Source: Hallerella succinigenes (GTDB taxonomy: Bacteria > Fibrobacterota > Fibrobacteria > Fibrobacterales > Fibrobacteraceae). Taken from it: 64,000 nucleotides of DNA. The position numbers and the translations under genes were made by a program. A model generated the notes under the pieces. The model saw nothing but the letters and a program-made list of their open reading frames with translations. It was not told where the DNA came from and made no database searches. The DNA is taken from positions 682,001 through 746,000 of the forward strand of contig NZ_PGEX01000001.1 in assembly GCF_002797675.1 (NCBI RefSeq), given 5' to 3'. Numbering within the stretch: position 1 is the stretch's first letter; the number at the start of each line of letters is the position of its first letter. Positions 1 to 64,000 of the stretch are shown here, one piece after another.

Positions 1-1
1 G

Positions 2-64
2 GGCGGAGCCTATCTGGCCAAGTCCCTCGGTGGCCGTACTGTACGCATCCAGGTGACCAAATAG
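2..64 (+). CDS. C-terminal end of a secreted protein (partial)
   Basis: An open frame enters the window and stops with TAG at 62-64. The visible 20 residues (GGAYLAKSLGGRT then VRIQVTK) match the ends of the sorting-type tails of the next enzymes, which finish in a GVYLL-type strand followed by a basic beta strand. It is therefore probably the tail of another exported carbohydrate-active or surface protein of the same cluster. Nothing can be said about its catalytic part, which lies outside the window. Confidence 0.5.
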   Translation, partial: GGAYLAKSLGGRTVRIQVTK

Positions 65-160
65 ATTTATCCATCGTTGACTATTTGTCCATAGAACATG
101 GGGCTTTCCCCGTGTTCTTTGTGCTTTTTGGGGGGTAGTTTTAAGGAAAAGGAGTGTGAT

Positions 161-1840
161 ATGGACATGAAAAAAAAGTCCGATTTTTTGACAACGGTTT
201 CTTGGGCCGTTTGGGGATTGCTTTTGATTCCCCTGATGCTTCAAGCCGCTCCTAATCCCAATTTTCACATTTACATAGCCTACGGACAAAGCAATATGGC
301 AGGGAACGGCGATATAGACCCAGCTGTAGACCAGGCTACAGCCCCGAAAAACTTCATTATGCTTGCTTCCCATACGGCAAATGCGAGTCAGCGCAGCGGA
401 AACACGACCCAGTCCATTAAGACAGGAGAATGGGCCGCGGCAATTCCTCCCATGTTCCATGCCTTCGAGAATCTTTCCCCGGCGGACTACTTTGGTCGCG
501 CCATGGTGGATTCCTTGCCGGGGGTTACGGTGGGTATTATCCCCGTAGCTATCGGAGCTGTAAGTATCAAGGCCTTTGACAAGGACCAGTACCAGGCCTA
601 CTTCAGTTCTGCCGCAAGCTATATCCAGAGTTGGGCAAAGGACTACGATTCAAATCCTTACCAGAGGATTGTGGATTTAGGCAAGAAGGCCAAGGAAGTG
701 GGCGTCATCAAGGGTTTTATCTTTCACCAGGGCGAAACCGACGGGGCGGGCACGGAATGGCAAAACAACGTGTATAAGACCTACAAAGACATTGTAGATG
801 CCCTGGAACTGGACGAAAACGAAGTTCCTTTTGTGGCGGGCGAAATGATGAACGATCCTACGGGAAATTCGGGCCAAGGAAGTTGCTGCTCTAGCAAGAA
901 CACCGGCATCGCCCAACTAAAGAGCAAGTTCAAGAAATTCGGACTTGCCTCTTCCCAGGGGCTCAAGGGCAACGGCAAAGACCCCTATCATTTTGGCCGT
1001 GAGGGCGTGATTGAACTAGGCAAACGTTATGCATCCGAAATGCTCAAGCTCATCGACAAGACCATTGATCCAAATGCCCCGGAAGTGAACCTGGTGGATC
1101 CGACCCAGTCAACGGTAGCCGATGAACCGCCCGAAGAATATGGACCCTATGGCGATGAACCTGCAACGATTCCCGGTACTATCGAAGCGGAGGAATATAA
1201 CAAGGGTGGCGCAGGCAAGGCCTACTACGACCTAAACAAGGGTAACGAAGGGGGCAAATTCCGCAAGGACGATGTGGATATTTACCAACCCAATATGGGA
1301 TTGTCTATAGGCTATTGCCAAAAGGGGGAATGGCTCAAGTACACGGTAAATGTAACGGCCGACGGTGAATACGAAATTTCAGCCAATGTGGCAGGCGACA
1401 ACGGTACCGGTAGCTTTGTCCTATACATGGATGATGAACGCATCGGCGAAGAAATTCTGAATAACGGAAAGGGCTTTGACACGTACTCCGTGGTAAGCGG
1501 CGGTAAGGTCTCCCTGAAGGCGGGGAAACACGATCTGAAGCTGGAAATCACCAACGACTGGATCGATATCGATTACGTAGAGTTTAAGACTGTAGCGGTT
1601 GCCGATTCGAATACGACAGCGATTGCGAAGGACTTGAAACTTATAACCGAACCCGAAAGCGGCTTTGAACTCTTTGACCTGCGGGGGAAGCGCGTGGCTC
1701 GATTCCGGGCAAGCGGTATGGCGGATGCCCTGAACTATGCCAGGTCGGGAACGATTAATCTGCGTCGTGGAGTTTACCTGCTCCGCGGAAACGTGGCCGG
1801 AGCTACCGTGACCCGCAAGGTAGGCATTTATGTCGAATAG
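161..1840 (+). CDS. Exported CE6-type acetylxylan esterase with CBM6 and C-terminal sorting tail
   Basis: Probable carbohydrate esterase that removes acetyl groups from xylan outside the cell. The start at 161 is preceded by AAGGAAAAGGAG; the longer frame from 98 lacks this. A basic N-terminus and hydrophobic stretch form a signal peptide. The SGNH/CE6 blocks are visible: GQSNMAG with the nucleophile Ser near residue 45, a conserved Gly-rich stretch, HQGETDG, and a DPYHFG block carrying the Asp-His pair. After a Pro/Asp-rich linker, a CBM6 starts at IPGTIEAEEYNKGG and ends at DWIDIDYVEF. The last ~65 residues (FELFDLRGKRVARF ... GVYLLRGN) are the Fibrobacter-type tail. It heads a same-strand hemicellulase cluster. 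Family identity is strong; substrate is inferred. Confidence 0.85.
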   Translation: MDMKKKSDFLTTVSWAVWGLLLIPLMLQAAPNPNFHIYIAYGQSNMAGNGDIDPAVDQATAPKNFIMLASHTANASQRSGNTTQSIKTGEWAAAIPPMFHAFENLSPADYFGRAMVDSLPGVTVGIIPVAIGAVSIKAFDKDQYQAYFSSAASYIQSWAKDYDSNPYQRIVDLGKKAKEVGVIKGFIFHQGETDGAGTEWQNNVYKTYKDIVDALELDENEVPFVAGEMMNDPTGNSGQGSCCSSKNTGIAQLKSKFKKFGLASSQGLKGNGKDPYHFGREGVIELGKRYASEMLKLIDKTIDPNAPEVNLVDPTQSTVADEPPEEYGPYGDEPATIPGTIEAEEYNKGGAGKAYYDLNKGNEGGKFRKDDVDIYQPNMGLSIGYCQKGEWLKYTVNVTADGEYEISANVAGDNGTGSFVLYMDDERIGEEILNNGKGFDTYSVVSGGKVSLKAGKHDLKLEITNDWIDIDYVEFKTVAVADSNTTAIAKDLKLITEPESGFELFDLRGKRVARFRASGMADALNYARSGTINLRRGVYLLRGNVAGATVTRKVGIYVE

Positions 1841-1913
1841 CGAAATCAGAATCATAAAGCAGATTGCGGTCATGGGACTTTTGGTCGTAATTCTCGGGAT
1901 GCTTTTCAGCTAG
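1830..1913 (+). CDS. Candidate 27-residue membrane peptide
   Basis: A short ORF starts at ATG 1830, overlaps the last 11 bases of the CE6 gene in another frame, and ends at TAG 1911. It reads MSNSEIRIIKQIAVMG followed by LLVVILGMLFS, that is, a polar N-terminus and one clear transmembrane helix. An AAGGTAGG sequence lies 5-6 bases upstream. The coupling to the esterase stop and the hydrophobic composition are suggestive, but an ORF this short can arise by chance. The rest of 1914-2015 holds a probable promoter for the next gene and nothing else recognised. Confidence 0.25.
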   Translation: MSNSEIRIIKQIAVMGLLVVILGMLFS

Positions 1914-2015
1914 AACTTTTGGGAACCTTTTTTGTGCTTGTAAAAAAACTTGTATACCAGGGTACTGTTTTGCAGGTAAGCAACTCAGGCGGTGCACTTG
2001 GGTTTAGGAGTTAAC

Positions 2016-4316
2016 ATGGGATGCTTTAGATCTACGGCCTACGCCTGCGGCGTGGCTTTATTCAATGCAATATTTACATTTGGGGCGACGGTTTCTAATC
2101 CCATAACCTGGGTGGACAATCCGGACCCTTCTATTGTGCGTGTGGAAGACACCTATTATATGGTAACCACCACCATGCATTTTGCGCCCGGTGTACCGGT
2201 AATGGCTTCCAAGGATCTAGCCCAGTGGCGTACCGTGGGCTATGCCTATCAGACTCTCGTAGACAATGACCAGCAGAACCTGGATAATGGCAAGGACGCC
2301 TACGGAAAGGGCTCCTGGGCGTCCAGCATTCGTTTCCACAAGGGTTTCTTTTATGTGCTGACACCTTCCTATACGACGGGCAAGACTCATTTGTATAAAA
2401 CCGCCGATGTAGAAAATGGCCCCTGGACCGAAACCACGTTGCCCTTCTATCACGATCCCTCCCTCTTTTTCGAGGATGACGGCACCGTGTGGGTGTTTTA
2501 CGGTAGCGGAGACCAGATTAGCTATGTGCAGCTGAACGACGACGCGAGTGGCGTCAAGGTCGGAGGGCGTAGCGGCACGCTGGACGGTGTAAGTATCAAT
2601 GCCGTGACAAATACCACCCAGTATTATGTGCAGCAGGAAGGGGCTCACATGGAAAAGGTCAACGGGGAATACTACCTGTATACCATTTCCTGGCCTGCCG
2701 GCAAATGCCGTAGCTCCATTGTTTACCGTTCCAAAAGTCTCCTTTCCGGTTTTAGCGGACGCATTTTCCTGCAAGACAACGGTGTGGCCCAGGGCGGCAT
2801 CTTTGACACTCCCGATGGAAAATGGTACGCCCTTTTGTTCCGGGATTCGGGCCCCGTAGGCCGTATTCCGTATCTGGTACCCACCAGTTGGAAAGACGGT
2901 TGGCCTGTTGCAGATGGCGGTAAGGCCCCTGCGACCTTGGATCTTCCCGAAAACGCCCTGCCCGGTTACGGTATGGTCACCAGCGACGATTTCGATTCCG
3001 AGGTTTTGCCGCTGGAATGGCAGTGGAACCACAATCCCGATAACAGGAACTGGAGCCTTTCTGCAAATCCGGGACATCTCCGCATTACCACGGGCCGTAC
3101 CGATTCCCGTATCGTGAATGCCAAGAACACGCTTACCATGCGAACCTTTGGCCCAAAGTGTTCCGGCAGAACTTTGGTGAATGGCGCGGGCATGAAGGAC
3201 GGCGACATGGCGGGGCTCGTGGCGTTACAAGACGACAAGGGCTTTGTGGCTCTTGCCAAGGAAAGCGGCAGCTACAAGGTAGTCATGTACCAGGGAACCA
3301 AGGATGGGGAAAGTGAGAAGGCCTCCGCGCCTATTTCGGGTTCCGAAGTTTACCTGCGGGTGGATTTCGACCTACCCCTGGACCATGGAACGGCTACCTT
3401 CTACTACAGCACCGATGGAAGTACCTGGAAAAAGATTGGCGACGATGTCAGCCTCAGTTATTCACTCCATATGTTTACGGGTTACCGCTTTGGCCTCTTC
3501 AATTTTGCCACCAAGACGGCAGGGGGCTACGCAGACTTTGACTGGTTCAAGATCGGCTCCGATTACAAGGATGAAATTTACCTGGACATGGTTCAGGATA
3601 CCATTCCGCCCACGCCCTACAAGGACATTGCGGCAAAGGTCCCCGGCAAGATCGAGGCGGAAAATTACGACGTGGGTAAACCGAACCGGGCCTACTACGA
3701 CAAAAGTAGCGAAAACCAGGGCAAGGTTTACCGCGACGAAGCCGTAGATATCGTAGGTCTAGAATGCTCTGATTCTGCCAACACCAAGGACTGCAAGGGT
3801 TATGCCGTAGGTTATACGCAAGAAGGCGAATGGCTGCGCTACACCGTAAACGTGGAAGAAATCGGTGAATACGAAATCCGAGTAAACATGGCAACGGCTT
3901 CAGAAAACGCGGGTGTGAAACTTTATATCGACGACAAGGCTATTTCGGAAATCATCTATGCTGAACAAGGTGAAGATTGGAGTACCTATACAACGGTTAC
4001 GGCAAAGACTTCCGAAATTTCCGCCGGTGAACATGCCCTGAAAATGGAAATCGTCGGGAACTACGTGAACGTAGACTGGCTGGAATTCTGCAAGGAAAGC
4101 TGCAAAACAACGGGGCTTGTACACCGCGTAGAGCTCGGAGTGCAAGGTCTGCGCCATTACCGGGTATATTCACTGAACGGTGCCTTTGTGGGTTCCGTCG
4201 CAGCTCGGAATGCAAACGAGGCCCGTGCCAAGATCCGCACCATGGTTTTCGAAAAAGGCATTTACCTTATGCGTAGCCAGAACGGCTCTATCAGTCGTTT
4301 CATGGTGACTCGGTAA
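2016..4316 (+). CDS. Exported GH43 xylosidase/arabinofuranosidase with GH43 C-terminal domain, CBM6 and tail
   Basis: Secreted glycosidase acting on xylan side chains or xylo-oligosaccharides. The start at 2016 follows TAGGAG with a 5-base spacer, and the upstream GTG at 1992 has no comparable site. The five-bladed propeller carries the three GH43 acids: WVDNPDPS (base), YHDPSLFFEDDG (pKa modulator) and QQEGAHM (acid). A beta-sandwich of the beta-xylosidase C-terminal type follows from DDFDSEVLPLEWQWNHNP to DFDWFKIGSD. Next comes a CBM6 (VPGKIEAENYD ... VNVDWLEF) and a C-terminal tail with YRVYSLNGAFVG and IYLMRSQNG. It is 24 bp from the next gene's start codon, so co-transcription is likely. 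Exact substrate preference cannot be read from sequence. Confidence 0.86.
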   Translation: MGCFRSTAYACGVALFNAIFTFGATVSNPITWVDNPDPSIVRVEDTYYMVTTTMHFAPGVPVMASKDLAQWRTVGYAYQTLVDNDQQNLDNGKDAYGKGSWASSIRFHKGFFYVLTPSYTTGKTHLYKTADVENGPWTETTLPFYHDPSLFFEDDGTVWVFYGSGDQISYVQLNDDASGVKVGGRSGTLDGVSINAVTNTTQYYVQQEGAHMEKVNGEYYLYTISWPAGKCRSSIVYRSKSLLSGFSGRIFLQDNGVAQGGIFDTPDGKWYALLFRDSGPVGRIPYLVPTSWKDGWPVADGGKAPATLDLPENALPGYGMVTSDDFDSEVLPLEWQWNHNPDNRNWSLSANPGHLRITTGRTDSRIVNAKNTLTMRTFGPKCSGRTLVNGAGMKDGDMAGLVALQDDKGFVALAKESGSYKVVMYQGTKDGESEKASAPISGSEVYLRVDFDLPLDHGTATFYYSTDGSTWKKIGDDVSLSYSLHMFTGYRFGLFNFATKTAGGYADFDWFKIGSDYKDEIYLDMVQDTIPPTPYKDIAAKVPGKIEAENYDVGKPNRAYYDKSSENQGKVYRDEAVDIVGLECSDSANTKDCKGYAVGYTQEGEWLRYTVNVEEIGEYEIRVNMATASENAGVKLYIDDKAISEIIYAEQGEDWSTYTTVTAKTSEISAGEHALKMEIVGNYVNVDWLEFCKESCKTTGLVHRVELGVQGLRHYRVYSLNGAFVGSVAARNANEARAKIRTMVFEKGIYLMRSQNGSISRFMVTR

Positions 4317-4340
4317 GTTTTGGTCAAAAAGGAGATGCAG

Positions 4341-5846
4341 ATGATTGGCTTAAAAAAAAGTTTGGCTTTGGCCCTTTCTGGCATTGCGCTTATGGCTACT
4401 GCAGCCGTGGCCGACAATATAACGGTAAACGGAGCAAACCGCAGCATGCTCGTGTATGCTCCGTCAGGTATTGAGAGGAACCGCCCGCTTATCATTCAAA
4501 TGCACGGCATGAACCAGGATGCGCCCTACCAGAAAAATGCGGCGAAGTGGGAATCCATTGCCGACACCGCGCGCTTTGTGGTGGTTTTCCCAAATGGCGA
4601 GAATAAGGCGTGGGATATTTCCGGTGACAAGGACGTGAACTTCCTCAAGGCCATCATCAACGAGATGGAAAGCAAGTACGGCATCGACAGAAACCGCGTC
4701 TACGTTTCCGGATTTTCGATGGGCGGCATGATGAGCTACCATGCTGCAAACAAAATGGGGGACATGATTGCTGCCATCGCCCCTGTTTCCGGTTACCCCA
4801 TCGGAAACCCTGCGCCGGCTAGCACTCGCCCTATGCCGATTATCCATACCCATGGGACCTCCGACGACGTGGTGAATTACAGTAGCGGTGTGAATTATTT
4901 AAAGCGTTGGGTGTCCTTTAACAAATGCTCCGAAAGTTCCCAGGTGACCAAGCCCTATCCGGCTAACCGTTCAGGTTCCGCTGCCTCCCTGGAAGTGTGG
5001 AGTAGCTGCTCTAACGACGTAGAAGTGCGCCTCATGTCCATCGCCGGAAAAGGCCACTGGTATTCCATGGATTTGGCCAGCGTGAATACCAGTGATGAAA
5101 TCTGGAACTTCGTAAAAAACTATTCGCTCGATGGTTCGAGCATTACTCCACCGACTCCAGCGATTGTGGTGCCCACGAACCGCGATAGCATTTTTAACGG
5201 CGGTTTCGATTCAAGCGCCGTGGCTTGGGACTTGCAGTTGCATGGTGATGCGCAAGCGATAGGTGAGGCAAAAGATGGTAAGTATCAGTTCAATATTTCC
5301 GCTATCGGTACGCAGAATTATCAGGTGCAGCTGATCCAGCACGATTTGCACCTTGAAAAGGGCGAGTGGTACGAAATCAGTTTTGATGCAAGCGCGGGTG
5401 CGGCCCGTACGCTCGAGGTCAACGTGGAGCAGCATAATGACCCGTGGGAATCTTACCTCACGAAAAAGCAGAATTTTGAGCTCGGCACAGATATGAAGAC
5501 CTATTCGTTCAAATTCCAGATGACGGCCGCAACCGATACGAATAGCCGCCTGAGTTTTAACGCGGGCGCTGCCACGGGAACACTTACGCTTGACAACGTG
5601 AAAATGGCGAAGCTGGATGCATCGCAGATTCCGGTCGAAGATTCCACGACAGCATTGGGCCATATTCGTCTAGAACAGTCCGGCGTACAGGATTATGCGG
5701 TATTCAGTATGAACGGAGCTTTCCTGGGGCGCGTGATAGCCGATAAGGCGGGGCTTTACGAAGCAGCCAAAAATTTGGTGAAACGATCTGGAATGTTCGT
5801 GGTTAAGTCTGATGTTGGAGTGACATTCAGGTTGAATGTCAAGTAG
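4341..5846 (+). CDS. Exported CE1/feruloyl-esterase-like hydrolase with carbohydrate-binding domain and tail
   Basis: Alpha/beta hydrolase of the poly-hydroxybutyrate-depolymerase/feruloyl esterase (CE1, LpqC-like) group. It probably cleaves ester-linked phenolic or acetyl groups on hemicellulose. AAAAAGGAG places the start at ATG 4341 rather than ATG 4335. A signal peptide ends near AAVADN. The nucleophile is in GFSMGGMMSY, the oxyanion-side motif is MHGMNQD, an acid lies in HGTSDDVV, and the His is in GKGHW. A jelly-roll domain of CBM4/9 type follows (NGGFDSSAVAWDLQL ... GTLTLDNVKMAKL), then the tail YAVFSMNGAFLGRV. It lies between GH43 and GH27 with gaps of about 20 bp, which indicates an operon. 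Confidence 0.8.
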   Translation: MIGLKKSLALALSGIALMATAAVADNITVNGANRSMLVYAPSGIERNRPLIIQMHGMNQDAPYQKNAAKWESIADTARFVVVFPNGENKAWDISGDKDVNFLKAIINEMESKYGIDRNRVYVSGFSMGGMMSYHAANKMGDMIAAIAPVSGYPIGNPAPASTRPMPIIHTHGTSDDVVNYSSGVNYLKRWVSFNKCSESSQVTKPYPANRSGSAASLEVWSSCSNDVEVRLMSIAGKGHWYSMDLASVNTSDEIWNFVKNYSLDGSSITPPTPAIVVPTNRDSIFNGGFDSSAVAWDLQLHGDAQAIGEAKDGKYQFNISAIGTQNYQVQLIQHDLHLEKGEWYEISFDASAGAARTLEVNVEQHNDPWESYLTKKQNFELGTDMKTYSFKFQMTAATDTNSRLSFNAGAATGTLTLDNVKMAKLDASQIPVEDSTTALGHIRLEQSGVQDYAVFSMNGAFLGRVIADKAGLYEAAKNLVKRSGMFVVKSDVGVTFRLNVK

Positions 5847-5864
5847 TTTCAACAAGGAGTCGTG

Positions 5865-7676
5865 ATGAAGGTTGCGATTACAAAAGCAACGCTTGCTGCA
5901 GCGTTCTCGCTTTTGACGATGAGCTTTGCGCACCCTGATAGTTTGGTGCTTACTCCCCCCATGGGGTGGAACAGTTGGAATGTTTTCCACGAAAACATCA
6001 ACGAAAACCAGATCAAGGAAATCGCGGATGCGATGGTCGAATCTGGCTTGAAGGATGCTGGCTACGTTTTTCTGAACCTCGATGACAACTGGATGGATAC
6101 CAAGCGCGATGCGCAAGGTAACCTCCAGAATAATCCGAAAACTTTTCCGAGCGGCATGAAGGCTTTGGCCGATTACGTGCATGCAAAGGGACTCAAGTTC
6201 GGTCTTTACGGCGACCGTGGTAAACGTACTTGCCACCATTACAATAGCAACTGGCAGAGTGAAAGTGGCTCCAATGGTCACGAAGAACAGGATGCCAAAA
6301 AGCTTGCAGAATGGGGTGTAGACTACTGGAAGTACGACAACTGTGATTCCGACCCGAATACCCAGGAAAAAGATTACACCGCCATGTCCAAGGCTCTTCG
6401 CAATTCCGGACGCGATATCGTGTTCAGCATTTGCATGTGGGAATACAAGGAATGGATGCCAAAAATTGCTAACCTCTGGCGTACCACTTTCGATATCGGC
6501 CCCGCATGGATTTCGCAGTCCTGGTACCGCGGCGTCTATGAAATTATCGATGCGAACAACAAGTACTGGCAAATCGCTAAACCTGGCCACTGGAACGACC
6601 CGGACATGCTCGAAGTGGGCAACGACGGTCTCTCTTACGAAGAACAGCGCTCCCAGATGACGATGTGGTCCATCATGGCGGCCCCCATCATGATCAGTTC
6701 CGACATCCGCAAGATGAGCAACGAAACCAAGGAACTCTATCTGAACAAAGACATGATCGCCATCAACCAGGATTCCCTGGGCGTTCAGGGCCACCGCATT
6801 TCTGACGTGGACGGAAAGCAGGTTTGGACCAAGCCTTTGAAGAACGGCGACATTGCTGTGGCACTTCTAAACAACAATTCTTCTATCCAGACCGTCGAAT
6901 GCAACTTTGCAGACATTGGCGTAGAAGGCGAAGTAGAAGTTCGCGATGCCTGGAAAAAGAAGGACTTGGGCCCGGTATCCCATGTTTCTATCGAACTTCC
7001 GGCTCACGGCTCTGCACTGCTCCGCTTAATTCTTAAGCCGGTTCCACGCGCCCCGTTTAAGGGCGAAGCACTCGCCATTCCGGGTAAGATCGAAGTGGAA
7101 GATTTTGACGTGAACGGCGTAGGTCAGGGCAACACCACTTACAACGAAAAGGATACCGAAAACCACGGCGATAGCGATTACCGCCCGGATACCGGCGTGG
7201 ACCTTTACAAGAAGGCGACCGGCGTGATTGTCGGTTACAACCAGGCGGGTGAATGGCTCGAATATACAGTGAAGGTGGCCAAGACCGGAACTTATACCAT
7301 GAACGCTTCTGTGGCTTCTGCCAACAACACGTCAAGCTTCAAGCTTTCCATGGATGGCAAGGACATTACCGAAGAAATATCCGTTCCGCAGGCTACCACC
7401 GGCGAAAATAACTACGATGAATACAATACGGTCGAAGCCAAGGTGAACCTGACCGAAGGCGAACACATTCTCCGCTTCACGGTTACCGGCGACTGGATGG
7501 ACATTGACTACATCAAGTTCTGCGAAAACGAAAGCTGCGAAGAAACGGAAGAAATTCGTATGACAATCCCCGCGACAGTGCGCGACGTTTCACCGCGACT
7601 TCTCAAAAAAGGCAATGCGATGTTCATCGAAAAGAACGGCAAGCGCTTCGATTTGACGGGGCACCGGATCAAGTAA
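5865..7676 (+). CDS. Exported GH27 alpha-galactosidase with CBM6
   Basis: Removes alpha-galactosyl side groups from galactomannan or related hemicellulose. ATG 5865 follows AAGGAG with 5 bases. After the signal peptide the GH27 barrel begins with LTPPMGWNSWNVFH. The nucleophile Asp is in YWKYDNCD, the acid/base Asp in WRTTFDIG, and the GH27 block GHWNDPDMLEVG is complete. The antiparallel C-terminal domain ends near SALLRLIL. A CBM6 follows (IPGKIEVEDFDVNG ... DWMDIDYIKF) and then a short tail (KRFDLTGHRIK), less typical than those of the upstream enzymes. It is last in the cluster; no clear terminator hairpin was found in 7677-7742. Confidence 0.88.
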   Translation: MKVAITKATLAAAFSLLTMSFAHPDSLVLTPPMGWNSWNVFHENINENQIKEIADAMVESGLKDAGYVFLNLDDNWMDTKRDAQGNLQNNPKTFPSGMKALADYVHAKGLKFGLYGDRGKRTCHHYNSNWQSESGSNGHEEQDAKKLAEWGVDYWKYDNCDSDPNTQEKDYTAMSKALRNSGRDIVFSICMWEYKEWMPKIANLWRTTFDIGPAWISQSWYRGVYEIIDANNKYWQIAKPGHWNDPDMLEVGNDGLSYEEQRSQMTMWSIMAAPIMISSDIRKMSNETKELYLNKDMIAINQDSLGVQGHRISDVDGKQVWTKPLKNGDIAVALLNNNSSIQTVECNFADIGVEGEVEVRDAWKKKDLGPVSHVSIELPAHGSALLRLILKPVPRAPFKGEALAIPGKIEVEDFDVNGVGQGNTTYNEKDTENHGDSDYRPDTGVDLYKKATGVIVGYNQAGEWLEYTVKVAKTGTYTMNASVASANNTSSFKLSMDGKDITEEISVPQATTGENNYDEYNTVEAKVNLTEGEHILRFTVTGDWMDIDYIKFCENESCEETEEIRMTIPATVRDVSPRLLKKGNAMFIEKNGKRFDLTGHRIK

Positions 7677-7742
7677 GCCGGGGTAGCTGACACTAAGGGA
7701 ACAACCTGAGACTTATTTGTCTTGAAATCACCTTCTGGCCAT

Positions 7743-7988
7743 TTACGACATCTGCCAAAGAAAGGCGTTCTGGTTCATTATCGGATTTTGTGGAATTACG
7801 ACAAGAAGTCCATCAATCTTCGATGAATTGCTATCAATTGTGTAGGCACCGACATTCAATGCATTGAGCTCATCATTCCAGTCGTTTACCGAAGCATCCA
7901 TCAAGAGTCTCGGTTCAAGAGACTCAATTTTGTAATTTTTACGATTGTTTTTCTTGGATTTTTTGTTCTTCTTGTTGAATTTAGACAT
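7743..7988 (-). pseudogene. LEPR-XLL leader fragment, truncated giant surface protein
   Basis: Eighty-one residues starting at ATG 7988, with AGGGG just upstream. A very basic Lys/Asn stretch is followed by YKIESLEPRLLMDA, the LEPR-XLL motif found at the N-terminus of very large surface proteins. It then reads VNDWNDELNALNVGAY and stops after NQNAFLWQMS. Family members usually run to hundreds or thousands of residues, so this is best read as the surviving N-terminus of a deleted adhesin-like gene. A second, shorter copy of the same leader lies at 11.3 kb. Confidence 0.6.
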
Positions 7989-8047
7989 ATAACCCCTATA
8001 GCCTTTTTCCAAAAGACATTGTTAATTTGTTTAAAATCTTGTTATAA

Positions 8048-9277
8048 TTAGTAGTTTTTTACACAGCGGACAGAAAAGCCCTGCGTTTTTAAACCTCTAA
8101 AGGTTCTATTAAACTCATTCGTTCGAATCGCAACTCGATATGAACAATCATCATATTCTGGATATTGTTGCGGCAGCCAATATAACGCAGAATTTGAAAT
8201 GTATCCATACTCTAGAGCCACAGGATTCCAATAGCCTGCTGGCAGCAAGGACATTCCATACAAGTTTTCGTTACTGAAGCCCGCAACCTTCGAGCCCATA
8301 TAGTGGGCGACACTCCCCCCCGTCCTCTGGTCTAAATGCGCCCATTCGCCAGAATTCATAATATGCCAGCCATCCGGGCAGATTCCCTGATGCTGGACAT
8401 AGTTCTGGGGTTGTCCATATCCACTTGGATAAACAAATTTTTGCGAACAGGCCTCCGCACTGATAGATACACTGTCGCATACGGCAGGAAAGCCCATTGC
8501 ATTGCTCCAGGTATAGAGTCCGCCCCAGCCGTTTTCGCAGTACCACGAGTCATCATCATAGCAGTACTTCGTGGAGTCTCCCTGCACAGTACCGCCTGGA
8601 ACCATCTTGCCATAATTCAGGTTTTCGGCAAAGATAACATAGGTTCTCTCAAAACTATCATCATACATGCTCACCGTACGATACTTGTGTCCGTCGCGCA
8701 GGTCCGTGAACTCACCGTAAGACACTTTCTCGTTAAATTGCTCCGTCATGTCGAAGTAGCTGCTGCTACTGACTTTAGATGAGCTGGATGATTCCACTGG
8801 GACCCAATATCCATCTTCGCAGACAAATCGCACCCCATCCTCTCTCCGAGTTGTACCCTCTTCATCTGCGGAACACGTTTTCTTTACTTTACTAGAGCTG
8901 CTGGACTCAATCTTGACATATTGACCACTCTTGCAAACATATCTCTCCCCAGTATCATAAATGGTCAAAATACGATTCTCATCCTTTTCTTCGCAAGATT
9001 CCGGAATCAATCCATTCGAAGAACTGCTCTTGGAGTCCGTGGACGAGCTTGATTTTGCGGAAGAAGAACTGTTTTCTTTTCCTGACGAAACCGAACTACC
9101 ACCGGAAGACGTTCCTTTATCCGTAACAGAACTCGAGGAAATTGCGTCATCGCCACTGGAAGACGAAATTTCAGCAACAGGGTCCGGTCCGGCACCGCTG
9201 GAACTGTCATCACAGGCCGTAATACAGAACATTATAATAGCACCACCCAACAAACAAGTAGAGATCCTTCTCCCCAT
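8048..9277 (-). CDS. FISUMP-domain lipoprotein (Fibrobacter paralogous family)
   Basis: Surface lipoprotein with the Fibrobacter-specific FISUMP domain (TIGR02145 type). The start at 9277 gives a short signal with lipobox CITAC; the frame is open to 9451, but that extension is repeat DNA. A poly-Ser linker with several SSSSS blocks (residues about 30-100) and two short Cys-containing repeats (RYVCKSGQYVKIESSS and RFVCEDGYWVPVESSS) follow. The domain itself has FAENLNYG, YTWSNAMG, GICPDGWHIM and GFSVRCVKN. No catalytic function is known to me. The promoter/RBS region is replaced by an interspersed repeat, and no good Shine-Dalgarno sequence precedes the chosen ATG. Confidence 0.8.
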   Translation of the reverse strand: MGRRISTCLLGGAIIMFCITACDDSSSGAGPDPVAEISSSSGDDAISSSSVTDKGTSSGGSSVSSGKENSSSSAKSSSSTDSKSSSSNGLIPESCEEKDENRILTIYDTGERYVCKSGQYVKIESSSSSKVKKTCSADEEGTTRREDGVRFVCEDGYWVPVESSSSSKVSSSSYFDMTEQFNEKVSYGEFTDLRDGHKYRTVSMYDDSFERTYVIFAENLNYGKMVPGGTVQGDSTKYCYDDDSWYCENGWGGLYTWSNAMGFPAVCDSVSISAEACSQKFVYPSGYGQPQNYVQHQGICPDGWHIMNSGEWAHLDQRTGGSVAHYMGSKVAGFSNENLYGMSLLPAGYWNPVALEYGYISNSALYWLPQQYPEYDDCSYRVAIRTNEFNRTFRGLKTQGFSVRCVKNY

Positions 9278-9341
9278 TCGGGGATCATGCCCACTAAGGC
9301 AACAAGTTGCCGAGTGGTCAAAGAGACTCCACTTCGTTCCT

Positions 9342-9393
9342 ACCCAAAGGGCATAACTCAACTTTGACAACAAGTTGTCTAGTTTCGTATAGC
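9342..9393 (-). repeat. Interspersed repeat A, copy 1, upstream of the FISUMP gene
   Basis: On the minus strand the element reads TATACGAAACTAG, then a palindromic stem (ACAACTTGTTGT), then GTTGAGTTAT and CCCTTTGGG. Two other copies in the window (about 16146-16196 and 19817-19867) keep these flanks but carry a different stem (CCACT...AGTGG). It sits where the promoter of the FISUMP gene should be. Confidence 0.7.
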
Positions 9394-9491
9394 TCAGGAT
9401 GACACGTTTCAACCACTTCGTGCTCGCAATGATGTTTTTATAGTTTTTCATTATACAATTGTAGGTGGTTTTTAGGCAAAAATTGTGTTAA

Positions 9492-9570
9492 ATGGTCTTC
9501 TTAGCTCCAGGCATGAACATGTCGAAATCCCGCTGGATTAGTTCGCCTGTGGAATTGTAGATGGGTAGCT
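9492..9570 (-). pseudogene. Short unidentified coding remnant
   Basis: A minus-strand frame reads LPIYNSTGELIQRDFDMF then MPGAKKTI and a stop, with coding-like composition but no start and no recognisable family. It may be the C-terminal scrap of a deleted gene. The surrounding 9452-9730 stretch otherwise shows no gene. A GGGTAGCTGACAC string near 9565 also occurs near 7682, possibly marking a shared breakpoint. Confidence 0.25.
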
Positions 9571-9731
9571 GACACCAATAACATGCGAAGCGAATGCTGC
9601 GGCAGGCTGCTTGCAGACTGACATGGCTGAGCTGATGCTGTTATGCGCTTGCGCAATGCGTTAAAAATCTTCACAGAAGACCTCCGGTAACCTCAAAAGA
9701 ATCTTTTTTCCAAATTTAAATTATTAAAACA

Positions 9732-9751
9732 GGAATCACGTTAGTGATTCC
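9732..9751 (-). terminator. Hairpin downstream of the AAA/DUF4143 gene
   Basis: GGAATCAC and GTGATTCC form a perfect 8-bp stem with a 4-base loop. On the minus strand it is followed by TGTTTTAATAATTT. It lies about 100 bp after the stop of the ATPase gene, with repeat C copy 1 between them. Confidence 0.5.
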
Positions 9752-9789
9752 CCATCCGTGTGGCTCCATCGGGGGTTTTAGGGGGTGTC

Positions 9790-9852
9790 CCCCTAGGCGA
9801 GGGGGTGGAGAGCAACGGAGTGCGAACCAGGGGGAAGCCTCCCCCACCTGGG
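9790..9852. repeat. Interspersed repeat C, partial copy 1
   Basis: Contains GGGTGGAGAGCAACGGAGTG and GCGAACCAGGGGGAAGC followed by a complementary CCCCC run. The same string occurs in the longer copies at about 12.25-12.40 and 29.71-29.86 kb. Only the right half of the element is present here. Confidence 0.6.
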
Positions 9853-11145
9853 TTAATCCCTAAGGCAGCCAATCGGGACGACTTTTACACCGTCAGGTCT
9901 CGTATATGCCATTTGCCCACCCGTGACAACCATCAGCAGGTCCGGTTCACGAAGTTGAATTTGGTCGCTTTTCTTACTGTGTTCCCGTATAAGTTCCTTT
10001 AAAGTCGTCAGGTGCTTTGCTCCTTCTTCAATTTCGCGACTCCCCAGCTTAAATTCTATCAAGGCATAGCGTCCGTCATTCAAATGCAACACGGCATCGG
10101 CCTCGAGCCCGGTCCTGTCGCGATAATAAGAAAGTTCGCCACGTAGTTTTTGAGAATAGACCTTCAAGTCCCTGATGCAAAGCGTCTCGAAAACAAAACC
10201 GAAAGTTTTCAGGTCAGTGTAGAAGTATTCGGGAGAGACGCCCATCGCAGCGACGGCAATTGATGGGTCGGAAAATTCCCTCTTCTTCCCTGAACGGATA
10301 GATGTGGCGGAACGGATGGATGGGCTCCAGGCGTCCAGATCTTCTATGACGAATAGTCTGCGTAGCGCGTTTAAGTAGGAATCCAGTGTTATTATGGAAA
10401 AATTGTCCGATTCCGATAGAATATCCTTATGGATGCTAGAGGTCTTTGCCAAGGTAGAGACATTCCGGGCGTACGATTTTAGGATAGCCTTTGTCCATTT
10501 GGGGTTCCTTTCGACTCCGTCAACCGTGGATATGTCTGTCTGGCAGATGTTTTCAAGATAGTCTTGCGCGACGACAAGTTGGGCATCATCGCCTTTCTTG
10601 AAAAGAGCGGCCGGCCACCCGCCACGGCAAGCGGCATGAATTAGTTGCTCTATCGAAAGGCTTGACGTAATCCCGTCAATATCGCTTTCGGGGGCGTCGA
10701 ACAGTTTTGAAAGTGATATTTGGCCATTGGATTCCTGTGATTCGAAAAGGCTCATGGGGAACATCTTCAATCGTGATATTCTCCCCGTTCCCGAATGGAT
10801 TGTCTTTGAAAGATCAAAACTGGAAGAACCCGTCAAGATAAAGAGCCCGTCTTCTCCCCTACGGTCCACTTCCGTGCGGACGGCGTCCCACAGAATCGGG
10901 GCGTCCTGCCATTCGTCAATCAATCGAGGATTTTCCCCTTTCAGCAATAAAGACGGTTTAATCGATACGGTTGCAAGATAACTCTCCCTGAAGTCGGGAT
11001 CTTGCATCTTGACAACGCTTTGGGCTTTTTGTTCTGCCGTCGTAGTCTTGCCGCACCATTTAGGACCGACTATAAGAACGGCACCCGAGGAACGAAGCCT
11101 CAGGTCCAGTTCGTCGTCAACCATTCTGCGAAAATACGTTTTCAT
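9853..11145 (-). CDS. AAA+ ATPase with DUF4143 C-terminal domain
   Basis: Member of the archaeal/bacterial AAA_14 plus DUF4143 family, common in accessory regions. Its role is unknown, but it is often tied to mobile or conflict loci. The start at 11145 (MKTYFRRMVDDELDLRL) is chosen because the preceding 61 codons run through AT-rich and remnant sequence. Walker A is VGPKWCGKTT, Walker B is NPRLIDEWQDAP, and sensor-like LTGSSSF follows. The DUF4143 part spans roughly residues 220-430 and has the nuclease-like block ADAVLHLNDGRYALIEFKLGS, a degenerate restriction-endonuclease fold signature. It is intact at about 430 residues. Confidence 0.8.
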   Translation of the reverse strand: MKTYFRRMVDDELDLRLRSSGAVLIVGPKWCGKTTTAEQKAQSVVKMQDPDFRESYLATVSIKPSLLLKGENPRLIDEWQDAPILWDAVRTEVDRRGEDGLFILTGSSSFDLSKTIHSGTGRISRLKMFPMSLFESQESNGQISLSKLFDAPESDIDGITSSLSIEQLIHAACRGGWPAALFKKGDDAQLVVAQDYLENICQTDISTVDGVERNPKWTKAILKSYARNVSTLAKTSSIHKDILSESDNFSIITLDSYLNALRRLFVIEDLDAWSPSIRSATSIRSGKKREFSDPSIAVAAMGVSPEYFYTDLKTFGFVFETLCIRDLKVYSQKLRGELSYYRDRTGLEADAVLHLNDGRYALIEFKLGSREIEEGAKHLTTLKELIREHSKKSDQIQLREPDLLMVVTGGQMAYTRPDGVKVVPIGCLRD

Positions 11146-11320
11146 ATTTACAATATATATTCGTTTTGTAAAATTGTCAAATTTTGTTTTGTGTTTTTGT
11201 TTAATTTTGTTTTGTATTTTTGGAAGAAATATGCCGAATTCCTTGTAAAAGCGCATTTTTATAGCATTTTTCTTGAGATGTCGGCGTGTTTGGGTGCGGG
11301 GTGGTTGTTTTGGGGTGGGG

Positions 11321-11415
11321 TTAAGCATCCATCATCAAACGAGGCTCTAGCGACTCAATTTTGTAATTATTGCGGCGATTCTTCTTGTTGTTCTTCTTAT
11401 AACTTAAATACAGCC
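11321..11415 (-). pseudogene. Second LEPR-XLL leader remnant
   Basis: On the minus strand a frame without an ATG reads a Lys/Asn/Arg-rich stretch, then NYKIESLEPRLMMDA, then a TAA stop at 11321-11323. This matches the leader at 7.8-8.0 kb almost residue for residue up to the LEPR motif and ends exactly after it. It shows loss of a second giant LEPR-XLL gene, or duplication of the leader. The rest of 11146-11560 is AT-rich, without a further gene. Confidence 0.55.
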
Positions 11416-11561
11416 CAGACGCAACAAAACTTTAAAAAAGAGGGCATTTTTGGACGAAAAATGCGAATTTAGAGCATTTTGTAAAGCCCATGGGGTATTC
11501 CAACTTGGAAGGGGGCCTTTTAAGCGTGTAAAAAGGTATATTTAGAGTGGAGGATACTCTT

Positions 11562-11774
11562 ATGCCTATCGAACTACTGGAAAGAATCAAGACCCTTCCC
11601 GAGGGATACGAACAAGAAATCGTCGATTTCTTGGAATCCATCCTATTGAAAGCGGCTCAAGATCACAGAGCATCTAGCAGTCGCAGAATCGGCATAGCCA
11701 AGGGAGAATTGAAGTATCCTGACGATATCGACTTCTGCAACGACGAAATCGCAGAACTGTTTGGAGTAAATTGA
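11562..11774 (+). CDS. VapB/DUF2281-like antitoxin
   Basis: Seventy-residue acidic protein starting at ATG 11562, 8 bases after GGAGG. It begins MPIELLERIKTLPEGYEQ, the pattern of short DUF2281-type antitoxins, and ends in an acidic tail (DDIDFCNDEIAELFGVN) suited to wrapping a toxin. The stop overlaps the ATG of the PIN-domain gene (TGATG), so the two are translationally coupled. It probably neutralises that toxin and may autoregulate the operon. Confidence 0.7.
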   Translation: MPIELLERIKTLPEGYEQEIVDFLESILLKAAQDHRASSSRRIGIAKGELKYPDDIDFCNDEIAELFGVN

Positions 11775-12178
11775 TGAAGGTGCTGCTAGACACCCATATC
11801 GCTCTTTGGGCTTTGAACGACGACGAAAAGTTATCCGAAAAAGCAAGAGCCATTATCAGCGATTGGCGAAACGTAATCTATTTCAGTAGCATCTCCATTT
11901 GGGAAATCGAGATTAAGCACATCATTCATCCAAATGAAATGATTAGCTCCGGTTCCGAAGTTGCAGCAAAATGCAGACAAGCCGAATTTGCCGAACTGCC
12001 ACTACGAAGCAGCCATATACAGCAACTGCATACCCTGAGTAGAAAGGAAGGAAGTCCTTCACACAAAGACCCTTTCGACAGGATTCTTATCACGCAAGCT
12101 AAATCAGAAGATATGGTTTTCCTAACGCATGATTCTCTACTTGCCGATTACGAAGAACCTTGCGTAACTCTTGTCTGA
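11774..12178 (+). CDS. PIN-domain toxin (VapC-like ribonuclease)
   Basis: Type II toxin, predicted Mg-dependent endoribonuclease. ATG 11774 overlaps the antitoxin stop by one base. The PIN acids are present: LLDTHIALWAL (first Asp), ISIWEIEIK (Glu), HKDPFDRILITQA (Asp pair) and FLTHDS (last Asp). At 134 residues it is the normal length for the family and appears intact. Target RNA cannot be predicted. Confidence 0.85.
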   Translation: MKVLLDTHIALWALNDDEKLSEKARAIISDWRNVIYFSSISIWEIEIKHIIHPNEMISSGSEVAAKCRQAEFAELPLRSSHIQQLHTLSRKEGSPSHKDPFDRILITQAKSEDMVFLTHDSLLADYEEPCVTLV

Positions 12179-12201
12179 CAATTTCTCAAAATCATTAATA
12201 C

Positions 12202-12236
12202 AAAATACCACAATCGTTAAGGTTGTGGTATTTTGC
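12202..12236 (+). terminator. Terminator of the toxin-antitoxin pair
   Basis: AAAATACCACAA (12202-12213) pairs perfectly with TTGTGGTATTTT (12223-12234) around a 9-base loop, 24 bases after the vapC-like stop. It is followed by GCTTTTTAG. Works in either direction by sequence. Confidence 0.8.
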
Positions 12237-12251
12237 TTTTTAGTGGCGGGT

Positions 12252-12405
12252 GGGCGAGGTAAGCCGGGCGTTACGGCCTTTGGACTCTTAGCTCTTTAGT
12301 GCTTAGGTGTACATGGCCACCTTTAGGTGGTTAGGCGTCTGAGCACCCGCTAGAGAGGGTGGAGAGCAACGAAGTGCGAACCAGGGGGATACTTCCCCCT
12401 AAAAA
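12252..12405. repeat. Interspersed repeat C, copy 2
   Basis: About 150 bp nearly identical to 29712-29860. Shared blocks include AGCCGGGCGTTACGGCCTTT, TTTAGTGCTTAGGTGTACAT, GGCCACCTTTAGGTGG and GAGAGCAACGAAGTGCGAAC. It contains several short palindromes. The terminal G-run/C-run stem differs between copies but stays complementary within each. It has no ORF. Confidence 0.8.
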
Positions 12406-12433
12406 AATTTCTCTCAAAAAAAACACGACCCTA

Positions 12434-12480
12434 TTGACAATCGACATTTTCGAAACCATATTATAGTGAACAAATGTTCA
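12434..12480 (+). promoter_or_regulatory. Promoter with palindromic operator candidate for the KilA-N gene
   Basis: TTGACA at 12434-12439 is followed after 17-19 bases by CATATT/TATTAT. Directly downstream is the perfect palindrome TGAACAAATGTTCA (12467-12480), of GAAC-N4-GTTC type. Its position over the start site suggests repression. The pattern matches the Bacillus-type SOS box. The LexA box published for F. succinogenes, as I recall it, is different, so the regulator is unknown. Confidence 0.5.
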
Positions 12481-12539
12481 ATCAAACAAACAGCAACTAA
12501 AATTCCGTTTTTTTAGCTTGTAAACGGAAGGAGATATAG

Positions 12540-12568
12540 ATGAAACGGATAAACGTCATGGACACCGA
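12540..12568 (+). pseudogene. 5' end of the KilA-N gene, cut off by IS21
   Basis: ATG 12540 follows GGAAGGAGATATAG. The frame reads MKRINVMDT and is broken after base 12568 by the IS21 element. Joining 12568 to 15146 restores one open frame (MKRINVMDTDIKTMVVNGVD), so this is the original start of the gene at 15.2-15.9 kb. Confidence 0.85.
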
Positions 12569-12580
12569 TGATTATTCCGG
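12569..12580 (+). repeat. IS21 left inverted repeat
   Basis: TGATTATTCCGG at the left end of the element; the reverse complement is at 15126-15137. Just inside lie further CCGGA and GGAGCC motifs repeated at about 20-bp spacing, probable transposase binding sites. Confidence 0.8.
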
Positions 12581-12651
12581 AGCGGCGGAGCCGCCAGTCC
12601 GGAGAAGTGAGGGCCACTAGTCCGGCCTGACGGAGCCACCTGTTTTTTGCC

Positions 12652-13428
12652 CTACTGGGCTTCCGACGGGTTCAGCCCATACACTTCCCTCATGGACTTG
12701 TCAACCGACTTGTCGATGTACTCGATGTTTATCTTGTACGAGTCGAACGATATCCGGTCCATGATGGCGTCAGCAAGGGTGCTTTCGCCGTCGCATATCT
12801 GGTTGTACCAGTCCTTTTCCTCGTACTGGGAACAGAATATGGTCGACGATTTCTTGCGTCTCTTGTGGATTACCTCCAGCAGCAACCTGGCCTCGTTCTC
12901 GCGGAGCTTGAACAGCAGCCATTCGTCGATGATGAGGAGCGTCGGCTTGGTGTACTTCTGCAACGCGTTTTCGAGGGCGTGCCTGTCTTCCGCGGCGGAC
13001 AGGTCCATCAGCAGGTCGGGCAGCCTGGTGAACCTTACCGAGTAGAACCGCTTGCAGGCCTCCATCCCGAACGCGCAGGCCAGATACGTCTTGCCGCTTC
13101 CGGTAGCGCCCGTGATGAAGATGTTGCGGCACTGCGATATGTACTCGCAGCTGGCGAGTTTCTGGATCAGCGCCTTGTTCAGCTTGCGTCCCGAGTGGTA
13201 GTCGATCGTAGCGACTCCCGCGTCGTTCTGCTCGAGCTCGGCCTTCTTGACGAGCCGTTCGAAGGCGTGGCTCTTGCGGCTGGCGTGTTCGGCGTCCACG
13301 AGCATGGCGAACCTCTCCTCGAAGGGGACGTCCTTCATTTTCGGGTCGTTCTGCTGGTTCCTGAACATCTCCGACATGGTCGTCATGCGCATCTCCACCA
13401 GCTTGTCGATTGTCGTGCTGACGCTCAT
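12652..13428 (-). CDS. istB: IS21 helper ATPase IstB
   Basis: AAA+ ATPase that assists the IS21 transposase in target selection. The start at 13428 (MSVSTTIDKLVEM) overlaps the istA stop as ATGA; the longer open frame to 14178 is only a shadow of istA. Walker A is ITGATGSGKTYLA and Walker B is LLIIDEW. A typical basic C-terminal region is present. At 258 residues it is normal length and intact. Confidence 0.92.
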   Translation of the reverse strand: MSVSTTIDKLVEMRMTTMSEMFRNQQNDPKMKDVPFEERFAMLVDAEHASRKSHAFERLVKKAELEQNDAGVATIDYHSGRKLNKALIQKLASCEYISQCRNIFITGATGSGKTYLACAFGMEACKRFYSVRFTRLPDLLMDLSAAEDRHALENALQKYTKPTLLIIDEWLLFKLRENEARLLLEVIHKRRKKSSTIFCSQYEEKDWYNQICDGESTLADAIMDRISFDSYKINIEYIDKSVDKSMREVYGLNPSEAQ

Positions 13429-14966
13429 CTTTCGCCTCCGTAGTTCCTGGCTCCGCGAGTGATTCCGCGGGCGGGCCGCCGTGCTTCGGTAGGCGGCGGG
13501 CTTGCGGACTTCCCCTTCCCGTACTGGAGTATGTCGCGGATGTTCTTGTAGCTGGGCCGGCTCGTGAACCCGAGCGCCTTGCCGCAGGCCCATTCCAGCA
13601 TCGCCTCGCCGTGGCGCTTGCCGAGCTTGAGCACTCCCATGCACGCCCTGTACGACTGCTGTTCCACGCTCCCCGCCCTGAGCAGGGCGTCTATCACGGC
13701 GGCGGTCTTTTCGCCTATCCCGGAAGCCCAGCGGCGGAACCGGTCGCCGTCCCACTCGAGGTATTCCCGGTGGCCCTCGGGCATGTGCGCCTTCACCGTG
13801 GAGTACTGGCCGGGCCTTCCGCGCAGCCGCGCGTGGCTCGCGATGCGTTCGTGCCCGTAGAAGACCTCCACGGCGGTGTCGGTCAGGCGCGATTCCACCT
13901 GTTTTTTTATATACTGGTAGGGTACGGAGTAGTACATCCCGTCCAGGGCGATGTGGTAGTTGAACTGGACCGTCGACGTTTTCCACTCCGCCACTTCGAA
14001 GGGTGTGGCGGGAAGGGGCTTCAGCAGGGGGCGTTCCTCGCTCTCGAAGATTTCCCGCCTGCTGCATTCCTTCTTCTGGAACTGGCGCGCGTTGAACGTC
14101 TCCAGCCGTTCCCTTATGGCTTCGTTCAGTTCCGCGAGCGAGAAGAACTCCTCGTCGCGCAGCGCGGCCGTTATCCACGAGGATATCTTGCCGACGTTGC
14201 CCTCGACGCTCGCCTTGTCCTTGGGGTGGCGCACCCTTGCAGGGACGACGGCCGTCCCGTAGTGTTCCGCCATCTCGCCGTAGGTCCGGTTCAGCTGCGC
14301 CGTGTACCAGTCGCTGCGGGAGTGGTTTACCGCCGTCGTGCAGTTGTCGGGCACGAGCATCGTGGTCACCCCGCCGAAGTAGTCGTACATGTGCACGTGC
14401 GCCCTGATCCAGTTCCTCGTCTTCTCGTCGGTGAACGCCTCCACGTAGGTGTACTGGCTGTACGGCAGAGTCGCGACGAACAGGTGGGCGTCCATGAGTT
14501 CACCCGTGTCCGGGTCGATGACGTGCGCCGGGTCCCCGGCCCAGTCCACCTCCACGGTTTCCGCGGGGCGGCGGGGGATGCGCATTGTCGCCCTGCGTTT
14601 CTGTTCCTCCTGCTGGATGTAGTGGCAGAACTGCGAGTACATGAGCGGCTCGCGGTTGCAGAGCCGGCAGCTCTCGCAGTATTCGGTCCAAAGCAGTTTC
14701 TTCGTCACGCCGTTCCGGAGCAGCTCCTTGCGGATGTACTCGAAGTCTATCGAGTGGCTCGGCTGTGCCGGTTTCCTGTCGGGGAAGAGCGCCTTCTCGA
14801 TTGTCGCGTCGTCCATGCTTTCGGCATGCGTCCAGTCGATCCTGGCCGCGTTCGCCGCCTCCACGGCACGTTTCACCGTGTTGCGGGATACGCCCGCCGT
14901 CCTTGCGATGTTCCTCTCGCTGAAGCCGAGATGCTTCAGCCGGAGGATTTCGCGGTATTTGGTCAT
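13425..14966 (-). CDS. istA: IS21 transposase IstA
   Basis: DDE transposase of 513 residues. The N-terminal helix-turn-helix is visible (GFSERNIARTAGVSRNTVKR). The rve catalytic core begins at TVEVDWAGDPAHV (first Asp), continues with LVPDNCTTAV (second Asp) and KDKASVEGNVGKI (Glu), followed by the usual C-terminal beta domain (YYSVPYQYI). It is upstream of and overlaps istB by 4 bp. It looks functional. Confidence 0.93.
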   Translation of the reverse strand: MTKYREILRLKHLGFSERNIARTAGVSRNTVKRAVEAANAARIDWTHAESMDDATIEKALFPDRKPAQPSHSIDFEYIRKELLRNGVTKKLLWTEYCESCRLCNREPLMYSQFCHYIQQEEQKRRATMRIPRRPAETVEVDWAGDPAHVIDPDTGELMDAHLFVATLPYSQYTYVEAFTDEKTRNWIRAHVHMYDYFGGVTTMLVPDNCTTAVNHSRSDWYTAQLNRTYGEMAEHYGTAVVPARVRHPKDKASVEGNVGKISSWITAALRDEEFFSLAELNEAIRERLETFNARQFQKKECSRREIFESEERPLLKPLPATPFEVAEWKTSTVQFNYHIALDGMYYSVPYQYIKKQVESRLTDTAVEVFYGHERIASHARLRGRPGQYSTVKAHMPEGHREYLEWDGDRFRRWASGIGEKTAAVIDALLRAGSVEQQSYRACMGVLKLGKRHGEAMLEWACGKALGFTSRPSYKNIRDILQYGKGKSASPPPTEARRPARGITRGARNYGGER

Positions 14967-15155
14967 GTGACCTCCATTGGAAAACCCGTCGCGACATTGC
15001 GACGGGCTATCCCATTATAGAGTTTTTCTTGACCGTTTGTGGGGTGGCTCTGTTCGACCGGAACGGTGGCTCCGCATTTTCCGGAAGGGTGGCTCTCTAG
15101 CACCGGACTGGTGGCTCAAAGTACGCCGGAATAATCAGACACCGACATCAAAACA

Positions 15156-15926
15156 ATGGTCGTCAACGGTGTCGATTATGTCAGCATTACTGACATTGCA
15201 AGGCGAAAGAACTCCTTTGAACCCAAAGATGTTGTCAAGAACTGGATGCGATCCAAGAACACCATCGAATATCTTGGGCTTTGGGAGATGTTAAACAACC
15301 CCAATTTCAAAGGGGTCGAATTCGACCCCTTTTTAAAAGAAGCTGGTAGCAATGCATTCACGATGAGCCCTTCTCGGTGGATTGAGCAAACCGGCGCAAT
15401 TGGACTTATCTCCAAAAATGGCGTTAATGGAGGAACATTCGCTCAATATGATATCGCGGTAAAATTTGCTAGTTGGGTTTCCGTCGAGTTTGAATTATAC
15501 CTGATTAAGGAATTCCAGCGTCTGAAGGCAACCGAACAAGCTAAATTGGGCTGGTCAGTACGCCGTGAGCTATCCAAAATCAACTACCATATCCATACGA
15601 ACGCCATCAAGCAGAACTTGATTCCCGCAGCACTCACCAAACAGCAGATGAGTATTGTCTATGCGAATGAAGCGGATGTCTTAAATATGGCCTTGTTCGG
15701 GTTTACTGCAAAGGACTGGCGGGATGCGCACCCAGACTTGCAAGGAAATGTTCGTGACTATGCGACGGTAAACCAGCTGATTTGTCTTTCCAACATGGAA
15801 TCTTTGAACTCAGTACTGATAAACGACGGAGTACCTCAATCAGAGCGTCTGCAAAAACTGAACCAGATCGCTATTTCGCAGATGACGGTGCTAGAGTCCG
15901 TTGGGGAAAACAGACTATTGAAATAG
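15156..15926 (+). CDS. KilA-N domain protein, separated from its promoter by IS21
   Basis: A 256-residue open frame from an internal ATG; the ancestral gene started at 12540. The N-terminal region (VNGVDYVSITDIARRKN ... YDIAVKFASWVSVEFELYLIKEF) is a KilA-N DNA-binding domain, typical of phage and mobile-element regulators. A helical C-terminal part follows. Only about 15 codons are lost to the insertion, so a nearly full domain could still be made if transcription enters from the IS or from within. A strong terminator follows at 15927. Confidence 0.8.
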   Translation: MVVNGVDYVSITDIARRKNSFEPKDVVKNWMRSKNTIEYLGLWEMLNNPNFKGVEFDPFLKEAGSNAFTMSPSRWIEQTGAIGLISKNGVNGGTFAQYDIAVKFASWVSVEFELYLIKEFQRLKATEQAKLGWSVRRELSKINYHIHTNAIKQNLIPAALTKQQMSIVYANEADVLNMALFGFTAKDWRDAHPDLQGNVRDYATVNQLICLSNMESLNSVLINDGVPQSERLQKLNQIAISQMTVLESVGENRLLK

Positions 15927-15962
15927 AAAAAAGAGAACTGCCGTTAAGCAGTCCTCTTTGAA
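15927..15962. terminator. Bidirectional terminator after KilA-N and carB remnant 1
   Basis: AAAGAGAACTGC and GCAGTCCTCTTT form a long stem with A and T runs on both sides. It ends the KilA-N gene on the plus strand and lies just past the stop of the carB remnant on the minus strand, as a terminator does behind intact carB at 29.87 kb. Confidence 0.8.
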
Positions 15963-16138
15963 AAGGGGGATTCCCGCCTTCGCGGGGATGACAAGCGCGA
16001 CCTCTTACACTTCTTCAATAGAAGCATGGTACTCCAGCAGGCACTTCACTTCACCGTGACCCTTCTTCGCGGCGGCGATGCCCTTCACGGTGTTGTAGGC
16101 ACCGGCAAGCGTCGTGATGTACGGAACCTTGTAGTTGA

Positions 16139-16261
16139 CGCTTCTCCCCAAAGGGGATAACTCAACTAAGCCACTGAAGTGGCAAGTTTCGTATAGCGTC
16201 CGTGGCTTCGGTTCGGTCATACAAAAATGCGAGCATTTTTGTGCGACACTCACCTTGCACA
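16139..16261 (-). repeat. Palindromic repeat iv (contains repeat A copy 2) inside carB remnant 1
   Basis: Splits the carB remnant. On the minus strand it reads TGAGTGTCGC, then the palindrome CAAAAATGC-TC-GCATTTTTG, then TATGACCGAACC, then repeat A (TATACGAAACTTG, stem CCACT...AGTGG, GTTGAGTTAT, CCCCTTTGGGG). It shares constant parts with iii at 19.8 kb, while the central stem differs and remains self-complementary. Confidence 0.8.
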
Positions 16262-16491
16262 CTCTTGATGGCGGCCTTGCGGATGGCGCGTTCGTCCTTG
16301 ATGACGTCGCGCTTTGCCCACGGCGTGTTGATGATGAGGTTCACCTGCTTGTTCAGGATGATGTCGAGAACGTTCGGGCGGCCTTCAGCAATCTTGTTCA
16401 CCACTTCGCACTTGACGCCGGCCTTCTCGTAGAACTTGGCGGTGCCTTCGATAGCGTAAATCTTGAAGCCGAGCTTCTGGAAAACGCCGCA

Positions 16492-16553
16492 AGGTGTGAG
16501 TGTCGCGACAGACCGCTTGCGGGCAGGCATGACCGAACCGATGGCGTTTCTGG
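16492..16553 (+). repeat. Palindromic repeat v at the carB GCCGCA/ACGTGGAG site
   Basis: Inserted between the carB strings GCCGCA and ACGTGGAG, the same point as repeat ii in remnant 2. It reads GTGAGTGTCGCG, a GC-rich hairpin (CGCTTGCGGGCAGG), then CATGACCGAACC and ends TTTCTGG. The constant motifs are shared with i and ii; the stems are not. Confidence 0.75.
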
Positions 16554-16589
16554 AAACGTGGAGGAATTCAGTTTTGCGAGATTATACGT

Positions 16590-16740
16590 TCTCTTATGGG
16601 CGTTCCCTTGCCTACGGCAAGGTCGGGCTATACTCGCTTCGCTCACCGAGCCTAAAGTCTCGGCCCATACGGGTCACTTATAGAACACTTGGGAGTTTAC
16701 TCCCTTAGTGTTCTTATCCACCTTGTGGAATCCCTAACGC
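16590..16740 (+). repeat. Interspersed repeat B, copy 1, with nested palindrome
   Basis: TCTCTTATGGGCGTTCCC, then GGTCGGGCTATACTCGCTTC, GCTCACCGAGCCTAAAG, TCTCGGCCCATACGGGTCAC and finally ATCCCTAACGC. Copy 2 lies at 19970-20070. Copy 1 has an extra self-complementary insert (GAACACTTGGGAGT ... ACTCCCTTAGTGTTC, about 16683-16715) before the ATCCCTAACGC end. Both copies sit at the truncated 5' side of a carB remnant. The following 16741-16870 is AT-rich with a GCTCGATG/CATCGGGC hairpin plus T-run near 16840-16870 and no gene. Confidence 0.8.
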
Positions 16741-16870
16741 GAAAGTCGGTCAAAAAATTATAAGTGATTTGATTTTTATTCAAATTATTTTTAAATTATA
16801 GTCGCCTATTCGAAAGGTCTTTTTGACATTTTGAATCACTGCTCGATGTTGGTAGCATCGGGCTGTTTTT

Positions 16871-17173
16871 TTATTCCATTTCATCGTCAACCCACTGAAC
16901 ATCTTGTTCTATTTCAGTGAGTTTTTTTCCATCAAACACGGGTGCGGCAAGTAACTTTTTTGCACATTCCGCCATCGAATCAGCCTCTGCATGGAACAGT
17001 TTAGTTACCGGATCTGTTGCAAAGGAATGACATTCCAAAACACAGTGTCGTTTAGTATCGTCCGATTTCTCGATCCAACCTTGAATAAAGTAAATCACTC
17101 CTTTGTATTTTATCCAAAGTTCATCACCATAGTTCAGGTGGTCTAAAAATTCAACGAAACTACCATCTATCAT
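16871..17173 (-). CDS. Small acidic protein, possible immunity partner of the upstream gene
   Basis: One hundred residues from ATG 17173, overlapping the end of the upstream gene by 14 bp. The composition is acidic, with a beta-rich start (GDELWIKYKGVIYFIQGWIE), a helix (ADSMAECAKKLLAAP) and an acidic C-terminus (QDVQWVDDEME). I do not recognise a family. The size, acidity and tight coupling to a toxin-like gene fit an immunity or antitoxin role, which is inference only. Confidence 0.55.
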   Translation of the reverse strand: MIDGSFVEFLDHLNYGDELWIKYKGVIYFIQGWIEKSDDTKRHCVLECHSFATDPVTKLFHAEADSMAECAKKLLAAPVFDGKKLTEIEQDVQWVDDEME

Positions 17174-17546
17174 ATTTTGGAACTCCTACGAAAAATTTAG
17201 AATATTTATCGTAAATTTCTTTTGTGATTGGTTCGGCAGGCTCCCTGTTAGCAACATCGCCGTGATACCTGTGCACATGCAAAACTGGCGCCTTACTCGG
17301 TTCAATGTTCGGTTCTGTATGATACGCAATATCCATCACAGGCAGGTGGTCATCTCCATAAATACGCATCTCATGAAACGTTCCGTTTCTTCTTAATTTT
17401 ATATACGCCTTACTTGAGAGAGACTCTTCGGGCAAAGCATGTTTTCCGTACATTCCTTCCAAAACTTTTACACCCTCAATTGTTCCGACTGTTTTATAAG
17501 TGAAATCTACGTTTCTTCCTGCAGCGAAAGTACCTCGTCCTCCCAT
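17160..17546 (-). CDS. Phage-type toxin-like domain protein (MGGRG start)
   Basis: About 128 residues; the preferred ATG 17546 lies 5 bases after GGAGG. It starts MGGRGTFAAGRNVDFTYK, like the stand-alone C-terminal toxin-like domains seen in some phage and MuF-type polymorphic proteins. It has a central KAYIKLRRNGTFHEMRIYG strand pair and an AYHTEPN/LHVHRYHGD region rich in His that could bind metal or act in catalysis. It overlaps the downstream acidic gene. Identification rests on general resemblance and is uncertain. Nuclease activity is only a possibility. Confidence 0.5.
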   Translation of the reverse strand: MGGRGTFAAGRNVDFTYKTVGTIEGVKVLEGMYGKHALPEESLSSKAYIKLRRNGTFHEMRIYGDDHLPVMDIAYHTEPNIEPSKAPVLHVHRYHGDVANREPAEPITKEIYDKYSKFFVGVPKYDRW

Positions 17547-17576
17547 CATTTCCTCCAAGAATTAACATAATCAATT

Positions 17577-17828
17577 TCATACAAATTTTTTCGAACGCAT
17601 CTCAGGGAAAGGTGATCCGAAGCAAACGATTTGTCCAGGTTCAATTCGCTCTTGCATGGCTTCATATCCCCTTAGGAAGTTTCTGTCGTAAATCAGGTGA
17701 CATACACGGTCCACAAGCGTCTTCGTCTTGCCTGCGCCAGGACCGGCAATCACCAACAGAGGAGATTCTGTTATATTAATAACTTTTAGCTGTTCCGGGT
17801 TACTTTTCGCCACGACCGCATGCTCCAT
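17577..17828 (-). pseudogene. Truncated UvrD/Rep-type helicase N-terminus
   Basis: Eighty-three residues. The first ~50 (NPEQLKVINITESPLL then VIAGPGAGKTKTLVDRV) are the start and Walker A motif of an SF1A helicase, normally 600-700 residues long. The remainder (RNFLRGYEAMQERIEPGQ ... FPEMRSKKFV) does not continue the helicase and must be joined by deletion or come from another gene. Non-functional as a helicase. Confidence 0.75.
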
Positions 17829-17833
17829 ATAAG

Positions 17834-17962
17834 AATGTGGAGTTCTGCTTGTCGTTCAAAAGTGCGTTCAGCCCACTATATAAAAAAGGCGTGAAGTCGA
17901 AAGTGCCTATCGATTCGAGGTTCCGCGAAGACCCGCCAATGAAAAGCACAATTTTAGTTTGA
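17834..17962 (+). pseudogene. C-terminal coding scrap on the plus strand
   Basis: An open stretch without a start reads NVEFCLSFKSAFSPLYKKG, VKSKVPIDSRFREDPP and MKSTILV before TGA at 17960. Its codon use is protein-like. It abuts the helicase fragment head to head, so a deletion probably fused two broken genes here. No family recognised. Confidence 0.3.
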
Positions 17963-17973
17963 CAAATCAGGAA

Positions 17974-18534
17974 TTATTTCAACAAACTCCTAACCCATTC
18001 TGGAACATCGTTTGAAACGGCAATTGTTTTACCAGACTTTATTAATGCAACTCGCCTGAATCTTTTGGAATTGTCATAAAGTTCAACTTTGTCGCATAAA
18101 GAAATGATATCTTTTAACTTTTCTAAAGATTCCTTATATCGTCGTTCAATATCGGCTTCGGGGATTCCATGCCCGCCTGCGGCAACTCGCAGAAGAACGC
18201 GTTGCTTTGCAATTTCTACAGAATCCACATACACGAAATAAAGTTCAATTGTATAATCAAGGCTTTGTGCCTTTTTGATGTTTTGAATGGCACTTTTACC
18301 ACAAAGAGTAGTTTCTTGGTTGAATGAGATCAAAGAAGTAAAATATGTCTTGATTTTCTGAATTGCAATTTTTCCTGCTGTTACGACATCAGCGGCATTT
18401 CTCCAATCTCCATTGTTTTGGCGAACAATCTCGTCAACATTTACTCTAGGAATGTCGAAAATATCCCTATTTGTTTGGTATAGGGTTGATTTCCCAGAAC
18501 CGTTGGGACCTGCGAAAACAATGTATTTAGGCAA
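17974..18534 (-). CDS. Zeta-toxin-like P-loop kinase
   Basis: A 186-residue protein of the zeta toxin/AAA group, which in characterised members phosphorylates UDP-N-acetyl sugars. The Walker A is FAGPNGSGKSTLY, followed by a VNVDEIVR motif and an NQETTLCGK motif where zeta toxins bind and position substrate. An Arg-rich lid (LRVAAGGHGIPEADIERRY) follows. It begins with TTG immediately after the TAA stop of the small upstream gene (TAATTG), so it depends on translational coupling. It appears intact. Confidence 0.75.
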   Translation of the reverse strand: MPKYIVFAGPNGSGKSTLYQTNRDIFDIPRVNVDEIVRQNNGDWRNAADVVTAGKIAIQKIKTYFTSLISFNQETTLCGKSAIQNIKKAQSLDYTIELYFVYVDSVEIAKQRVLLRVAAGGHGIPEADIERRYKESLEKLKDIISLCDKVELYDNSKRFRRVALIKSGKTIAVSNDVPEWVRSLLK

Positions 18535-18714
18535 TTAAAACCTCTTTGCGGCGATGACTTCTTCTTGCTTCTGCTGCAAAATTAAATCGCTTACCAACGC
18601 AAAGAAACGGGCTTCTTCTTCAGAACGAGCCTTTTCAAGAATGTCAGAAGTTTCGTCAAAATTCATCTTCTTGCATTCGTCGTACAGTTCTTGCAATTTT
18701 TCAATTTGACACAT
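18535..18714 (-). CDS. Small antitoxin partner of the zeta-like toxin
   Basis: Fifty-nine residues starting at ATG 18714 behind AAAGGAG. It is helical and strongly charged: MCQIEKLQELYDECKKMN, then FDETSDILEKARSEEEAR, then a Gln/Glu-rich end. The gene is directly upstream of and adjacent to the toxin, with no gap. This position and size match the short antitoxins paired with stand-alone zeta-like toxins. It is too short for many automatic gene calls. Confidence 0.65.
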   Translation of the reverse strand: MCQIEKLQELYDECKKMNFDETSDILEKARSEEEARFFALVSDLILQQKQEEVIAAKRF

Positions 18715-18734
18715 TTTAAAACTCCTTTGACAAC

Positions 18735-18762
18735 AATATAGATATTTCTATCGCAAAAACAA
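18735..18762 (-). promoter_or_regulatory. Promoter of the zeta toxin-antitoxin operon
   Basis: On the minus strand TTGTTT (18757-18762) and TATATT (18735-18740) are 16 bp apart, about 20 bp before the antitoxin start. Confidence 0.5.
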
Positions 18763-18775
18763 ATATATGTAAAAA

Positions 18776-18812
18776 GAGCCCCGCCTCCTATGAGACGGGA
18801 CTCTTTTTAGTT
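18776..18812. terminator. Bidirectional terminator after carB remnant 2
   Basis: AAAAGAGCCCCGCCT pairs with AGACGGGACTCTTTTT. It lies just beyond the stop of carB remnant 2, as corresponding hairpins do behind remnant 1 and intact carB. Confidence 0.75.
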
Positions 18813-19100
18813 TCTTGAACAACCAACCCTGACTTTCGTCAGGGAGACTGTTGCGAGGGACTCACGCCACCGAAGAATTAAACTTCTTCAATCGAAGCGT
18901 GGTACTCTTGCAGGCTCTTCACAGCATCGTGGCCGTTCCTTGCAGCGGCGATGCCCTTGACGGTGTTGTATGCACCAGCGAGCGTTGTGATGTAAGGCAC
19001 CTTGTACTTGATGGCGTCGCGCTTTGCCCACGGCGCGTTGATGATCAGGTTCACCTGCTTGTTCAGGATGATGTCGAGGACGTTCGGGCGGCCTTCGGCA

Positions 19101-19165
19101 AAACTCTCCAAGCGAGAGTCGCGGGCAAGCTTGCTTGCGCATGACCGAGCGCAGAGAGTTTCTGT
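19101..19165 (+). repeat. Palindromic repeat i inside carB remnant 2
   Basis: A 65-bp insert: AAACTCTCC, GCGAGAGTCGCG, hairpin GGCAAGC-TTGCTTGC, GCATGACCGAGC, GAGAGTTTCTG. The outer arms (AACTCTC/GAGAGTT) are complementary; the central constant motifs match ii and v. Confidence 0.8.
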
Positions 19166-19683
19166 AATCTTGTTCACCACTTCGCACTTCACGCCGGCCT
19201 TCTCGTAGAACTTGGCGGTGCCTTCGGTAGCGTAAATCTTGAAGCCGAGCTTCTGGAACTCCTTGCCGATTTCGACGGCCTGTTCAGACAAGTTAACCTT
19301 GTCGGAGAGGCTAATCAGCACGGCACCTTCGTTCGGGAGGAAGGAACCTGCGCTTCCTGGCTCTTGTAGTAAGCGAGGGCGTAGTCGTCGGAGAGGCCGA
19401 GCACTTCACCCGTGGAGCGCATTTCGGGGCCGAGAACCGGGTCCACCTTCGGGAACTTGTCAAACGGGAACACAGCTTCCTTGGCGCCGTGGTGCTTGAA
19501 CTTATTGTCCTTCAGCTTCAAATCTTCCAGCTTTTCACCCATCATGAGGCGGGTAGCGAGGCGGGCCATCTGGGTGTTACAGACCTTGGAGACCAGAGGC
19601 ACGGTGCGGCTTGCACGGGGGTTGGCTTCGAGGACGAACACCTTGCCGTCTTCGATAGCGTACTGCATGTTCATGAGGCCGCA

Positions 19684-19752
19684 AAACCATACAAGGCGAG
19701 AGCAGCGAAAATGCTTGCATTTTCATTGCCGAGCCGTATGGGTTTCTGAAAA
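19684..19752 (+). repeat. Palindromic repeat ii inside carB remnant 2
   Basis: Insert at the GCCGCA/ACGTGGAG point of carB. Outer arms AAACCATAC and GTATGGGTTT are complementary, and the inner palindrome is GAAAATGC-TT-GCATTTTC. Constant motifs are GGCGAGAG and CATTGCCGAGC, and it ends TTTCTG. Confidence 0.8.
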
Positions 19753-19806
19753 CGTGGAGGGCTTCGGCAATCTTCCTGGTGTAATCCTTGATGGTGGCGA
19801 GGTTTT

Positions 19807-19932
19807 GACGCCTTTTCCCCAAAGGGGATAACTCAACTAAGCCACTAAAGTGGCTAGTTTCGTATAGGCGTCCGCGGCTGCGTTCGGTCATGCCGAAATG
19901 CGAGCATTTCGTCGCAACACTCACTTGCACGC
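19807..19932 (-). repeat. Palindromic repeat iii (contains repeat A copy 3)
   Basis: Inserted in the carB string GGTTTT/CCTTGG, flanked by TTTT on both sides. On the minus strand: GTGAGTGTTGCGA, palindrome CGAAATGC-TC-GCATTTCG, GCATGACCGAAC, then repeat A with stem CCACTTTAGTGG and CCCCTTTGGGG. Same orientation as iv. Confidence 0.8.
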
Positions 19933-19969
19933 TTTTCCTTGGTGATGGTCACCGGCGGGATAAAGCTTT

Positions 19970-20070
19970 CTCTTTTGGGCGTTCCCCGCGCTCCGCACGG
20001 GTCGGGCTATACTCGCTTCGCTCACCGAGCCTAAAGTCTCGGCCCATACGGGTCACTATCCCTAACGCAA
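19970..20070 (+). repeat. Interspersed repeat B, copy 2
   Basis: Shares long exact blocks with copy 1: GGGCGTTCCC, GGTCGGGCTATACTCGCTTC, GCTCACCGAGCCTAAAG, TCTCGGCCCATACGGGTCAC, ATCCCTAACGC. It lacks the nested palindrome of copy 1. It forms the junction between carB remnant 2 and the ABC-3C operon. Confidence 0.8.
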
Positions 20071-20081
20071 TCAGAAAAAAA

Positions 20082-20922
20082 TCAAGATTTCTTTTTCATA
20101 CTCTCTTTGGGAAACGATCGTCCAAATAGTTCTCCTCCACCGGATTCTAAAGATAAAACTTTTCTGTCATTAAGCACTTTTTGCGCTTCTTGTCCATATT
20201 TATCAACTTCATCAATAGAAATGAAGATTTGTTTCTCCTTAAAAGAATTATAAAGAGAAAAAATATTTTCAATTCTAGTACCTCTGATATTGCTTAGCCA
20301 AAATGAATCATGAACAATTGCAGGAAGTTTTGTAACTTTCAGCATAGCCAAATCAAACAGAATTTCTCCCGTATATTTTGTTCCTGTTCCATCGTCTAAA
20401 TTCAGGTCAAGTGTTGCACGAGTTTGTGTGGGGAAATTAACGGTTAACATAGGATGATTTTGTCCAAATACATTTTTGCTAAAATCTTCCAACACCAAGT
20501 TCAATGAGTTCTGGATACTTTTCATTAGCGACTGTTCTAACGGCAGCAACTTTTTCTTTTGATTGTTGACATCCTCTAACAAGTCAGCATTTTTCTTTTG
20601 TAATTCTATTTTCTTTTGACATTCAGAAATTTCTACTTGAATTAATGAGTATTCTCTCAAAAAGGGAATTGTCAAATCCCCATAATCTTCAAAGTTCATT
20701 AATTCAGATTCTTTTTGCCTGATTTCACTTTTGACAAGTTCTAGTTCATTCCTTACTTGCTCAGAGAATTCTCAAAATCACTTTTTAAAGACTCCGTAAA
20801 TTTTTCATGAAATTTTTCGATATCATCTAACAATTGAATATTTGCTGATGGGAAAAAATCTAACAAGGCTTTATATGGATTTTCTATTTCAGATCGCTTC
20901 AGTTTTTTGGGAATTGCAATAT
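20082..20922 (-). pseudogene. ABC-3C ATPase (DUF2326), 3' part, IS-disrupted and frameshifted
   Basis: C-terminal half of a DUF2326-type ABC ATPase. It has coiled-coil segments (FEDYGDLTIPFLREYSLI, ISECQKKIELQKKNA), then the DUF2326 core with YTGEILFDLAMLKVTKLP, IVHDSFWLSNIRGTRIEN and QIFISIDEVDKYG. The ending is LSLESGGGELFGRSFP. A frame change occurs near 20750: one frame ends FENSLSK and the other resumes EQVRNELELVKSE, which would fit a small deletion. The 5' part of the gene lies beyond the IS at 22419-23226. Non-functional as it stands. Confidence 0.8.
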
Positions 20923-22418
20923 TACGTAGTCGTCCCTTAAAATCCCGCCCAGCCTGCATAACTATTAGGAAAAATTGATTTCTACCCTGTGAAAATATTG
21001 CAAGGTTTTCTAAAGTATGACTGAAAACCTTGCAATTTTTCCCATGTACAGACCGCCAAAATCCCACGCCCAGACAAGCCTTTTCTGCTCCCTTGAGGAA
21101 CAGTTGAACCACAAGCATCCCCTTTACGTTCTTGCGAACAAGATTGACTGGAACAAGTTCGAGACCGAGTTTTCCAAATTGTTCGACGAAAAGATGGGTG
21201 CGCCAAACAAGCCGATCCGTCTCATGACCGGGCTCATCATCCTGAAGCACATCCGCAACGTATCGGACGAGTCCGTCGTGGAGCAGTTTCAGGAAAACGC
21301 CTATTACCAGTATTTTTGCGGAGAACGGTTCTTCTCGACGGAGCAGCCCTGCGACCCGAGCGAACTTGTCCACTTCCGGCACATGATTGGCGAAGCGGGC
21401 ATGGACATGATCCTCAAGGAAAGTATCCGTGTCAATGCCGACCATGACAAAAAGGGACCGACAGGAAGCGGCACGGTCTTTCTCGACACGACCGTGCAGG
21501 AAAAGAACATCACGTTCCCTACAGACGCCAAACTTGCGAACAAGATAATAGAACAGGTACAGAGGATCGTGGAAGAACACGGCCTTCCGCAGAGACAGTC
21601 CTACAAGAGAACCTTGAAGAAGGTCCATCGTGACCAGCGTTTCCGCAATCACCCGAAAAACGCCAAGAAGGCTCACAAGGCGGATCGCAGGCTGAAGACA
21701 ATCGCGGGACGGCTCGTCCGTGAATTAGAGCGAAATCTCGCCAGCAAGAACTTGTTGAACACGTACAAAGAAAAAATCGAGCTTTTCAAAAAAGTTTTGG
21801 AGCAGAAGAGGTGCGACAAGGACAAGGTCTATTCGCTTCACGAACCCGAAGTAAAATGCATCGGCAAGGGCAAGGAACACAAGAAATACGAGTTCGGCAA
21901 CAAGGTGTCAATCGCCCGGAGCTACAGCGGCATCATTGTCGGCGCGGTCTCGTTCCGGGACGAGTATGACGGACATACGATAGACGATACGCTTGACCAT
22001 GTTGAACAAATGCTTGGATTCAGGCCGAGCCGGGCCGCATGCGACCGAGGCTACCGCGGACAAAAGGAATCCGGAACGACAAAGATCGTGATACCGGACG
22101 TTCCGAAGAAAAACGCGACTTACTACCAGAAGGAAAAGGCTCACAAGCTTTTTTGCAAGAGGGCTGGCATCGAACCAATCAATGGTCACTTGAAGAGCGA
22201 CCACCGCATGGGTCGCAACTTCTACAAGGGAATCTTTGGCGACATGCTCAATGCAAAGCTTGCAGCAGCGGCGTTCAACTTCAAGAGGGCCATGAGGCGT
22301 TTTTTTGTCCTGTTGGAATGGCTGTACGGTTTTTGCCTTCTGTGGAACGGAATGAACAAAAAATGCGAACGCTCTTGTCCTGCACTCGTGAATTGACTTT
22401 TTAAGGGACGACTACGTA
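20923..22418 (+). mobile_element. IS5/IS1182-type insertion sequence
   Basis: Inverted ends GTCGTCCCTTAAAA (20929-20942) and TTTTAAGGGACGAC (22399-22412), each bordered by TACGTA, which is either a 6-bp target duplication or part of the inverted repeat. It inserted in the ABC-3C ATPase gene. Removing the element with or without one TACGTA leaves the ATPase frame open across the junction. It carries a single transposase gene. Confidence 0.85.
21017..22396 (+). CDS. IS5/IS1182-type transposase
   Basis: A 459-residue DDE transposase with the N-terminal DUF772/InsH domain (LFDEKMGAPNKPIRLMTGLI ... FQENAYYQYFCGERFF). The catalytic core has VFLDTTVQEKNITFPTDAKL, then RAACDRGYRG, and the C-terminal HLKSDHRMGRNFYKG block holding the catalytic Glu region. 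The reading frame is intact. No clear Shine-Dalgarno sequence precedes ATG 21017. The gene is more GC-rich than the AT-rich ATPase it interrupts. Confidence 0.88.
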   Translation: MTENLAIFPMYRPPKSHAQTSLFCSLEEQLNHKHPLYVLANKIDWNKFETEFSKLFDEKMGAPNKPIRLMTGLIILKHIRNVSDESVVEQFQENAYYQYFCGERFFSTEQPCDPSELVHFRHMIGEAGMDMILKESIRVNADHDKKGPTGSGTVFLDTTVQEKNITFPTDAKLANKIIEQVQRIVEEHGLPQRQSYKRTLKKVHRDQRFRNHPKNAKKAHKADRRLKTIAGRLVRELERNLASKNLLNTYKEKIELFKKVLEQKRCDKDKVYSLHEPEVKCIGKGKEHKKYEFGNKVSIARSYSGIIVGAVSFRDEYDGHTIDDTLDHVEQMLGFRPSRAACDRGYRGQKESGTTKIVIPDVPKKNATYYQKEKAHKLFCKRAGIEPINGHLKSDHRMGRNFYKGIFGDMLNAKLAAAAFNFKRAMRRFFVLLEWLYGFCLLWNGMNKKCERSCPALVN

Positions 22419-23226
22419 ATTTCATTTCCATACAAGATCTACTTGAACGTAATTTTTTCAATTCCATTTTTAGTTGGATAACCCGTTCCGTATTTTCCTT
22501 GCTAAGATTGGCTATTCTTTGTGATTTATTTTCAACAAGTAACTTTTCCTTTGAACGAAGTTCTTCTATACGGCTTTGCAACTTCTCAATAGATTCCGTT
22601 TCTTGAAGTTCTTGTAGTTCTATATTCTTTCGTTTGGCATTTGCCAATAGATTAACTTTCGCAGTATAAGAGTCAACTTTTTTCACAATTTCTCTTATAG
22701 ACGAAAAGTCATCAAATAACTGCTGAAAATTTCTAATTTGATCTTTTTGGGATTCTCCTTTGTGCCCTGATAGAAAATCTCCAGCATCCAGTAAAGACTT
22801 ATTGAATATCCTAAAATACGGGGAAATAATAGCTCTGATACTTTTAGATATCGTTTGCAAACTATATTTTTCCGCCAACCACATTTTAAATTCTTCAAGC
22901 GGTATACTTTCTAAACAATTTCTTTTGTCATCACATCTATAAAGTTCATCGATTTTCTCTGTAGACCTACAAAAAGTGTAATCTTTTTCGAAAGAAAATG
23001 TGAAAAATATTTTGTGAGGTCCCAAAGCTTTTGCAGCATCCACGGAACGATAGCAGTCTCCACCAAAACAAAAATCTACAATCAATAAAAAAGTTGTTTT
23101 CCCAATAGAATTCTCTTCACCATTCTTTTTTTCGCCAATAACAACATTAAGTCCATTCTTCAGTTGAATGGGCTTGCGAACCATTCCATATTCTTTAAAT
23201 TCTTCACAAAAAATTTCCTTTAGCAT
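22419..23226 (-). pseudogene. ABC-3C ATPase (DUF2326), 5' part
   Basis: N-terminal half of the DUF2326 ATPase, starting MLKEIFCEEFKEYG. The P-loop region is GEKKNGEENSIGKTTFL, followed by IVDFCFGG, both characteristic of ABC-three-component systems. A long coiled coil follows (TAKVNLLANAKRKNIELQ, KLQSRIEELRSKEKLLVE). The frame runs into the IS at SCMEMK. Its start codon originally lay directly after, or overlapped, the middle-component gene, before an IS3-type element separated them. Confidence 0.82.
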
Positions 23227-23255
23227 AGCTCAATCCCCCCTTCCTCAGGTCAAAA

Positions 23256-24848
23256 TGTCCGCTTTCATCTCCTAAATCCGGGGCGGAAAGGGGACTTTTA
23301 TGTCCAGAAAAACTACCGATACAACACTCAGGGATTCATTTCTTGAGCGAATAAAGAAGCCGGGATGCCCGTCTGTCAAGACCATCGCCGAAGAAATGAA
23401 CCTGCCAAAAGCTACATTGTACTCATGGATTGCTGCGGAACGGCAACGCAAACGTCAGGGAGTCTCCATGAGCAAGAAATCGGCAAAAAGATCCGCACTC
23501 ACCAAGTTCAGCCTCGTCGCAAAATCTGAGGGCATGACACCAGAGGAACTCGAAAAGTTCTGTGCCGAAAACGGGGTTTCTTTTGCGGAACTCCAGTCCT
23601 GGAGAGACCTTTCTCTTTCCGCAATGGAGAACTCTGGTGACGGAAACGTGATGTCCGTAAAACAGCATGAGGATGAAGTTGCCAAGCTCAAGGCGGAACT
23701 TGCACGCAAGGAAAAAGCACTTGCCGAAGCAGCCGCACTCCTGATTCTTCAAAAAAAAACTTCGGCAATATTGGGACCGGAAAAGTAGAAGAGGAAAAGA
23801 AACGGAAAATCCTTGCGGCCATCGAGGAGGCTATCCAAAATGGCGCAAGGCTTTCCAAGGCGTGCGATGTAATCGGTCTTTGCGAACGTCGTTACAGGCG
23901 CTGGCGAAGGAATGTTGCGGACAACCGAGGTGGCTATCGTGAAAACAATTCACAACGGCTTTCCCTGGAAGAAACAGCCTCGATTATCGAAAACTTTACG
24001 AGGGAAGAATACCGTAACCTCCCGTTGAATATCGCCCATGCAAAGCTTATGGATCAAGGAATCTACATTGCTTCGCCGTCGACTTGCGAACGCGTTATGA
24101 AAGCTTATTATCAAGGCATAGGCAGAGTCGCCGACCGCAATATTGTGCGGCGTAAACGGCCTGAATATTCAGCGAAAGGACCGAACCAGGTCTGGTGTTG
24201 GGACATTACCTGGCTCCATTCCGAAGTGACCGGGAAGTACTATTACCTCTACTTGATTATCGACATGTATTCGAGGTACATCGTCGGATGGAGTCTGCAT
24301 ACAAAAGAAGATGGAAAACTGGCGGAGATGCTCTTTGCGGAGACTCTACAAAAATATTGCCCCGGCGAAAACGTATCTCTGTTGGTCCATGCGGACAACG
24401 GGAAACCCATGCGCAGCAAGGATCTTAAATCTTTGTTTGAAAAGCTGCACGTGATGTCAAGCCATAGCCGGCCGCATACGAGTAACGACAACGCCTTTGC
24501 CGAGAGCATTTTTGCTACGATGAAAAGTCGTGTGGTATATCCGGAATACTTCATGACTATCGAGGACGCAGAACGATTTGTCGTGGAATTTGTGGACTGG
24601 TACAACAACGAACATCTGCACTCCGGACTGGATTTGCTGCCGCCGTGCGCCGTTCATTTTGGCTACCACCAGGAGATTCTCGACCGCAGAAATGCGTTGC
24701 TGGAAAGGTCCAGGGAACTGCATCCTGAACGCTTTGGGGGAAGGAGAAAGTTCTACAAAATTGATGAAACCGTCAGCCTAAAACATCGAATCCACTTGCA
24801 AAAAGCAGTATGACATACTAACTTTAAACTAAACTAACCGAGCGGACA
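23256..24848 (+). mobile_element. IS3-family insertion sequence
   Basis: Ends TGTCCGCT (23256-23263) and AGCGGACA (24841-24848), with the TG...CA termini of the IS3 family. No clear 3-4-bp target duplication was found. Direct joining of the flanks would let the middle-component frame continue about 18 codons and overlap the ATPase start, which fits a formerly compact operon. Contains orfA and orfB joined by a -1 frameshift. Confidence 0.8.
23300..24813 (+). CDS. IS3-family transposase OrfAB (programmed -1 frameshift)
   Basis: OrfA (23300-23788, 162 residues) has a helix-turn-helix (KTIAEEMNLPKATLYSWI) and a leucine-rich coiled coil. Nine A residues at 23751-23759 allow a -1 shift into the orfB frame, which is open to 24813. 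The OrfB catalytic core has VWCWDITWLHSE (Asp), LLVHADNGKPMRSK (Asp) and TSNDNAFAESIFATMK (Glu). It ends with the usual YNNEHLHSGL. Both parts look intact, so the element may still be active. Confidence 0.88.
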
Positions 24849-25081
24849 TATTGCCTGAAAATTGCCGCAATCTCTCCTGTCACCTTATTTAGCTTTACTT
24901 TTGACAACGCAAATAAACAATCTACCGTTTGAATAAATTCGGTTATATTTTCAAAATCTTTCTTGCAAGATTCAAATAGTTCCTTAGGCTTGAATGACTC
25001 GCTCTTTAACATTGTTAGAATTAAAGGAAATTTGGAAATTAAAGAATTTTCATATCGTGTTATTTTATTCGGTAATTGCAT
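24824..25081 (-). pseudogene. ABC-3C middle component, 3' end replaced by IS3
   Basis: Eighty-five residues from ATG 25081 (MQLPNKITRYENSLI ... SKFPLILTMLKSE). Small helical proteins of this size between the effector and ATPase genes are the middle component of ABC-3C systems. The start directly follows the stop of the upstream gene (TAAATG). The last eight residues, from about VRSVSLV, lie in the IS3 end. The authentic C-terminus seems to lie on the far side of the IS, next to the ATPase start. Assignment is from position and size more than from motif. Confidence 0.55.
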
Positions 25082-25660
25082 TTAAAGAACCTCACATTTT
25101 CGGATAAAGATCGAGATTATTATTTCACATGCTTCCGAATCCGCATTGGCATCTTTTGAAAGCCAATCAACCATTTCATGAAAAACGACAGGCTTATCCC
25201 TATCTGCAATTTTCAAATAGTGCTTATGTATCCTCTCTTGAATTGCGGTATATACAACATCTTGTTCTTTTTGCCTTTCAACAAAGATATCATTTACAAA
25301 ACCGTAATATTCACAAACATTGTCTCGCACCTTGCGAAACAACAAATTAAATTCGTCAGGATTTATCTTCTCTTTGATTTTCTTGACATTTAATTGATGA
25401 TCTGTTCTAATTAGTTGCGCATCTGCCTTGCTCAAACTATCTACAACTCTTGAAATTCTTGAATAAATGTCATCTTCATCTACAATCTGACTATTTTCTT
25501 TGCCTTTTATCTTCTTTCGAATTTGCTTTTTATCTCTACAAAGCCGAATAATATTTTCTAACTCATGCGCATAGATAACCGCGATGTTACTTGAATCAAT
25601 TTGATCGGAATTAAATGTGTCTCCATATTTTTCCATTTCTTCTATAAGAAATTTTTTATT
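25082..25660 (-). pseudogene. ABC-3C effector, C-terminal part only
   Basis: Minus-strand frame open from the IS4 end, about 190 residues. It is strongly helical and charged (VIYAHELENIIRLCRDKK, YSRISRVVDSLSKADAQL, FVNDIFVERQKEQDVVY). It ends FIRKCEVL just before the middle-component ATG. It corresponds in place to the C-terminal domain of the third ABC-3C protein, whose N-terminal effector (often a nuclease) should lie upstream but is absent. No effector sequence remains between IS4 and the methyltransferase fragment, so a deletion accompanied the insertion. Confidence 0.5.
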
Positions 25661-27091
25661 ATTAGTGTCCGGTAAAAAATATAGCCAAAAATAAAAATGG
25701 CAGGCTCCTCAGACGAAGAACCTGCCCGTTTTGTTTTTACCTTGTAATTACCACAAAACAAAGGGAAACAAAACGCTATGGCCAAAAGTACATTTTTTAC
25801 CGGACAGCCGGTCTTCGCGCAACTCTGCAAGTATCTCGACAGGGACGAAATCCTCAGAATCAGCACGGAATCCGGCGGAGAACGCTACAGAAAGTCCTTT
25901 GACGCATGGACTCACCTGCTTTCGATGCTCTATGCGGTCGTGATGCGGTTCGATTCCCTGCGGGAGATAGAGGCGTCTGCGCTGACATTCGTGAGCAGAA
26001 TGCCGCACCTGCAGATGAGCTGCGTGCCCAAGCGGAGTACGCTGGGGGACGCCAACGCGAAGAGAAGCGAGTCCATCTTCGGGGACACCTATTTCAGCCT
26101 GCTAAGAGCGCACAGAAGCCGACTTTTACCGGACAGCCGCCTCAACGGGCTGCCCGGATGGCTGGGACGGCTCAAAATCATCGATTCCACAACGGTGACG
26201 CTGTTCTCCAACCTGGTTTTCAGGGGTGTCGGCAGGGACCCGAAAATTGGAAAGAAGAAAGGCGGCATAAAGGTCCATACAGTCATCAGCGCGAACGAGG
26301 GGGTTCCCGGCGACATCAAGTTTACTTCCGCGGCCACCCACGACAGCTTCATGCTCAAGCCATGCGACTTTGACGACGGCGACGTGCTCGCCATGGACCG
26401 CGCCTACATCGACTATGAAAAGCTGGAGGATCTGACGCAGCATGGCGTTACCTACGTGACCAAGATGAAAAGAAACCTGACCTACGAGACGGTCTCGGAG
26501 AGCGTCCTGCTCGACGATGGCAGGTACCGGAACAGGTCGGTCAGGGACGTCGTGTTCCACAAGGGCGCTACAACGCATAGGGCCCGGATTATCTCGTACA
26601 CCGAGACCAAGACTTCGAGGAGAGGGAGCAAGGAGCAGGAGGTCCAGCTGCTGACAAACAGCCACGATCTCGGCGTGGATGAAGTTATCGCCATCTATCA
26701 AAGGCGCTGGCAGATCGAATCGCTTTTCAAGCAACTTAAGCAGAACTTTCCCCTGCGCTACTTCTCTGGGGTGAGCGAGAACGCCATCAAGACCCAGATC
26801 TGGGTAACCCTCATCGCGAACCTTCTCCTGACCCTTGTGCAGCGCAGCCTTGAACGGCGCTGGAGCTTTTCCGGACTTGCGACAATGATGCGAATAATCC
26901 TGATGCTCTACATTGACATGTTTGACTTTTTTGAACATCCCACAAGGGACTGGGAACGCATGCTGCAGCATCCACCTTGCCCATCGTAGCGTCCAAATTT
27001 CTAGGGAGGGGGCTTGCAACGGCAAAGTCAAAGTCTAGACCGCGTAAATTCTGGGGTCTAGACGTTTTGAAAATTTTCTCCGGACACTAAT
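25661..27091 (+). mobile_element. IS4-family insertion sequence (DUF4372 type)
   Basis: Terminal repeats ATTAGTGTCCGG (25661-25672) and CCGGACACTAAT (27080-27091). No target duplication is visible. The left flank is the ABC-3C effector fragment and the right flank a methyltransferase fragment, which are unlikely to have been one gene. This implies an adjacent deletion or recombination between two copies. A GGCAGG...CCTGCC hairpin lies inside the left end, before the transposase gene. Confidence 0.85.
25778..26989 (+). CDS. IS4-family transposase with DUF4372 N-terminus
   Basis: A 403-residue protein. The N-terminal DUF4372 region reads TGQPVFAQLCKYLDRDEI. The DDE core has RLKIIDSTTVTLF (Asp), VLAMDRAYIDYEKL (Asp) and the YRRW-type signature as YQRRWQIESLFKQLKQN with the catalytic Glu. 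It is intact and of usual length. It is followed by about 100 bp to the right end of the element. Confidence 0.9.
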   Translation: MAKSTFFTGQPVFAQLCKYLDRDEILRISTESGGERYRKSFDAWTHLLSMLYAVVMRFDSLREIEASALTFVSRMPHLQMSCVPKRSTLGDANAKRSESIFGDTYFSLLRAHRSRLLPDSRLNGLPGWLGRLKIIDSTTVTLFSNLVFRGVGRDPKIGKKKGGIKVHTVISANEGVPGDIKFTSAATHDSFMLKPCDFDDGDVLAMDRAYIDYEKLEDLTQHGVTYVTKMKRNLTYETVSESVLLDDGRYRNRSVRDVVFHKGATTHRARIISYTETKTSRRGSKEQEVQLLTNSHDLGVDEVIAIYQRRWQIESLFKQLKQNFPLRYFSGVSENAIKTQIWVTLIANLLLTLVQRSLERRWSFSGLATMMRIILMLYIDMFDFFEHPTRDWERMLQHPPCPS

Positions 27092-27160
27092 ATAAGTTTT
27101 TATTTCCTTGATAAGTTTACGTTTGTCGCCTACATAAAAAAGCGGTGAACGGCAAGTCAT
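27092..27160 (-). pseudogene. N-terminal scrap of a second D12-class adenine methyltransferase
   Basis: Starts at ATG 27160, overlapping the stop of the preceding methyltransferase as ATGA. It reads MTCRSPLFYVGDKRKLIK before running into IS4. SPLFYVGDKRKLI is the SAM-binding motif I region (consensus FxGxK) of the Dam/D12 family. About 23 codons remain. Paired D12 enzymes are typical of type IIS restriction-modification systems with asymmetric sites, so this was probably the second modification gene. Confidence 0.65.
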
Positions 27161-28167
27161 TTTACCTCCGTCACAAACAGAAGTTCTTTGTGGTCTTTGA
27201 ATTCAGTCTTACCCGCATTAAAAAATTGATGAGCATGTTCAAATACCTTCGTTTTTCCTACAGAATCCAAAATTTCTTGTATTTCTTCCAACCGAATTTT
27301 ATTTTCCGATGATGAACTTTTAGAATTATACGTGTTGTTATAAGAAACAACGATATATTTTGTCTTCAAATTTTTTACTAAATCCTGCATAGCATCTCTT
27401 GCACGAGCAGAGCAATACTCACTCATATTTTCAAGAGGAGGTTTCATTGCAGCTCCAACTAATTTCGGTTTATTCCACTTAACCAAAGTTTCATACACAT
27501 GATAAAAACGAGAATACTGACGAGAATTATAAGGCGGATCAATGTACACAAGATCCGCATCGATTTTTCGAGCAAGGAGATTCGCATCTCCCATATGAAT
27601 AATTACCTTTTTATTGCTTTCATATTTTATTGGTTTAAGAATAAAAGCGCGATGCGGTATTGGCTTATGGATATACGCTTCGTAGTGTCCCAGGGTATTT
27701 GCAATTTTATCCATTCCATAGATGAGACTGGCTAAAAGAATGTTGTATTCTTTTGTGGATAGTTCGTCTTTTCGTTGCTCGATATCTTCGCGAACAAATC
27801 CAATCTTCTTCGCTTCTAATTCGTTAAAATATTTCCCACCAAAATTGACAGAGAAATAATTAGGTTTCAGCTCTAAGGAATCAAGTGAATTATATTCATC
27901 AAAAAGACGGAGAAGTTTTTTGCCATTGACTCGTCCCTTCCCCCAAAATGCATTATAAATGACATTATTTGAATAAAGGAGATCATTAACAACAACTTTC
28001 TCATATTGTTTAATAGCTTCGTTTGCTACGACACCCGTTCCTGCAAACATGTCACAAAATGATTTTACACCTGCCGTTTCATTCCGAATCGTATCAAAAA
28101 TCCACGGAATCAACTTAGCCTTACTTCCGATATACCGTCTACTCTGTATCTCTGTTCTTTCGTCCAT
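27157..28167 (-). CDS. D12-class N6-adenine DNA methyltransferase
   Basis: Methylates adenine in DNA. The start at 28167 is chosen by AAGG six bases upstream; ATG 28182 is possible. Motif I is RRYIGSKAKLI with CDMFAGTGVVA, and motif IV is YIDPPYNSRQYSRFYHVYETL. At 336 residues it looks complete. It is transcribed ahead of a truncated sister methyltransferase and the broken ABC-3C operon. No intact restriction endonuclease is present nearby, so it may be an orphan left by deletion. Protection of a specific site cannot be predicted from sequence alone. Confidence 0.82.
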   Translation of the reverse strand: MDERTEIQSRRYIGSKAKLIPWIFDTIRNETAGVKSFCDMFAGTGVVANEAIKQYEKVVVNDLLYSNNVIYNAFWGKGRVNGKKLLRLFDEYNSLDSLELKPNYFSVNFGGKYFNELEAKKIGFVREDIEQRKDELSTKEYNILLASLIYGMDKIANTLGHYEAYIHKPIPHRAFILKPIKYESNKKVIIHMGDANLLARKIDADLVYIDPPYNSRQYSRFYHVYETLVKWNKPKLVGAAMKPPLENMSEYCSARARDAMQDLVKNLKTKYIVVSYNNTYNSKSSSSENKIRLEEIQEILDSVGKTKVFEHAHQFFNAGKTEFKDHKELLFVTEVK

Positions 28168-28237
28168 AGGTCGCCTTATCATCGACTCTATGGCCCGACA
28201 TTTGTTTTTTCAAAAAAGAAAAAGGCGTGGTGTCGTA

Positions 28238-28381
28238 GGCTTACTGTTGCGGTGGTAACGACCAAGAAACCATAACACTCAATAAGCACAAACGACCCAC
28301 GCCCCATACGGGACGTGAGCGTTCGTCTTATTCCTGAGTGTTGAAAATTTTGGTCGTTTTTCCGCAACAAGAATAAGAGCC
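28238..28381. repeat. Long imperfect inverted repeat between divergent genes
   Basis: About 140 bp fold into one extended stem. GTTGCGG (28246-28252) pairs with CCGCAAC (28362-28368), AACGACCAA (28257-28265) with TTGGTCGTT (28350-28358), ACACTC (28275-28280) with GAGTGT (28336-28341), and AATAAG (28281-28286) with CTTATT (28327-28332). An inner CACG.CCC/GGG.CGTG hairpin sits at the tip. It lies between the methyltransferase and RhuM-like genes. The remaining 28382-28666 shows no gene. Confidence 0.8.
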
Positions 28382-28666
28382 GAAAACTCTAAAACCGGTC
28401 CCCAACGCCAAATGGCAAAGGGCTATGTCAATGTAAAATATAGATTATTCCGCTGACAAAAGGTGCCGCCATCCACGAGACAAGAAAAATGCGCAAAAAC
28501 GCCACATTTGAGAGTGAAATGCTGATTTTGACTAGTGACGGGGATCGATTTTCTAAAAAAACGAAAACATATCAATTGTCATAATATGACATTTCTAGAA
28601 TGTATATTTGTGCAAGAGTGGACAAAAGACCCACATTTTCAAGCTTGTTTGCGGGCAGGAACAAAA

Positions 28667-29716
28667 ATGAATAAAAATGAGGCATTGCCCGTTGCGGGCA
28701 AAGACGAAATTGTCGTGTATCAGCCGGAGGGCGGCGAATTTCACATCGAAGTCCGGGTTGAAAACGAAACTGTGTGGCTAACGCAGGCGCAAATCGCAGA
28801 CTTGTTCGGAACCAAAAGACCGGCAATCACTAAGCATCTCAAAAACATTTACGCATCCCAGGAACTTGACGAAAAGACCACATGTTCCGTTTTGGAACAT
28901 ATGGGTAAAGATGCGGACCAAGTTTACGAAACCAAGTATTACAATCTTGACGCAATTCTTTCTGTGGGCTACAGAGTGAATAGCAAAAACGCGACATACT
29001 TCCGTCGTTGGGCGAACCAAGTGTTGAAAGAATACATGCTCAAGGGTTACTGCATTAACCAGAGGATGTTAGGTAACGGAGTAAATCCGACAAATTTGCC
29101 TCAGCAGCAACAAATGATTGAAAACGTAGATTCAAGGCTCACGTCCGTCGAACAGCGTGTAGATTTCTTTGTCAATACGGTACACAATGTGCAAAACCAG
29201 CGGATTGAACAACTTTCTAGCGACATTCAGAAAATCAAGAAAAACTTCATCGATCCTTCGACTTACAAGCATTTCTTGATTCTTGATGGACAGAAACTGG
29301 ATGCCGATGTTGCTTTCTCCAAGATTTACGGAATGGCGAAGAAGTCCATTATCATCATTGATAACTATGTAGGTGTAAAAACGCTTGACTTGCTGCGAGA
29401 TATCGCAAAGAACGTGGGGGTGCAGATTTTCAGCGAGCAATGGGGCGACAAAAGAATTACTCCGGCAATAATGGCTGACTTTAAGATGGCTCGACCTGAC
29501 GTTCCTTTGTTGGTTGACCGCCCGAACCGCAAGTTCCACGACCGTTACGTATTTCTGGATTATGGCTCCCGTAACGAAAAGTTGTTCCTTTGCGGGGCGT
29601 CAAGCAAGGATGCAGGCAACAAAATTACGACCATCATGCAAATTGAATGTCCAGAAATGTACCACCCGATAGTGGATGAGTTGAGGAAGTCGCAAAAGAT
29701 TCGGGAGGGAAAATAA
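28667..29716 (+). CDS. RhuM-family protein with a C-terminal HD-R motif domain
   Basis: A 349-residue protein from ATG 28667 (AGGAA upstream). The N-terminal RhuM (virulence-associated) domain is clear: ENETVWLTQAQIADLFG, KHLKNIYASQELDEKTT, YYNLDAILSVGYRVNSK and RRWANQVLKEYMLKGY. A coiled linker follows. The C-terminal part has SIIIIDNYVGVKTLDLL and FHDRYVFLDYG with LCGASSKDAG, a pattern reminiscent of PLD-like or RhuM C-terminal domains. Its function is not established; relatives occur in mobile and defence regions. The gene appears intact. Confidence 0.75.
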   Translation: MNKNEALPVAGKDEIVVYQPEGGEFHIEVRVENETVWLTQAQIADLFGTKRPAITKHLKNIYASQELDEKTTCSVLEHMGKDADQVYETKYYNLDAILSVGYRVNSKNATYFRRWANQVLKEYMLKGYCINQRMLGNGVNPTNLPQQQQMIENVDSRLTSVEQRVDFFVNTVHNVQNQRIEQLSSDIQKIKKNFIDPSTYKHFLILDGQKLDADVAFSKIYGMAKKSIIIIDNYVGVKTLDLLRDIAKNVGVQIFSEQWGDKRITPAIMADFKMARPDVPLLVDRPNRKFHDRYVFLDYGSRNEKLFLCGASSKDAGNKITTIMQIECPEMYHPIVDELRKSQKIREGK

Positions 29717-29860
29717 AGCCGGGCGTTACGGCCTTTGGACACTTAGCACTTTAGTGCTTAGGTGTACATGGCCACCTTTAGGTGGTTAGGCGTATGAGCA
29801 CCCGCTAGAAGGGGTGGAGAGCAACGAAGTGCGAACCAGGGGAAGACTTTCCCCTCCATA
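29712..29860. repeat. Interspersed repeat C, copy 3
   Basis: Near-identical to 12252-12405 over about 145 bp. The terminal stem here is AGGGGAAG with CTTTCCCC, against AGGGGGA with TTCCCCC in copy 2, so differences preserve pairing. It begins at the stop of the RhuM-like gene. Confidence 0.8.
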
Positions 29861-29865
29861 TACAA

Positions 29866-29891
29866 AAAGGACTGCATTTCTGCAGTCCTTT
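29866..29891 (-). terminator. carB terminator
   Basis: AAAGGACTGCA and TGCAGTCCTTT form a perfect 11-bp stem with a 4-base loop, followed on the minus strand by a T-run. It lies about 70 bp past the carB stop. Confidence 0.85.
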
Positions 29892-29960
29892 GAATGTTTT
29901 GACACGCTGGTCGGAAATTGCCGTGGCTCCTTGCGGAGCCTCGCAATGACATGTTAGGTC

Positions 29961-32900
29961 TTACACCTCTTCAATGCTTGCGTGATACTCCTGCAGGCTC
30001 TTCACAGCGCCATGTCCGTTACGGGCGGCGGCGATGCCCTTGACGGTGTTGTAGGCACCGGCGAGGGTCGTGATGTAAGGAACCTTGTACTTGATGGCGG
30101 CCTTGCGGATGGCGCTTTCGTCCTTGATGGCGTCGCGCTTTGCCCACGGCGTGTTGATGATGAGGTTCACCTGCTTGTTCAGAATGATGTCGAGGACGTT
30201 CGGGCGGCCTTCAGCAATCTTGTTCACCACTTCGCACTTGACGCCGGCCTTCTCGTAGAACTTGGCGGTACCTTCGGTTGCGTAGATCTTGAAGCCCAGT
30301 TCCTGGAAACGCTGGCCCACTTCGATAGCCTGGTCGCAGAGGTTAGTCTTGTCAGACAAACTAATCAGCACGGCACCTTCGTTCGGGAGGAAGGAACCTG
30401 CGGCTTCCTGGCTCTTGTAGTAAGCGAGGGCGTAGTCGTCGGAGAGGCCGAGGACTTCGCCGGTGGAGCGCATTTCGGGGCCGAGAACCGGGTCAACCTT
30501 GGGGAACTTGTCGAACGGGAACACAGCTTCCTTAGCGCCGTGGTGGTTGAACTTCTTGTCCTTGAGCTTCAGGTCAGAGAGCTTTTCGCCGAGCATCAGG
30601 CGGGTCGCGAGGCGGGCCATCTGGGTGTTGCAAACCTTGGAGACCAGAGGCACCGTGCGGCTTGCGCGCGGGTTCGCTTCGAGGACGAACACCTTGCCGT
30701 CTTCGATAGCGTACTGCATGTTCATGAGGCCGCACACGTGGAGAGCTTCGGCAATCTTCCTGGTGTAATCCTTGATGGTCGCGAGGTTTTCCTTGGTGAT
30801 GGTCACCGGCGGGATAATGCAGGCGGAGTCACCGGAGTGGACGCCGGCAAGTTCAACGTGTTCCATCACGGACGGGATGTAAACGTGTTCGCCGTCGCTC
30901 AAAGCGTCGGCTTCGCATTCCAAAGCGTTGTGGAGGAAGCGGTCGATGAGGAGCGGGCGATCCGGGGTCACGCCGACAGCCTTCGCCACGTATTCGCGGA
31001 GCATGTTTTCGTCGTAGATGACTTCCATGCCGCGGCCGCCAAGCACGAAGCTCGGGCGGATCATCACCGGGTAGCCGCCGATCTGCTTGACACAGGCGAG
31101 GGCTTCGTCGATGTTCGTGGCCATGCCGCTTTCCGGCATCGGGATGCCGAGCTGGTCCATCATCTTGCGGAACAGGTCGCGGTCTTCGGCGATGTCGATG
31201 GAGTCGATGCTCGTACCGAGAATCTTGACGCCTTCGTCGGAGAGTGCGCGGGCGATGTTCAGCGGGGTCTGGCCACCGAACTGCACGATCACGCCAGCCG
31301 GCTTTTCCTTGTGGTAAATCTGGAGAACGTCTTCGAGGCTGACCGGTTCGAAGTAAAGCTTGTCGGAAGTATCGTAGTCGGTAGAAACCGTTTCGGGGTT
31401 GCAGTTCACCATGATGGTTTCGTAACCCATTTCGCGGAGAGCCATTGCAGCGTGGCAGCAGCAATAGTCGAATTCGATGCCCTGGCCGATTCTGTTCGGG
31501 CCACCGCCCAAGATCATGATCTTCTTCGGGTTAGTGGAAGCGGTAGATTCGTCCTTGCAGTTGTAGGTGCTGTAGTAGTAGTACTGGTCCTTCACGCCGC
31601 TTACCGGCACGGCGCACCAGCCTTCGACCACGCCGAGTTCGGTGCGCTTCTTGCGCACGTCCTTTTCGCGGATGCCGAGGATCTTGGCAATATACTTGTC
31701 GCTGAAGCCGTCCTTCTTGGCCTTGATGAGGAGTTCATCGGCAGGCAGGCGGCCCGGAGTCTTGAGCATTTCTTCTTCGAGTTCCACGAGTTCGCGCATC
31801 TGCTGCACGAAGTAGGCCTTTTCGTAGGTGGCGGCGAAGATTTCTTCGTCGGTAGCACCCTTACGGATGGCTTCGTACATCTGGAAGTGACGTTCGGAGC
31901 TCGGGGTCTTGAGCATTTCGAGGAGTTCTTCCTTGCTCTTCTTGTTGAAGTCCTTCGCAAAGCCGAGGCCGGAGCGACCGTTTTCGAGACCGCGGATAGC
32001 CTTCTGGAGGGTTTCCTTGTAGGTCTTGCCGATAGCCATGACTTCGCCCACAGCCTTCATCTGGGTGCCGAGGCAGTCATCAACGCCGCGGAACTTTTCG
32101 AATGCCCAGCGGGCGAACTTGAGCACCACGTAGTCACCGCTCGGGGTGTACTTTTCGAGGCTTCCATCGCGCCAGTACGGAATCTGGTCGAGGGTGAGGC
32201 CTGCAGCGAGCTTTGCAGAAATGAGGGCGATCGGGAAGCCGGTAGCCTTGGAAGCAAGGGCGGAAGAGCGAGAGGTACGCGGGTTGATTTCGATAATCAC
32301 CACGCGGCCGGTCTTCGGGTCGTGAGCGAACTGCACGTTGGTACCGCCAATCACGCCGATGGATTCCACAATCTTGAAGGCCTTTTCCTTCAGTTCTTCT
32401 TCGAGTTTCTTGTCGATGGTGAGGAACGGGGCTGCGCAGAAGGAGTCGCCGGTATGCACGCCCACCGGGTCGATGTTTTCGATGAAGCAGATGGCGATCA
32501 TCTGGTTCTTGGAATCGCGCACGACTTCGACTTCGAGTTCTTCCCAACCGAGGATAGATTCTTCGATGAGGCACTGGTGCGTCATGGAGAGTTCGAGGCC
32601 GTTACCGCAAATGGTGCGGAGTTCTTCCACATTGTAGCAGAAACCGCCGCCTGCACCGCCCATGGTGTAAGCCGGGCGAACCACCACCGGATAGCCGATT
32701 TCGGCCACGATCTTTTCGGCTTCTTCTACAGAGTGGCAAATGCCGGAGCGCGGGGTGTCGATGCCGAGCTTCTGCATGGTTTCCTTGAAGATTTCACGGT
32801 CTTCGCCGCGTTCGATAGCGTCGAGGTTCACACCGATGACCTTCACGCCGTACTTGTCCAACACGCCTGCCTTGCTAAGTGCAGAGGCGAGGTTCAGGCC

Positions 32901-33179
32901 TGTCTGACCGCCCAAGTTCGGGAGGAGTGCCTGCGGGCGTTCCTTTTCGATAATCTGGGTGAGGCGGGCGACGTTCAGCGGTTCGATGTAGGTGGCATCG
33001 GCCATGACCGGGTCGGTCATGATGGTTGCCGGGTTAGAGTTCACCAGCACGATCTTGTATCCCTGTTCCCGCAGGGCCTTGCAAGCCTGAGTGCCAGAGT
33101 AGTCGAATTCGCAAGCCTGGCCAATGACAATAGGGCCAGAGCCGATGATAAGGACTTTGTCGATGCCTTCAATCTTCAT
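29961..33179 (-). CDS. carB: Carbamoyl-phosphate synthase large subunit
   Basis: Makes carbamoyl phosphate from glutamine-derived ammonia, bicarbonate and 2 ATP, for pyrimidines and arginine. The start MKIEGIDKVLIIGSGPIV at 33179 has GGAG 9 bases upstream; ATG 33194 overlaps that ribosome site. The two ATP-grasp halves are present (GGAGGGFCYN and LGGRGMEV glycine loops; EINPRTSRSSALASKATG and [17 protein letters not shown]), as is a C-terminal MGS-like allosteric domain (SLSDKTNLCDQ ... NTPWAKRD). About 1072 residues, normal length. carA is not adjacent. The 1071-aa antisense frame is a shadow. The carB 3' end is duplicated twice in decayed form downstream. Confidence 0.97.
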   Translation of the reverse strand: MKIEGIDKVLIIGSGPIVIGQACEFDYSGTQACKALREQGYKIVLVNSNPATIMTDPVMADATYIEPLNVARLTQIIEKERPQALLPNLGGQTGLNLASALSKAGVLDKYGVKVIGVNLDAIERGEDREIFKETMQKLGIDTPRSGICHSVEEAEKIVAEIGYPVVVRPAYTMGGAGGGFCYNVEELRTICGNGLELSMTHQCLIEESILGWEELEVEVVRDSKNQMIAICFIENIDPVGVHTGDSFCAAPFLTIDKKLEEELKEKAFKIVESIGVIGGTNVQFAHDPKTGRVVIIEINPRTSRSSALASKATGFPIALISAKLAAGLTLDQIPYWRDGSLEKYTPSGDYVVLKFARWAFEKFRGVDDCLGTQMKAVGEVMAIGKTYKETLQKAIRGLENGRSGLGFAKDFNKKSKEELLEMLKTPSSERHFQMYEAIRKGATDEEIFAATYEKAYFVQQMRELVELEEEMLKTPGRLPADELLIKAKKDGFSDKYIAKILGIREKDVRKKRTELGVVEGWCAVPVSGVKDQYYYYSTYNCKDESTASTNPKKIMILGGGPNRIGQGIEFDYCCCHAAMALREMGYETIMVNCNPETVSTDYDTSDKLYFEPVSLEDVLQIYHKEKPAGVIVQFGGQTPLNIARALSDEGVKILGTSIDSIDIAEDRDLFRKMMDQLGIPMPESGMATNIDEALACVKQIGGYPVMIRPSFVLGGRGMEVIYDENMLREYVAKAVGVTPDRPLLIDRFLHNALECEADALSDGEHVYIPSVMEHVELAGVHSGDSACIIPPVTITKENLATIKDYTRKIAEALHVCGLMNMQYAIEDGKVFVLEANPRASRTVPLVSKVCNTQMARLATRLMLGEKLSDLKLKDKKFNHHGAKEAVFPFDKFPKVDPVLGPEMRSTGEVLGLSDDYALAYYKSQEAAGSFLPNEGAVLISLSDKTNLCDQAIEVGQRFQELGFKIYATEGTAKFYEKAGVKCEVVNKIAEGRPNVLDIILNKQVNLIINTPWAKRDAIKDESAIRKAAIKYKVPYITTLAGAYNTVKGIAAARNGHGAVKSLQEYHASIEEV

Positions 33180-33197
33180 ATTTCTTGTCTCCATTAG

Positions 33198-33350
33198 TTA
33201 AAATCCTGCACGCAAAAAAAATGTCGAACCCAAAGGCCCGACATTCAAAAAACAACAATCAAAGGTTTTGCAAATGGAAGAAATAGAAACGACCGCGGTG
33301 GAATGTTTGCCACCGGTGAACTTGCGCATGGTATTCGTCATCGCGTTCAT
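33198..33350 (-). CDS. Putative carB leader peptide (attenuation)
   Basis: A 50-codon ORF from ATG 33350 (MNAMTNTMRKFTGGKHST then AVVSISSICKTFDCCF) reads through pyrimidine-rich codons and through the terminator hairpin at 33220-33245. It ends at TAA 33198, about 10 bp before the carB ribosome site. A leader ORF that crosses its attenuator, preceded by U-rich transcript tracts, is the arrangement of enteric pyrBI. Function is inferred; the peptide itself is probably unimportant. A TATATT element at 33387-33392 could be the promoter -10. Confidence 0.5.
   Translation of the reverse strand: MNAMTNTMRKFTGGKHSTAVVSISSICKTFDCCFLNVGPLGSTFFLRAGF
33220..33245 (-). terminator. Attenuator-type terminator in the carB leader
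   Basis: AATGTCG and CGACATT pair around a 12-base loop, followed on the minus strand by eight T residues and then the carB ribosome site. It is too close to carB to be the end of an upstream gene, so it probably controls read-through into carB. Confidence 0.7.
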
Positions 33351-33486
33351 TTACTTCTCATTTTCGCAAAAGCTTAAACTTGGCACAATATAGACAAAAA
33401 TGTGGGAATTTTAAATGGTAAAAACCCAATCTTTACAGAAATGCACCTTTTACAAACAAAAAAAGGAACCCGCCGGCATAGTGAAC

Positions 33487-34900
33487 TGAACCCAAAAAGT
33501 TGGACAGTTTAAAGTTAGGATAAAACAGCGTTATGAGTCCGGTATTGTACCGGACTCATTCCGTTTAGGCGCAGCTTTATCCGGTCGTTGTTGTAGTATT
33601 CGATATACTTCCTCAGCTCCTGTTTGAAGTGGTCCATGTTTCTGAACGTGTTCGGGTAGAGAAGCTCTGACTTCATTATTCCAAAGAAGTTCTCCATCAT
33701 GGCATTGTCCAGGCAGTTGCCCTTACGGCTCATGCTCTGGATGATTTTATGATCTTTCAGCGATTTCTGGTAAATCGCATGCTGGTAGTGCCACCCCTGA
33801 TCCGAGTGCAGAACCAGTCGCTTCCAGGTACGCTTCTTCGCATATGCCCGGTCCAGCATGTCCATTACCATCTTCAGGTCCGGATGGTCCGAGATTGCGT
33901 AGCTGACTATCTCGCCGTTATACATGTCGAGTATTGGCGACAGGTAGCACTTGTCCATGCCGATGTTTATCTGAGTCACGTCGGTAGTCCATTTCCTGTT
34001 GGGGGCCTTTGTGTTGAAGTTCCGCTTGAGCCTGTTCGGGGCGGTCTTGCCGACCTCGCCCTTGTACGAGCGGTACTTGCAGCGCCTGCGCACGTTCTTC
34101 AGGCCATCTTCCTTCATGAGCCGATAGACCGTCTTGTGGTTTATGGCATAGCCCTCGTTCCGGAGCTGGGCCACGATGCGGCGGTAGCCATAGCGACCCT
34201 TGTTCTGGGCGTGTATGGCCTTGATTCGCTTGCGCACGACGGCGTAGCGGTCGGGGCCATCCTTGAGGTTGTAGTAGTACGTGGAGCGGGACAGCCCGCT
34301 AGCCTTCAGGAGATGTCTCAGGGCGTACTCGGCGCTCAGTTCGCGGACGACTTGGGCCCTATACCGAACATCTCGGCACTTTCTTCCTGGTCTAGGGCCT
34401 TTAATTTTTTTAGGTAGGCGTTCTCCGCTTTTAGATACTCATTTTCTTCCCTGAGGCGTTCAATCTCGCTCATTCCCGTTGTCCATTTCGGCTTGGCCTT
34501 GTTCATCTTGGGTGGTCTCCCTCTCGGCTTGGTAGCTAGCAGTTCTTCGTATCCGCCATGACGGTATTTCCGCAGCCAAGAACTCAGGCTGGTAAAACTT
34601 ATGCTGTACTTGGCGATAACTTCCGCATAAGATAGAGATTTCTTGACGACCGCGTCGATGACAGTCCTCCTCAAGGCAGGAGTTGACCGAACATTCGTTT
34701 TCCTTTCAGTCTGCCAACAGCCGGTCTGTCGGTAAAGCCGGATATGGCGCTTAATTTCGGACAGTTCCAGACCTGTCAACCTTGAGATTGACGGAGAGTC
34801 GTAACCATCCTTGTGAAGTTCATAGGCCTTGGCCCATTCTTCTTTTGTGTGTTTCTGGTACATGAAAACTCCGAAAGTTGTGTCCAACTTTCGGGGTTCA
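33487..34900 (-). mobile_element. IS3-family insertion sequence (IS150-like) inside a hairpin
   Basis: Ends share TGAACCC followed by AAAGTTGGACA in inverted orientation (left from 33487, right to 34900). The flanks GAACCCGCCGGC (33466-33477) and GCCGGCGGTTC (34908-34918) are complementary, so the element inserted in the loop of a hairpin. No exact target duplication is seen. Confidence 0.85.
33515..34887 (-). CDS. IS3-family transposase OrfAB (programmed -1 frameshift)
   Basis: OrfA (34336-34887) has helix-turn-helix domains (YDSPSISRLTGLELSEIKRH; SYAEVIAKYSISFTSLSSWL) and a coiled coil. Seven A residues on the coding strand (34405-34411) allow a -1 shift into orfB, which is open to 33515. 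The OrfB core reads RKWTTDVTQINIG (Asp), LVLHSDQGWHYQH (Asp) and SRKGNCLDNAMMENFFGIMK (Glu), ending in YNNDRIKLRLNGMSP. Typical IS150-group proteins; apparently intact. Confidence 0.9.
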
Positions 34901-35017
34901 CATCATAGCCGGCGGTTCTTCTTTTACGGGCGTAGCCCTAGGATACTAGCCACGCGTCACGTCGCGTTGGTCAATCTGCCACCTGCGTAAGGTCCTTACC
35001 GGCCGCCCGTAAACGGG

Positions 35018-35461
35018 CTACATCTTGCCGAGCATGGTCAGCTGTTCTCCGTACTTGTCCTCCTCCAACTGATTTTTGATATACGTGGCAATCTTGCTCG
35101 CACTCTTGCCGGCCGTGTCTACGTAATACCCTCGGCACCAAAATTCCCGATTCCTGTATTTGAACTGAAGCGACGGATACCGTTCGTAGATCATCAAGCT
35201 ACTCTTCCCCTTCAGGAATCCCATGAATCCCGAAACCGAATATTTCGGCGGTATCTCGAGAAGCATGTGTACATGATCTGGACAAACTTCCGCCTCGACG
35301 ATATTCACCTGTTTCCAGTTGCAAAGCGTACGTAGGATTTCACCTATCTCGCGGCGCTTTTCTCCATAGAACACCTTCCTGCGAAATTTGGGGGCAAACA
35401 CGATATGATACTTGCAATTCCACGTCGTGTGGGCCAAGGTATGATTATTGCTATTTTTCAT
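35018..35461 (-). CDS. tnpA: IS200/IS605-type Y1 transposase TnpA
   Basis: A 147-residue HUH single-strand transposase. The start MKNSNNHTLAHTTWNCKY at 35461 is preferred over the longer frame. The HUH motif is PDHVHMLL and the catalytic Tyr lies in the C-terminal helix (KSASKIATYIKNQLEEDKYG). No tnpB follows, as in IS200 proper. Hairpins of the type ACCGCCGGC-CTA-GCCGGCGGT lie at 35570 and, split by the IS3 element, at 33466/34908. These could be the element's subterminal hairpins. Confidence 0.85.
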   Translation of the reverse strand: MKNSNNHTLAHTTWNCKYHIVFAPKFRRKVFYGEKRREIGEILRTLCNWKQVNIVEAEVCPDHVHMLLEIPPKYSVSGFMGFLKGKSSLMIYERYPSLQFKYRNREFWCRGYYVDTAGKSASKIATYIKNQLEEDKYGEQLTMLGKM

Positions 35462-35603
35462 TTGAATCCTTTGGTTCTTTTGTTCGCAGCTGACAGACCG
35501 CATTTCAAAAGCTACCAAAGGATTTCTTGTTTGTCGAGGAAGGAACGCCAAAAGGCTAAACGGGACCGCCGGCCTAGCCGGCGGTTTTGAATACATACAA
35601 AAA

Positions 35604-35630
35604 GGCTTTTCGGCGGAAACCGAAAAGCCC
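35604..35630 (-). terminator. Terminator of the GH10 xylanase gene
   Basis: GGCTTTTCGG and CCGAAAAGCC form a perfect 10-bp stem with a 6-base loop, followed on the minus strand by TTTTTG. It is 23 bp past the xylanase stop. Confidence 0.85.
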
Positions 35631-35652
35631 ATGAGGAAATTGGGATATCAGC

Positions 35653-37536
35653 TTACTGAATCACAATTCGCTTCATCAAGGAGACTGAACCTGTCGAAAC
35701 GCGGACCACGTAGAGACCGTTAGCAACGCCCTGCAGCGAAACGGAACCGTTCACATTCAGAGCCTTCAACACCGGACGGCCCTGCATATCGAAAAGTTCC
35801 ACCTTCGCGCGGTCTGTGCCGTTCACATAAAGATTCTTGTTTGCAAAGCTCATGCCGAGGTTCGAACGCTTGGAAACTTTCTGGATTGGAGAAAGGTCAT
35901 CCGGACAGCCGGCAGCGGCGATTTTCGTAACGTAGACGCCACTTCCGTTGCTGTTAAAGGTAAGTTGTGTCGGAGCAGCCGCAGAATCACGCACCGCTTG
36001 CAAGTCCACAGTCGCTTCGCTCCAAGAGCCGACTTCAGCTGCACGACCATACTGCAAGCTGAACCACGGAGAGTTCACGCCCACATTCACATAGTTCGTT
36101 TCTGTCTTGCCACGCATCGTAATGAGCAGGTTTTCGCACTTGGCAAGCACATTCTTCGACACAGCGTCATCCGGAAGCGTGTAAATTGCATGCTGGTAGC
36201 CGCAAGATTCTTCGCTCTGATCGCAACCCGCAAGCGGAACATCCATATAGCCCGTCACTCCATCGAGTGCGGTCGAAACAAAGCTAGGCAAGCCCGCAGC
36301 CACGTCGCCATTCCAGCTACCCACCGATTCAGCGCCAGCCGTTGTATAATCCACAATCACATAGGTCGCTTTGCCAAAGGTACTGCCGCTTTCCCATTCC
36401 ACCGGATCCACACTTCCGGCAGCGGTCACGGTCGAAGCGTCGTGCGCCTTCAAGGAAGCGACGAGGCTATCGTAAGCCGGCTTCTTTGCAAAGCTTGAGT
36501 CAAAAATCAAACCGTTGTACTTGCTCTGATCCTTGAGCCAGCTGTACTTGTCGCTAAAGCCCCAAATCACAAAGGCTTCCATGTTCTCCGCTTCTAGGAA
36601 GAGGTCCATGAACTGGCGGTACAGATGGCCCTGAGCCGCATAATCCGCATCGGAAATCGCCGTTCCCAGTGCAAATCCAATATCGAGTTCCGTAATCTGC
36701 ATGGTCATGCCGATGCTCTTTAGCTTAGAAGCAAGCGTGCGAAGGTTCGACGGCGTCGAAGTATGCGTATTCTGGATATGGGTCTGCGTGCCGATACCCG
36801 TGATGTAAATGCCTGCATTCTTTAAACGGACCGCAATTGAGTCATAGGCGAACTGCGCCTTGGTGCCCGTGCCCATGCCCCATTCGAGAGCGTAATCGTT
36901 GTAATAGAGCTTTGCATCCGGATCCGCCTTGTGCGCCCAGACAAAAGCGGAGTCGATAAAGTCACGGCCTATGTACTGGTACCAAACGGAACCTTCCGAA
37001 CGCCAGCCATGCGTGCCGTTATCGTTAATCGCTTCGTTCACCACGTCCCATTCGCGGATCTTGCCTTTGTAATGACCAACGACGCTGTCGATGTGGGTTT
37101 TCAAAACGCTCAAAAGCGTATCGCGTGCGCTGCCGCCCGCGCTTTCAACCTGCTGCGCCAAAGTGCTAACCCAACTCGGCACCTGGCTATGCCAGGCAAG
37201 AGCATGACCGCGAACCTGCATACCGTTCGCCGCCGCATAAGCCATGAGCTTATCGCCCTTGGTAAAGCTAAAGCTACCACGGCTCGGTTCCGTCGCATCG
37301 AACTTCATCTCATTTTCTGCAACGACAATGTTGAAGTTCGCCTTGTGCGTCGATTCATAAATCGTCGCATCACTGCCAAGACTGTTGTTGAACCATTCCG
37401 AGTTCAAAATGGAGCCGACAAAACGTCCACGCGCAGCGGCAAGTTCGCTCAGAGTACTGTCTGCAGCAAAAGCATCCGTTCCACAAAGAAGAGCCGATCC
37501 CAAGACAGCCGCTTTCCAAAAGTTCATTTTTCTCAT
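35653..37536 (-). CDS. Exported GH10 endo-xylanase with C-terminal beta domain and sorting tail
   Basis: Endo-beta-1,4-xylanase. ATG 37536 follows AAGGA by 7 bases, and the signal peptide ends near DAFAADS. GH10 hallmarks: MKFDATEPSRGSFSF, GHALAWHSQVPSW, acid/base Glu in WDVVNEAI, nucleophile in MQITELDIG, and WGFSDKYSWL. From about residue 375 a non-catalytic beta-sandwich follows (WESGSTFGKATYVIVDY ... SGVYVTKIAAAG), possibly carbohydrate binding but of a family I cannot name. The C-terminal tail (KVELFDMQGRPVLKAL ... GLYVVRVS) is sorting-like. It stands alone with its own terminator. The upstream 37537-37787 stretch has no recognised gene. Confidence 0.92.
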   Translation of the reverse strand: MRKMNFWKAAVLGSALLCGTDAFAADSTLSELAAARGRFVGSILNSEWFNNSLGSDATIYESTHKANFNIVVAENEMKFDATEPSRGSFSFTKGDKLMAYAAANGMQVRGHALAWHSQVPSWVSTLAQQVESAGGSARDTLLSVLKTHIDSVVGHYKGKIREWDVVNEAINDNGTHGWRSEGSVWYQYIGRDFIDSAFVWAHKADPDAKLYYNDYALEWGMGTGTKAQFAYDSIAVRLKNAGIYITGIGTQTHIQNTHTSTPSNLRTLASKLKSIGMTMQITELDIGFALGTAISDADYAAQGHLYRQFMDLFLEAENMEAFVIWGFSDKYSWLKDQSKYNGLIFDSSFAKKPAYDSLVASLKAHDASTVTAAGSVDPVEWESGSTFGKATYVIVDYTTAGAESVGSWNGDVAAGLPSFVSTALDGVTGYMDVPLAGCDQSEESCGYQHAIYTLPDDAVSKNVLAKCENLLITMRGKTETNYVNVGVNSPWFSLQYGRAAEVGSWSEATVDLQAVRDSAAAPTQLTFNSNGSGVYVTKIAAAGCPDDLSPIQKVSKRSNLGMSFANKNLYVNGTDRAKVELFDMQGRPVLKALNVNGSVSLQGVANGLYVVRVSTGSVSLMKRIVIQ

Positions 37537-37787
37537 CACCTAATCCTTTTCAAGTTTTTGTCTTTGAAGGTAATGATAAAATTATTTTGGAAGTTTGATT
37601 TTTCCTAGAGCCCTCACCGACTTTTTGTTGTAAAAAAGAACAACGATTCTCCCTGGGTCAAATCCATAGCCGCTAGACTCCAGACATCAGGCGTTCCTGT
37701 GCGGTACTTGACCGCGATTTGTGCCAAATCTTTTGACCGCAAAACACTTTGCGGAACAGTTCAGAAGTTTTCCGTTTCCGTCGCATC

Positions 37788-38522
37788 CTATTCGACGGAT
37801 TCCGCTTTTTTCACCGCAGATTCGACGTCCATATCGACGTAATCCTGTGCACTGAACCAGCGACCGCTCTTCTTATCTTCAAGCAGGACACCGACAAGTG
37901 CTCCCGGAATAACCGATTCAACAGCATTCGGCGCCTTTGGACCGCCGAGATCCGTGCGGAGCCAACCCGGATCCATCACGTTCATCATCACATCGGTTCC
38001 GTTCAATTTGCAAGCAAAATCCTTCACAAACTTGGTCAAGGCGGCCTTTGCACAAGCATAAGCGGCGAGTTCCGGTTCATTTGCAATACCGCTCGTCGTA
38101 AGCTGCATACGACCAAAACCGTTCTGAATCATCTTCGGCAAAAAGTGATAAGCAATCTGGATCGGAGCATAAAAATTCACCGCCATTGCCTGGTGGAAAT
38201 CTTCAAGCGTATTCGACGTATAATCGACAAAATATTGGCTCATCAAACCGGCATTGTTAAAAACCAATTCCACGTTCAAACTCGTCGAATCGATTTCCGA
38301 AAGCATAGCCGCCACAGACTTGGCATCTTCCAAAACACATTCTACCGAAAGAGCCTGTATGCCCATTTCGCGGACAATTTTTGCGGTTTCTTCAGAATGC
38401 TTGCGACAACGGCTCTGCAAAATCAAATTTGCACCGAGCGAAGCCATTTTTTTTGCAATTTCACGACCTACACCACGCGAAGCGCCTGTAATCAAGCACC
38501 AACGATTCTGAACATTCAACAT
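37788..38522 (-). CDS. Short-chain dehydrogenase/reductase
   Basis: Rossmann-fold NAD(P)-dependent oxidoreductase of 244 residues. It has the cofactor motif TGASRGVG at residues ~12-19, an Arg soon after the second strand that favours NADP, FNNAG, the catalytic Ser region TTSGIANE and Tyr-Lys in YACAKAAL. It ends in DPGWLRTDLGG. The substrate cannot be told. It is single, with no obvious operon partner; murD lies downstream behind a pseudogene scrap. Confidence 0.85.
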   Translation of the reverse strand: MLNVQNRWCLITGASRGVGREIAKKMASLGANLILQSRCRKHSEETAKIVREMGIQALSVECVLEDAKSVAAMLSEIDSTSLNVELVFNNAGLMSQYFVDYTSNTLEDFHQAMAVNFYAPIQIAYHFLPKMIQNGFGRMQLTTSGIANEPELAAYACAKAALTKFVKDFACKLNGTDVMMNVMDPGWLRTDLGGPKAPNAVESVIPGALVGVLLEDKKSGRWFSAQDYVDMDVESAVKKAESVE

Positions 38523-38639
38523 AAAATCTCCTCTATATTCTCGAAACTTTACTCTATACCTAAATAAATTCCGGAACGAAAATGTGCAAATCCTATTTCA
38601 ACTTCCCCGTTTACAAAAATATCCACCGTTTTTAGGGCA

Positions 38640-38990
38640 TCCTCAATTTTCAGCATTCCATTTTCTATTAACCCACAGGAAACCCATCAGCGCAAGCCAG
38701 ATTACCGAAAGCGGCTACGATCTCGGTGCCTGGACGCACATTTCCGTCAAAGATTATCTTGCAAGCGATAAAGAATCCTCTTCGAGCAGCGAATCCAGCA
38801 GTTCCGTCGAAATCGTTTCAACCTTGCCTTCTCCGGCAGCGATGTGTACGTCGACAAGGTGAACCTGCTTTATTCCAGCGATCATCCGACTTATGGATCT
38901 GCGTTCAGCGATAACGAGCCTTATGTTCTCGGCTTTGCTCCGCATTTTGGAGCTCATTCAAAAGAACCTTATGCTGATGGAGCATTAAAC
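38640..38990 (+). pseudogene. Remnant of a surface/secreted protein with Ser-rich linker
   Basis: Frame-shifted coding scraps on the plus strand: ITESGYDLGAWTHISVKD with a Ser-rich run (ESSSSSESSSS), then in the next frame FNLAFSGSDVYVDKVNLL, YSSDHPTYGSAFSDNEPY. The Ser-rich linker and beta-rich segments resemble Fibrobacter secreted enzymes. No start or full domain survives. It lies between the SDR and murD genes. Confidence 0.4.
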
Positions 38991-38993
38991 GTT

Positions 38994-40322
38994 TTAGAAT
39001 TTTTCAACCAAGGCGTCAAAACATTGGCCGCGCACCTTGTAATTCTTAAAAAGTCCGAAGCTTGCGCAAGCCGGGGAAAGAAGTACTGCGGAACCTTCTC
39101 CAAGAGAGCAGGCGTCTGCAAAGGCTTCATCGAGGCCCGGGAAAATCTGCTTTGGCACCGAAACACCGGCGAGCTTTAACGATTCGAGCATGCGTTTTGC
39201 CGTTGCTCCGATCAAAGAAATTTTCTTCAAATTCGGAAGCGTCGCAAGGAGATTTGAAAGTTCCGTAAAGTCCGCATTTTTTTCCGATCCGCCAAGGATC
39301 AAAGAGAACGGGCGTTTCATGCTCCTGACCGCAGCCATCGTCGCATCCGGGCGGGTCGCGTAAGAGTCATTGTAAAATTCAATGCCGCGTTTTTCGCCCT
39401 TGAATTCCATGCGGAACTGCAAAGCTTCATAAGACTTAAGCGACTGCAAGGCAGTGGCGACATCCGCGCCAAGAGCCTTCACCGCAAGGAGCGCCGCCGC
39501 CATATTTTCAAGCTGATAAGCACCGCGGATTTTGCAATCCGAAAGTTTGAGCGTATAACCGTCGATCGAAAGAGAATCCGGGGTAAAGACCGCATCCGCA
39601 TCCTTGGAGCCGTAAGAAAGTTTCTGCGCTCCGCTTTCACGAGCAATCGCAGCAGAAGGCGCCGCATCCTGGATGTACACGCAGTAATCGGTCCGTTTTT
39701 GCCAACGCACCAGATTTGCCTTTGCGTCGCGATATTCTTCCACGGACTTGTGCCAGTCCAAGTGTTCCGTCGAAACGCGCAGTACAATGCCCACATGCGG
39801 TGACATCGGAAGCGTCATCAGCTGGAACGACGAAAGTTCGAGAATCGAAACACGGTCTGCGGAATCATCCTCCAAAAGATCGAGAGCCGGCACGCCAAAG
39901 TTTCCACCGATGACGCAAGGAATTTTGCAAGCATTCAAAGCATGGCGAATCATGCTGACCGTACTGCCTTTGCCAAGCGTACCCGTTACACCAACGACCG
40001 ACCTCGAATTCGTTTCCGCAAGGAAGATTTCGATTTGGCTCGTGATCACGCCACCGTTCATCTGGAAGTGGAAAAGTTCCTGCTGCATCGGGTAAACGCC
40101 TGCAGAACGCACGACTGTCACGCAGTTCTTGAGACCTTCCATATACTTTTCACCGTCAAAGGTTTGCACCTTTGCATCGGACGGAAGTTCAGGAAGTTCC
40201 ACCGGATTTTTGTCCATCACTACAATGTCCTTGATGCCGTTTCGCAGCAGGTAATTCAAAGTGCTCTTGCCTTCGACACCAAATCCGAGGATGCCCACCG
40301 GGCCTATCAAATTCTGTTTCAT
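38994..40322 (-). CDS. murD: UDP-N-acetylmuramoylalanine-D-glutamate ligase
   Basis: Cytoplasmic ATP-dependent ligase adding D-Glu in peptidoglycan precursor synthesis. 442 residues, normal for MurD. The N-terminal Rossmann-like start is GILGFGVEGKSTLNYLL, the ATP loop is VVGVTGTLGKGSTVSMI, and later Mur blocks include HLDWHKSVEEYRDAK and FYNDSYATRPDATMAA. It follows the M16 peptidase gene by 10 bp and is probably co-transcribed. It is away from the usual dcw cluster, at least within this window. Confidence 0.9.
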   Translation of the reverse strand: MKQNLIGPVGILGFGVEGKSTLNYLLRNGIKDIVVMDKNPVELPELPSDAKVQTFDGEKYMEGLKNCVTVVRSAGVYPMQQELFHFQMNGGVITSQIEIFLAETNSRSVVGVTGTLGKGSTVSMIRHALNACKIPCVIGGNFGVPALDLLEDDSADRVSILELSSFQLMTLPMSPHVGIVLRVSTEHLDWHKSVEEYRDAKANLVRWQKRTDYCVYIQDAAPSAAIARESGAQKLSYGSKDADAVFTPDSLSIDGYTLKLSDCKIRGAYQLENMAAALLAVKALGADVATALQSLKSYEALQFRMEFKGEKRGIEFYNDSYATRPDATMAAVRSMKRPFSLILGGSEKNADFTELSNLLATLPNLKKISLIGATAKRMLESLKLAGVSVPKQIFPGLDEAFADACSLGEGSAVLLSPACASFGLFKNYKVRGQCFDALVEKF

Positions 40323-40332
40323 ACATTCCTCT

Positions 40333-41577
40333 TTATTTTTTCGCCGGCTTCACAATCGCCGTCGCAAACGGAGCGTCCTTAAACGCTTCGCGCAAAAGTT
40401 CCACTACACGTTCTTCCGAAAAAGCCTTTACCTGCGCCTCGGTTTCCACCATCGAATAGACAGTTCCCAAATGCAAGCTCTGATCGGCGAGGCGCATTAA
40501 ACGTTTTTCACAGCTGTCCGCAGCAATGCGAAGGCCACCGATTACATTCATCTTGGTGCGTTCGAGTTCACCCTTTTCAAATCCGTTCTGCAAAAAGTTT
40601 TGAAATTCCTTCTGTGCAATGGAAAGGGCTACGTTCATTTTATGCGGAGCGGTCGCAAGCGAAACGCCCCAGCCAAGTGTATCCTTGAAAACGTCCGTTA
40701 TCGAATAGACGGAATAAGCGAGGCCGCGTTCTTCACGCACCTTTTGGAAAAGGCGCGAACCCATGTCGGCACCAAAAGCTACATTGAAAAGACCGAGTGC
40801 TCTTAAAAAATCCATATTCCCGTCTGCAAAGTCAAAGCTCGTTCCCCAAAAAAGATTTGACTGGCTCAGTTCCTTTTTGGTCTTTGTCTTTTGAAGGGCG
40901 TTCGCCTTGTACGGATTTGCAAAAGGCTTCTTGGCAGATTTTTTCGCTTCAAAATATTGCTGCACCAGTTCTACGAATTTTTCGTGATCGACTTTACCGG
41001 CTGCGCACACCGTGAGCGGCAAATCTTCCAGAACCTGTCGTTCATATTCAAGCAGGTCGGTTCGCGTTAAACCTTTTACGGTCTTGACCGTTCCCGCAAT
41101 CGGAAATTCCAAGCCACAGCCCTTGTAATGGATCGCGTTGAAGAGGTCTCCCACGCATTCCTCGGCAATATCGTCGTAGCTGTGCACTTCTTCGATGATG
41201 ACTTTGCGTTCCTTTTCAATTTCTTTCGAATCGAAACGCGGGTGCATCAGCATGTCAGAGATGACGTCCAAGGCAAGAGGCACATCCTCGCGGACCACTT
41301 GGGCGTAAAAGCCCGTTTCCTGTCGCGTCGTATAGGCTTCGAGGTTTCCGCCGCGGTCTTCGATTGTGTGCGCAATTTCAAAAGCGGAACGCTTCTCCGT
41401 TCCCTTAAAAACGAGATGTTCGTAAAAATGCGCAAGCCCGTTCGTTTCCGCTGTTTCATGGCGAGAACCGCGGGGAATCCAAGCTCCCACATTCGCCGAA
41501 TAGGCGCCGGGCATATAATCCGTGAGAACGGTAATCCCGTTATCGAGTTCCGTTCTCAAAATCTTTTGACGAAGCAT
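40333..41577 (-). CDS. M16-family zinc peptidase
   Basis: Insulinase/processing-peptidase-type metalloprotease. ATG 41577 (MLRQKILRTELDNGITVL) is chosen because homologues begin there; the frame extends upstream. The inverted zinc motif is HFYEHLVFKG, with the downstream Glu in IEEVHSYDDIAEE. The second, inactive domain covers residues ~220-410 and includes VREERGLAYSVYS, the RGLxY signature. At 414 residues it has the single-pair domain length of bacterial PqqL/YmxG-like enzymes. Substrate unknown. Confidence 0.87.
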   Translation of the reverse strand: MLRQKILRTELDNGITVLTDYMPGAYSANVGAWIPRGSRHETAETNGLAHFYEHLVFKGTEKRSAFEIAHTIEDRGGNLEAYTTRQETGFYAQVVREDVPLALDVISDMLMHPRFDSKEIEKERKVIIEEVHSYDDIAEECVGDLFNAIHYKGCGLEFPIAGTVKTVKGLTRTDLLEYERQVLEDLPLTVCAAGKVDHEKFVELVQQYFEAKKSAKKPFANPYKANALQKTKTKKELSQSNLFWGTSFDFADGNMDFLRALGLFNVAFGADMGSRLFQKVREERGLAYSVYSITDVFKDTLGWGVSLATAPHKMNVALSIAQKEFQNFLQNGFEKGELERTKMNVIGGLRIAADSCEKRLMRLADQSLHLGTVYSMVETEAQVKAFSEERVVELLREAFKDAPFATAIVKPAKK

Positions 41578-41774
41578 GCACCAAATGTAGAAAAGGTTCC
41601 AGCAAAAAAATCCGTCCGAATCTTGAATTTTCCGAACAGCAACGTTTTCAAAAGGAAATTCCAAAAATACTGACGTCCGCCTTCATCGTGCCAGGCATCC
41701 ATGTAAACCGTTGAAAGGAATCCCGGAATATCAAAACACAGGACGTTCAAATCTAAAGCGAATAAAAAAAGAAA

Positions 41775-41798
41775 ACGGACTGAATTGCTCCAATCCGT
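41775..41798 (-). terminator. Terminator of the GH8 gene
   Basis: ACGGAC and ATCCGT with partial inner pairing, followed on the minus strand by TTTTCTTTTTTT. Located 25-50 bp after the GH8 stop. Confidence 0.65.
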
Positions 41799-41823
41799 CA
41801 AAAAGCTTTTTTATTCGGAAAAA

Positions 41824-43212
41824 TTATTGGACACGAATTTTGTGCATTTCCGATTTTTCACCGGAACGAATCTGCACCATATAAACGCCATTCGGGATTT
41901 TCGAAAGAGAAACCGTCGAAGTTCCTGCAGCCACATGCGTATTCCAAACTTCATGACCTGTCAAATTAAACAGCTTGACTTGTGCCGCACCCGAAACCTT
42001 CAAGTTCAACTGTTTGCCTTGCATCACGACCGCTGAAGAAAGCGCCTTCGGAGCCTTGGAAATCGAAACCGGCAAAGCTCCCGAAGCAAAGTTCGGCATG
42101 TTTCCAGAAACAAGAAGACCGTTCAAGATTTCCATCGACTTTTGGAAGTATTTCAAATTGGCATCGCTGTTCGTCGTCGAAACGGTTTCATTCCAATATT
42201 CATCGAGCTTCGACTGAAAAGCCGTGCTTGCCGAAAGGGAGGTCATTACCGTAGCCACAAAGGTATTGTTATGATCAGCGCCCATCGTACCGCTCACAGA
42301 AATCGAACCTGCCACATTCGAAGCGGACTGCGTACTTGCCCAAGTTCCCATTTTTTGTAGCAATGCCTGGGCGCGCGAATCGCTGAACCAGTACCAAGCC
42401 TGTCCCAAACGCCACGGAGTACGGGAAGCATCATAGCCGTACATGCTTTCCAAATCGGCACCACTTGCATTTGTCCAGTTGTCAAAAAGGCCGGTTGTAT
42501 GCGATGCGGAATTCGCTTCGAGAAGCGCATAGTTCGCATCCATCGCCGTCGTATTCCAAAATTCCGCACCATCCGTATCGACCGCCGCGAACAGGTAATA
42601 ATACGCCGGAGAAATATAACTCGGGTTCTTTTTGTCGTTCCAGTTGTCGCCGGGCTTATGCAAGCCGTTCGTTTCAAATTCATAAGTGCGCACATTCTGC
42701 AAAAGCGTTTTCGCTTCCGACAAGTACGTCTCATCGCCAAATTGGTAAGAAGCCATGATCAAGGCGGCCGCCACATCGACTTCCGCATCGGTCGCCGCGT
42801 ATTCGCCCCAAACCTGAGTCGGGTCCGCATTGCCGATTTTCCAGTTCATCAAACCGTTCTTGTCTTCCGCCGCCTTGTAAAGCGCCCAGAGCTTATCGAA
42901 TTCCGCCTGGTAATTCTTTTCGTTATTGCTGAAGTAAACCATCATCAGCATGCCGTAGCCAATCCCTTCCGAGAAGCACTGGTTATCACCCGGATCGGCA
43001 CGGATACAGGCGTAGTCTCCGTTTTCACGGTAAAAGGTCGTGTAGTAATAATCAAAAGCAGTCTGCAACTGGGTCGCCGCGGTCGCCTTGTCCGTCAGCG
43101 TCGCTGCATTTGCGTTCCCATAATCCAAATTCTGCGGAAACGGGAAATGGACTGTCGCATGGGAAAGTCCAACGGCGACAAGTCCAGCTACTGCAAAATG
43201 GGAAATTTTCAT
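41824..43212 (-). CDS. Exported GH8 endoglucanase-type enzyme with sorting tail
   Basis: Inverting endo-beta-glycanase of family 8, probably acting on cellulose, beta-glucan or xylan. The signal peptide ends near LSHATVH. The general-acid Glu is in CFSEGIGYGMLMM and the Asp base region is YAATDAEVDVAAAL. Other typical blocks are NWNDKKNPSYISPAYYYLF and YDASRTPWRLGQAW. The C-terminal ~75 residues (VKLFNLTGHEVWNTHV ... GVYMVQIRSG) are a sorting-type tail like that of the GH10 enzyme. Length is normal. It has its own terminator and is divergent from the next genes. The intergenic stretch 43213-43395 holds nothing recognised. Confidence 0.9.
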   Translation of the reverse strand: MKISHFAVAGLVAVGLSHATVHFPFPQNLDYGNANAATLTDKATAATQLQTAFDYYYTTFYRENGDYACIRADPGDNQCFSEGIGYGMLMMVYFSNNEKNYQAEFDKLWALYKAAEDKNGLMNWKIGNADPTQVWGEYAATDAEVDVAAALIMASYQFGDETYLSEAKTLLQNVRTYEFETNGLHKPGDNWNDKKNPSYISPAYYYLFAAVDTDGAEFWNTTAMDANYALLEANSASHTTGLFDNWTNASGADLESMYGYDASRTPWRLGQAWYWFSDSRAQALLQKMGTWASTQSASNVAGSISVSGTMGADHNNTFVATVMTSLSASTAFQSKLDEYWNETVSTTNSDANLKYFQKSMEILNGLLVSGNMPNFASGALPVSISKAPKALSSAVVMQGKQLNLKVSGAAQVKLFNLTGHEVWNTHVAAGTSTVSLSKIPNGVYMVQIRSGEKSEMHKIRVQ

Positions 43213-43395
43213 AAAACCTCTCTAGAAATAGTTTCTTTTGTAAAGTAATTCTTAAACCATAAAATCGGTTTTCTAAATCGGCGAATTCTGCATTATTTTG
43301 CGGAATCTCACACTATTTTCGGTAAAATCTTTTCGTTTCCCCTATCCAAACCTCATTTGAAAACTCTATATTTTGAAGCGATGTTGAAAGAGTGA

Positions 43396-43632
43396 ATGGA
43401 AAAACTCGTTTCAAACAAGCTTTTGTTTGAAACTGTCATGTTTTGGGCAATTTCATGTATTTGGGGCTTTGCACTTTTATCATTTGTTCGCTACGATGGA
43501 GAAGAATTTATCCAGGTCATTGTCGCCGAAAGCGACGAAAAAGCCCTTGCCCAAGTAGAAGCCTTCCGTAATTCCATTGCATCCATTTCTTCTTATCCAC
43601 TGCGCCAATCCTCCATTCTAAACCCACGGTAA
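43396..43632 (+). CDS. Small single-pass membrane protein
   Basis: Seventy-eight residues with one hydrophobic helix (FWAISCIWGFALLSFV) after a short cytoplasmic start and a soluble tail. A GAAAGAGTG sequence precedes ATG 43396. It ends 9 bp before the oxidoreductase start and so may share its transcript. No family recognised. Confidence 0.5.
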   Translation: MEKLVSNKLLFETVMFWAISCIWGFALLSFVRYDGEEFIQVIVAESDEKALAQVEAFRNSIASISSYPLRQSSILNPR

Positions 43633-43641
43633 AATTCTAAG

Positions 43642-44292
43642 ATGATTGTCACCTTACTCGGATCCACAGGACTCGTCGGCAAGGAAGTTCTCCAGTTTTT
43701 GGAAGCATCTTCCTTTGTCGAAAAAATTATTCTCCCCGTCCGCAAAATCGGAAAAGGTCCCGTCGGCGCTAAAAGCTATCCCGTCGAAATTGACTTCGAA
43801 AACTTAAAGCTCCACAAGAACATTTTTCTTGCGGATGCGGTCATCTGTTGCCTTGGAACGACCTTGAAAAAGGCGGGATCGAAAAAAGCCCGCGAGCATG
43901 TCGATTTACAGATTCCGCTCGCCGCAGCGGCAATTTCCAAGGCTCAAAAGGTGAAACATTTTTTGGTCGTCAGTGCGCAAGGGGCAAATCCCCATTCACC
44001 ATTCCACTACAACCGAACCAAAGGCCTTTTGGAAGAAGGTTTAAGCATGCTCGGATTTCCTTCTCTCACGATCGTTCGACCGTCTTTACTGCTCGGAAAA
44101 CGCTCCGAATATCGTGCAGCGGAAAATTTCTTGCAAAAGATTTCCGAGAAGCATCTGCACTTCTTCCCGGAATTTTGGAGACCGGTCCACGCCAAAGCGG
44201 TAGCTGCAACCCTCATCGCTTCGCTCGAATATCCGCCGACCGGAAAGCACGTCATCTTCAACCGCACCATTGCACGGAGCGACGCTTTTTAA
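43642..44292 (+). CDS. NAD(P)-binding atypical SDR (HTATIP2/YwnB-like)
   Basis: A 216-residue Rossmann protein starting MIVTLLGSTGLVGKEVL, with the atypical SDR glycine motif. AVICCLGTTLKKAGSK and VSAQGANPHSPFHYNRTKG (Tyr-xxx-Lys) match the HTATIP2/TIP30-like group of small oxidoreductases. VRPSLLLGKR is also typical. Function unknown, possibly a redox or stress enzyme. It converges with the outer-membrane gene on the other strand, with a 10-bp gap. Confidence 0.78.
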   Translation: MIVTLLGSTGLVGKEVLQFLEASSFVEKIILPVRKIGKGPVGAKSYPVEIDFENLKLHKNIFLADAVICCLGTTLKKAGSKKAREHVDLQIPLAAAAISKAQKVKHFLVVSAQGANPHSPFHYNRTKGLLEEGLSMLGFPSLTIVRPSLLLGKRSEYRAAENFLQKISEKHLHFFPEFWRPVHAKAVAATLIASLEYPPTGKHVIFNRTIARSDAF

Positions 44293-44302
44293 CTTTTCAG
44301 TT

Positions 44303-46033
44303 TTAGAATTTCTTCAGGATATTGCACCAAAAACGCGTTCTGTCAAATCCGCCATTCGGGACAAGAACTCGCGTTTCTCCAATTGCGTGCAGAATCGTTC
44401 CCGTTAAAGTAATGCCGTATTCTGGAAAGTTCTGGGATAAAGAAGCGTCCCAGTACCAGCCTCCCTTTACCACATAAGGAACTTCCGTTCGCAGGTTCCA
44501 CCGAGCGTCGGAGCGGTAACCCCAAGTGTGTTTCACCTGGAAATGATCCCAGAGGTTCCAATTTGCCCCAATCGTAAGCCATTCTTCAACCGGATTTACT
44601 TCAAAGCGTTCTTCATCGCCGTCAATCCGTTCAAAGCCTGCACGTGCCGAAAGGGTAAACATTTTCTTATAGTAAAAAGCCGCTTCCGCTTCGCCAGAAA
44701 TCGCCTTAATCCAAGAATCGATACGACCCACATCGCCAGTGCGGTAAGAGAATCTCTGTTTTCCGTAATACGTATTCGCCGAATCTACAGAAAATGATTC
44801 CACATCAAACGTTTCTGCACCTTTTTCAAACCAGCCAGAGAAATTCATGCCGAGGCCAAAATATTCAAATCGATTTCTCAAATCGAGATAGGCTCTATGC
44901 AACTGCATCACGCCATCGACGCGCAAATGAATCGTATCCGAGTTAAAATATTCGTAATCATCGCTCAAAGGATTCAACGTGGAAGCCACGTGATTCTTGA
45001 AACCGATATTCGTCTGCACACTAGCAAACTCCGGAAATTCCAAGTTCACACTATCCTTGCTCGCGAATTCACGACCGCTCGTTCCGACATAGCCTGCAAG
45101 GCTCAATCGATCCGTGGGGCGCAAAGAATATTCGAGATACGGGAATACGACGTAATCCTCCTTCAATTCTACAGGCATTGCCCCACTATCATCCACCGCG
45201 CGGAAAGCGACTCCCAAGCCTAAATTCCAAAGCTTTTTCTTTTGCGCAATAGTATCTTCACCGAGCTTGATCGAGCCGTTTACCTCTTTGCGGTTTCCCA
45301 TCTGTTCGCCAGCAAGAATCGTATATTCCGCATTTTCAAAAACCATATTCGCATGCACATACTTGGAATCAAAACGCGCTTCCGCTCTCGGCTTGTATTC
45401 CACCGGAAGCCAACGACCGCTTTCCGCAAAAATCCACAGGTATTCATGCCCAGCAAGGAGCGATACGTCAAACGACCCCACCGAATAGCCAACGCCCGCA
45501 TAAGCGGTACTCTGGTAAGGCAGGTTTTCGCCAAAAATGGAGTAATCCACCCGTTTCACCATCTTTCTTCGAACTTTCCCATTCGAACTCGAATAATGGT
45601 CTACCTGAAAATAACGAGCCGTTGTCCAAATTCCGCTATAAGACTTCGAGCGGAATCCCGCTTCGAGCATCGGCGTTCCGTTAATGCAACAGGATCCCCA
45701 ACCGCCATAACGCGGGTCCTGGTACATCATGTCGCCCGTTTCGTTTCCGACCGACATCCAAACACTTGGTTCACGCGGCGTCCACGAGGGTATCCCTGAA
45801 ACACGGTTGTACAAAAGACGGTCTCGCACCTTCGTCGGGCTCCATTCTTCGCTTTCGGAATGAATGCCGCCCATTTGCGAACTGCGGTCATAAACAAAGG
45901 TTGGCGAGGCGGTCAAGAAGGTTCCGTCATAACGCGTATCCTGCATGCCTTCGGTTTCGGGTGCGACATCTGCAAAAGCGGAAACCACCGTCAGAGTGCC
46001 GAGCATCATCCAAAATTTCATTTGCTTGATCAT
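44303..46033 (-). CDS. Outer-membrane beta-barrel protein, Fibrobacter type
   Basis: A 576-residue exported protein. ATG 46033 has TAGGAG six bases upstream; the signal peptide ends at SAFADV. The mature part alternates short polar and aromatic strands throughout, ends in aromatic-rich strands (FWCNILKKF), and has a Gly/Trp-rich loop with two adjacent Cys (GGWGSCCINGTP). I recognise no named family. It is probably a porin-like or surface barrel. It follows another barrel gene by 9 bp and is the last gene of the fmt-rsmB transcription unit. Confidence 0.65.
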   Translation of the reverse strand: MIKQMKFWMMLGTLTVVSAFADVAPETEGMQDTRYDGTFLTASPTFVYDRSSQMGGIHSESEEWSPTKVRDRLLYNRVSGIPSWTPREPSVWMSVGNETGDMMYQDPRYGGWGSCCINGTPMLEAGFRSKSYSGIWTTARYFQVDHYSSSNGKVRRKMVKRVDYSIFGENLPYQSTAYAGVGYSVGSFDVSLLAGHEYLWIFAESGRWLPVEYKPRAEARFDSKYVHANMVFENAEYTILAGEQMGNRKEVNGSIKLGEDTIAQKKKLWNLGLGVAFRAVDDSGAMPVELKEDYVVFPYLEYSLRPTDRLSLAGYVGTSGREFASKDSVNLEFPEFASVQTNIGFKNHVASTLNPLSDDYEYFNSDTIHLRVDGVMQLHRAYLDLRNRFEYFGLGMNFSGWFEKGAETFDVESFSVDSANTYYGKQRFSYRTGDVGRIDSWIKAISGEAEAAFYYKKMFTLSARAGFERIDGDEERFEVNPVEEWLTIGANWNLWDHFQVKHTWGYRSDARWNLRTEVPYVVKGGWYWDASLSQNFPEYGITLTGTILHAIGETRVLVPNGGFDRTRFWCNILKKF

Positions 46034-46042
46034 GCGAGTCTC

Positions 46043-46606
46043 CTACCAAAGATTCCGTTGCAGATAAAATCCAAACCACGCAGTTTCCGAATTTTCAGGC
46101 GCCGTCCAGATCGTTTCAAAATAAATCTTCGCACCCGCACGCCAGGCATCCCAAGTCACGATTGGCAAATTCAAACGAGCATAGAATCCAAATTCCGATT
46201 CATTATCCGCAAGCGACGAATTCGCCACATCTCCGTTTTCATCATCGGCACGCATCCACACACAGCTAAAGCCTGCGCCCAAAGCCACCGGTTTCACGAA
46301 CGGCAACGGATAATCCAAGCCAACACGTCCGCTGAACTGATGAATGCCTACATAGTCTACATCGCCCTTCGTCGTCAAATACGAATAACCGAATTGTACA
46401 ACGCCGATCCATTTGCGAAAATACGTGTAATCCAATTCTAAAAGACCGTAATAGGAATCGTCCAAATTCCGATTGGCGTCATCCAGCAAATGCAAGGCGC
46501 CTCCTTCGATAGCAAGCGTGGCATGGTCAAATTCGACACTCGTCGAATCTTCTCCAGCCCAAAGCGTTGCCAAAGCAAACATCACAGTGATGAGAATTTT
46601 TTTCAT
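46043..46606 (-). CDS. Small outer-membrane beta-barrel protein
   Basis: A 187-residue protein with a signal peptide (MKKILITVMFALATLWAG) and about eight amphipathic strands, ending in WFGFYLQRNLW. A terminal aromatic strand of this kind is recognised by the Bam machinery. Its ATG overlaps the rsmB stop by 4 bp (46603-46606), so it is translationally coupled to an rRNA methyltransferase gene. Function unknown. Confidence 0.65.
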   Translation of the reverse strand: MKKILITVMFALATLWAGEDSTSVEFDHATLAIEGGALHLLDDANRNLDDSYYGLLELDYTYFRKWIGVVQFGYSYLTTKGDVDYVGIHQFSGRVGLDYPLPFVKPVALGAGFSCVWMRADDENGDVANSSLADNESEFGFYARLNLPIVTWDAWRAGAKIYFETIWTAPENSETAWFGFYLQRNLW

Positions 46607-47850
46607 GATTTTCTCCGAAGGGATGCTGCAAAGAAGTGATCGAGTCCAAAGGCATTCTGGCCGATGCGAATCTCTTCTTTCTTTTCGAAATCGGGATGCT
46701 TTTCTAGGAACTTCTGCACAACCTTATCGGTCTCGGCACGGTCCGGGCTACAGGTAGCGTAAACGAGTTCGCCACCCTTTTTCACCGCCGCACTCGAAGC
46801 TTCCAAGATTTCAAACTGGAGCTTCGGCAGTTCCTTCAAATCGTTTTGCGTCAAACGATACTTGACTTCTGGACGGCGGGAAAGAACGCCCAGGTTGCTG
46901 CACGGGACGTCGAGCAACACTCTATCAAACTTGTCCACAAATTCACACTTTGTCGCATCGACCGTCTGCACTTCTACATGGGAAATCTTCAATCGTTTCG
47001 CCAGATCCACCATCGGGCGTAAACGTTCTTCTGAAACATCCGAAGCTAAAATCTTCGCCGTCGGATTGTCTTCGGCAAGAAGCGCAGACTTTCCGCCCGG
47101 AGCCGCACAAGCATCCCAGACGGTCATATTTTCTTCCACGTTCAACAGGCGCGCGACTTCGTAAGCCGCCGGATTCTGCACAGAGAAGAGCCCTTTTTCA
47201 AAGAAATCGCTTTTCAAAAGTTCAACCAGGTGCGGTTCATTCGCGCCTTCGATGACTTCCAAATAACGGTCCTTGTAAATGCGGCCCGAAAGCATCAACT
47301 TTTCTTTCAGCTCCGATGCCGAAATCCTGCACGTGTTTACGCGAATCCACTGGCTCGGACGTTCGACCGTTTCCTTTGCAAATTCTTCTGCATGGGCAGA
47401 TCCGTAGCCGTCGAGCAGCCGACGGACAATCCATTCCGGAAGGGAATATTCAATGCTGATTCGTTGCACGTTCTGCGCCGGAAGTGTAGGTAAGCCCTCT
47501 CGTTCGAGACCGCGCAACACACCATTCACAAGCTTCACAGAACCTTCGCCCAGGCTTGCACGCCGAGCAAGCTCCGCACTCGAATCCACCGCAGCATGGC
47601 TCGGCACATTCATAAAGAAGATCTGGTAAATGCCCATCTCCAGAACGCACTGTACTTCCACGCTCGGCATCCGATGGACATTCTTTTTGATTGCATGCTG
47701 CAGGCGCAAATGGCGTCTGCACACGCCCAAGGCGAGTTCTTTCGCAAACGGCGAAAGAGCATGCTCCCGCAACATGGTTCCGTTCTTGATCCAATCGATC
47801 AGAGCATAAAGCGCCGAAAGGCGTTCCTTTAAGCCATCGTCTTGAAGCAC
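46603..47850 (-). CDS. rsmB: 16S rRNA (cytosine-C5) methyltransferase RsmB
   Basis: Methylates C967 of 16S rRNA in characterised homologues. 415 residues. An N-terminal NusB-like helical domain (residues ~1-135) precedes the SAM-dependent domain: motif I WDACAAPGGKSALLA, the catalytic-side DVPCSNLGVLSRRPEVKYR and the second Cys in LVYATCSPDRAE. It overlaps the fmt gene by 22 bp, a common bacterial gene order. Intact. Confidence 0.92.
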   Translation of the reverse strand: MLQDDGLKERLSALYALIDWIKNGTMLREHALSPFAKELALGVCRRHLRLQHAIKKNVHRMPSVEVQCVLEMGIYQIFFMNVPSHAAVDSSAELARRASLGEGSVKLVNGVLRGLEREGLPTLPAQNVQRISIEYSLPEWIVRRLLDGYGSAHAEEFAKETVERPSQWIRVNTCRISASELKEKLMLSGRIYKDRYLEVIEGANEPHLVELLKSDFFEKGLFSVQNPAAYEVARLLNVEENMTVWDACAAPGGKSALLAEDNPTAKILASDVSEERLRPMVDLAKRLKISHVEVQTVDATKCEFVDKFDRVLLDVPCSNLGVLSRRPEVKYRLTQNDLKELPKLQFEILEASSAAVKKGGELVYATCSPDRAETDKVVQKFLEKHPDFEKKEEIRIGQNAFGLDHFFAASLRRKS

Positions 47851-48767
47851 AGGTTATCCTTATCCTTCTTTTGAATTCCGCGAAGGAAGTCCGCTGCCGG
47901 CATTGCGCGCTTTCCTTCAAGCTGAATTTCTGTCACTTCGAGCACCCCGTTCGAGGTTCCCACATAGAGCTTTTCTTTGTCGCCGCGGGCTTCGCCCGGA
48001 TTTAGCCAGGTGCTGTGATGCGGAATCGTTTTGCGGAAGTAAACAGTCTTTCCGTTGAACGAACAGAATCCACCCGGCCACGGATAAAAGGCGCGGATGC
48101 GGTTGTGAATTTCGAGAGCCGACATATTAAAGTCGATTTTGCCGTCGTCCTTTTTGAGCTTCGGTGCGGGAGACGCTTTTTCGTGTTCCTGCGGCGAAAG
48201 CTCTTCGATATTGCCGTATGCAATACGGTCAAGAGCCTTGTCCAAAGCTTCCGAACCCGGTTCCACCATCTTGTTCAGCACATCTTCCGAAGTGTCAAAA
48301 AGATCAATCGAGAATTCACGCTGTTCAAGAAGCGGACCGTGATCCATTTTTTCATCGAGCAAGAAAACACTCACGCCGGTCTTTTCGTCACCCTTCGCAA
48401 TCGCCCACTGTACAGGTGCCGCGCCACGGTATTTCGGAAGCAGGCTACCATGCACATTCACCGCACCGAACTTGGAGCATCCTAGCACTCGTTTTGGCAA
48501 AATGGAAAAAGCGACGACCACAAAAAGATCCGCCTTATAACGTTCTAAATCCAGCGCAAAAGATTCTTCCTTCACCGAAACCGGCTGCAAAACAGGAAGT
48601 CCGAGTTCCAAAGCCTTATTCTTTACAGGAGGAGCCGTCAAAACACGGCCACGTCCCACCGGGCGATCGGGTTGCGTCACCACAGCCACCAATTCATGCG
48701 GACCTTTACTCAAATGATCCAAAAAATGCGCCGCGAAATCCGGCGTACCCATAAAAACAATTCTCAT
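47829..48767 (-). CDS. fmt: Methionyl-tRNA formyltransferase
   Basis: Formylates initiator Met-tRNA. The start MRIVFMGTPDFAAHF at 48767 is the family start, although no strong ribosome site is visible. Key blocks: QPDRPVGRGR, the folate-binding/catalytic SLLPKYRGAAPVQWAI (Asn-His pair in NVHGSLLP), and a C-terminal OB-like domain (IRAFYPWPGGFCSFNG). 312 residues, normal. It precedes and overlaps rsmB. Confidence 0.93.
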   Translation of the reverse strand: MRIVFMGTPDFAAHFLDHLSKGPHELVAVVTQPDRPVGRGRVLTAPPVKNKALELGLPVLQPVSVKEESFALDLERYKADLFVVVAFSILPKRVLGCSKFGAVNVHGSLLPKYRGAAPVQWAIAKGDEKTGVSVFLLDEKMDHGPLLEQREFSIDLFDTSEDVLNKMVEPGSEALDKALDRIAYGNIEELSPQEHEKASPAPKLKKDDGKIDFNMSALEIHNRIRAFYPWPGGFCSFNGKTVYFRKTIPHHSTWLNPGEARGDKEKLYVGTSNGVLEVTEIQLEGKRAMPAADFLRGIQKKDKDNLCFKTMA

Positions 48768-48785
48768 GATCGTAAAAATAGAAAA

Positions 48786-48809
48786 CCGTCCCAACAAATT
48801 TCGGAACGG
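48786..48809 (-). terminator. Terminator of the M18 aminopeptidase gene
   Basis: CCGTCCC and GGAACGG form an imperfect stem. On the minus strand it is followed by TTTTCTATTTTTA. It lies between the aminopeptidase stop and the fmt start. Confidence 0.6.
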
Positions 48810-48828
48810 CTTTACGGAAGAGCTTCGA

Positions 48829-50073
48829 TTACGCCTTGTAAAAAGCGCTCATCAATTTGCGCATTCCATCATGATCGGCGATGGCGCTCATTTCACGAAT
48901 GCTGTGCATCGAAAGAATCGCTTCGCCCAAATCGACCGTCGGAATTCCGAGTTCCGCAGAAAGGTGCGGTCCCACGGTACTGCCGCACGGCATGTCGTTA
49001 CGGCTCACAAAAATCTGTAACGGAATCTGATTTTGCTGGCAGAGCATTTTCACCACCGCATTAGACTCGGCTTCGCTCGCATAACGTTTTTTCGCATTCG
49101 TCTTCAGCACAATTCCCTTGCCGAGAATCGGGGAATGATTCGGTTCCATCTTTTCCACGTAAGCGGGATGCGTCGCATGGGCCACATCCAACGAAAGCAG
49201 AATCGAATCGGAAAGTTTTCCCAAAAATTCCCCATGAGAAATTCCACCGCTTGCCGCCACCCGTTCAAGCATCGCTTCCGCAAAATTTCCAGCCGCACCG
49301 GTGCGCGTTTCCGAACCGATCTCCTCATTGTCAAAGAAGAGCGCTCCTCGCACCTGTTCCGAAGCATCCGTCTGCGAAACGAGCCCGTCAAAAATCGCTT
49401 CACAAGAAAGCAAATTGTCCAAGCGGCCCGAGTAAATCCATTCCTTTGAAAGACCTCCAAGAGCAGCGGGCTGTGCGTCAAAAAATTGCAGTTCAAAATC
49501 GATAACCTTTGCACCGATTTCTTCTTCAAGGCTCGTCACAAACAATTTAGAAGCGGAACCGCTCAAGCAGGCGTTCAAATGGTTCTGCGGATTCACCTGG
49601 AATCCGGTCTCATTCACACCGCGATTCAAATGAATCGCGAGTTCCGGCACGCGGCAAAGCGCACTCATCCGCACAAGCTTCTTTTCAAGCTTGTCCCGAT
49701 TTTGCACCATGGCAATGCCTGCAATTCCCAAATCCCGATCGAACCAGGTATTGATCAAAGCGCCGCCGTAAACTTCCGGATGAATCAAATGAAATCCCGC
49801 TACATTTTTATCGGGATTCGGCGTAATTTTTAAGGCGGGAAAATCCGTATGCGCCGACGTCAATCGAAAACGCGTTTTCGCCGTCCACTTACACGGCGTG
49901 CGGAACGCAAAAATCGCCGCACCGCGCCGCACAAAATAAGCACTGTTCAAAGCAAGCTCCCACGGCTCGGCTTCCAAAAGTTCTACAAATCCCTGCAATT
50001 GCAGTTGCTTTGCCAAATTTGCCGCCGCGTGCCAAGGCGTTACAGAATCGTTCAAATAATTCAACAGATCCAT
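48829..50073 (-). CDS. M18-family (aspartyl) aminopeptidase
   Basis: Dinuclear zinc aminopeptidase of 414 residues that releases N-terminal residues from peptides in the cytoplasm. Metal-binding and catalytic blocks: TSAHTDFPALKI (first His-x-Asp), FFDNEEIGSETRTGA (Glu-Glu), SLDVAHATHPAY (Asp), MPCGSTVGPHLSAELG and the C-terminal SMHSIREMSAIAD (His). All ligands appear present. It stands alone with its own terminator, divergent from birA. Confidence 0.9.
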   Translation of the reverse strand: MDLLNYLNDSVTPWHAAANLAKQLQLQGFVELLEAEPWELALNSAYFVRRGAAIFAFRTPCKWTAKTRFRLTSAHTDFPALKITPNPDKNVAGFHLIHPEVYGGALINTWFDRDLGIAGIAMVQNRDKLEKKLVRMSALCRVPELAIHLNRGVNETGFQVNPQNHLNACLSGSASKLFVTSLEEEIGAKVIDFELQFFDAQPAALGGLSKEWIYSGRLDNLLSCEAIFDGLVSQTDASEQVRGALFFDNEEIGSETRTGAAGNFAEAMLERVAASGGISHGEFLGKLSDSILLSLDVAHATHPAYVEKMEPNHSPILGKGIVLKTNAKKRYASEAESNAVVKMLCQQNQIPLQIFVSRNDMPCGSTVGPHLSAELGIPTVDLGEAILSMHSIREMSAIADHDGMRKLMSAFYKA

Positions 50074-50126
50074 GAATCTTCCTTTCTTGCTGATTTCTCT
50101 TTGAAATTAAAATTATTATTGTGCCT

Positions 50127-50909
50127 ATGAATGATATTTTTTGCGTAGAACGTCCTTTCTCCGAATGGGAAATTCACGGTTTTGCAAACCGAAAAGCCCA
50201 TCTCTACTCCAAACTGACAAGCACTCACCGCTACAGCAAGGAAAACATTTCGGAATTCGACGTTGGCGATGTACTTGTAGCCGACGCGCAGTCAAGCGGA
50301 CGCGGCAGGCACGAACGCACCTGGCTTTCGCCGGAAGAGAAAAATCTCTACTTCAATATTCTCTTCTCGCTTGAAGGCTTTTTGCCCCTGCAGTATCCGC
50401 AGCTGATGCAGATCACCGCCATTTCTCTCGCCCAGTTTTTTAGGGCGATCGGAGTGAACGCCAGCGTCAAATGGCCAAACGACATCCTTTGCGAAAAGAA
50501 AAAATTCTGTGGAATGATTTCCGAAATCCTTGTGAAAGACGGCAAAAAAATTTTGACGATAGGCATCGGAATCGACGTAAATGCAACAGCAGAAGATCTA
50601 GAAGAAATCGAACGTCCCGTGACAAGCCTTCGACTGATTTTGGGCAAGGCTCTAAACCGCGAAATTTTACTGCAAAAAATTCTTCAAAAGCTTGAAGAAT
50701 CAATTGAAATCACCCGTGTACAAGGCATCGCGCCGTGGATTGCGGAATGGCGTAAAATGGACCAGTTCATCGGGCATTCCGCAAGAATAGTCGAAGGGAA
50801 AGAAGTCGTCGAAGGGACTATCCTCGACATCAACGAAGACGGGAGTCTTCTCTTTCGCAAAAACGATGGTTCTATCGTCAGCCGTTACACGGGCGACCTA
50901 GAAATTTAA
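50127..50909 (+). CDS. birA: Biotin-[acetyl-CoA-carboxylase] ligase (class I, no HTH)
   Basis: Attaches biotin to the carboxylase carrier protein. ATG 50127 (MNDIFCVERPFSEWE) is preferred; GTG 50121 is in frame, and neither has a clear ribosome site. Catalytic loop GRGRHERTWLSPEEKN, KWPNDILCEKKKFCGM, GIGIDVNAT, and a C-terminal SH3-like domain (GTILDINEDGSLLFR). There is no N-terminal helix-turn-helix, so it cannot act as the bio-operon repressor. Confidence 0.88.
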   Translation: MNDIFCVERPFSEWEIHGFANRKAHLYSKLTSTHRYSKENISEFDVGDVLVADAQSSGRGRHERTWLSPEEKNLYFNILFSLEGFLPLQYPQLMQITAISLAQFFRAIGVNASVKWPNDILCEKKKFCGMISEILVKDGKKILTIGIGIDVNATAEDLEEIERPVTSLRLILGKALNREILLQKILQKLEESIEITRVQGIAPWIAEWRKMDQFIGHSARIVEGKEVVEGTILDINEDGSLLFRKNDGSIVSRYTGDLEI

Positions 50910-50923
50910 GCGAGCCTGCCACC

Positions 50924-51121
50924 TTAACGGTCCTGCTTATTCTTAAAATAAAAGTTCCCGGCGAGTGCAAGCGCAAGCAGAACAATAAAAACGTTCAGCG
51001 CCTTATTCGCCGATTCTTCCGGAATAAAACCGAACTCAATTCCCAGCACATCGATCAGGGAGAGAAGAGCGATCCAAATCGCCGTGCGCTGGCAAACTTT
51101 GCGCTTATCATCGTAACGCAT
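50924..51121 (-). CDS. Small two-helix membrane protein
   Basis: About 65 residues (MRYDDKRKVCQRTAIW start) with two hydrophobic segments (AIWIALLSLIDVLGI and ALNVFIVLLALALAGNF) and a basic end. It overlaps the ubiA gene by about 14 bp and so is read from the same transcript as the menaquinone genes. No family recognised; it may be an accessory membrane factor. Confidence 0.55.
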   Translation of the reverse strand: MRYDDKRKVCQRTAIWIALLSLIDVLGIEFGFIPEESANKALNVFIVLLALALAGNFYFKNKQDR

Positions 51122-52007
51122 TGACATCTCCTCCTAAAAGAATCCACACAATCAGTCCAAGCATCACAAGAACACTAATGCCCACATTCGCCAAAAAGAA
51201 GTCCCGGTTCATCGCATCCAGATCATCGGATTTGCGAAACAGGTGAATGTAAAGAATCGCTGCCGCCATCAAAGCAAACACGCTCCACCAGGCGATTCCC
51301 ATCTGCCAGTAAACGCCAAAAATAACGCACAGTGCAAGCATCGCCAAATGGCTCGCGAGAGCGATTTTCAAAGCCTTTGCTCGGCCAAAACGCGCTGGCA
51401 CCGAATGCAATCCCTGCCTCTTATCGATTTCTTCATCCTGCGTCGCGTAAATTATGTCAAAGCCACCCATCCAAAGCATCAGAATGAACATCAAAAAAAT
51501 CGGAAACGCAGCGAATTCCCCACGTACCGCAATCCAAGCGCCCAAAGGACTCATGCCAATCGCAAAACCCAGATACCAATGGCAAAGCCAAGAAAATCGC
51601 TTCCAGTACGAATAAAAAGCTAGAGCGCAAAGCACCGGGAACGAGAAAATTCCCGCCAGCGGATTCAAAAGCCAAGCGAGCAAGCAAAAGAGAGCCGCAT
51701 TCACCGCAATAAAACCGATGACCGCTTTTTTCGAAAGAGCGCCCGTCACCAAATGACGCTTGGATGTCCGCGGATTTTCCGCATCGAACTTCGCATCGAC
51801 AAGACGGTTAAACGACATGGAACTATTGCGCGCCGTCACCATGCAGCCGACAATCAGCAGTACAAACTTTGTAATTTGAAGCACATCCATGCCGCGAAAA
51901 CCGTTTGCCGCAACCCACATCGAACCGATTGCAAAAGGCATCGCAAAAAGCGAGTGGCTAAAACGCACCATGCGACCGTATTCCCCAATCTTTGAAAGAA
52001 CACTCAT
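51108..52007 (-). CDS. UbiA-type polyprenyltransferase (menaquinone pathway)
   Basis: Integral membrane prenyltransferase of 299 residues attaching the isoprenoid tail to an aromatic ring. The Asp-rich motif NRLVDAKFDAENPRT and the second motif DEEIDKRQGLHSVPARFG (with YATQDEEID) bind Mg-prenyl diphosphate. About eight hydrophobic segments are visible. It overlaps ubiX by 4 bp (ATGA). Together with UbiX- and UbiE-like genes and without a men operon in view, it fits the futalosine (MqnP) branch, which is inference. Confidence 0.87.
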   Translation of the reverse strand: MSVLSKIGEYGRMVRFSHSLFAMPFAIGSMWVAANGFRGMDVLQITKFVLLIVGCMVTARNSSMSFNRLVDAKFDAENPRTSKRHLVTGALSKKAVIGFIAVNAALFCLLAWLLNPLAGIFSFPVLCALAFYSYWKRFSWLCHWYLGFAIGMSPLGAWIAVRGEFAAFPIFLMFILMLWMGGFDIIYATQDEEIDKRQGLHSVPARFGRAKALKIALASHLAMLALCVIFGVYWQMGIAWWSVFALMAAAILYIHLFRKSDDLDAMNRDFFLANVGISVLVMLGLIVWILLGGDVNALR

Positions 52008-52558
52008 CCTTTAGAACCCCATTCAGGAACAATTGTATTCGGAACATTCAAATGATTCAAAATCTTTGCGACCACCGTATCCGCCAAATCTTCGATCGTC
52101 TGCGGCTTCGCATAAAAATGCGGACTCGCAGGAATCACTATAGCTCCGGCTAGAGTCAGCTGTTCCATATTCTTCAAATGGATCAAATTGTACGGCATTT
52201 CCCGCGGAACAACGACCAGTTTGCGTCGTTCTTTTAAGCACACGTCCGCAGCACGGGTCAGCAGATTATCCGCAATACCGTTCGCCATTTTCCCGAGCGT
52301 TCCCATGGAACACGGAACCACGGCCATCCCCGCAAACGCAGAACTTCCACTGGCACAGCTCGCAAAAAAATTCTCTACGTCTAAAATCTCGTCGGCTTTT
52401 AAAAGAGCCGCCGTCTGCCCTTCATAATCCGCGACTTCTTTCCCTGCATCCGTTATCAACAGCGAAACGAAATGCCCAGCCTTTTGCAAATAAAACAGCG
52501 TCCTTGCCGCATAAACTGCGCCAGAAGCTCCCGTCACGCCTAGCAGATAATGGCTCAT
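52004..52558 (-). CDS. ubiX: Flavin prenyltransferase UbiX
   Basis: Makes prenylated FMN for UbiD-type decarboxylases. The start MSHYLLGVTGASGAVYAA at 52558 overlaps the ubiE stop (ATGA). The flavoprotein fold is shown by GVTGASGA, VPCSMGTLGKMANGIADNLLTRA and REMPYNLIHLKNMEQL. 184 residues, normal for the family. It sits between the prenyltransferase and methyltransferase genes of quinone synthesis. Confidence 0.92.
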   Translation of the reverse strand: MSHYLLGVTGASGAVYAARTLFYLQKAGHFVSLLITDAGKEVADYEGQTAALLKADEILDVENFFASCASGSSAFAGMAVVPCSMGTLGKMANGIADNLLTRAADVCLKERRKLVVVPREMPYNLIHLKNMEQLTLAGAIVIPASPHFYAKPQTIEDLADTVVAKILNHLNVPNTIVPEWGSKG

Positions 52559-53244
52559 GCCAAAACCTTTTTCTGAAGCAATACACGGTACGCAACGCCA
52601 AAGAAGCAAGGCTTTACCGACACAACTTCAAATCCATTTTTTTCTGCGACAACGCAAAAATCCTTCACCGGTAAAAAGCGCAAAATGGAATTGACTAAAT
52701 ATTCATACGCATCCCGTTTACCGCTAAAAACCGCACCCAGCAACGGAATAAAAAGAGGCGCAAGCCGCTTGTAAAAGAAACGGTTAAAAGCCTGTCGCGG
52801 AGAAAAGAATTCAAGCACCATCAGATGACCGCCCGGAGCGAGGACTCGGCAAGATTCCACAAGTCCCCCTTTCGCATCCGGCAAGTTGCGCATACCAAAG
52901 CCGTTCAACACCACATCAAACGTGTTGTCCAAAAAAGGCATCTGCATCGCATCGAGCTGCACAGGCTTGGCAGAAGTCCTCTTTCCCTTCGAATGTTGAA
53001 GCATTCCAAACGAAAAATCGCCAAGGATCGCCTGAATCGGCTTTCCCACAATGCGTTCAAATTCCACGGCAAAATCTCCCGTGCCACCGCAAAGATCCAA
53101 AAGACGTTTACCGGCACCGCGTTTTTTCAGTTCACGGCAACACGCCTTTCTCCATAAAATGTCTTGAAAGCAGCTCAGCGTATGATTCAAAAAATCATAG
53201 CGTTTCGAAATATCGTCGAACATTTTACGCACAGGAGAAAACAT
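52555..53244 (-). CDS. ubiE: Demethylmenaquinone methyltransferase (UbiE/MenG family)
   Basis: SAM-dependent C-methyltransferase of the last quinone step. It starts MFSPVRKMFDDISKRYDF. UbiE signatures are KRYDFLNHTLS near the N-terminus, motif I LDLCGGTGDFA, and NGFGMRNLPD. 229 residues. First gene of the ubiE-ubiX-ubiA-small-membrane-protein operon, each joined to the next by an overlap. Confidence 0.92.
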   Translation of the reverse strand: MFSPVRKMFDDISKRYDFLNHTLSCFQDILWRKACCRELKKRGAGKRLLDLCGGTGDFAVEFERIVGKPIQAILGDFSFGMLQHSKGKRTSAKPVQLDAMQMPFLDNTFDVVLNGFGMRNLPDAKGGLVESCRVLAPGGHLMVLEFFSPRQAFNRFFYKRLAPLFIPLLGAVFSGKRDAYEYLVNSILRFLPVKDFCVVAEKNGFEVVSVKPCFFGVAYRVLLQKKVLA

Positions 53245-53296
53245 GCAAAGAATCTAGAAAAATTCCGTGCATCGATTTCTACAGGCTTCGACTGTC

Positions 53297-55729
53297 TTAG
53301 TCAAATTGCGCGATGTAAGAGGCGCCGCTCTGCGGCATCACCAAGCGCGGGTTATCCGTAGAGCCGTCTTCCCAAGCAACGAACTTACCCGTTCCCGAAG
53401 GAACTGCGGTCAAGAGCATTGCATTTCCACCGAAGAACGTTCCGGTGTAACTCGAAAGACTCGGAAGCGTAAAGCCGTCGAGAGTCACGTAACCGTTTCC
53501 CGTCGCAGCAATTGTTACTTCCACATCGCTCGAAAGCCCAAATTCTTCACGGTATTCTTTACGTATCACTTCGTCGCGATCGATTCCCCAATCCTTGATG
53601 CAGGAGCCCGAATTGCTAAAGCGTCCACCACAAGAATTCGTATACCAACGCTCGCTCTGCTTAAAGACTCCTTGGTCAGCGCTACGCTGGTCCTCGTCAA
53701 TCGACTCCGTCATCGATTCAATGATATTCGAGAGGTTCGTCCCGTTTACATAGTTTTGGAAAAGAACCGCCGATCGGTTGATGAACATCCGCTTAAAGTC
53801 CGGATTTTCAATCAATTTCACATAAAATGTGTGGAAGCAATCCGCACTCAGCTTATTATAGCACTTGCCCAAAGCATAGCCTCCCTGCTTCACCCAGTCA
53901 AACATATTCGTCTCTTGGGTAAAACCGGCAACAGGCCACATCCAATCAAAGCCATGGTCCAAATCATAGATCATAAACTTCCAGAGCGTATTCGGGCTCT
54001 TCCACGCTCTCACGTTATTGTTTGGCCAGTCGCCGTTATGCGAGTACATTTCCGCAGCCATATAACTTGCATAATTCGTCACATCCATCAAGGTTTTCAA
54101 ATATTCATAAGCGGTGTTGCCTTCGCCGGCAAACGACGTTTCCGAAACATAGGCAAGCAAAGCCTTGTACTCATCGACAGTGCCGTTGCTTGCTTCGATC
54201 GACTTATTCAAATGTTTAATGACCGTCACCGTCGATGCATCGATGCCATAGTTTGTTTCCACGAAGTTCTTGTTATAGCGTTCGCGCATATCATGAACGC
54301 CCCAATAGACGCCATCATAAAAGACGATTACCTGACGGCTTCTTTGGTAATCCACGCCAGAGCCCTCGAGCATTGCTCCGCCTGCGGCATCGGCAATGTA
54401 ATCGCTGACAAAACGGTTTCCATTGTTGCGCAAATTGAAAGCCTTGAACTTGCTGTTCGCATCTTTACGCGTTTCAAACAGCGGATACTTGAGCCAGCCA
54501 TCCTGATATTCTTCACGCATCGTGATCGCCACAGACTTTTTCTTTTCCAAACGGCTGTGACCGCCCATCAAAGAAATTCCCGCATCGATTTCCCAAGCCT
54601 TCGAATCACTTGCGCTTCCATTTGCAAAGTATTCCACATGCACCGGGAATTCCACATCGGCATAAAGACTCGTTTCATTTGGGTCCACCGAATTCGGAGA
54701 AGAACCGTTTGTACTGCCAGCTGACGTGTAAAGGTAATGATTTTCAAAGAACTGGGAATCCACGCTGATCGAGACAACCGGCATGTTATGGATTTCTTCA
54801 TTGATAAAGTACGTGTTTGTCACAATCTTGTTCGTAATCAAACCGTCCTTGAAAGCGGCACACCGAACCACAGTCGAATTTTTCAAGACGACCGCTTCCA
54901 ACATCGCAGCAGTCGAAGCCGTCGGTTCCGAACCATTGAATGTGCAACGCACCGTAGATCCGTCATCCGTTGTCGGCGGCGTAATCACCACGGAATCCGA
55001 GTAGAATCCAGCATTCTGACCAAAAGCAGGCAAAGAAACAAACCCCGCAGAACCTGTGCTGTTCGCATTATCCGCTTCCGGGGTCGACTTTGCAAAATAG
55101 AGCCAACCTGAAGAAGTCTTGCCCCAACTAATGCCCGCTTCCAAAGCCGGGTAACTCGCGGAATCCAAAATGCCACAGTTTTCGCTCACCAAGAAGAGCG
55201 TACCGCCCTTATCTTCAAGTTTCCAGTCGGTATGAGCACGATAGTGCAGCGAGTTGGAATCCACACCTTCCGGTGGATTTGCCAAACCACGGTCCGAAGC
55301 AAAAATAATACGGTAGCCATTGGCCGGAATCGTATCGTTTCCAGCGACCCACTTACGCGGACGTGCCTTACTTTCAACAAGAGCAAGGCCATTCAAAGCA
55401 ACCGGTTCCGAACTCGAGTTGTAAAGTTCAACCCAACCCGGATCCTTGCCTCGGTCATCATACCAGTTCACGTTGCCCGGCATGATTTCATTAATCGTCA
55501 CTGCGGATTTTCCAACCCACGAAACGACGCAAAGCTGTTCGCTGCTACTGCTCGACAGCGTGGCAGTGCCCGAGGACGATCCGGAAACATTTTCCGATGT
55601 ACCACCTGAAGAAGTTTCATCCTGCATTTCAGCAGAAGAAAGTTCATCTTCCGAAACCAAGGAGGGATCTTGGCATGCTGCCAAAAGACCTAATGTCAAA
55701 GCTAAAACGGCATATTTAATCGGCTTCAT
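53297..55729 (-). CDS. CotH-kinase-domain lipoprotein with lamin-tail domain
   Basis: An 810-residue surface lipoprotein. ATG 55729 has GGAG upstream, and the lipobox is LLAACQ. A Ser/Thr-rich linker (SSGTATLSSSSSEQ) is followed by a lamin-tail domain (INEIMPGNVNWYDDRG, WVELYNSSSEPVALNGLAL). A beta-sandwich comes next, then the CotH domain: EFPVHVEYFANG, KKSVAITMREEYQDG, RNNGNRFVSDYIADAAGG, WGVHDMRERYNKNFVE and FMIYDLDHGFDW. It ends with a repeat-type domain (KFVAWEDGSTDNPRLVM). CotH proteins can be protein kinases or cell-wall/cellulosome-linked; the target here is unknown. It is 52 bp upstream of ubiE on the same strand. Confidence 0.85.
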   Translation of the reverse strand: MKPIKYAVLALTLGLLAACQDPSLVSEDELSSAEMQDETSSGGTSENVSGSSSGTATLSSSSSEQLCVVSWVGKSAVTINEIMPGNVNWYDDRGKDPGWVELYNSSSEPVALNGLALVESKARPRKWVAGNDTIPANGYRIIFASDRGLANPPEGVDSNSLHYRAHTDWKLEDKGGTLFLVSENCGILDSASYPALEAGISWGKTSSGWLYFAKSTPEADNANSTGSAGFVSLPAFGQNAGFYSDSVVITPPTTDDGSTVRCTFNGSEPTASTAAMLEAVVLKNSTVVRCAAFKDGLITNKIVTNTYFINEEIHNMPVVSISVDSQFFENHYLYTSAGSTNGSSPNSVDPNETSLYADVEFPVHVEYFANGSASDSKAWEIDAGISLMGGHSRLEKKKSVAITMREEYQDGWLKYPLFETRKDANSKFKAFNLRNNGNRFVSDYIADAAGGAMLEGSGVDYQRSRQVIVFYDGVYWGVHDMRERYNKNFVETNYGIDASTVTVIKHLNKSIEASNGTVDEYKALLAYVSETSFAGEGNTAYEYLKTLMDVTNYASYMAAEMYSHNGDWPNNNVRAWKSPNTLWKFMIYDLDHGFDWMWPVAGFTQETNMFDWVKQGGYALGKCYNKLSADCFHTFYVKLIENPDFKRMFINRSAVLFQNYVNGTNLSNIIESMTESIDEDQRSADQGVFKQSERWYTNSCGGRFSNSGSCIKDWGIDRDEVIRKEYREEFGLSSDVEVTIAATGNGYVTLDGFTLPSLSSYTGTFFGGNAMLLTAVPSGTGKFVAWEDGSTDNPRLVMPQSGASYIAQFD

Positions 55730-55825
55730 CTTATCTCCAGGCCAATCCACTCATCCTGTAACACTACAAATCTACTCGAATGCACACATATTTACACTAA
55801 AATTTTGGTTTACAACAAAAAACCC

Positions 55826-55854
55826 TTGACAGGATTTCTTTTTTGATTTAACTT
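55826..55854 (+). promoter_or_regulatory. tRNA promoter
   Basis: TTGACA (55826-55831) and a TAACTT-like -10 near 55849, 17 bp apart, 14 bp before the tRNA-Phe 5' end. Confidence 0.6.
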
Positions 55855-55867
55855 TGGCTTACCCGAT

Positions 55868-55940
<73 letters not shown>

Positions 55941-55944
55941 CTCC

Positions 55945-55972
55945 AAAAGCCCTGGATCTTTCTAGGGCTTTT
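55945..55972 (+). terminator. Terminator-like hairpin between the two tRNAs
   Basis: AAAAGCCCT pairs with AGGGCTTTT, followed by GTTTTGG. It lies between tRNA-Phe and tRNA-Ser, only 5 bp before the latter, so it may be partial or may serve processing. Confidence 0.6.
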
Positions 55973-55977
55973 GTTTT

Positions 55978-56058
55978 GGAGGAATAGGCTAATTGGTAAG
56001 TCAGCGGTCTTGAAAACCGCCGCCGTAAGGCTTGGGGGTTCGAGTCCCTCTTCCTCCG
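55978..56058 (+). tRNA. tRNA-Ser (TGA)
   Basis: Acceptor GGAGGAA/TTCCTCC, anticodon stem GCGGT/ACCGC with anticodon TGA at 56011-56013, a long variable arm (CGCCGTAAGGCTTG) as in serine tRNAs, and T-arm GGGGGTTCGAGTCCCTC. The discriminator is G, as expected for Ser. Confidence 0.92.
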
Positions 56059-56065
56059 CTAAAAA

Positions 56066-56776
56066 TTATACATGCCATTCCATGGCAGTATCCGCGGCAA
56101 AATCCACACGCGCCGTCGCACTCTCTTCGTAAAGAAGCGTGCACACTTTCGAAAATCCCCCTAAATTTTCTTTTTCAAAAGCGTAAAGGCATGCTGTTGT
56201 CGTCGCCCCGGTCGTAAATACATCATCGACGATCACCGGTATTCTGCTATCCGGCCAGCGAAAGCGTTTTTTCAACCCAAAAGCTCCCGCCACATTGTTC
56301 GAGCGTTCCGACCTCGAAAGCGTCGTCTGCGAAATCCGGAAGGTTTTTCTTTCAAGCGCAGGCGCCACAATTCCATTCATTCGCCCAGAAATCGCTCTGG
56401 CGAGCTTTTCCGCTTGATTGTAGCCTCTTTCTCGCATACGGGCAGGATGCAGGGGAACAGGCACAAAGGCGAGTTTCCTGCCCCATTCCTGCAAAGTTTC
56501 CAAAGTTTCCCGTTCCTTGAGCGCTGTCCTCACCAGATAACCTGCAAGGCCCGGCATGTTGCCGTATTTTAAGCCGTGAACCAAAGCCTTTGTCAAAGGC
56601 GTCATCGTGTACAGGCAAAGCGTATCGGGATTTGGACGTCGCGGATTCTGGGCGAGCTTCTGCAGTTCTTCCCTACAATCCGGGCAAAGCCACGGATCTA
56701 ACGGTAAGCCTCCGCGTTTGCAGGCAAGGCATCCGTTCCCAAACAAAAATTTCGATATTCCGGTCCAAAGTTTCAT
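56066..56776 (-). CDS. comF: ComF-family phosphoribosyltransferase-like protein
   Basis: A 236-residue ComFC homologue, implicated in DNA uptake in competent bacteria. ATG 56776 has GAGGAG upstream. The N-terminal zinc knuckle is GCLACKRGG/WLCPDCREEL. The PRTase core is LAFVPVPLHPARMRERGYNQAEKLA and VIVDDVFTTGATTTAC. It converges on tRNA-Ser with a 7-bp gap. A hairpin lies just upstream of its ribosome site, so its expression may depend on read-through from rodA. Confidence 0.85.
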   Translation of the reverse strand: MKLWTGISKFLFGNGCLACKRGGLPLDPWLCPDCREELQKLAQNPRRPNPDTLCLYTMTPLTKALVHGLKYGNMPGLAGYLVRTALKERETLETLQEWGRKLAFVPVPLHPARMRERGYNQAEKLARAISGRMNGIVAPALERKTFRISQTTLSRSERSNNVAGAFGLKKRFRWPDSRIPVIVDDVFTTGATTTACLYAFEKENLGGFSKVCTLLYEESATARVDFAADTAMEWHV

Positions 56777-56796
56777 TTTTCTCCTCAACAAAAACG

Positions 56797-56816
56797 GAAC
56801 CTTTTCTAAAGGCTCC
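56797..56816 (-). terminator. Hairpin between rodA and comF
   Basis: GGAACCTTT and AAAGGCTCC pair (one G-T) with a 2-base loop. On the minus strand it is followed by CGTTTTTGTTG and then directly by the comF ribosome site. It is either the end of the mre operon or an attenuator for comF. Confidence 0.6.
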
Positions 56817-56872
56817 TTTTCTATAGACGCTCCAAAATGCGGAATGGAGAATTTTGACGATTTTTCAACCGT

Positions 56873-58144
56873 TTAATCGTAATTGCTTTCGAGCTGACTT
56901 CCCTGATAGCGCATGTTCACAAGCAAACCGACAAGCATCATACAAGTGAGCATAAAAGATCCGCCATAAGAAAGGAACGGAAGCGGAAGACCCGTCACCG
57001 GCATGAGCCCGAGCGTCATTGAAATATTCACCATCATGTGGAAGAAAAAGATCGTACACGCCCCGGAAACCACGTGATTCACAAACGGATCCAAGTGCAG
57101 CCTGCAAATCGACATTGCACGCCACAGGAACATAAAGTAGAGGAACAGCACAAAAACACAGCCTAAAAAGCCAAACTGTTCCCCGAGAACGCTAAAGATA
57201 AAGTCCGTATGTTCTTCCGGAAGGAATGCGAGATTTGTCTGGGAGCCTTCGCCAAAGCCTTTGCCAAAAATACCTCCGCTGCCAATCGCCACTTCCGACT
57301 GAATTACCTGATACCCGGCTCCCTTCGGATCGCGCATCGGATCGACAAAGGTCATCACGCGTTCACGCTGGTGATGCTCCAAGGAATTCCATGCCATCGT
57401 ACTCGCATAACCGCAAATAATATTCAGCGAAAGAATCAGAACGACAAACTTTCGAGGCATCTTACGGAAAAGGAGTACAAGGAACACAACGCAAAGCAAA
57501 AGTCCCCACAGCACCTGCGAATAAGGAATCTGCGGATAAGAAAGAATCACCGATGCCACTGGGCTCACAATCAAGAAAAGGTCCATAAGCGAAAGCCCTG
57601 CCCAATAAAGCCCCACCAGCGTCACTGCCGTAAACACAAGAGCCGTACTCAAGTCAGGCTGCTTTAACACCAACGCAAACGGCACAATAAAAATCAGCGC
57701 GGGCATCGCAAAAGTCTTCGGCTTCAAAATGTTCACCCGATGAACAGAAAGCCACTTCGACATCGCAAGCAAAAAGGTGATCTTCGCAAATTCAGACGGC
57801 TGGATTTTCAAAAAGCCAAAGTCAATCCAACGCCCCGCCCCTTTCGCACTGTCGCCGCCGCCAAACGCCACAAACGCCAAAGCCGCGATCGTCAAAAAAT
57901 ACAGCGGAAAAGCAAAACGTTGCCAATAATCGATGCGCACAAAGGAGAGCGCCGCAGCCAAAAGGCAACCGCCGCCAAAATAAATAATCTGCTTAAACCA
58001 ACGGGAGGTATACCAGATCGGTTCCGTGTTCACCGTCGCCGAATACACCAAGGCAATGCCAATCGATGTCAACACAAAGACCAGAGCCAAAAAAAGCCAG
58101 TCGATTTTCATCGTGTTATTCAAAAAACGTCCGGAGCCTCTCAC
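56873..58144 (-). CDS. rodA: Rod-shape SEDS glycosyltransferase RodA
   Basis: Peptidoglycan polymerase of the elongasome, working with PBP2. GTG 58144 overlaps the mrdA stop (GTGA) and has GGAGG seven bases upstream; ATG 58111 is an alternative. About ten membrane helices. SEDS motifs: KGAGRWIDFGFLKIQPSEFAKI, LVLKQPDLSTALVF, GKGFGEGSQTNLAFLPEEHTDFIFSVLGEQFGFLG and MTLGLMPVTGLPLPFLSYGGS. Normal length. Confidence 0.94.
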   Translation of the reverse strand: MRGSGRFLNNTMKIDWLFLALVFVLTSIGIALVYSATVNTEPIWYTSRWFKQIIYFGGGCLLAAALSFVRIDYWQRFAFPLYFLTIAALAFVAFGGGDSAKGAGRWIDFGFLKIQPSEFAKITFLLAMSKWLSVHRVNILKPKTFAMPALIFIVPFALVLKQPDLSTALVFTAVTLVGLYWAGLSLMDLFLIVSPVASVILSYPQIPYSQVLWGLLLCVVFLVLLFRKMPRKFVVLILSLNIICGYASTMAWNSLEHHQRERVMTFVDPMRDPKGAGYQVIQSEVAIGSGGIFGKGFGEGSQTNLAFLPEEHTDFIFSVLGEQFGFLGCVFVLFLYFMFLWRAMSICRLHLDPFVNHVVSGACTIFFFHMMVNISMTLGLMPVTGLPLPFLSYGGSFMLTCMMLVGLLVNMRYQGSQLESNYD

Positions 58145-59997
58145 TCTTTTACCTCCGTCGAGTCCTTTGGATACTTCTTCGCAAAATAGGCTTCCATCAC
58201 TTTACGGCATACCGGAGCCGACATAGATCCGCCACCGCCTTGAGCTTCCTGGATCACCGCCACGGCAATTTCCGGATCGTCAAGCGGAGCGACAGAAACA
58301 AACCACGCATGGGTCTTTTCGCCCTTCTTCCATTCGCCAGAACCGGACTTGCCGCCCACACGAATTCCCGGAAGCGCAGCACGCTTACCCGTTCCTCCCG
58401 GATGGTTCACCACGGAATCCATGCCGGCAAGGAGCGTCCTGTGCGTGGATTCGCTCATGTTGCCTTCAAAAATCTTTTCCGGAATGTAACGTCCCACCAC
58501 ATTGCCATCCACGTCACGCAATTCCTTCATCAAGTGCGGACGGAAAACGCCCTTGCCTGTCGCAATGGAACCGGCAAGCACCGCTTCCTGGAGCGGCGTC
58601 ACGAGCTGGCCCTGGCCAATCGCCAAGTTCAAAATCAAACCGCGCGCCCAACGCCAACCGTTACGCTTGTTGCGCGCGTTAAATGAAACGGAATCCGGAA
58701 GCCAGCCCGCCTTTTCACCCGGAATATCCACACCGAGCTTATGACCGAGACCAAAACGATGTCCGAATTCATTGATGCGTTCCATGCCAAGCATCAAACC
58801 GAGCTGGTAATAATACACGTCGCAAGATAGGCGAAGCGCATTCACCAAGTCCAAATTGCCATGTGTACCCCAGCACTTCTGATAACGCGCGCCGAACGTA
58901 AAACCACCCGTGCACGGTTTCGGCAAATGCGTCTGTCCCGTCACGAGCTTATGTTCAAGTCCCGCTCCCGACGTTACCAGCTTAAAAACAGATGCCGGCG
59001 GATACACGCCCGCCACCGCACGGTTCATCAACGGGCGCGTCGAATCCAAGGCGACCTTCGCCCAACCCTTATTGCGTTCTCGCCGTTTCAAAGAAAAAAT
59101 GTTCGGGTCCAAACGCGGCGAAGAAACCATTGCAAGAATTTCACCCGACCTCGGATCAATCGCAACGACAGCGCCACGCACAGAATCCGGCAAAGCTTCT
59201 TCCGCCGCCTTCTGAATATCCAAATCGATTGTCGTCACCATTCCGTAGCCCGGAACCGAAGGCACATTCTGCATCCCTTCAATGTTTCCCACTTCACGGC
59301 CATAGGCGTCCACTTGAACGTACTTCACACCGTCTTCGCCACGGAACTCGCCATCATACTGCTGTTCCAAACCCTTCTGCCCCACACGATCGCCCGACGA
59401 GTATCCCGCATATTCCGGTCGTTCCAACTGCTCATCCGAAATTTCACCCGTATAACCGAGCAAGTGCGCCGCCAAAGTTCCATACGGATACGAACGGCGA
59501 GATTCCACCACAGTCGTCACGCTCGGGAACTCAAAAGAACGTTCTTGCACAATAGAGACCTGTTCTTCCGACGCATCTTCCAAAATGCGAAGTGTCCCAT
59601 GCGACTTCCACGCGGAACGCTGGAACATCGTATCGACCACCGCAGAATCGAAAATCGGTTCTCCCTGGGAATCCTTCAAATGGATCAAGCGTTTAAAAAG
59701 CGAGTCCTTGGTTTCCGCATCCATCTTGCGGATTTCCGCAGGCTTGATCACGATCTGATACGAAGGGCGGTTACCCACCAAAAGCGTTCCATTGCGATCG
59801 AAAATCAAACCGCGTTCCGCTTTCAGAACAATGCGACGCAGACGGTTTTCATCGGAGCTCTGCAGGTTCTCTTCATAACGTGCATATTGCAGATAAAGTA
59901 AGCGAACGGAGAGACAAGAAAAAACAAGCGCTACTGCCGCCATAAAAACAAGCGACCTTAAATTGCGATTTTGCAATTCGTTCTGCGCTTTAAACAT
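58141..59997 (-). CDS. mrdA: Penicillin-binding protein 2
   Basis: Class B transpeptidase of the elongation machinery, anchored by one N-terminal helix (SLVFMAAVALVFSCLSVRL). 618 residues. Dimerisation domain from ~60 to 250; transpeptidase motifs SxxK in YPPASVFKLV, SxD in RLSCDVYYY, and KSG in VGGKSGSGEW. A Ser replaces the usual Thr in the last motif. Overlaps rodA by 4 bp and mreD by 8 bp. Confidence 0.94.
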   Translation of the reverse strand: MFKAQNELQNRNLRSLVFMAAVALVFSCLSVRLLYLQYARYEENLQSSDENRLRRIVLKAERGLIFDRNGTLLVGNRPSYQIVIKPAEIRKMDAETKDSLFKRLIHLKDSQGEPIFDSAVVDTMFQRSAWKSHGTLRILEDASEEQVSIVQERSFEFPSVTTVVESRRSYPYGTLAAHLLGYTGEISDEQLERPEYAGYSSGDRVGQKGLEQQYDGEFRGEDGVKYVQVDAYGREVGNIEGMQNVPSVPGYGMVTTIDLDIQKAAEEALPDSVRGAVVAIDPRSGEILAMVSSPRLDPNIFSLKRRERNKGWAKVALDSTRPLMNRAVAGVYPPASVFKLVTSGAGLEHKLVTGQTHLPKPCTGGFTFGARYQKCWGTHGNLDLVNALRLSCDVYYYQLGLMLGMERINEFGHRFGLGHKLGVDIPGEKAGWLPDSVSFNARNKRNGWRWARGLILNLAIGQGQLVTPLQEAVLAGSIATGKGVFRPHLMKELRDVDGNVVGRYIPEKIFEGNMSESTHRTLLAGMDSVVNHPGGTGKRAALPGIRVGGKSGSGEWKKGEKTHAWFVSVAPLDDPEIAVAVIQEAQGGGGSMSAPVCRKVMEAYFAKKYPKDSTEVKE

Positions 59998-60481
59998 TGC
60001 AACGTTTCACACGATCAAAACGATTCAACAGGAAGAAGCAAGGAATTCCGAACAGCATCGTATAAATGCATTCCGGGAGCGTCTTCAAAAGGAAGAATGT
60101 CGTCACGCTTTCCTGGGAAATTCCGATCAAAGCGTAATAGACGAAATCATTCAGCATGAATGCAAGTCCGAGCAAAGCGACCTTCGTCGCGAGGTTCAAA
60201 CGCAAGAATCTTTCTTCCAACTGTCCCACACCAAAACCGACGCAGGTAAAAGCAATCGTCTGCGCACCGAGCCAATCAACCGAAGCAAAAACGTCTTCGG
60301 AAAATCCAGCAAAGAATCCCCAGAGCATGCCCGAAACCGGACCATGCGACAGTGCCATCACCACAATGAAGATTAAAACAAAATCCGGCTGCTGACCGTA
60401 GAAACTGATCCACGAAGCGAGCGTCGTCTGCAAAACGATCGTGATGATAAAGCAAACGAGATGTTTAATGAATTTCAGCAT
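59990..60481 (-). CDS. mreD: Rod-shape-determining protein MreD
   Basis: Small integral membrane protein of 163 residues with about five helices (HLVCFIITIVLQTTLASWI, PDFVLIFIVVMALSHG, SGMLWGFFAGFSEDVFAS). The position between mreC and mrdA and the GxxxGFxxD-type loop identify it. Overlaps both neighbours. Confidence 0.88.
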   Translation of the reverse strand: MLKFIKHLVCFIITIVLQTTLASWISFYGQQPDFVLIFIVVMALSHGPVSGMLWGFFAGFSEDVFASVDWLGAQTIAFTCVGFGVGQLEERFLRLNLATKVALLGLAFMLNDFVYYALIGISQESVTTFFLLKTLPECIYTMLFGIPCFFLLNRFDRVKRCNV

Positions 60482-61301
60482 TTTTCAACATCTCCTGCAA
60501 AACCCAATCCGGTTTCTTCTGCATAATGAAAACTTCTTCAAGATGCGTAAAGTTCTGGAACGGATCGAGTTCCAGTTCCGTCACCACATCCAAATCGCCC
60601 TTGTGCATGGAACGGACAACACCTATACCGATACCCTTCGGGTAAATTCCACCAAGTCCCGAAGTCACCACCGTATCCCCTTCGTGAACGCCTGTATAAG
60701 ACGGAATCGAAGCGTTCAAGTAGTTTACCGAACCACCTTCCAAAAAACCCACCACGCGCGTTCTCTGCACCATCACAGAAACATGCAGCGAAGGATCCGG
60801 CAAAAGCTGCACTTTGGAATGGGAATTTGAAACCGCCGAGATTCTACCGACAAGTCCATGCGTCGTAAAAACCGGCATGTTCATTTCAATGCCGTGTTCC
60901 GTACCGCGGTTCACCACAAATGTCGTCAAAAAGCGACCCGGGTTCTTGCCGATCACGCGCGCCGTCACAATGGAATAATCCCAGACGTTGTCAAAATGGA
61001 CAAGCTCACGCAGGCGCTGCAATTCTTCCATGCCTTCGCGCAAATTATCGCGTTCCATTTTCAAGCGAGCGTTTTCACGCTTCAAGCAATCATTTTCGTA
61101 TGAAACCGAGTGAATACGATTCACCGAAGAAACGACCACCTGTGCCGGATAGTACACGGAAGAAAGCGCTCCGGCGATAACGGTTTCCTTTCCATCTTTT
61201 TCCAGATGGCGAATACCGAAGCCGATCATGAGCAGAATGACAAAGAGGACAAGCCCGTGCCCTTTAGCAAGGACGTTTCCAAGAAAACGGAAAATCTGCA
61301 T
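60465..61301 (-). CDS. mreC: Rod-shape-determining protein MreC
   Basis: Periplasmic scaffold of the elongasome. 278 residues: one N-terminal membrane helix (GLVLFVILLMIGFGI), a coiled coil (YENDCLKRENARLKMERD), then the double beta-barrel domain (VTARVIGKNPGRFLTTFVVN, DTVVTSGLGGIYPKGIGIG). It overlaps mreD and follows mreB by 21 bp. Confidence 0.92.
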   Translation of the reverse strand: MQIFRFLGNVLAKGHGLVLFVILLMIGFGIRHLEKDGKETVIAGALSSVYYPAQVVVSSVNRIHSVSYENDCLKRENARLKMERDNLREGMEELQRLRELVHFDNVWDYSIVTARVIGKNPGRFLTTFVVNRGTEHGIEMNMPVFTTHGLVGRISAVSNSHSKVQLLPDPSLHVSVMVQRTRVVGFLEGGSVNYLNASIPSYTGVHEGDTVVTSGLGGIYPKGIGIGVVRSMHKGDLDVVTELELDPFQNFTHLEEVFIMQKKPDWVLQEMLKNAEIH

Positions 61302-61322
61302 TTTCTAGCGGGACTGTCAAAA

Positions 61323-62345
61323 TTAAATCGTGGACGAAATCAAGACCGGACGGAACTTGTCCAATTCTTCGAGAATGCGAGCGGCACCCTTGCACACGCA
61401 GAGCAGCGGGTCGTCGATCACGTTCACCGAAAGACCGGTTTCCTTGCGAATACGAGCGTCCAAACCACGGAGCTTGGAACCACCACCCGACATGATAATG
61501 CCGCGGTCCAAAATGTCCGCAGAGAGTTCCGGAGGTGTCAGTGCAAGAGCCTGCTTCACAGCGTCGACAATCGCCGTTACGGGTTCATCCAAAGCTTCGC
61601 GAATTTCCTGGCTCGTAATCGTCATCGTACGCGGAAGGCCAGCCATCACATCGCCACCCTTCACGTCCATCGTCAATTCTTCTTCCAACGGATAAGCAGA
61701 ACCGATTGCCCACTTGATCTGTTCTGCGGTGCTTTCGCCGACGATCAAGTTGTAGGTCTTACGGAGATAGTTCACAATCGCTTCATCCATTTCGTCACCG
61801 CCGACGCGCACCGATGCGTTGCACACGATGCCGTTCAAAGCGATTACAGCGATATCCGACGTACCACCGCCGATATCCACAATCATATTGCCTGCAGGGC
61901 CATCCACCGGAATACCCATGCCGACAGCCGCGGCCATCGGTTCATGCACCAAATGAACTTCCTTTGCGCCAGCCATGCGAGCCGCATCCGTCACAGCGCG
62001 TTTTTCCACTTCTGTAATGCCCGAAGGAACGCCGATTACAACGCGCGGCTTCACAAGGAACAGAGGATACTTCTGGACGCGCTTAATAAACGTCGAAAGC
62101 AGGATTTCCACCAACTGGAAGTCTGCAATCACGCCGTCCTTCATCGGGCGGATAGCCACATTCGCACCCGGAGTACGTCCGAGCATTTTTTTAGCTTCAC
62201 CACCAATCGCAGTCACACGATCGTTTTTACGGTCCATAGCAACGACCGTAGGTTCATTGATTACAATACCTTGTCCAGCAACGTGAACAAGGGTATTAGC
62301 CGTTCCAAGATCAACGCCGATATCGCAAGAGAAAAGTCCGAACAA
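61323..62345 (-). CDS. mreB: Actin-like cell-shape protein MreB
   Basis: Filament-forming ATPase directing cell-wall elongation. 340 residues. It appears to start with TTG 62345, 9 bases after AAGGA, giving MFGLFSCDIGVDLGTANT. Phosphate-1 DLGTANTLV, phosphate-2 NMIVDIGGGTSDIAVI and the adenosine motif MSGGGSKLRGLD are intact. First gene of mreB-mreC-mreD-mrdA-rodA. Confidence 0.95.
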   Translation of the reverse strand: MFGLFSCDIGVDLGTANTLVHVAGQGIVINEPTVVAMDRKNDRVTAIGGEAKKMLGRTPGANVAIRPMKDGVIADFQLVEILLSTFIKRVQKYPLFLVKPRVVIGVPSGITEVEKRAVTDAARMAGAKEVHLVHEPMAAAVGMGIPVDGPAGNMIVDIGGGTSDIAVIALNGIVCNASVRVGGDEMDEAIVNYLRKTYNLIVGESTAEQIKWAIGSAYPLEEELTMDVKGGDVMAGLPRTMTITSQEIREALDEPVTAIVDAVKQALALTPPELSADILDRGIIMSGGGSKLRGLDARIRKETGLSVNVIDDPLLCVCKGAARILEELDKFRPVLISSTI

Positions 62346-62405
62346 AGTATGATTTCCTTCTTAATTTTTTGCTAAAAAATATAGTATAAAAAAGTGACAA
62401 GATAT

Positions 62406-62774
62406 TCAATTTTTATCCACGTCTGTACCAAAATGCCACCGTTTCAAATAGCGGTCCCATTGCAGGAATCGATTATCGTAACGGTACTTTCGTTCTTCAA
62501 ACATTTCGATGTCGCGGTAGATAAAAAATTCCACATTCGCATAGGCAGAATACATCTTGGAATGTTCCTTGTCAAAGAATCGCAAATCGCGGATCTTAAA
62601 ATACGGGGAATCCAGTAAGGCGCCCTTATCGTTGCTCGCCTTGAGCGTCTGCGCCACCATAAACTTCAAATCGTCCTGCAGGTACGCAGAGAGTTTCGCC
62701 TCGATATTTTCTTGCGGTTCCGAGCAGCCCCAAAAGAACAGGCACGCGAATAAAATCAACAAACATTTTCGCAT
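62406..62774 (-). CDS. Small lipoprotein of unknown function
   Basis: A 122-residue protein with lipobox LFFWGCSE. The mature part is charged and mixed alpha/beta (AYLQDDLKFMVAQTLKAS, MYSAYANVEFFIYRD), ending RWHFGTDVDKN. It lies 60 bp upstream of mreB on the same strand. No family recognised; an envelope role is likely from the lipobox. Confidence 0.65.
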   Translation of the reverse strand: MRKCLLILFACLFFWGCSEPQENIEAKLSAYLQDDLKFMVAQTLKASNDKGALLDSPYFKIRDLRFFDKEHSKMYSAYANVEFFIYRDIEMFEERKYRYDNRFLQWDRYLKRWHFGTDVDKN

Positions 62775-62790
62775 GATTTAAATATAAAAA

Positions 62791-62820
62791 AGCGCTGTTT
62801 CAAAGGAACAGCGCTCTTTT
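62791..62820 (-). terminator. Terminator of the outer-membrane protein gene
   Basis: AGCGCTGTT and AACAGCGCT form a perfect 9-bp stem (7-base loop), followed on the minus strand by TTTTTTATATT. Confidence 0.85.
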
Positions 62821-62838
62821 CAAAATCAAGAATTTTTC

Positions 62839-64000
62839 TTAGAAGGAATAGGTGGCGTCCAAACGGGAGAACCAACGGCCTTCACCCTGAAACGGATTGC
62901 GGAAGAGAAGGTCTTCTGCGATCGTCACGTCGATTTTCAGCTTTTCTTCGATGTTAATGCCGAAGCCCCAGCCGACATGGTCATCCATCGTGCCGTTGCC
63001 AATCGGATTTGTCGAGAAGAAAGAACCGTTGTCCGAGCAGATGCCGCTCTTGCCTGCGTTGTGGGAATCCACGTCACATTCCGTGTAAAGAATGGACTTC
63101 TGACCGCCCACGCGGATCACGAACCAATCGTACCAGATGTTGCGTTCAATACCGAAGCTGATCACGCCGCCGATATCCTTGCGCTTATCCCAGTAAGAAT
63201 GCTCATCGTCCTGAGCGTCATACGCCGAAACACCGGTATCGTAATCGATGCTCCAGTTATGGGCCTTCTTCTTGTTCCAGACGAAGTCAGCGCCCATCCA
63301 GAAGAAGCCTCTATCCAAGCCCACGTTAATACCGAGACCTGCCTGAGCGTGCGTTTCACGAATGCCAGGAGCCTTGATAAAGTGACCGTTCATCGCCGGG
63401 ACAAGTTCGCCGTCAATGGCTTCGAGAGTCACAAAAGCACGAGAATTGACGAGGTAAGAGAAGTCACCGTCATCAAAGAAGTTCTTGTGTTCCGGACCGT
63501 ACTGCACACGGGCAATACCCGCAGCAAGTTCCCAGTCCATCGTATTCGTCACCTGGAGGTTAAAACCTCCATCAGCACGGATTACAGAGGCGTAGGAATC
63601 ACTGTCAACCTGGTAGTCACCGTTTTCCGTTTCATAACCGCCGTCCTGGTGAGCGATATAAATGTGCAAACCGAGAGCGTTACCGTTCGAAAGCGTACCG
63701 CCGAGGAAGCCGTCAAAGTTCGTCACGGTCTGCGGCAAGCTATGCTTGTTACCGTTTGCGTCGATGTAATAATCCGGAAGGAATCGGAACAAAAGCGCAT
63801 CTTCACGTCCAAAAAGGCCGCCTATCGAAAGACGCGGATCCGGAGATTCTTCGCTGCCAAGGCTGAGCGAGAAGATTCCGCCGAAAGTCGGATGCTGCGG
63901 ATCTTTATTCGTACCCGTTTCCACATTGTCCAAATAAGAGCCAAAACCACCGATAAGGTAGTTCGGATAAAGGTTGATATTGGCCGGATTGCCAAAAATA
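62839..64000 (-). CDS. Outer-membrane beta-barrel protein (5' end outside window)
   Basis: The frame stays open to the window edge, where it reads IFGNPANINLYPNYLIGG, so the start lies beyond 64000. At least 387 residues of alternating strands with many Gly/Asp/Asn turns, ending WFSRLDATYSF with a terminal Phe, the Bam recognition signal. Segments such as GVISFGIERNIWYDWFVIRV and GWGFGINIEEKLKIDVTI are typical barrel strands. Likely a porin-like Fibrobacter surface protein; no named family recognised. Confidence 0.65.
   Translation of the reverse strand, partial: IFGNPANINLYPNYLIGGFGSYLDNVETGTNKDPQHPTFGGIFSLSLGSEESPDPRLSIGGLFGREDALLFRFLPDYYIDANGNKHSLPQTVTNFDGFLGGTLSNGNALGLHIYIAHQDGGYETENGDYQVDSDSYASVIRADGGFNLQVTNTMDWELAAGIARVQYGPEHKNFFDDGDFSYLVNSRAFVTLEAIDGELVPAMNGHFIKAPGIRETHAQAGLGINVGLDRGFFWMGADFVWNKKKAHNWSIDYDTGVSAYDAQDDEHSYWDKRKDIGGVISFGIERNIWYDWFVIRVGGQKSILYTECDVDSHNAGKSGICSDNGSFFSTNPIGNGTMDDHVGWGFGINIEEKLKIDVTIAEDLLFRNPFQGEGRWFSRLDATYSF

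Follow-up and report, generated by a model that had tools for sequence, protein, structure and literature searches.

UTP-sensitive attenuation that is coupled to translation is best known from enteric bacteria. At E. coli pyrE, a translated upstream gene plays the leader role, instead of a dedicated short open reading frame (ORF). Attenuation of pyrE is cited as UTP-sensitive and translation-coupled in PMC4491880, and control of pyrBI by UTP via coupled translation is cited as established in PMC4491880, PMC3641672, and PMC4824070. E. coli carAB, which encodes the same enzyme as the carB genes considered here, is controlled at initiation, without leader-peptide attenuation and thus unlike the leader described below; transcripts from its P1 promoter start with GUUUGC and slip at high UTP (PMC6245113).

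Here we describe the leader of a gene for the large subunit of carbamoyl-phosphate synthase, carB, in Hallerella succinigenes (Fibrobacterota). The window, as we call the whole 64,000-nucleotide stretch of DNA that was analyzed, is part of a complete 3.13 Mb genome (G000), and carB (29961-33179; 1072 amino acids) lies on its minus strand without an adjacent carA, as do all the leader features that follow. A promoter region (33387-33414) has a -35-like TTAAAA and a -10 box TATATT (33392-33387) and holds two overlapping candidates. Transcription would start near 33380/33379, about 30 nt before the leader ORF, and the presumed start and initially transcribed sequence read AAGTTTAA (33374-33381). 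After a ribosome site, GAGAAG (33359-33354), comes an ORF of 50 codons from the ATG at 33350 to the TAA at 33198 (MNAMTNTMRKFTGGKHSTAVVSISSICKTFDCCFLNVGPLGSTFFLRAGF), whose frame is conserved in 46 relatives. The original prediction had reported this ORF and had it run through pyrimidine-rich sequence; a U-rich tract occupies the 45 nt before the hairpin (33247-33291, 56% U). It had also described the ORF as crossing a terminator hairpin. An intrinsic terminator is indeed present between promoter and carB in the window and in its relatives, and in the window it lies inside the ORF (33214-33246, hairpin at 33246-33219); its eight T residues, however, form a run at 33221-33214 and do not fall within 33220-33245, where they had been placed. 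As predicted, the ORF stops just before the carB ribosome site, GGAGA (33192-33188), a motif conserved in relatives, and 18 nt separate its stop from the carB ATG at 33179.

An IS3-type element occupies 33459-34900 on the minus strand, with a transposase at 33515-34237 and an upstream ORF. Its end lies about 45-65 nt upstream of the carB promoter, and the genome has similar end sequences at other places. Because this puts the end of a transposase (33515) upstream of the leader, the attenuator could be read as the ordinary terminator of this element, crossed by a fortuitous ORF. We give this reading virtually no chance: the promoter sits between the element and the terminator, and conservation refutes it, as 45 other genomes share this terminator and ORF, mostly with upstream sequences unlike that of the window.

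When E. coli pyrL was measured as a yardstick with the same approach as the carB leaders, the two proved alike in geometry. pyrL has 44 codons and an ATG-to-hairpin distance of 88 nt (87-124 nt in the carB leaders), its hairpin ends 30 nt before pyrB (29-60 nt before carB in leaders without an insert), and in both cases an ORF containing a U-rich run passes through an eight-T intrinsic terminator. UUU also comes just after the presumed start in both, within AATTTG in pyrL and AAGTTTAA in the carB leader. The carB leader differs in its gene (a lone carB), its phylum, its more uniformly U-rich tract, and its stop-to-gene distance, which is 3 nt in pyrL and mostly 14-29 nt in the carB leaders. 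There is no evident common descent, and the carB attenuator, with UTP as its presumed effector, apparently evolved separately from pyrBI. The shared geometry, together with a leader peptide that is not under selection and a U-rich codon choice (both below), supports the pyrBI-like logic that had been proposed for this leader.

We therefore consider it probable, by analogy, that attenuation at the carB leader is coupled to translation in the manner of enteric pyrBI, with UTP as its signal. RNA polymerase would cross the U-rich tract inside the leader ORF and, when UTP is low, would slow there and let the leading ribosome catch up. Because the ORF runs through the terminator, this ribosome could keep the hairpin from folding, and carB would be transcribed. 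At high UTP, the polymerase would run ahead, the hairpin would form, and transcription would stop. Given that an ORF across the terminator is conserved in 46 leaders, as in pyrBI, carB is probably switched on when UTP is low; in this scheme we infer UTP as the signal, the pausing in the tract, and the transcription start site.

Orthologs of the window-type gene, which we named carB1, were found in genera g1, g5, g6, g7, and g11 of the family, and 48 carB1 upstream regions with a recognizable start were recovered. The leader is carried by 46 carB1 upstream regions from three genera (g1, g6, and g11). An ATG ORF spans the terminator in all of them, and the succession of ORF start, tract, and terminator is kept in 46/46, so that the ORF and the hairpin both held in related carB leaders, the check that the original prediction had set. 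A single ORF of this sort might be accidental, since the mean chance probability of a leader staying open is 0.23, but conservation of the layout in every leader excludes chance for the ORF. Short carB1 leaders without an attenuator were seen in G017 (g5), G103 (g7), and, on reading, G015 (g5), and we count these against the pyrBI-like reading.

Several observations bear on translation of the leader ORF. From the ATG to the hairpin end, the 46 leaders contain no stop in frame, against 90 and 139 for the two remaining frames, a count in which the leader frame had been picked as the open one. For this reason, the ATG-to-hairpin distance is a cleaner test. It takes 14 values between 87 and 124 nt among the 46 leaders, 13 of which (87-123 nt) are divisible by three and together account for 45/46 leaders; the promoter-to-hairpin distance, which served as a control, is divided 16/15/15 among the three phases. 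The constraint on length changes thus begins at the ATG and does not apply from the promoter. Between terminator and carB, 19 leaders (L008-L058 leaders) contain REP-like inserts such as GTCATCCTGAGCG...AAGGATC. The leader frame stays open through the inserts to near carB in 17 of these 19, where 7.9 would be expected (p ~9e-6 on the assumption of independent leaders, which holds only in part). Leader substitutions are distributed 46/38/30 over the codon positions, and single changes in the ORF comprise 13 synonymous and 52 non-synonymous ones in 19 independent pairs; by this sequence comparison, the leader peptide is not under selection. In G110, a different frame runs through the same hairpin. 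Together, the conserved frame, the unconstrained peptide, and the frame change in G110 indicate that the act of translation is kept and not the peptide product, and the carB leader is almost certainly a translated attenuator.

A translated leader might instead sense translation itself, that is, growth or ribosome supply and not UTP, with stop-to-start coupling feeding ribosomes to carB. In line with this, the usual leader stop lies 14-29 nt before carB, even through the inserted repeats, and reinitiation from leader ORFs can raise the translation of nearby genes (PMC4833913). However, stops occur in all frames of the AT-rich stretch before carB, which makes the stop position partly automatic, and the U-rich tract, the T-ending codons, and the conserved UUU start would be left unexplained. 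We regard this alternative as unlikely.

The tract on which UTP-dependent pausing would depend has 47% U on average over the 45 nt before the hairpin in the 46 leaders. U accounts for 22% of the 5' part of the leader ORF and 18% of carB. Phe is encoded by TTT and TTC in a ratio of 158:17 in the leaders versus 1:32 in carB, and the codons for Ile, Val, Asp, Gly, Ala, and Asn shift toward T-ending forms in the leaders as those for Phe do. The T-richness of the tract appears to arise by codon choice and, because the peptide is free to vary, U content itself is apparently the selected property. An excess of Phe and Ser in the leader peptide follows from the U-rich tract. Codon use also bears on amino-acid attenuation of the trp/his type, for example by arginine, in which the ribosome would stall at control codons. 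carB does serve arginine synthesis as well, and its leader, short and translated, does contain a terminator. Nevertheless, Arg codons are depleted in the leaders (1.3% vs 4.2% in carB), there is no control-codon run for an end product, the peptide is unconstrained, and the ORF spans the terminator in 46/46 leaders; in amino-acid attenuation, by contrast, more than 20 bp separate the end of the leader from the terminator (PMC4824070). Because of the spanning ORF and the scarcity of Arg codons, amino-acid attenuation is disfavored, and we hold it to be very improbable.

The terminator hairpin is itself well conserved. Across 22 distinct sequences, all cells (100%) of its eight-pair stem are paired, and both sides have changed at 5/8 stem pairs, a level of compensation that was reached by 0/500 shuffles. 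A possible pause hairpin inside the leader ORF (CGGTGG/CCACCG, 33296-33315) has weak energy support. In relatives, a local hairpin precedes the terminator by 42 nt (median), with energies weakly better than those of shuffles (mean z -0.68), which counts against the pyrBI-like reading.

Pyrimidine genes, a leader terminator, and a pyrR in the genome are likewise features of the PyrR-dependent pyr attenuators of Bacillus. If PyrR were the signal here, its UMP-bound form would bind the leader RNA and block leader translation, and the terminator would form. pyrR was present in 10/10 genomes tested, where it heads a pyrR-pyrB-pyrC operon, so PyrR could be the pyrimidine sensor, and a translated leader could be blocked by a protein. 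Unlike the Bacillus attenuators, however, the carB leader is translated, and the PyrR RNA element RF00515 gave no match in the window leader or 16 relatives in a search that would miss a diverged element. Moreover, the leaders have no conserved motif besides promoter, start region, and terminator, and we judge control by PyrR improbable. No Rfam family fits the carB leader. Against the pyrBI-like reading we count that no such leader was found at the pyrR-pyrB-pyrC operon, pyrE, pyrD, or the second carB.

The best-conserved part of the leader extends from the -10 box to about +6 (89% vs 54-57% in the flanks), in leaders recovered with a search pattern that favored the first eight bases. TTT at positions 14-16, outside that pattern, is invariant in 46/46 leaders. 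Within six genomes the start motif is carB-specific, apart from matches with two mismatches, and the g5 and g7 genomes without an attenuator keep AAATTT at the start region. The conserved initially transcribed GUUUAA of the carB1 leaders resembles the start of E. coli carAB P1, and the conserved AA(G/A)TTT start region could by analogy add UTP-sensitive slippage. UTP-sensitive initiation is therefore a plausible second layer of control, given the conserved UUU start and the behavior of carAB P1.

In most clades, modeling of the leader RNA is suggestive of a long-range helix between the 5' end of the leader and the U-rich tract. In the window, the 5' arm of this predicted helix (33352-33379) covers the leader ribosome site. 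When the 5' arm was tested for duplex formation with the tract, the outcome was mixed, since any U-rich tract will pair with a purine-rich 5' end. In ensemble predictions, pairing between 5'UTR and tract amounted to 14.8 expected pairs per cluster versus 9.1 with shuffled tracts and 10.4 with swapped tracts; it was clearly above the shuffled control in 8/10 clusters and above swapped tracts in 7/10, and the largest cluster showed no excess over swapped tracts. Strong closing of the leader ribosome site was predicted in one clade only. In cluster L058 (e.g., L011, L019, and L023), the site is predicted to be open in the early transcript, and in most members its openness falls from about 0.6 to 0.0-0.1 once the tract has been made. 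These elements could be combined into a layered, independently evolved UTP sensor for a lone carB that was acquired horizontally, with slippage at the UUU start, a translated-through attenuator, and a tract that pairs back on the 5' end (over the leader ribosome site in one clade) as a timer. A polymerase that finished the tract before a ribosome had loaded would then leave the leader closed, and transcription would stop. We put this elaboration forward tentatively and think it rather doubtful as a whole.

The genome holds a second carB beside carA (G000:C1:1665397-1668663), which is about 52% identical to the window carB. Outside the family, carB1 relatives occur in Spirochaetes, Kiritimatiellae, and Clostridia with 63-80% identity; sequence comparison suggests that carB1 was acquired horizontally. 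Among 75 outside-family carB1 loci with upstream sequence, a set that includes one Fibrobacter record in which the detector failed to find the terminator, a hairpin resembling a terminator was seen at 12, and at 5 an ORF crosses it. Since the same detector finds 40/46 family leaders, an origin of the attenuator within the family is most likely, and carB probably did not bring the leader with it, as relatives outside the family are mostly without a spanning ORF. Upstream of an Opitutales carB (L109, 1319-1451, plus strand), a 43-codon ORF likewise crosses a terminator that closely precedes the gene, which may be another independent instance, in this case outside Fibrobacterota. The window carB1 has 94-95% nucleotide identity to several from genus g6 but 87% and 78% within its own genus, which suggests gene exchange; the window leader, unlike its carB1, resembles G102 and G100 of its own genus. 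Extra C-terminal carB fragments, from about residues 620-840 to 1072 and with 90-98% identity, occur at G051:C1:1836-2666, in G050:C35 and G061:C17, and in others, and the G051 fragment lies on the same contig as the full gene, about 5 kb downstream.

We found no report of leader-peptide attenuation in Fibrobacter in the open-access literature. The 46 natural leader variants offer a ready set for testing which features matter. From a well-conserved and apparently independent case that involves another gene in Fibrobacterota, it would follow that this mechanism evolves repeatedly and that transcription and translation are closely coupled in this phylum.
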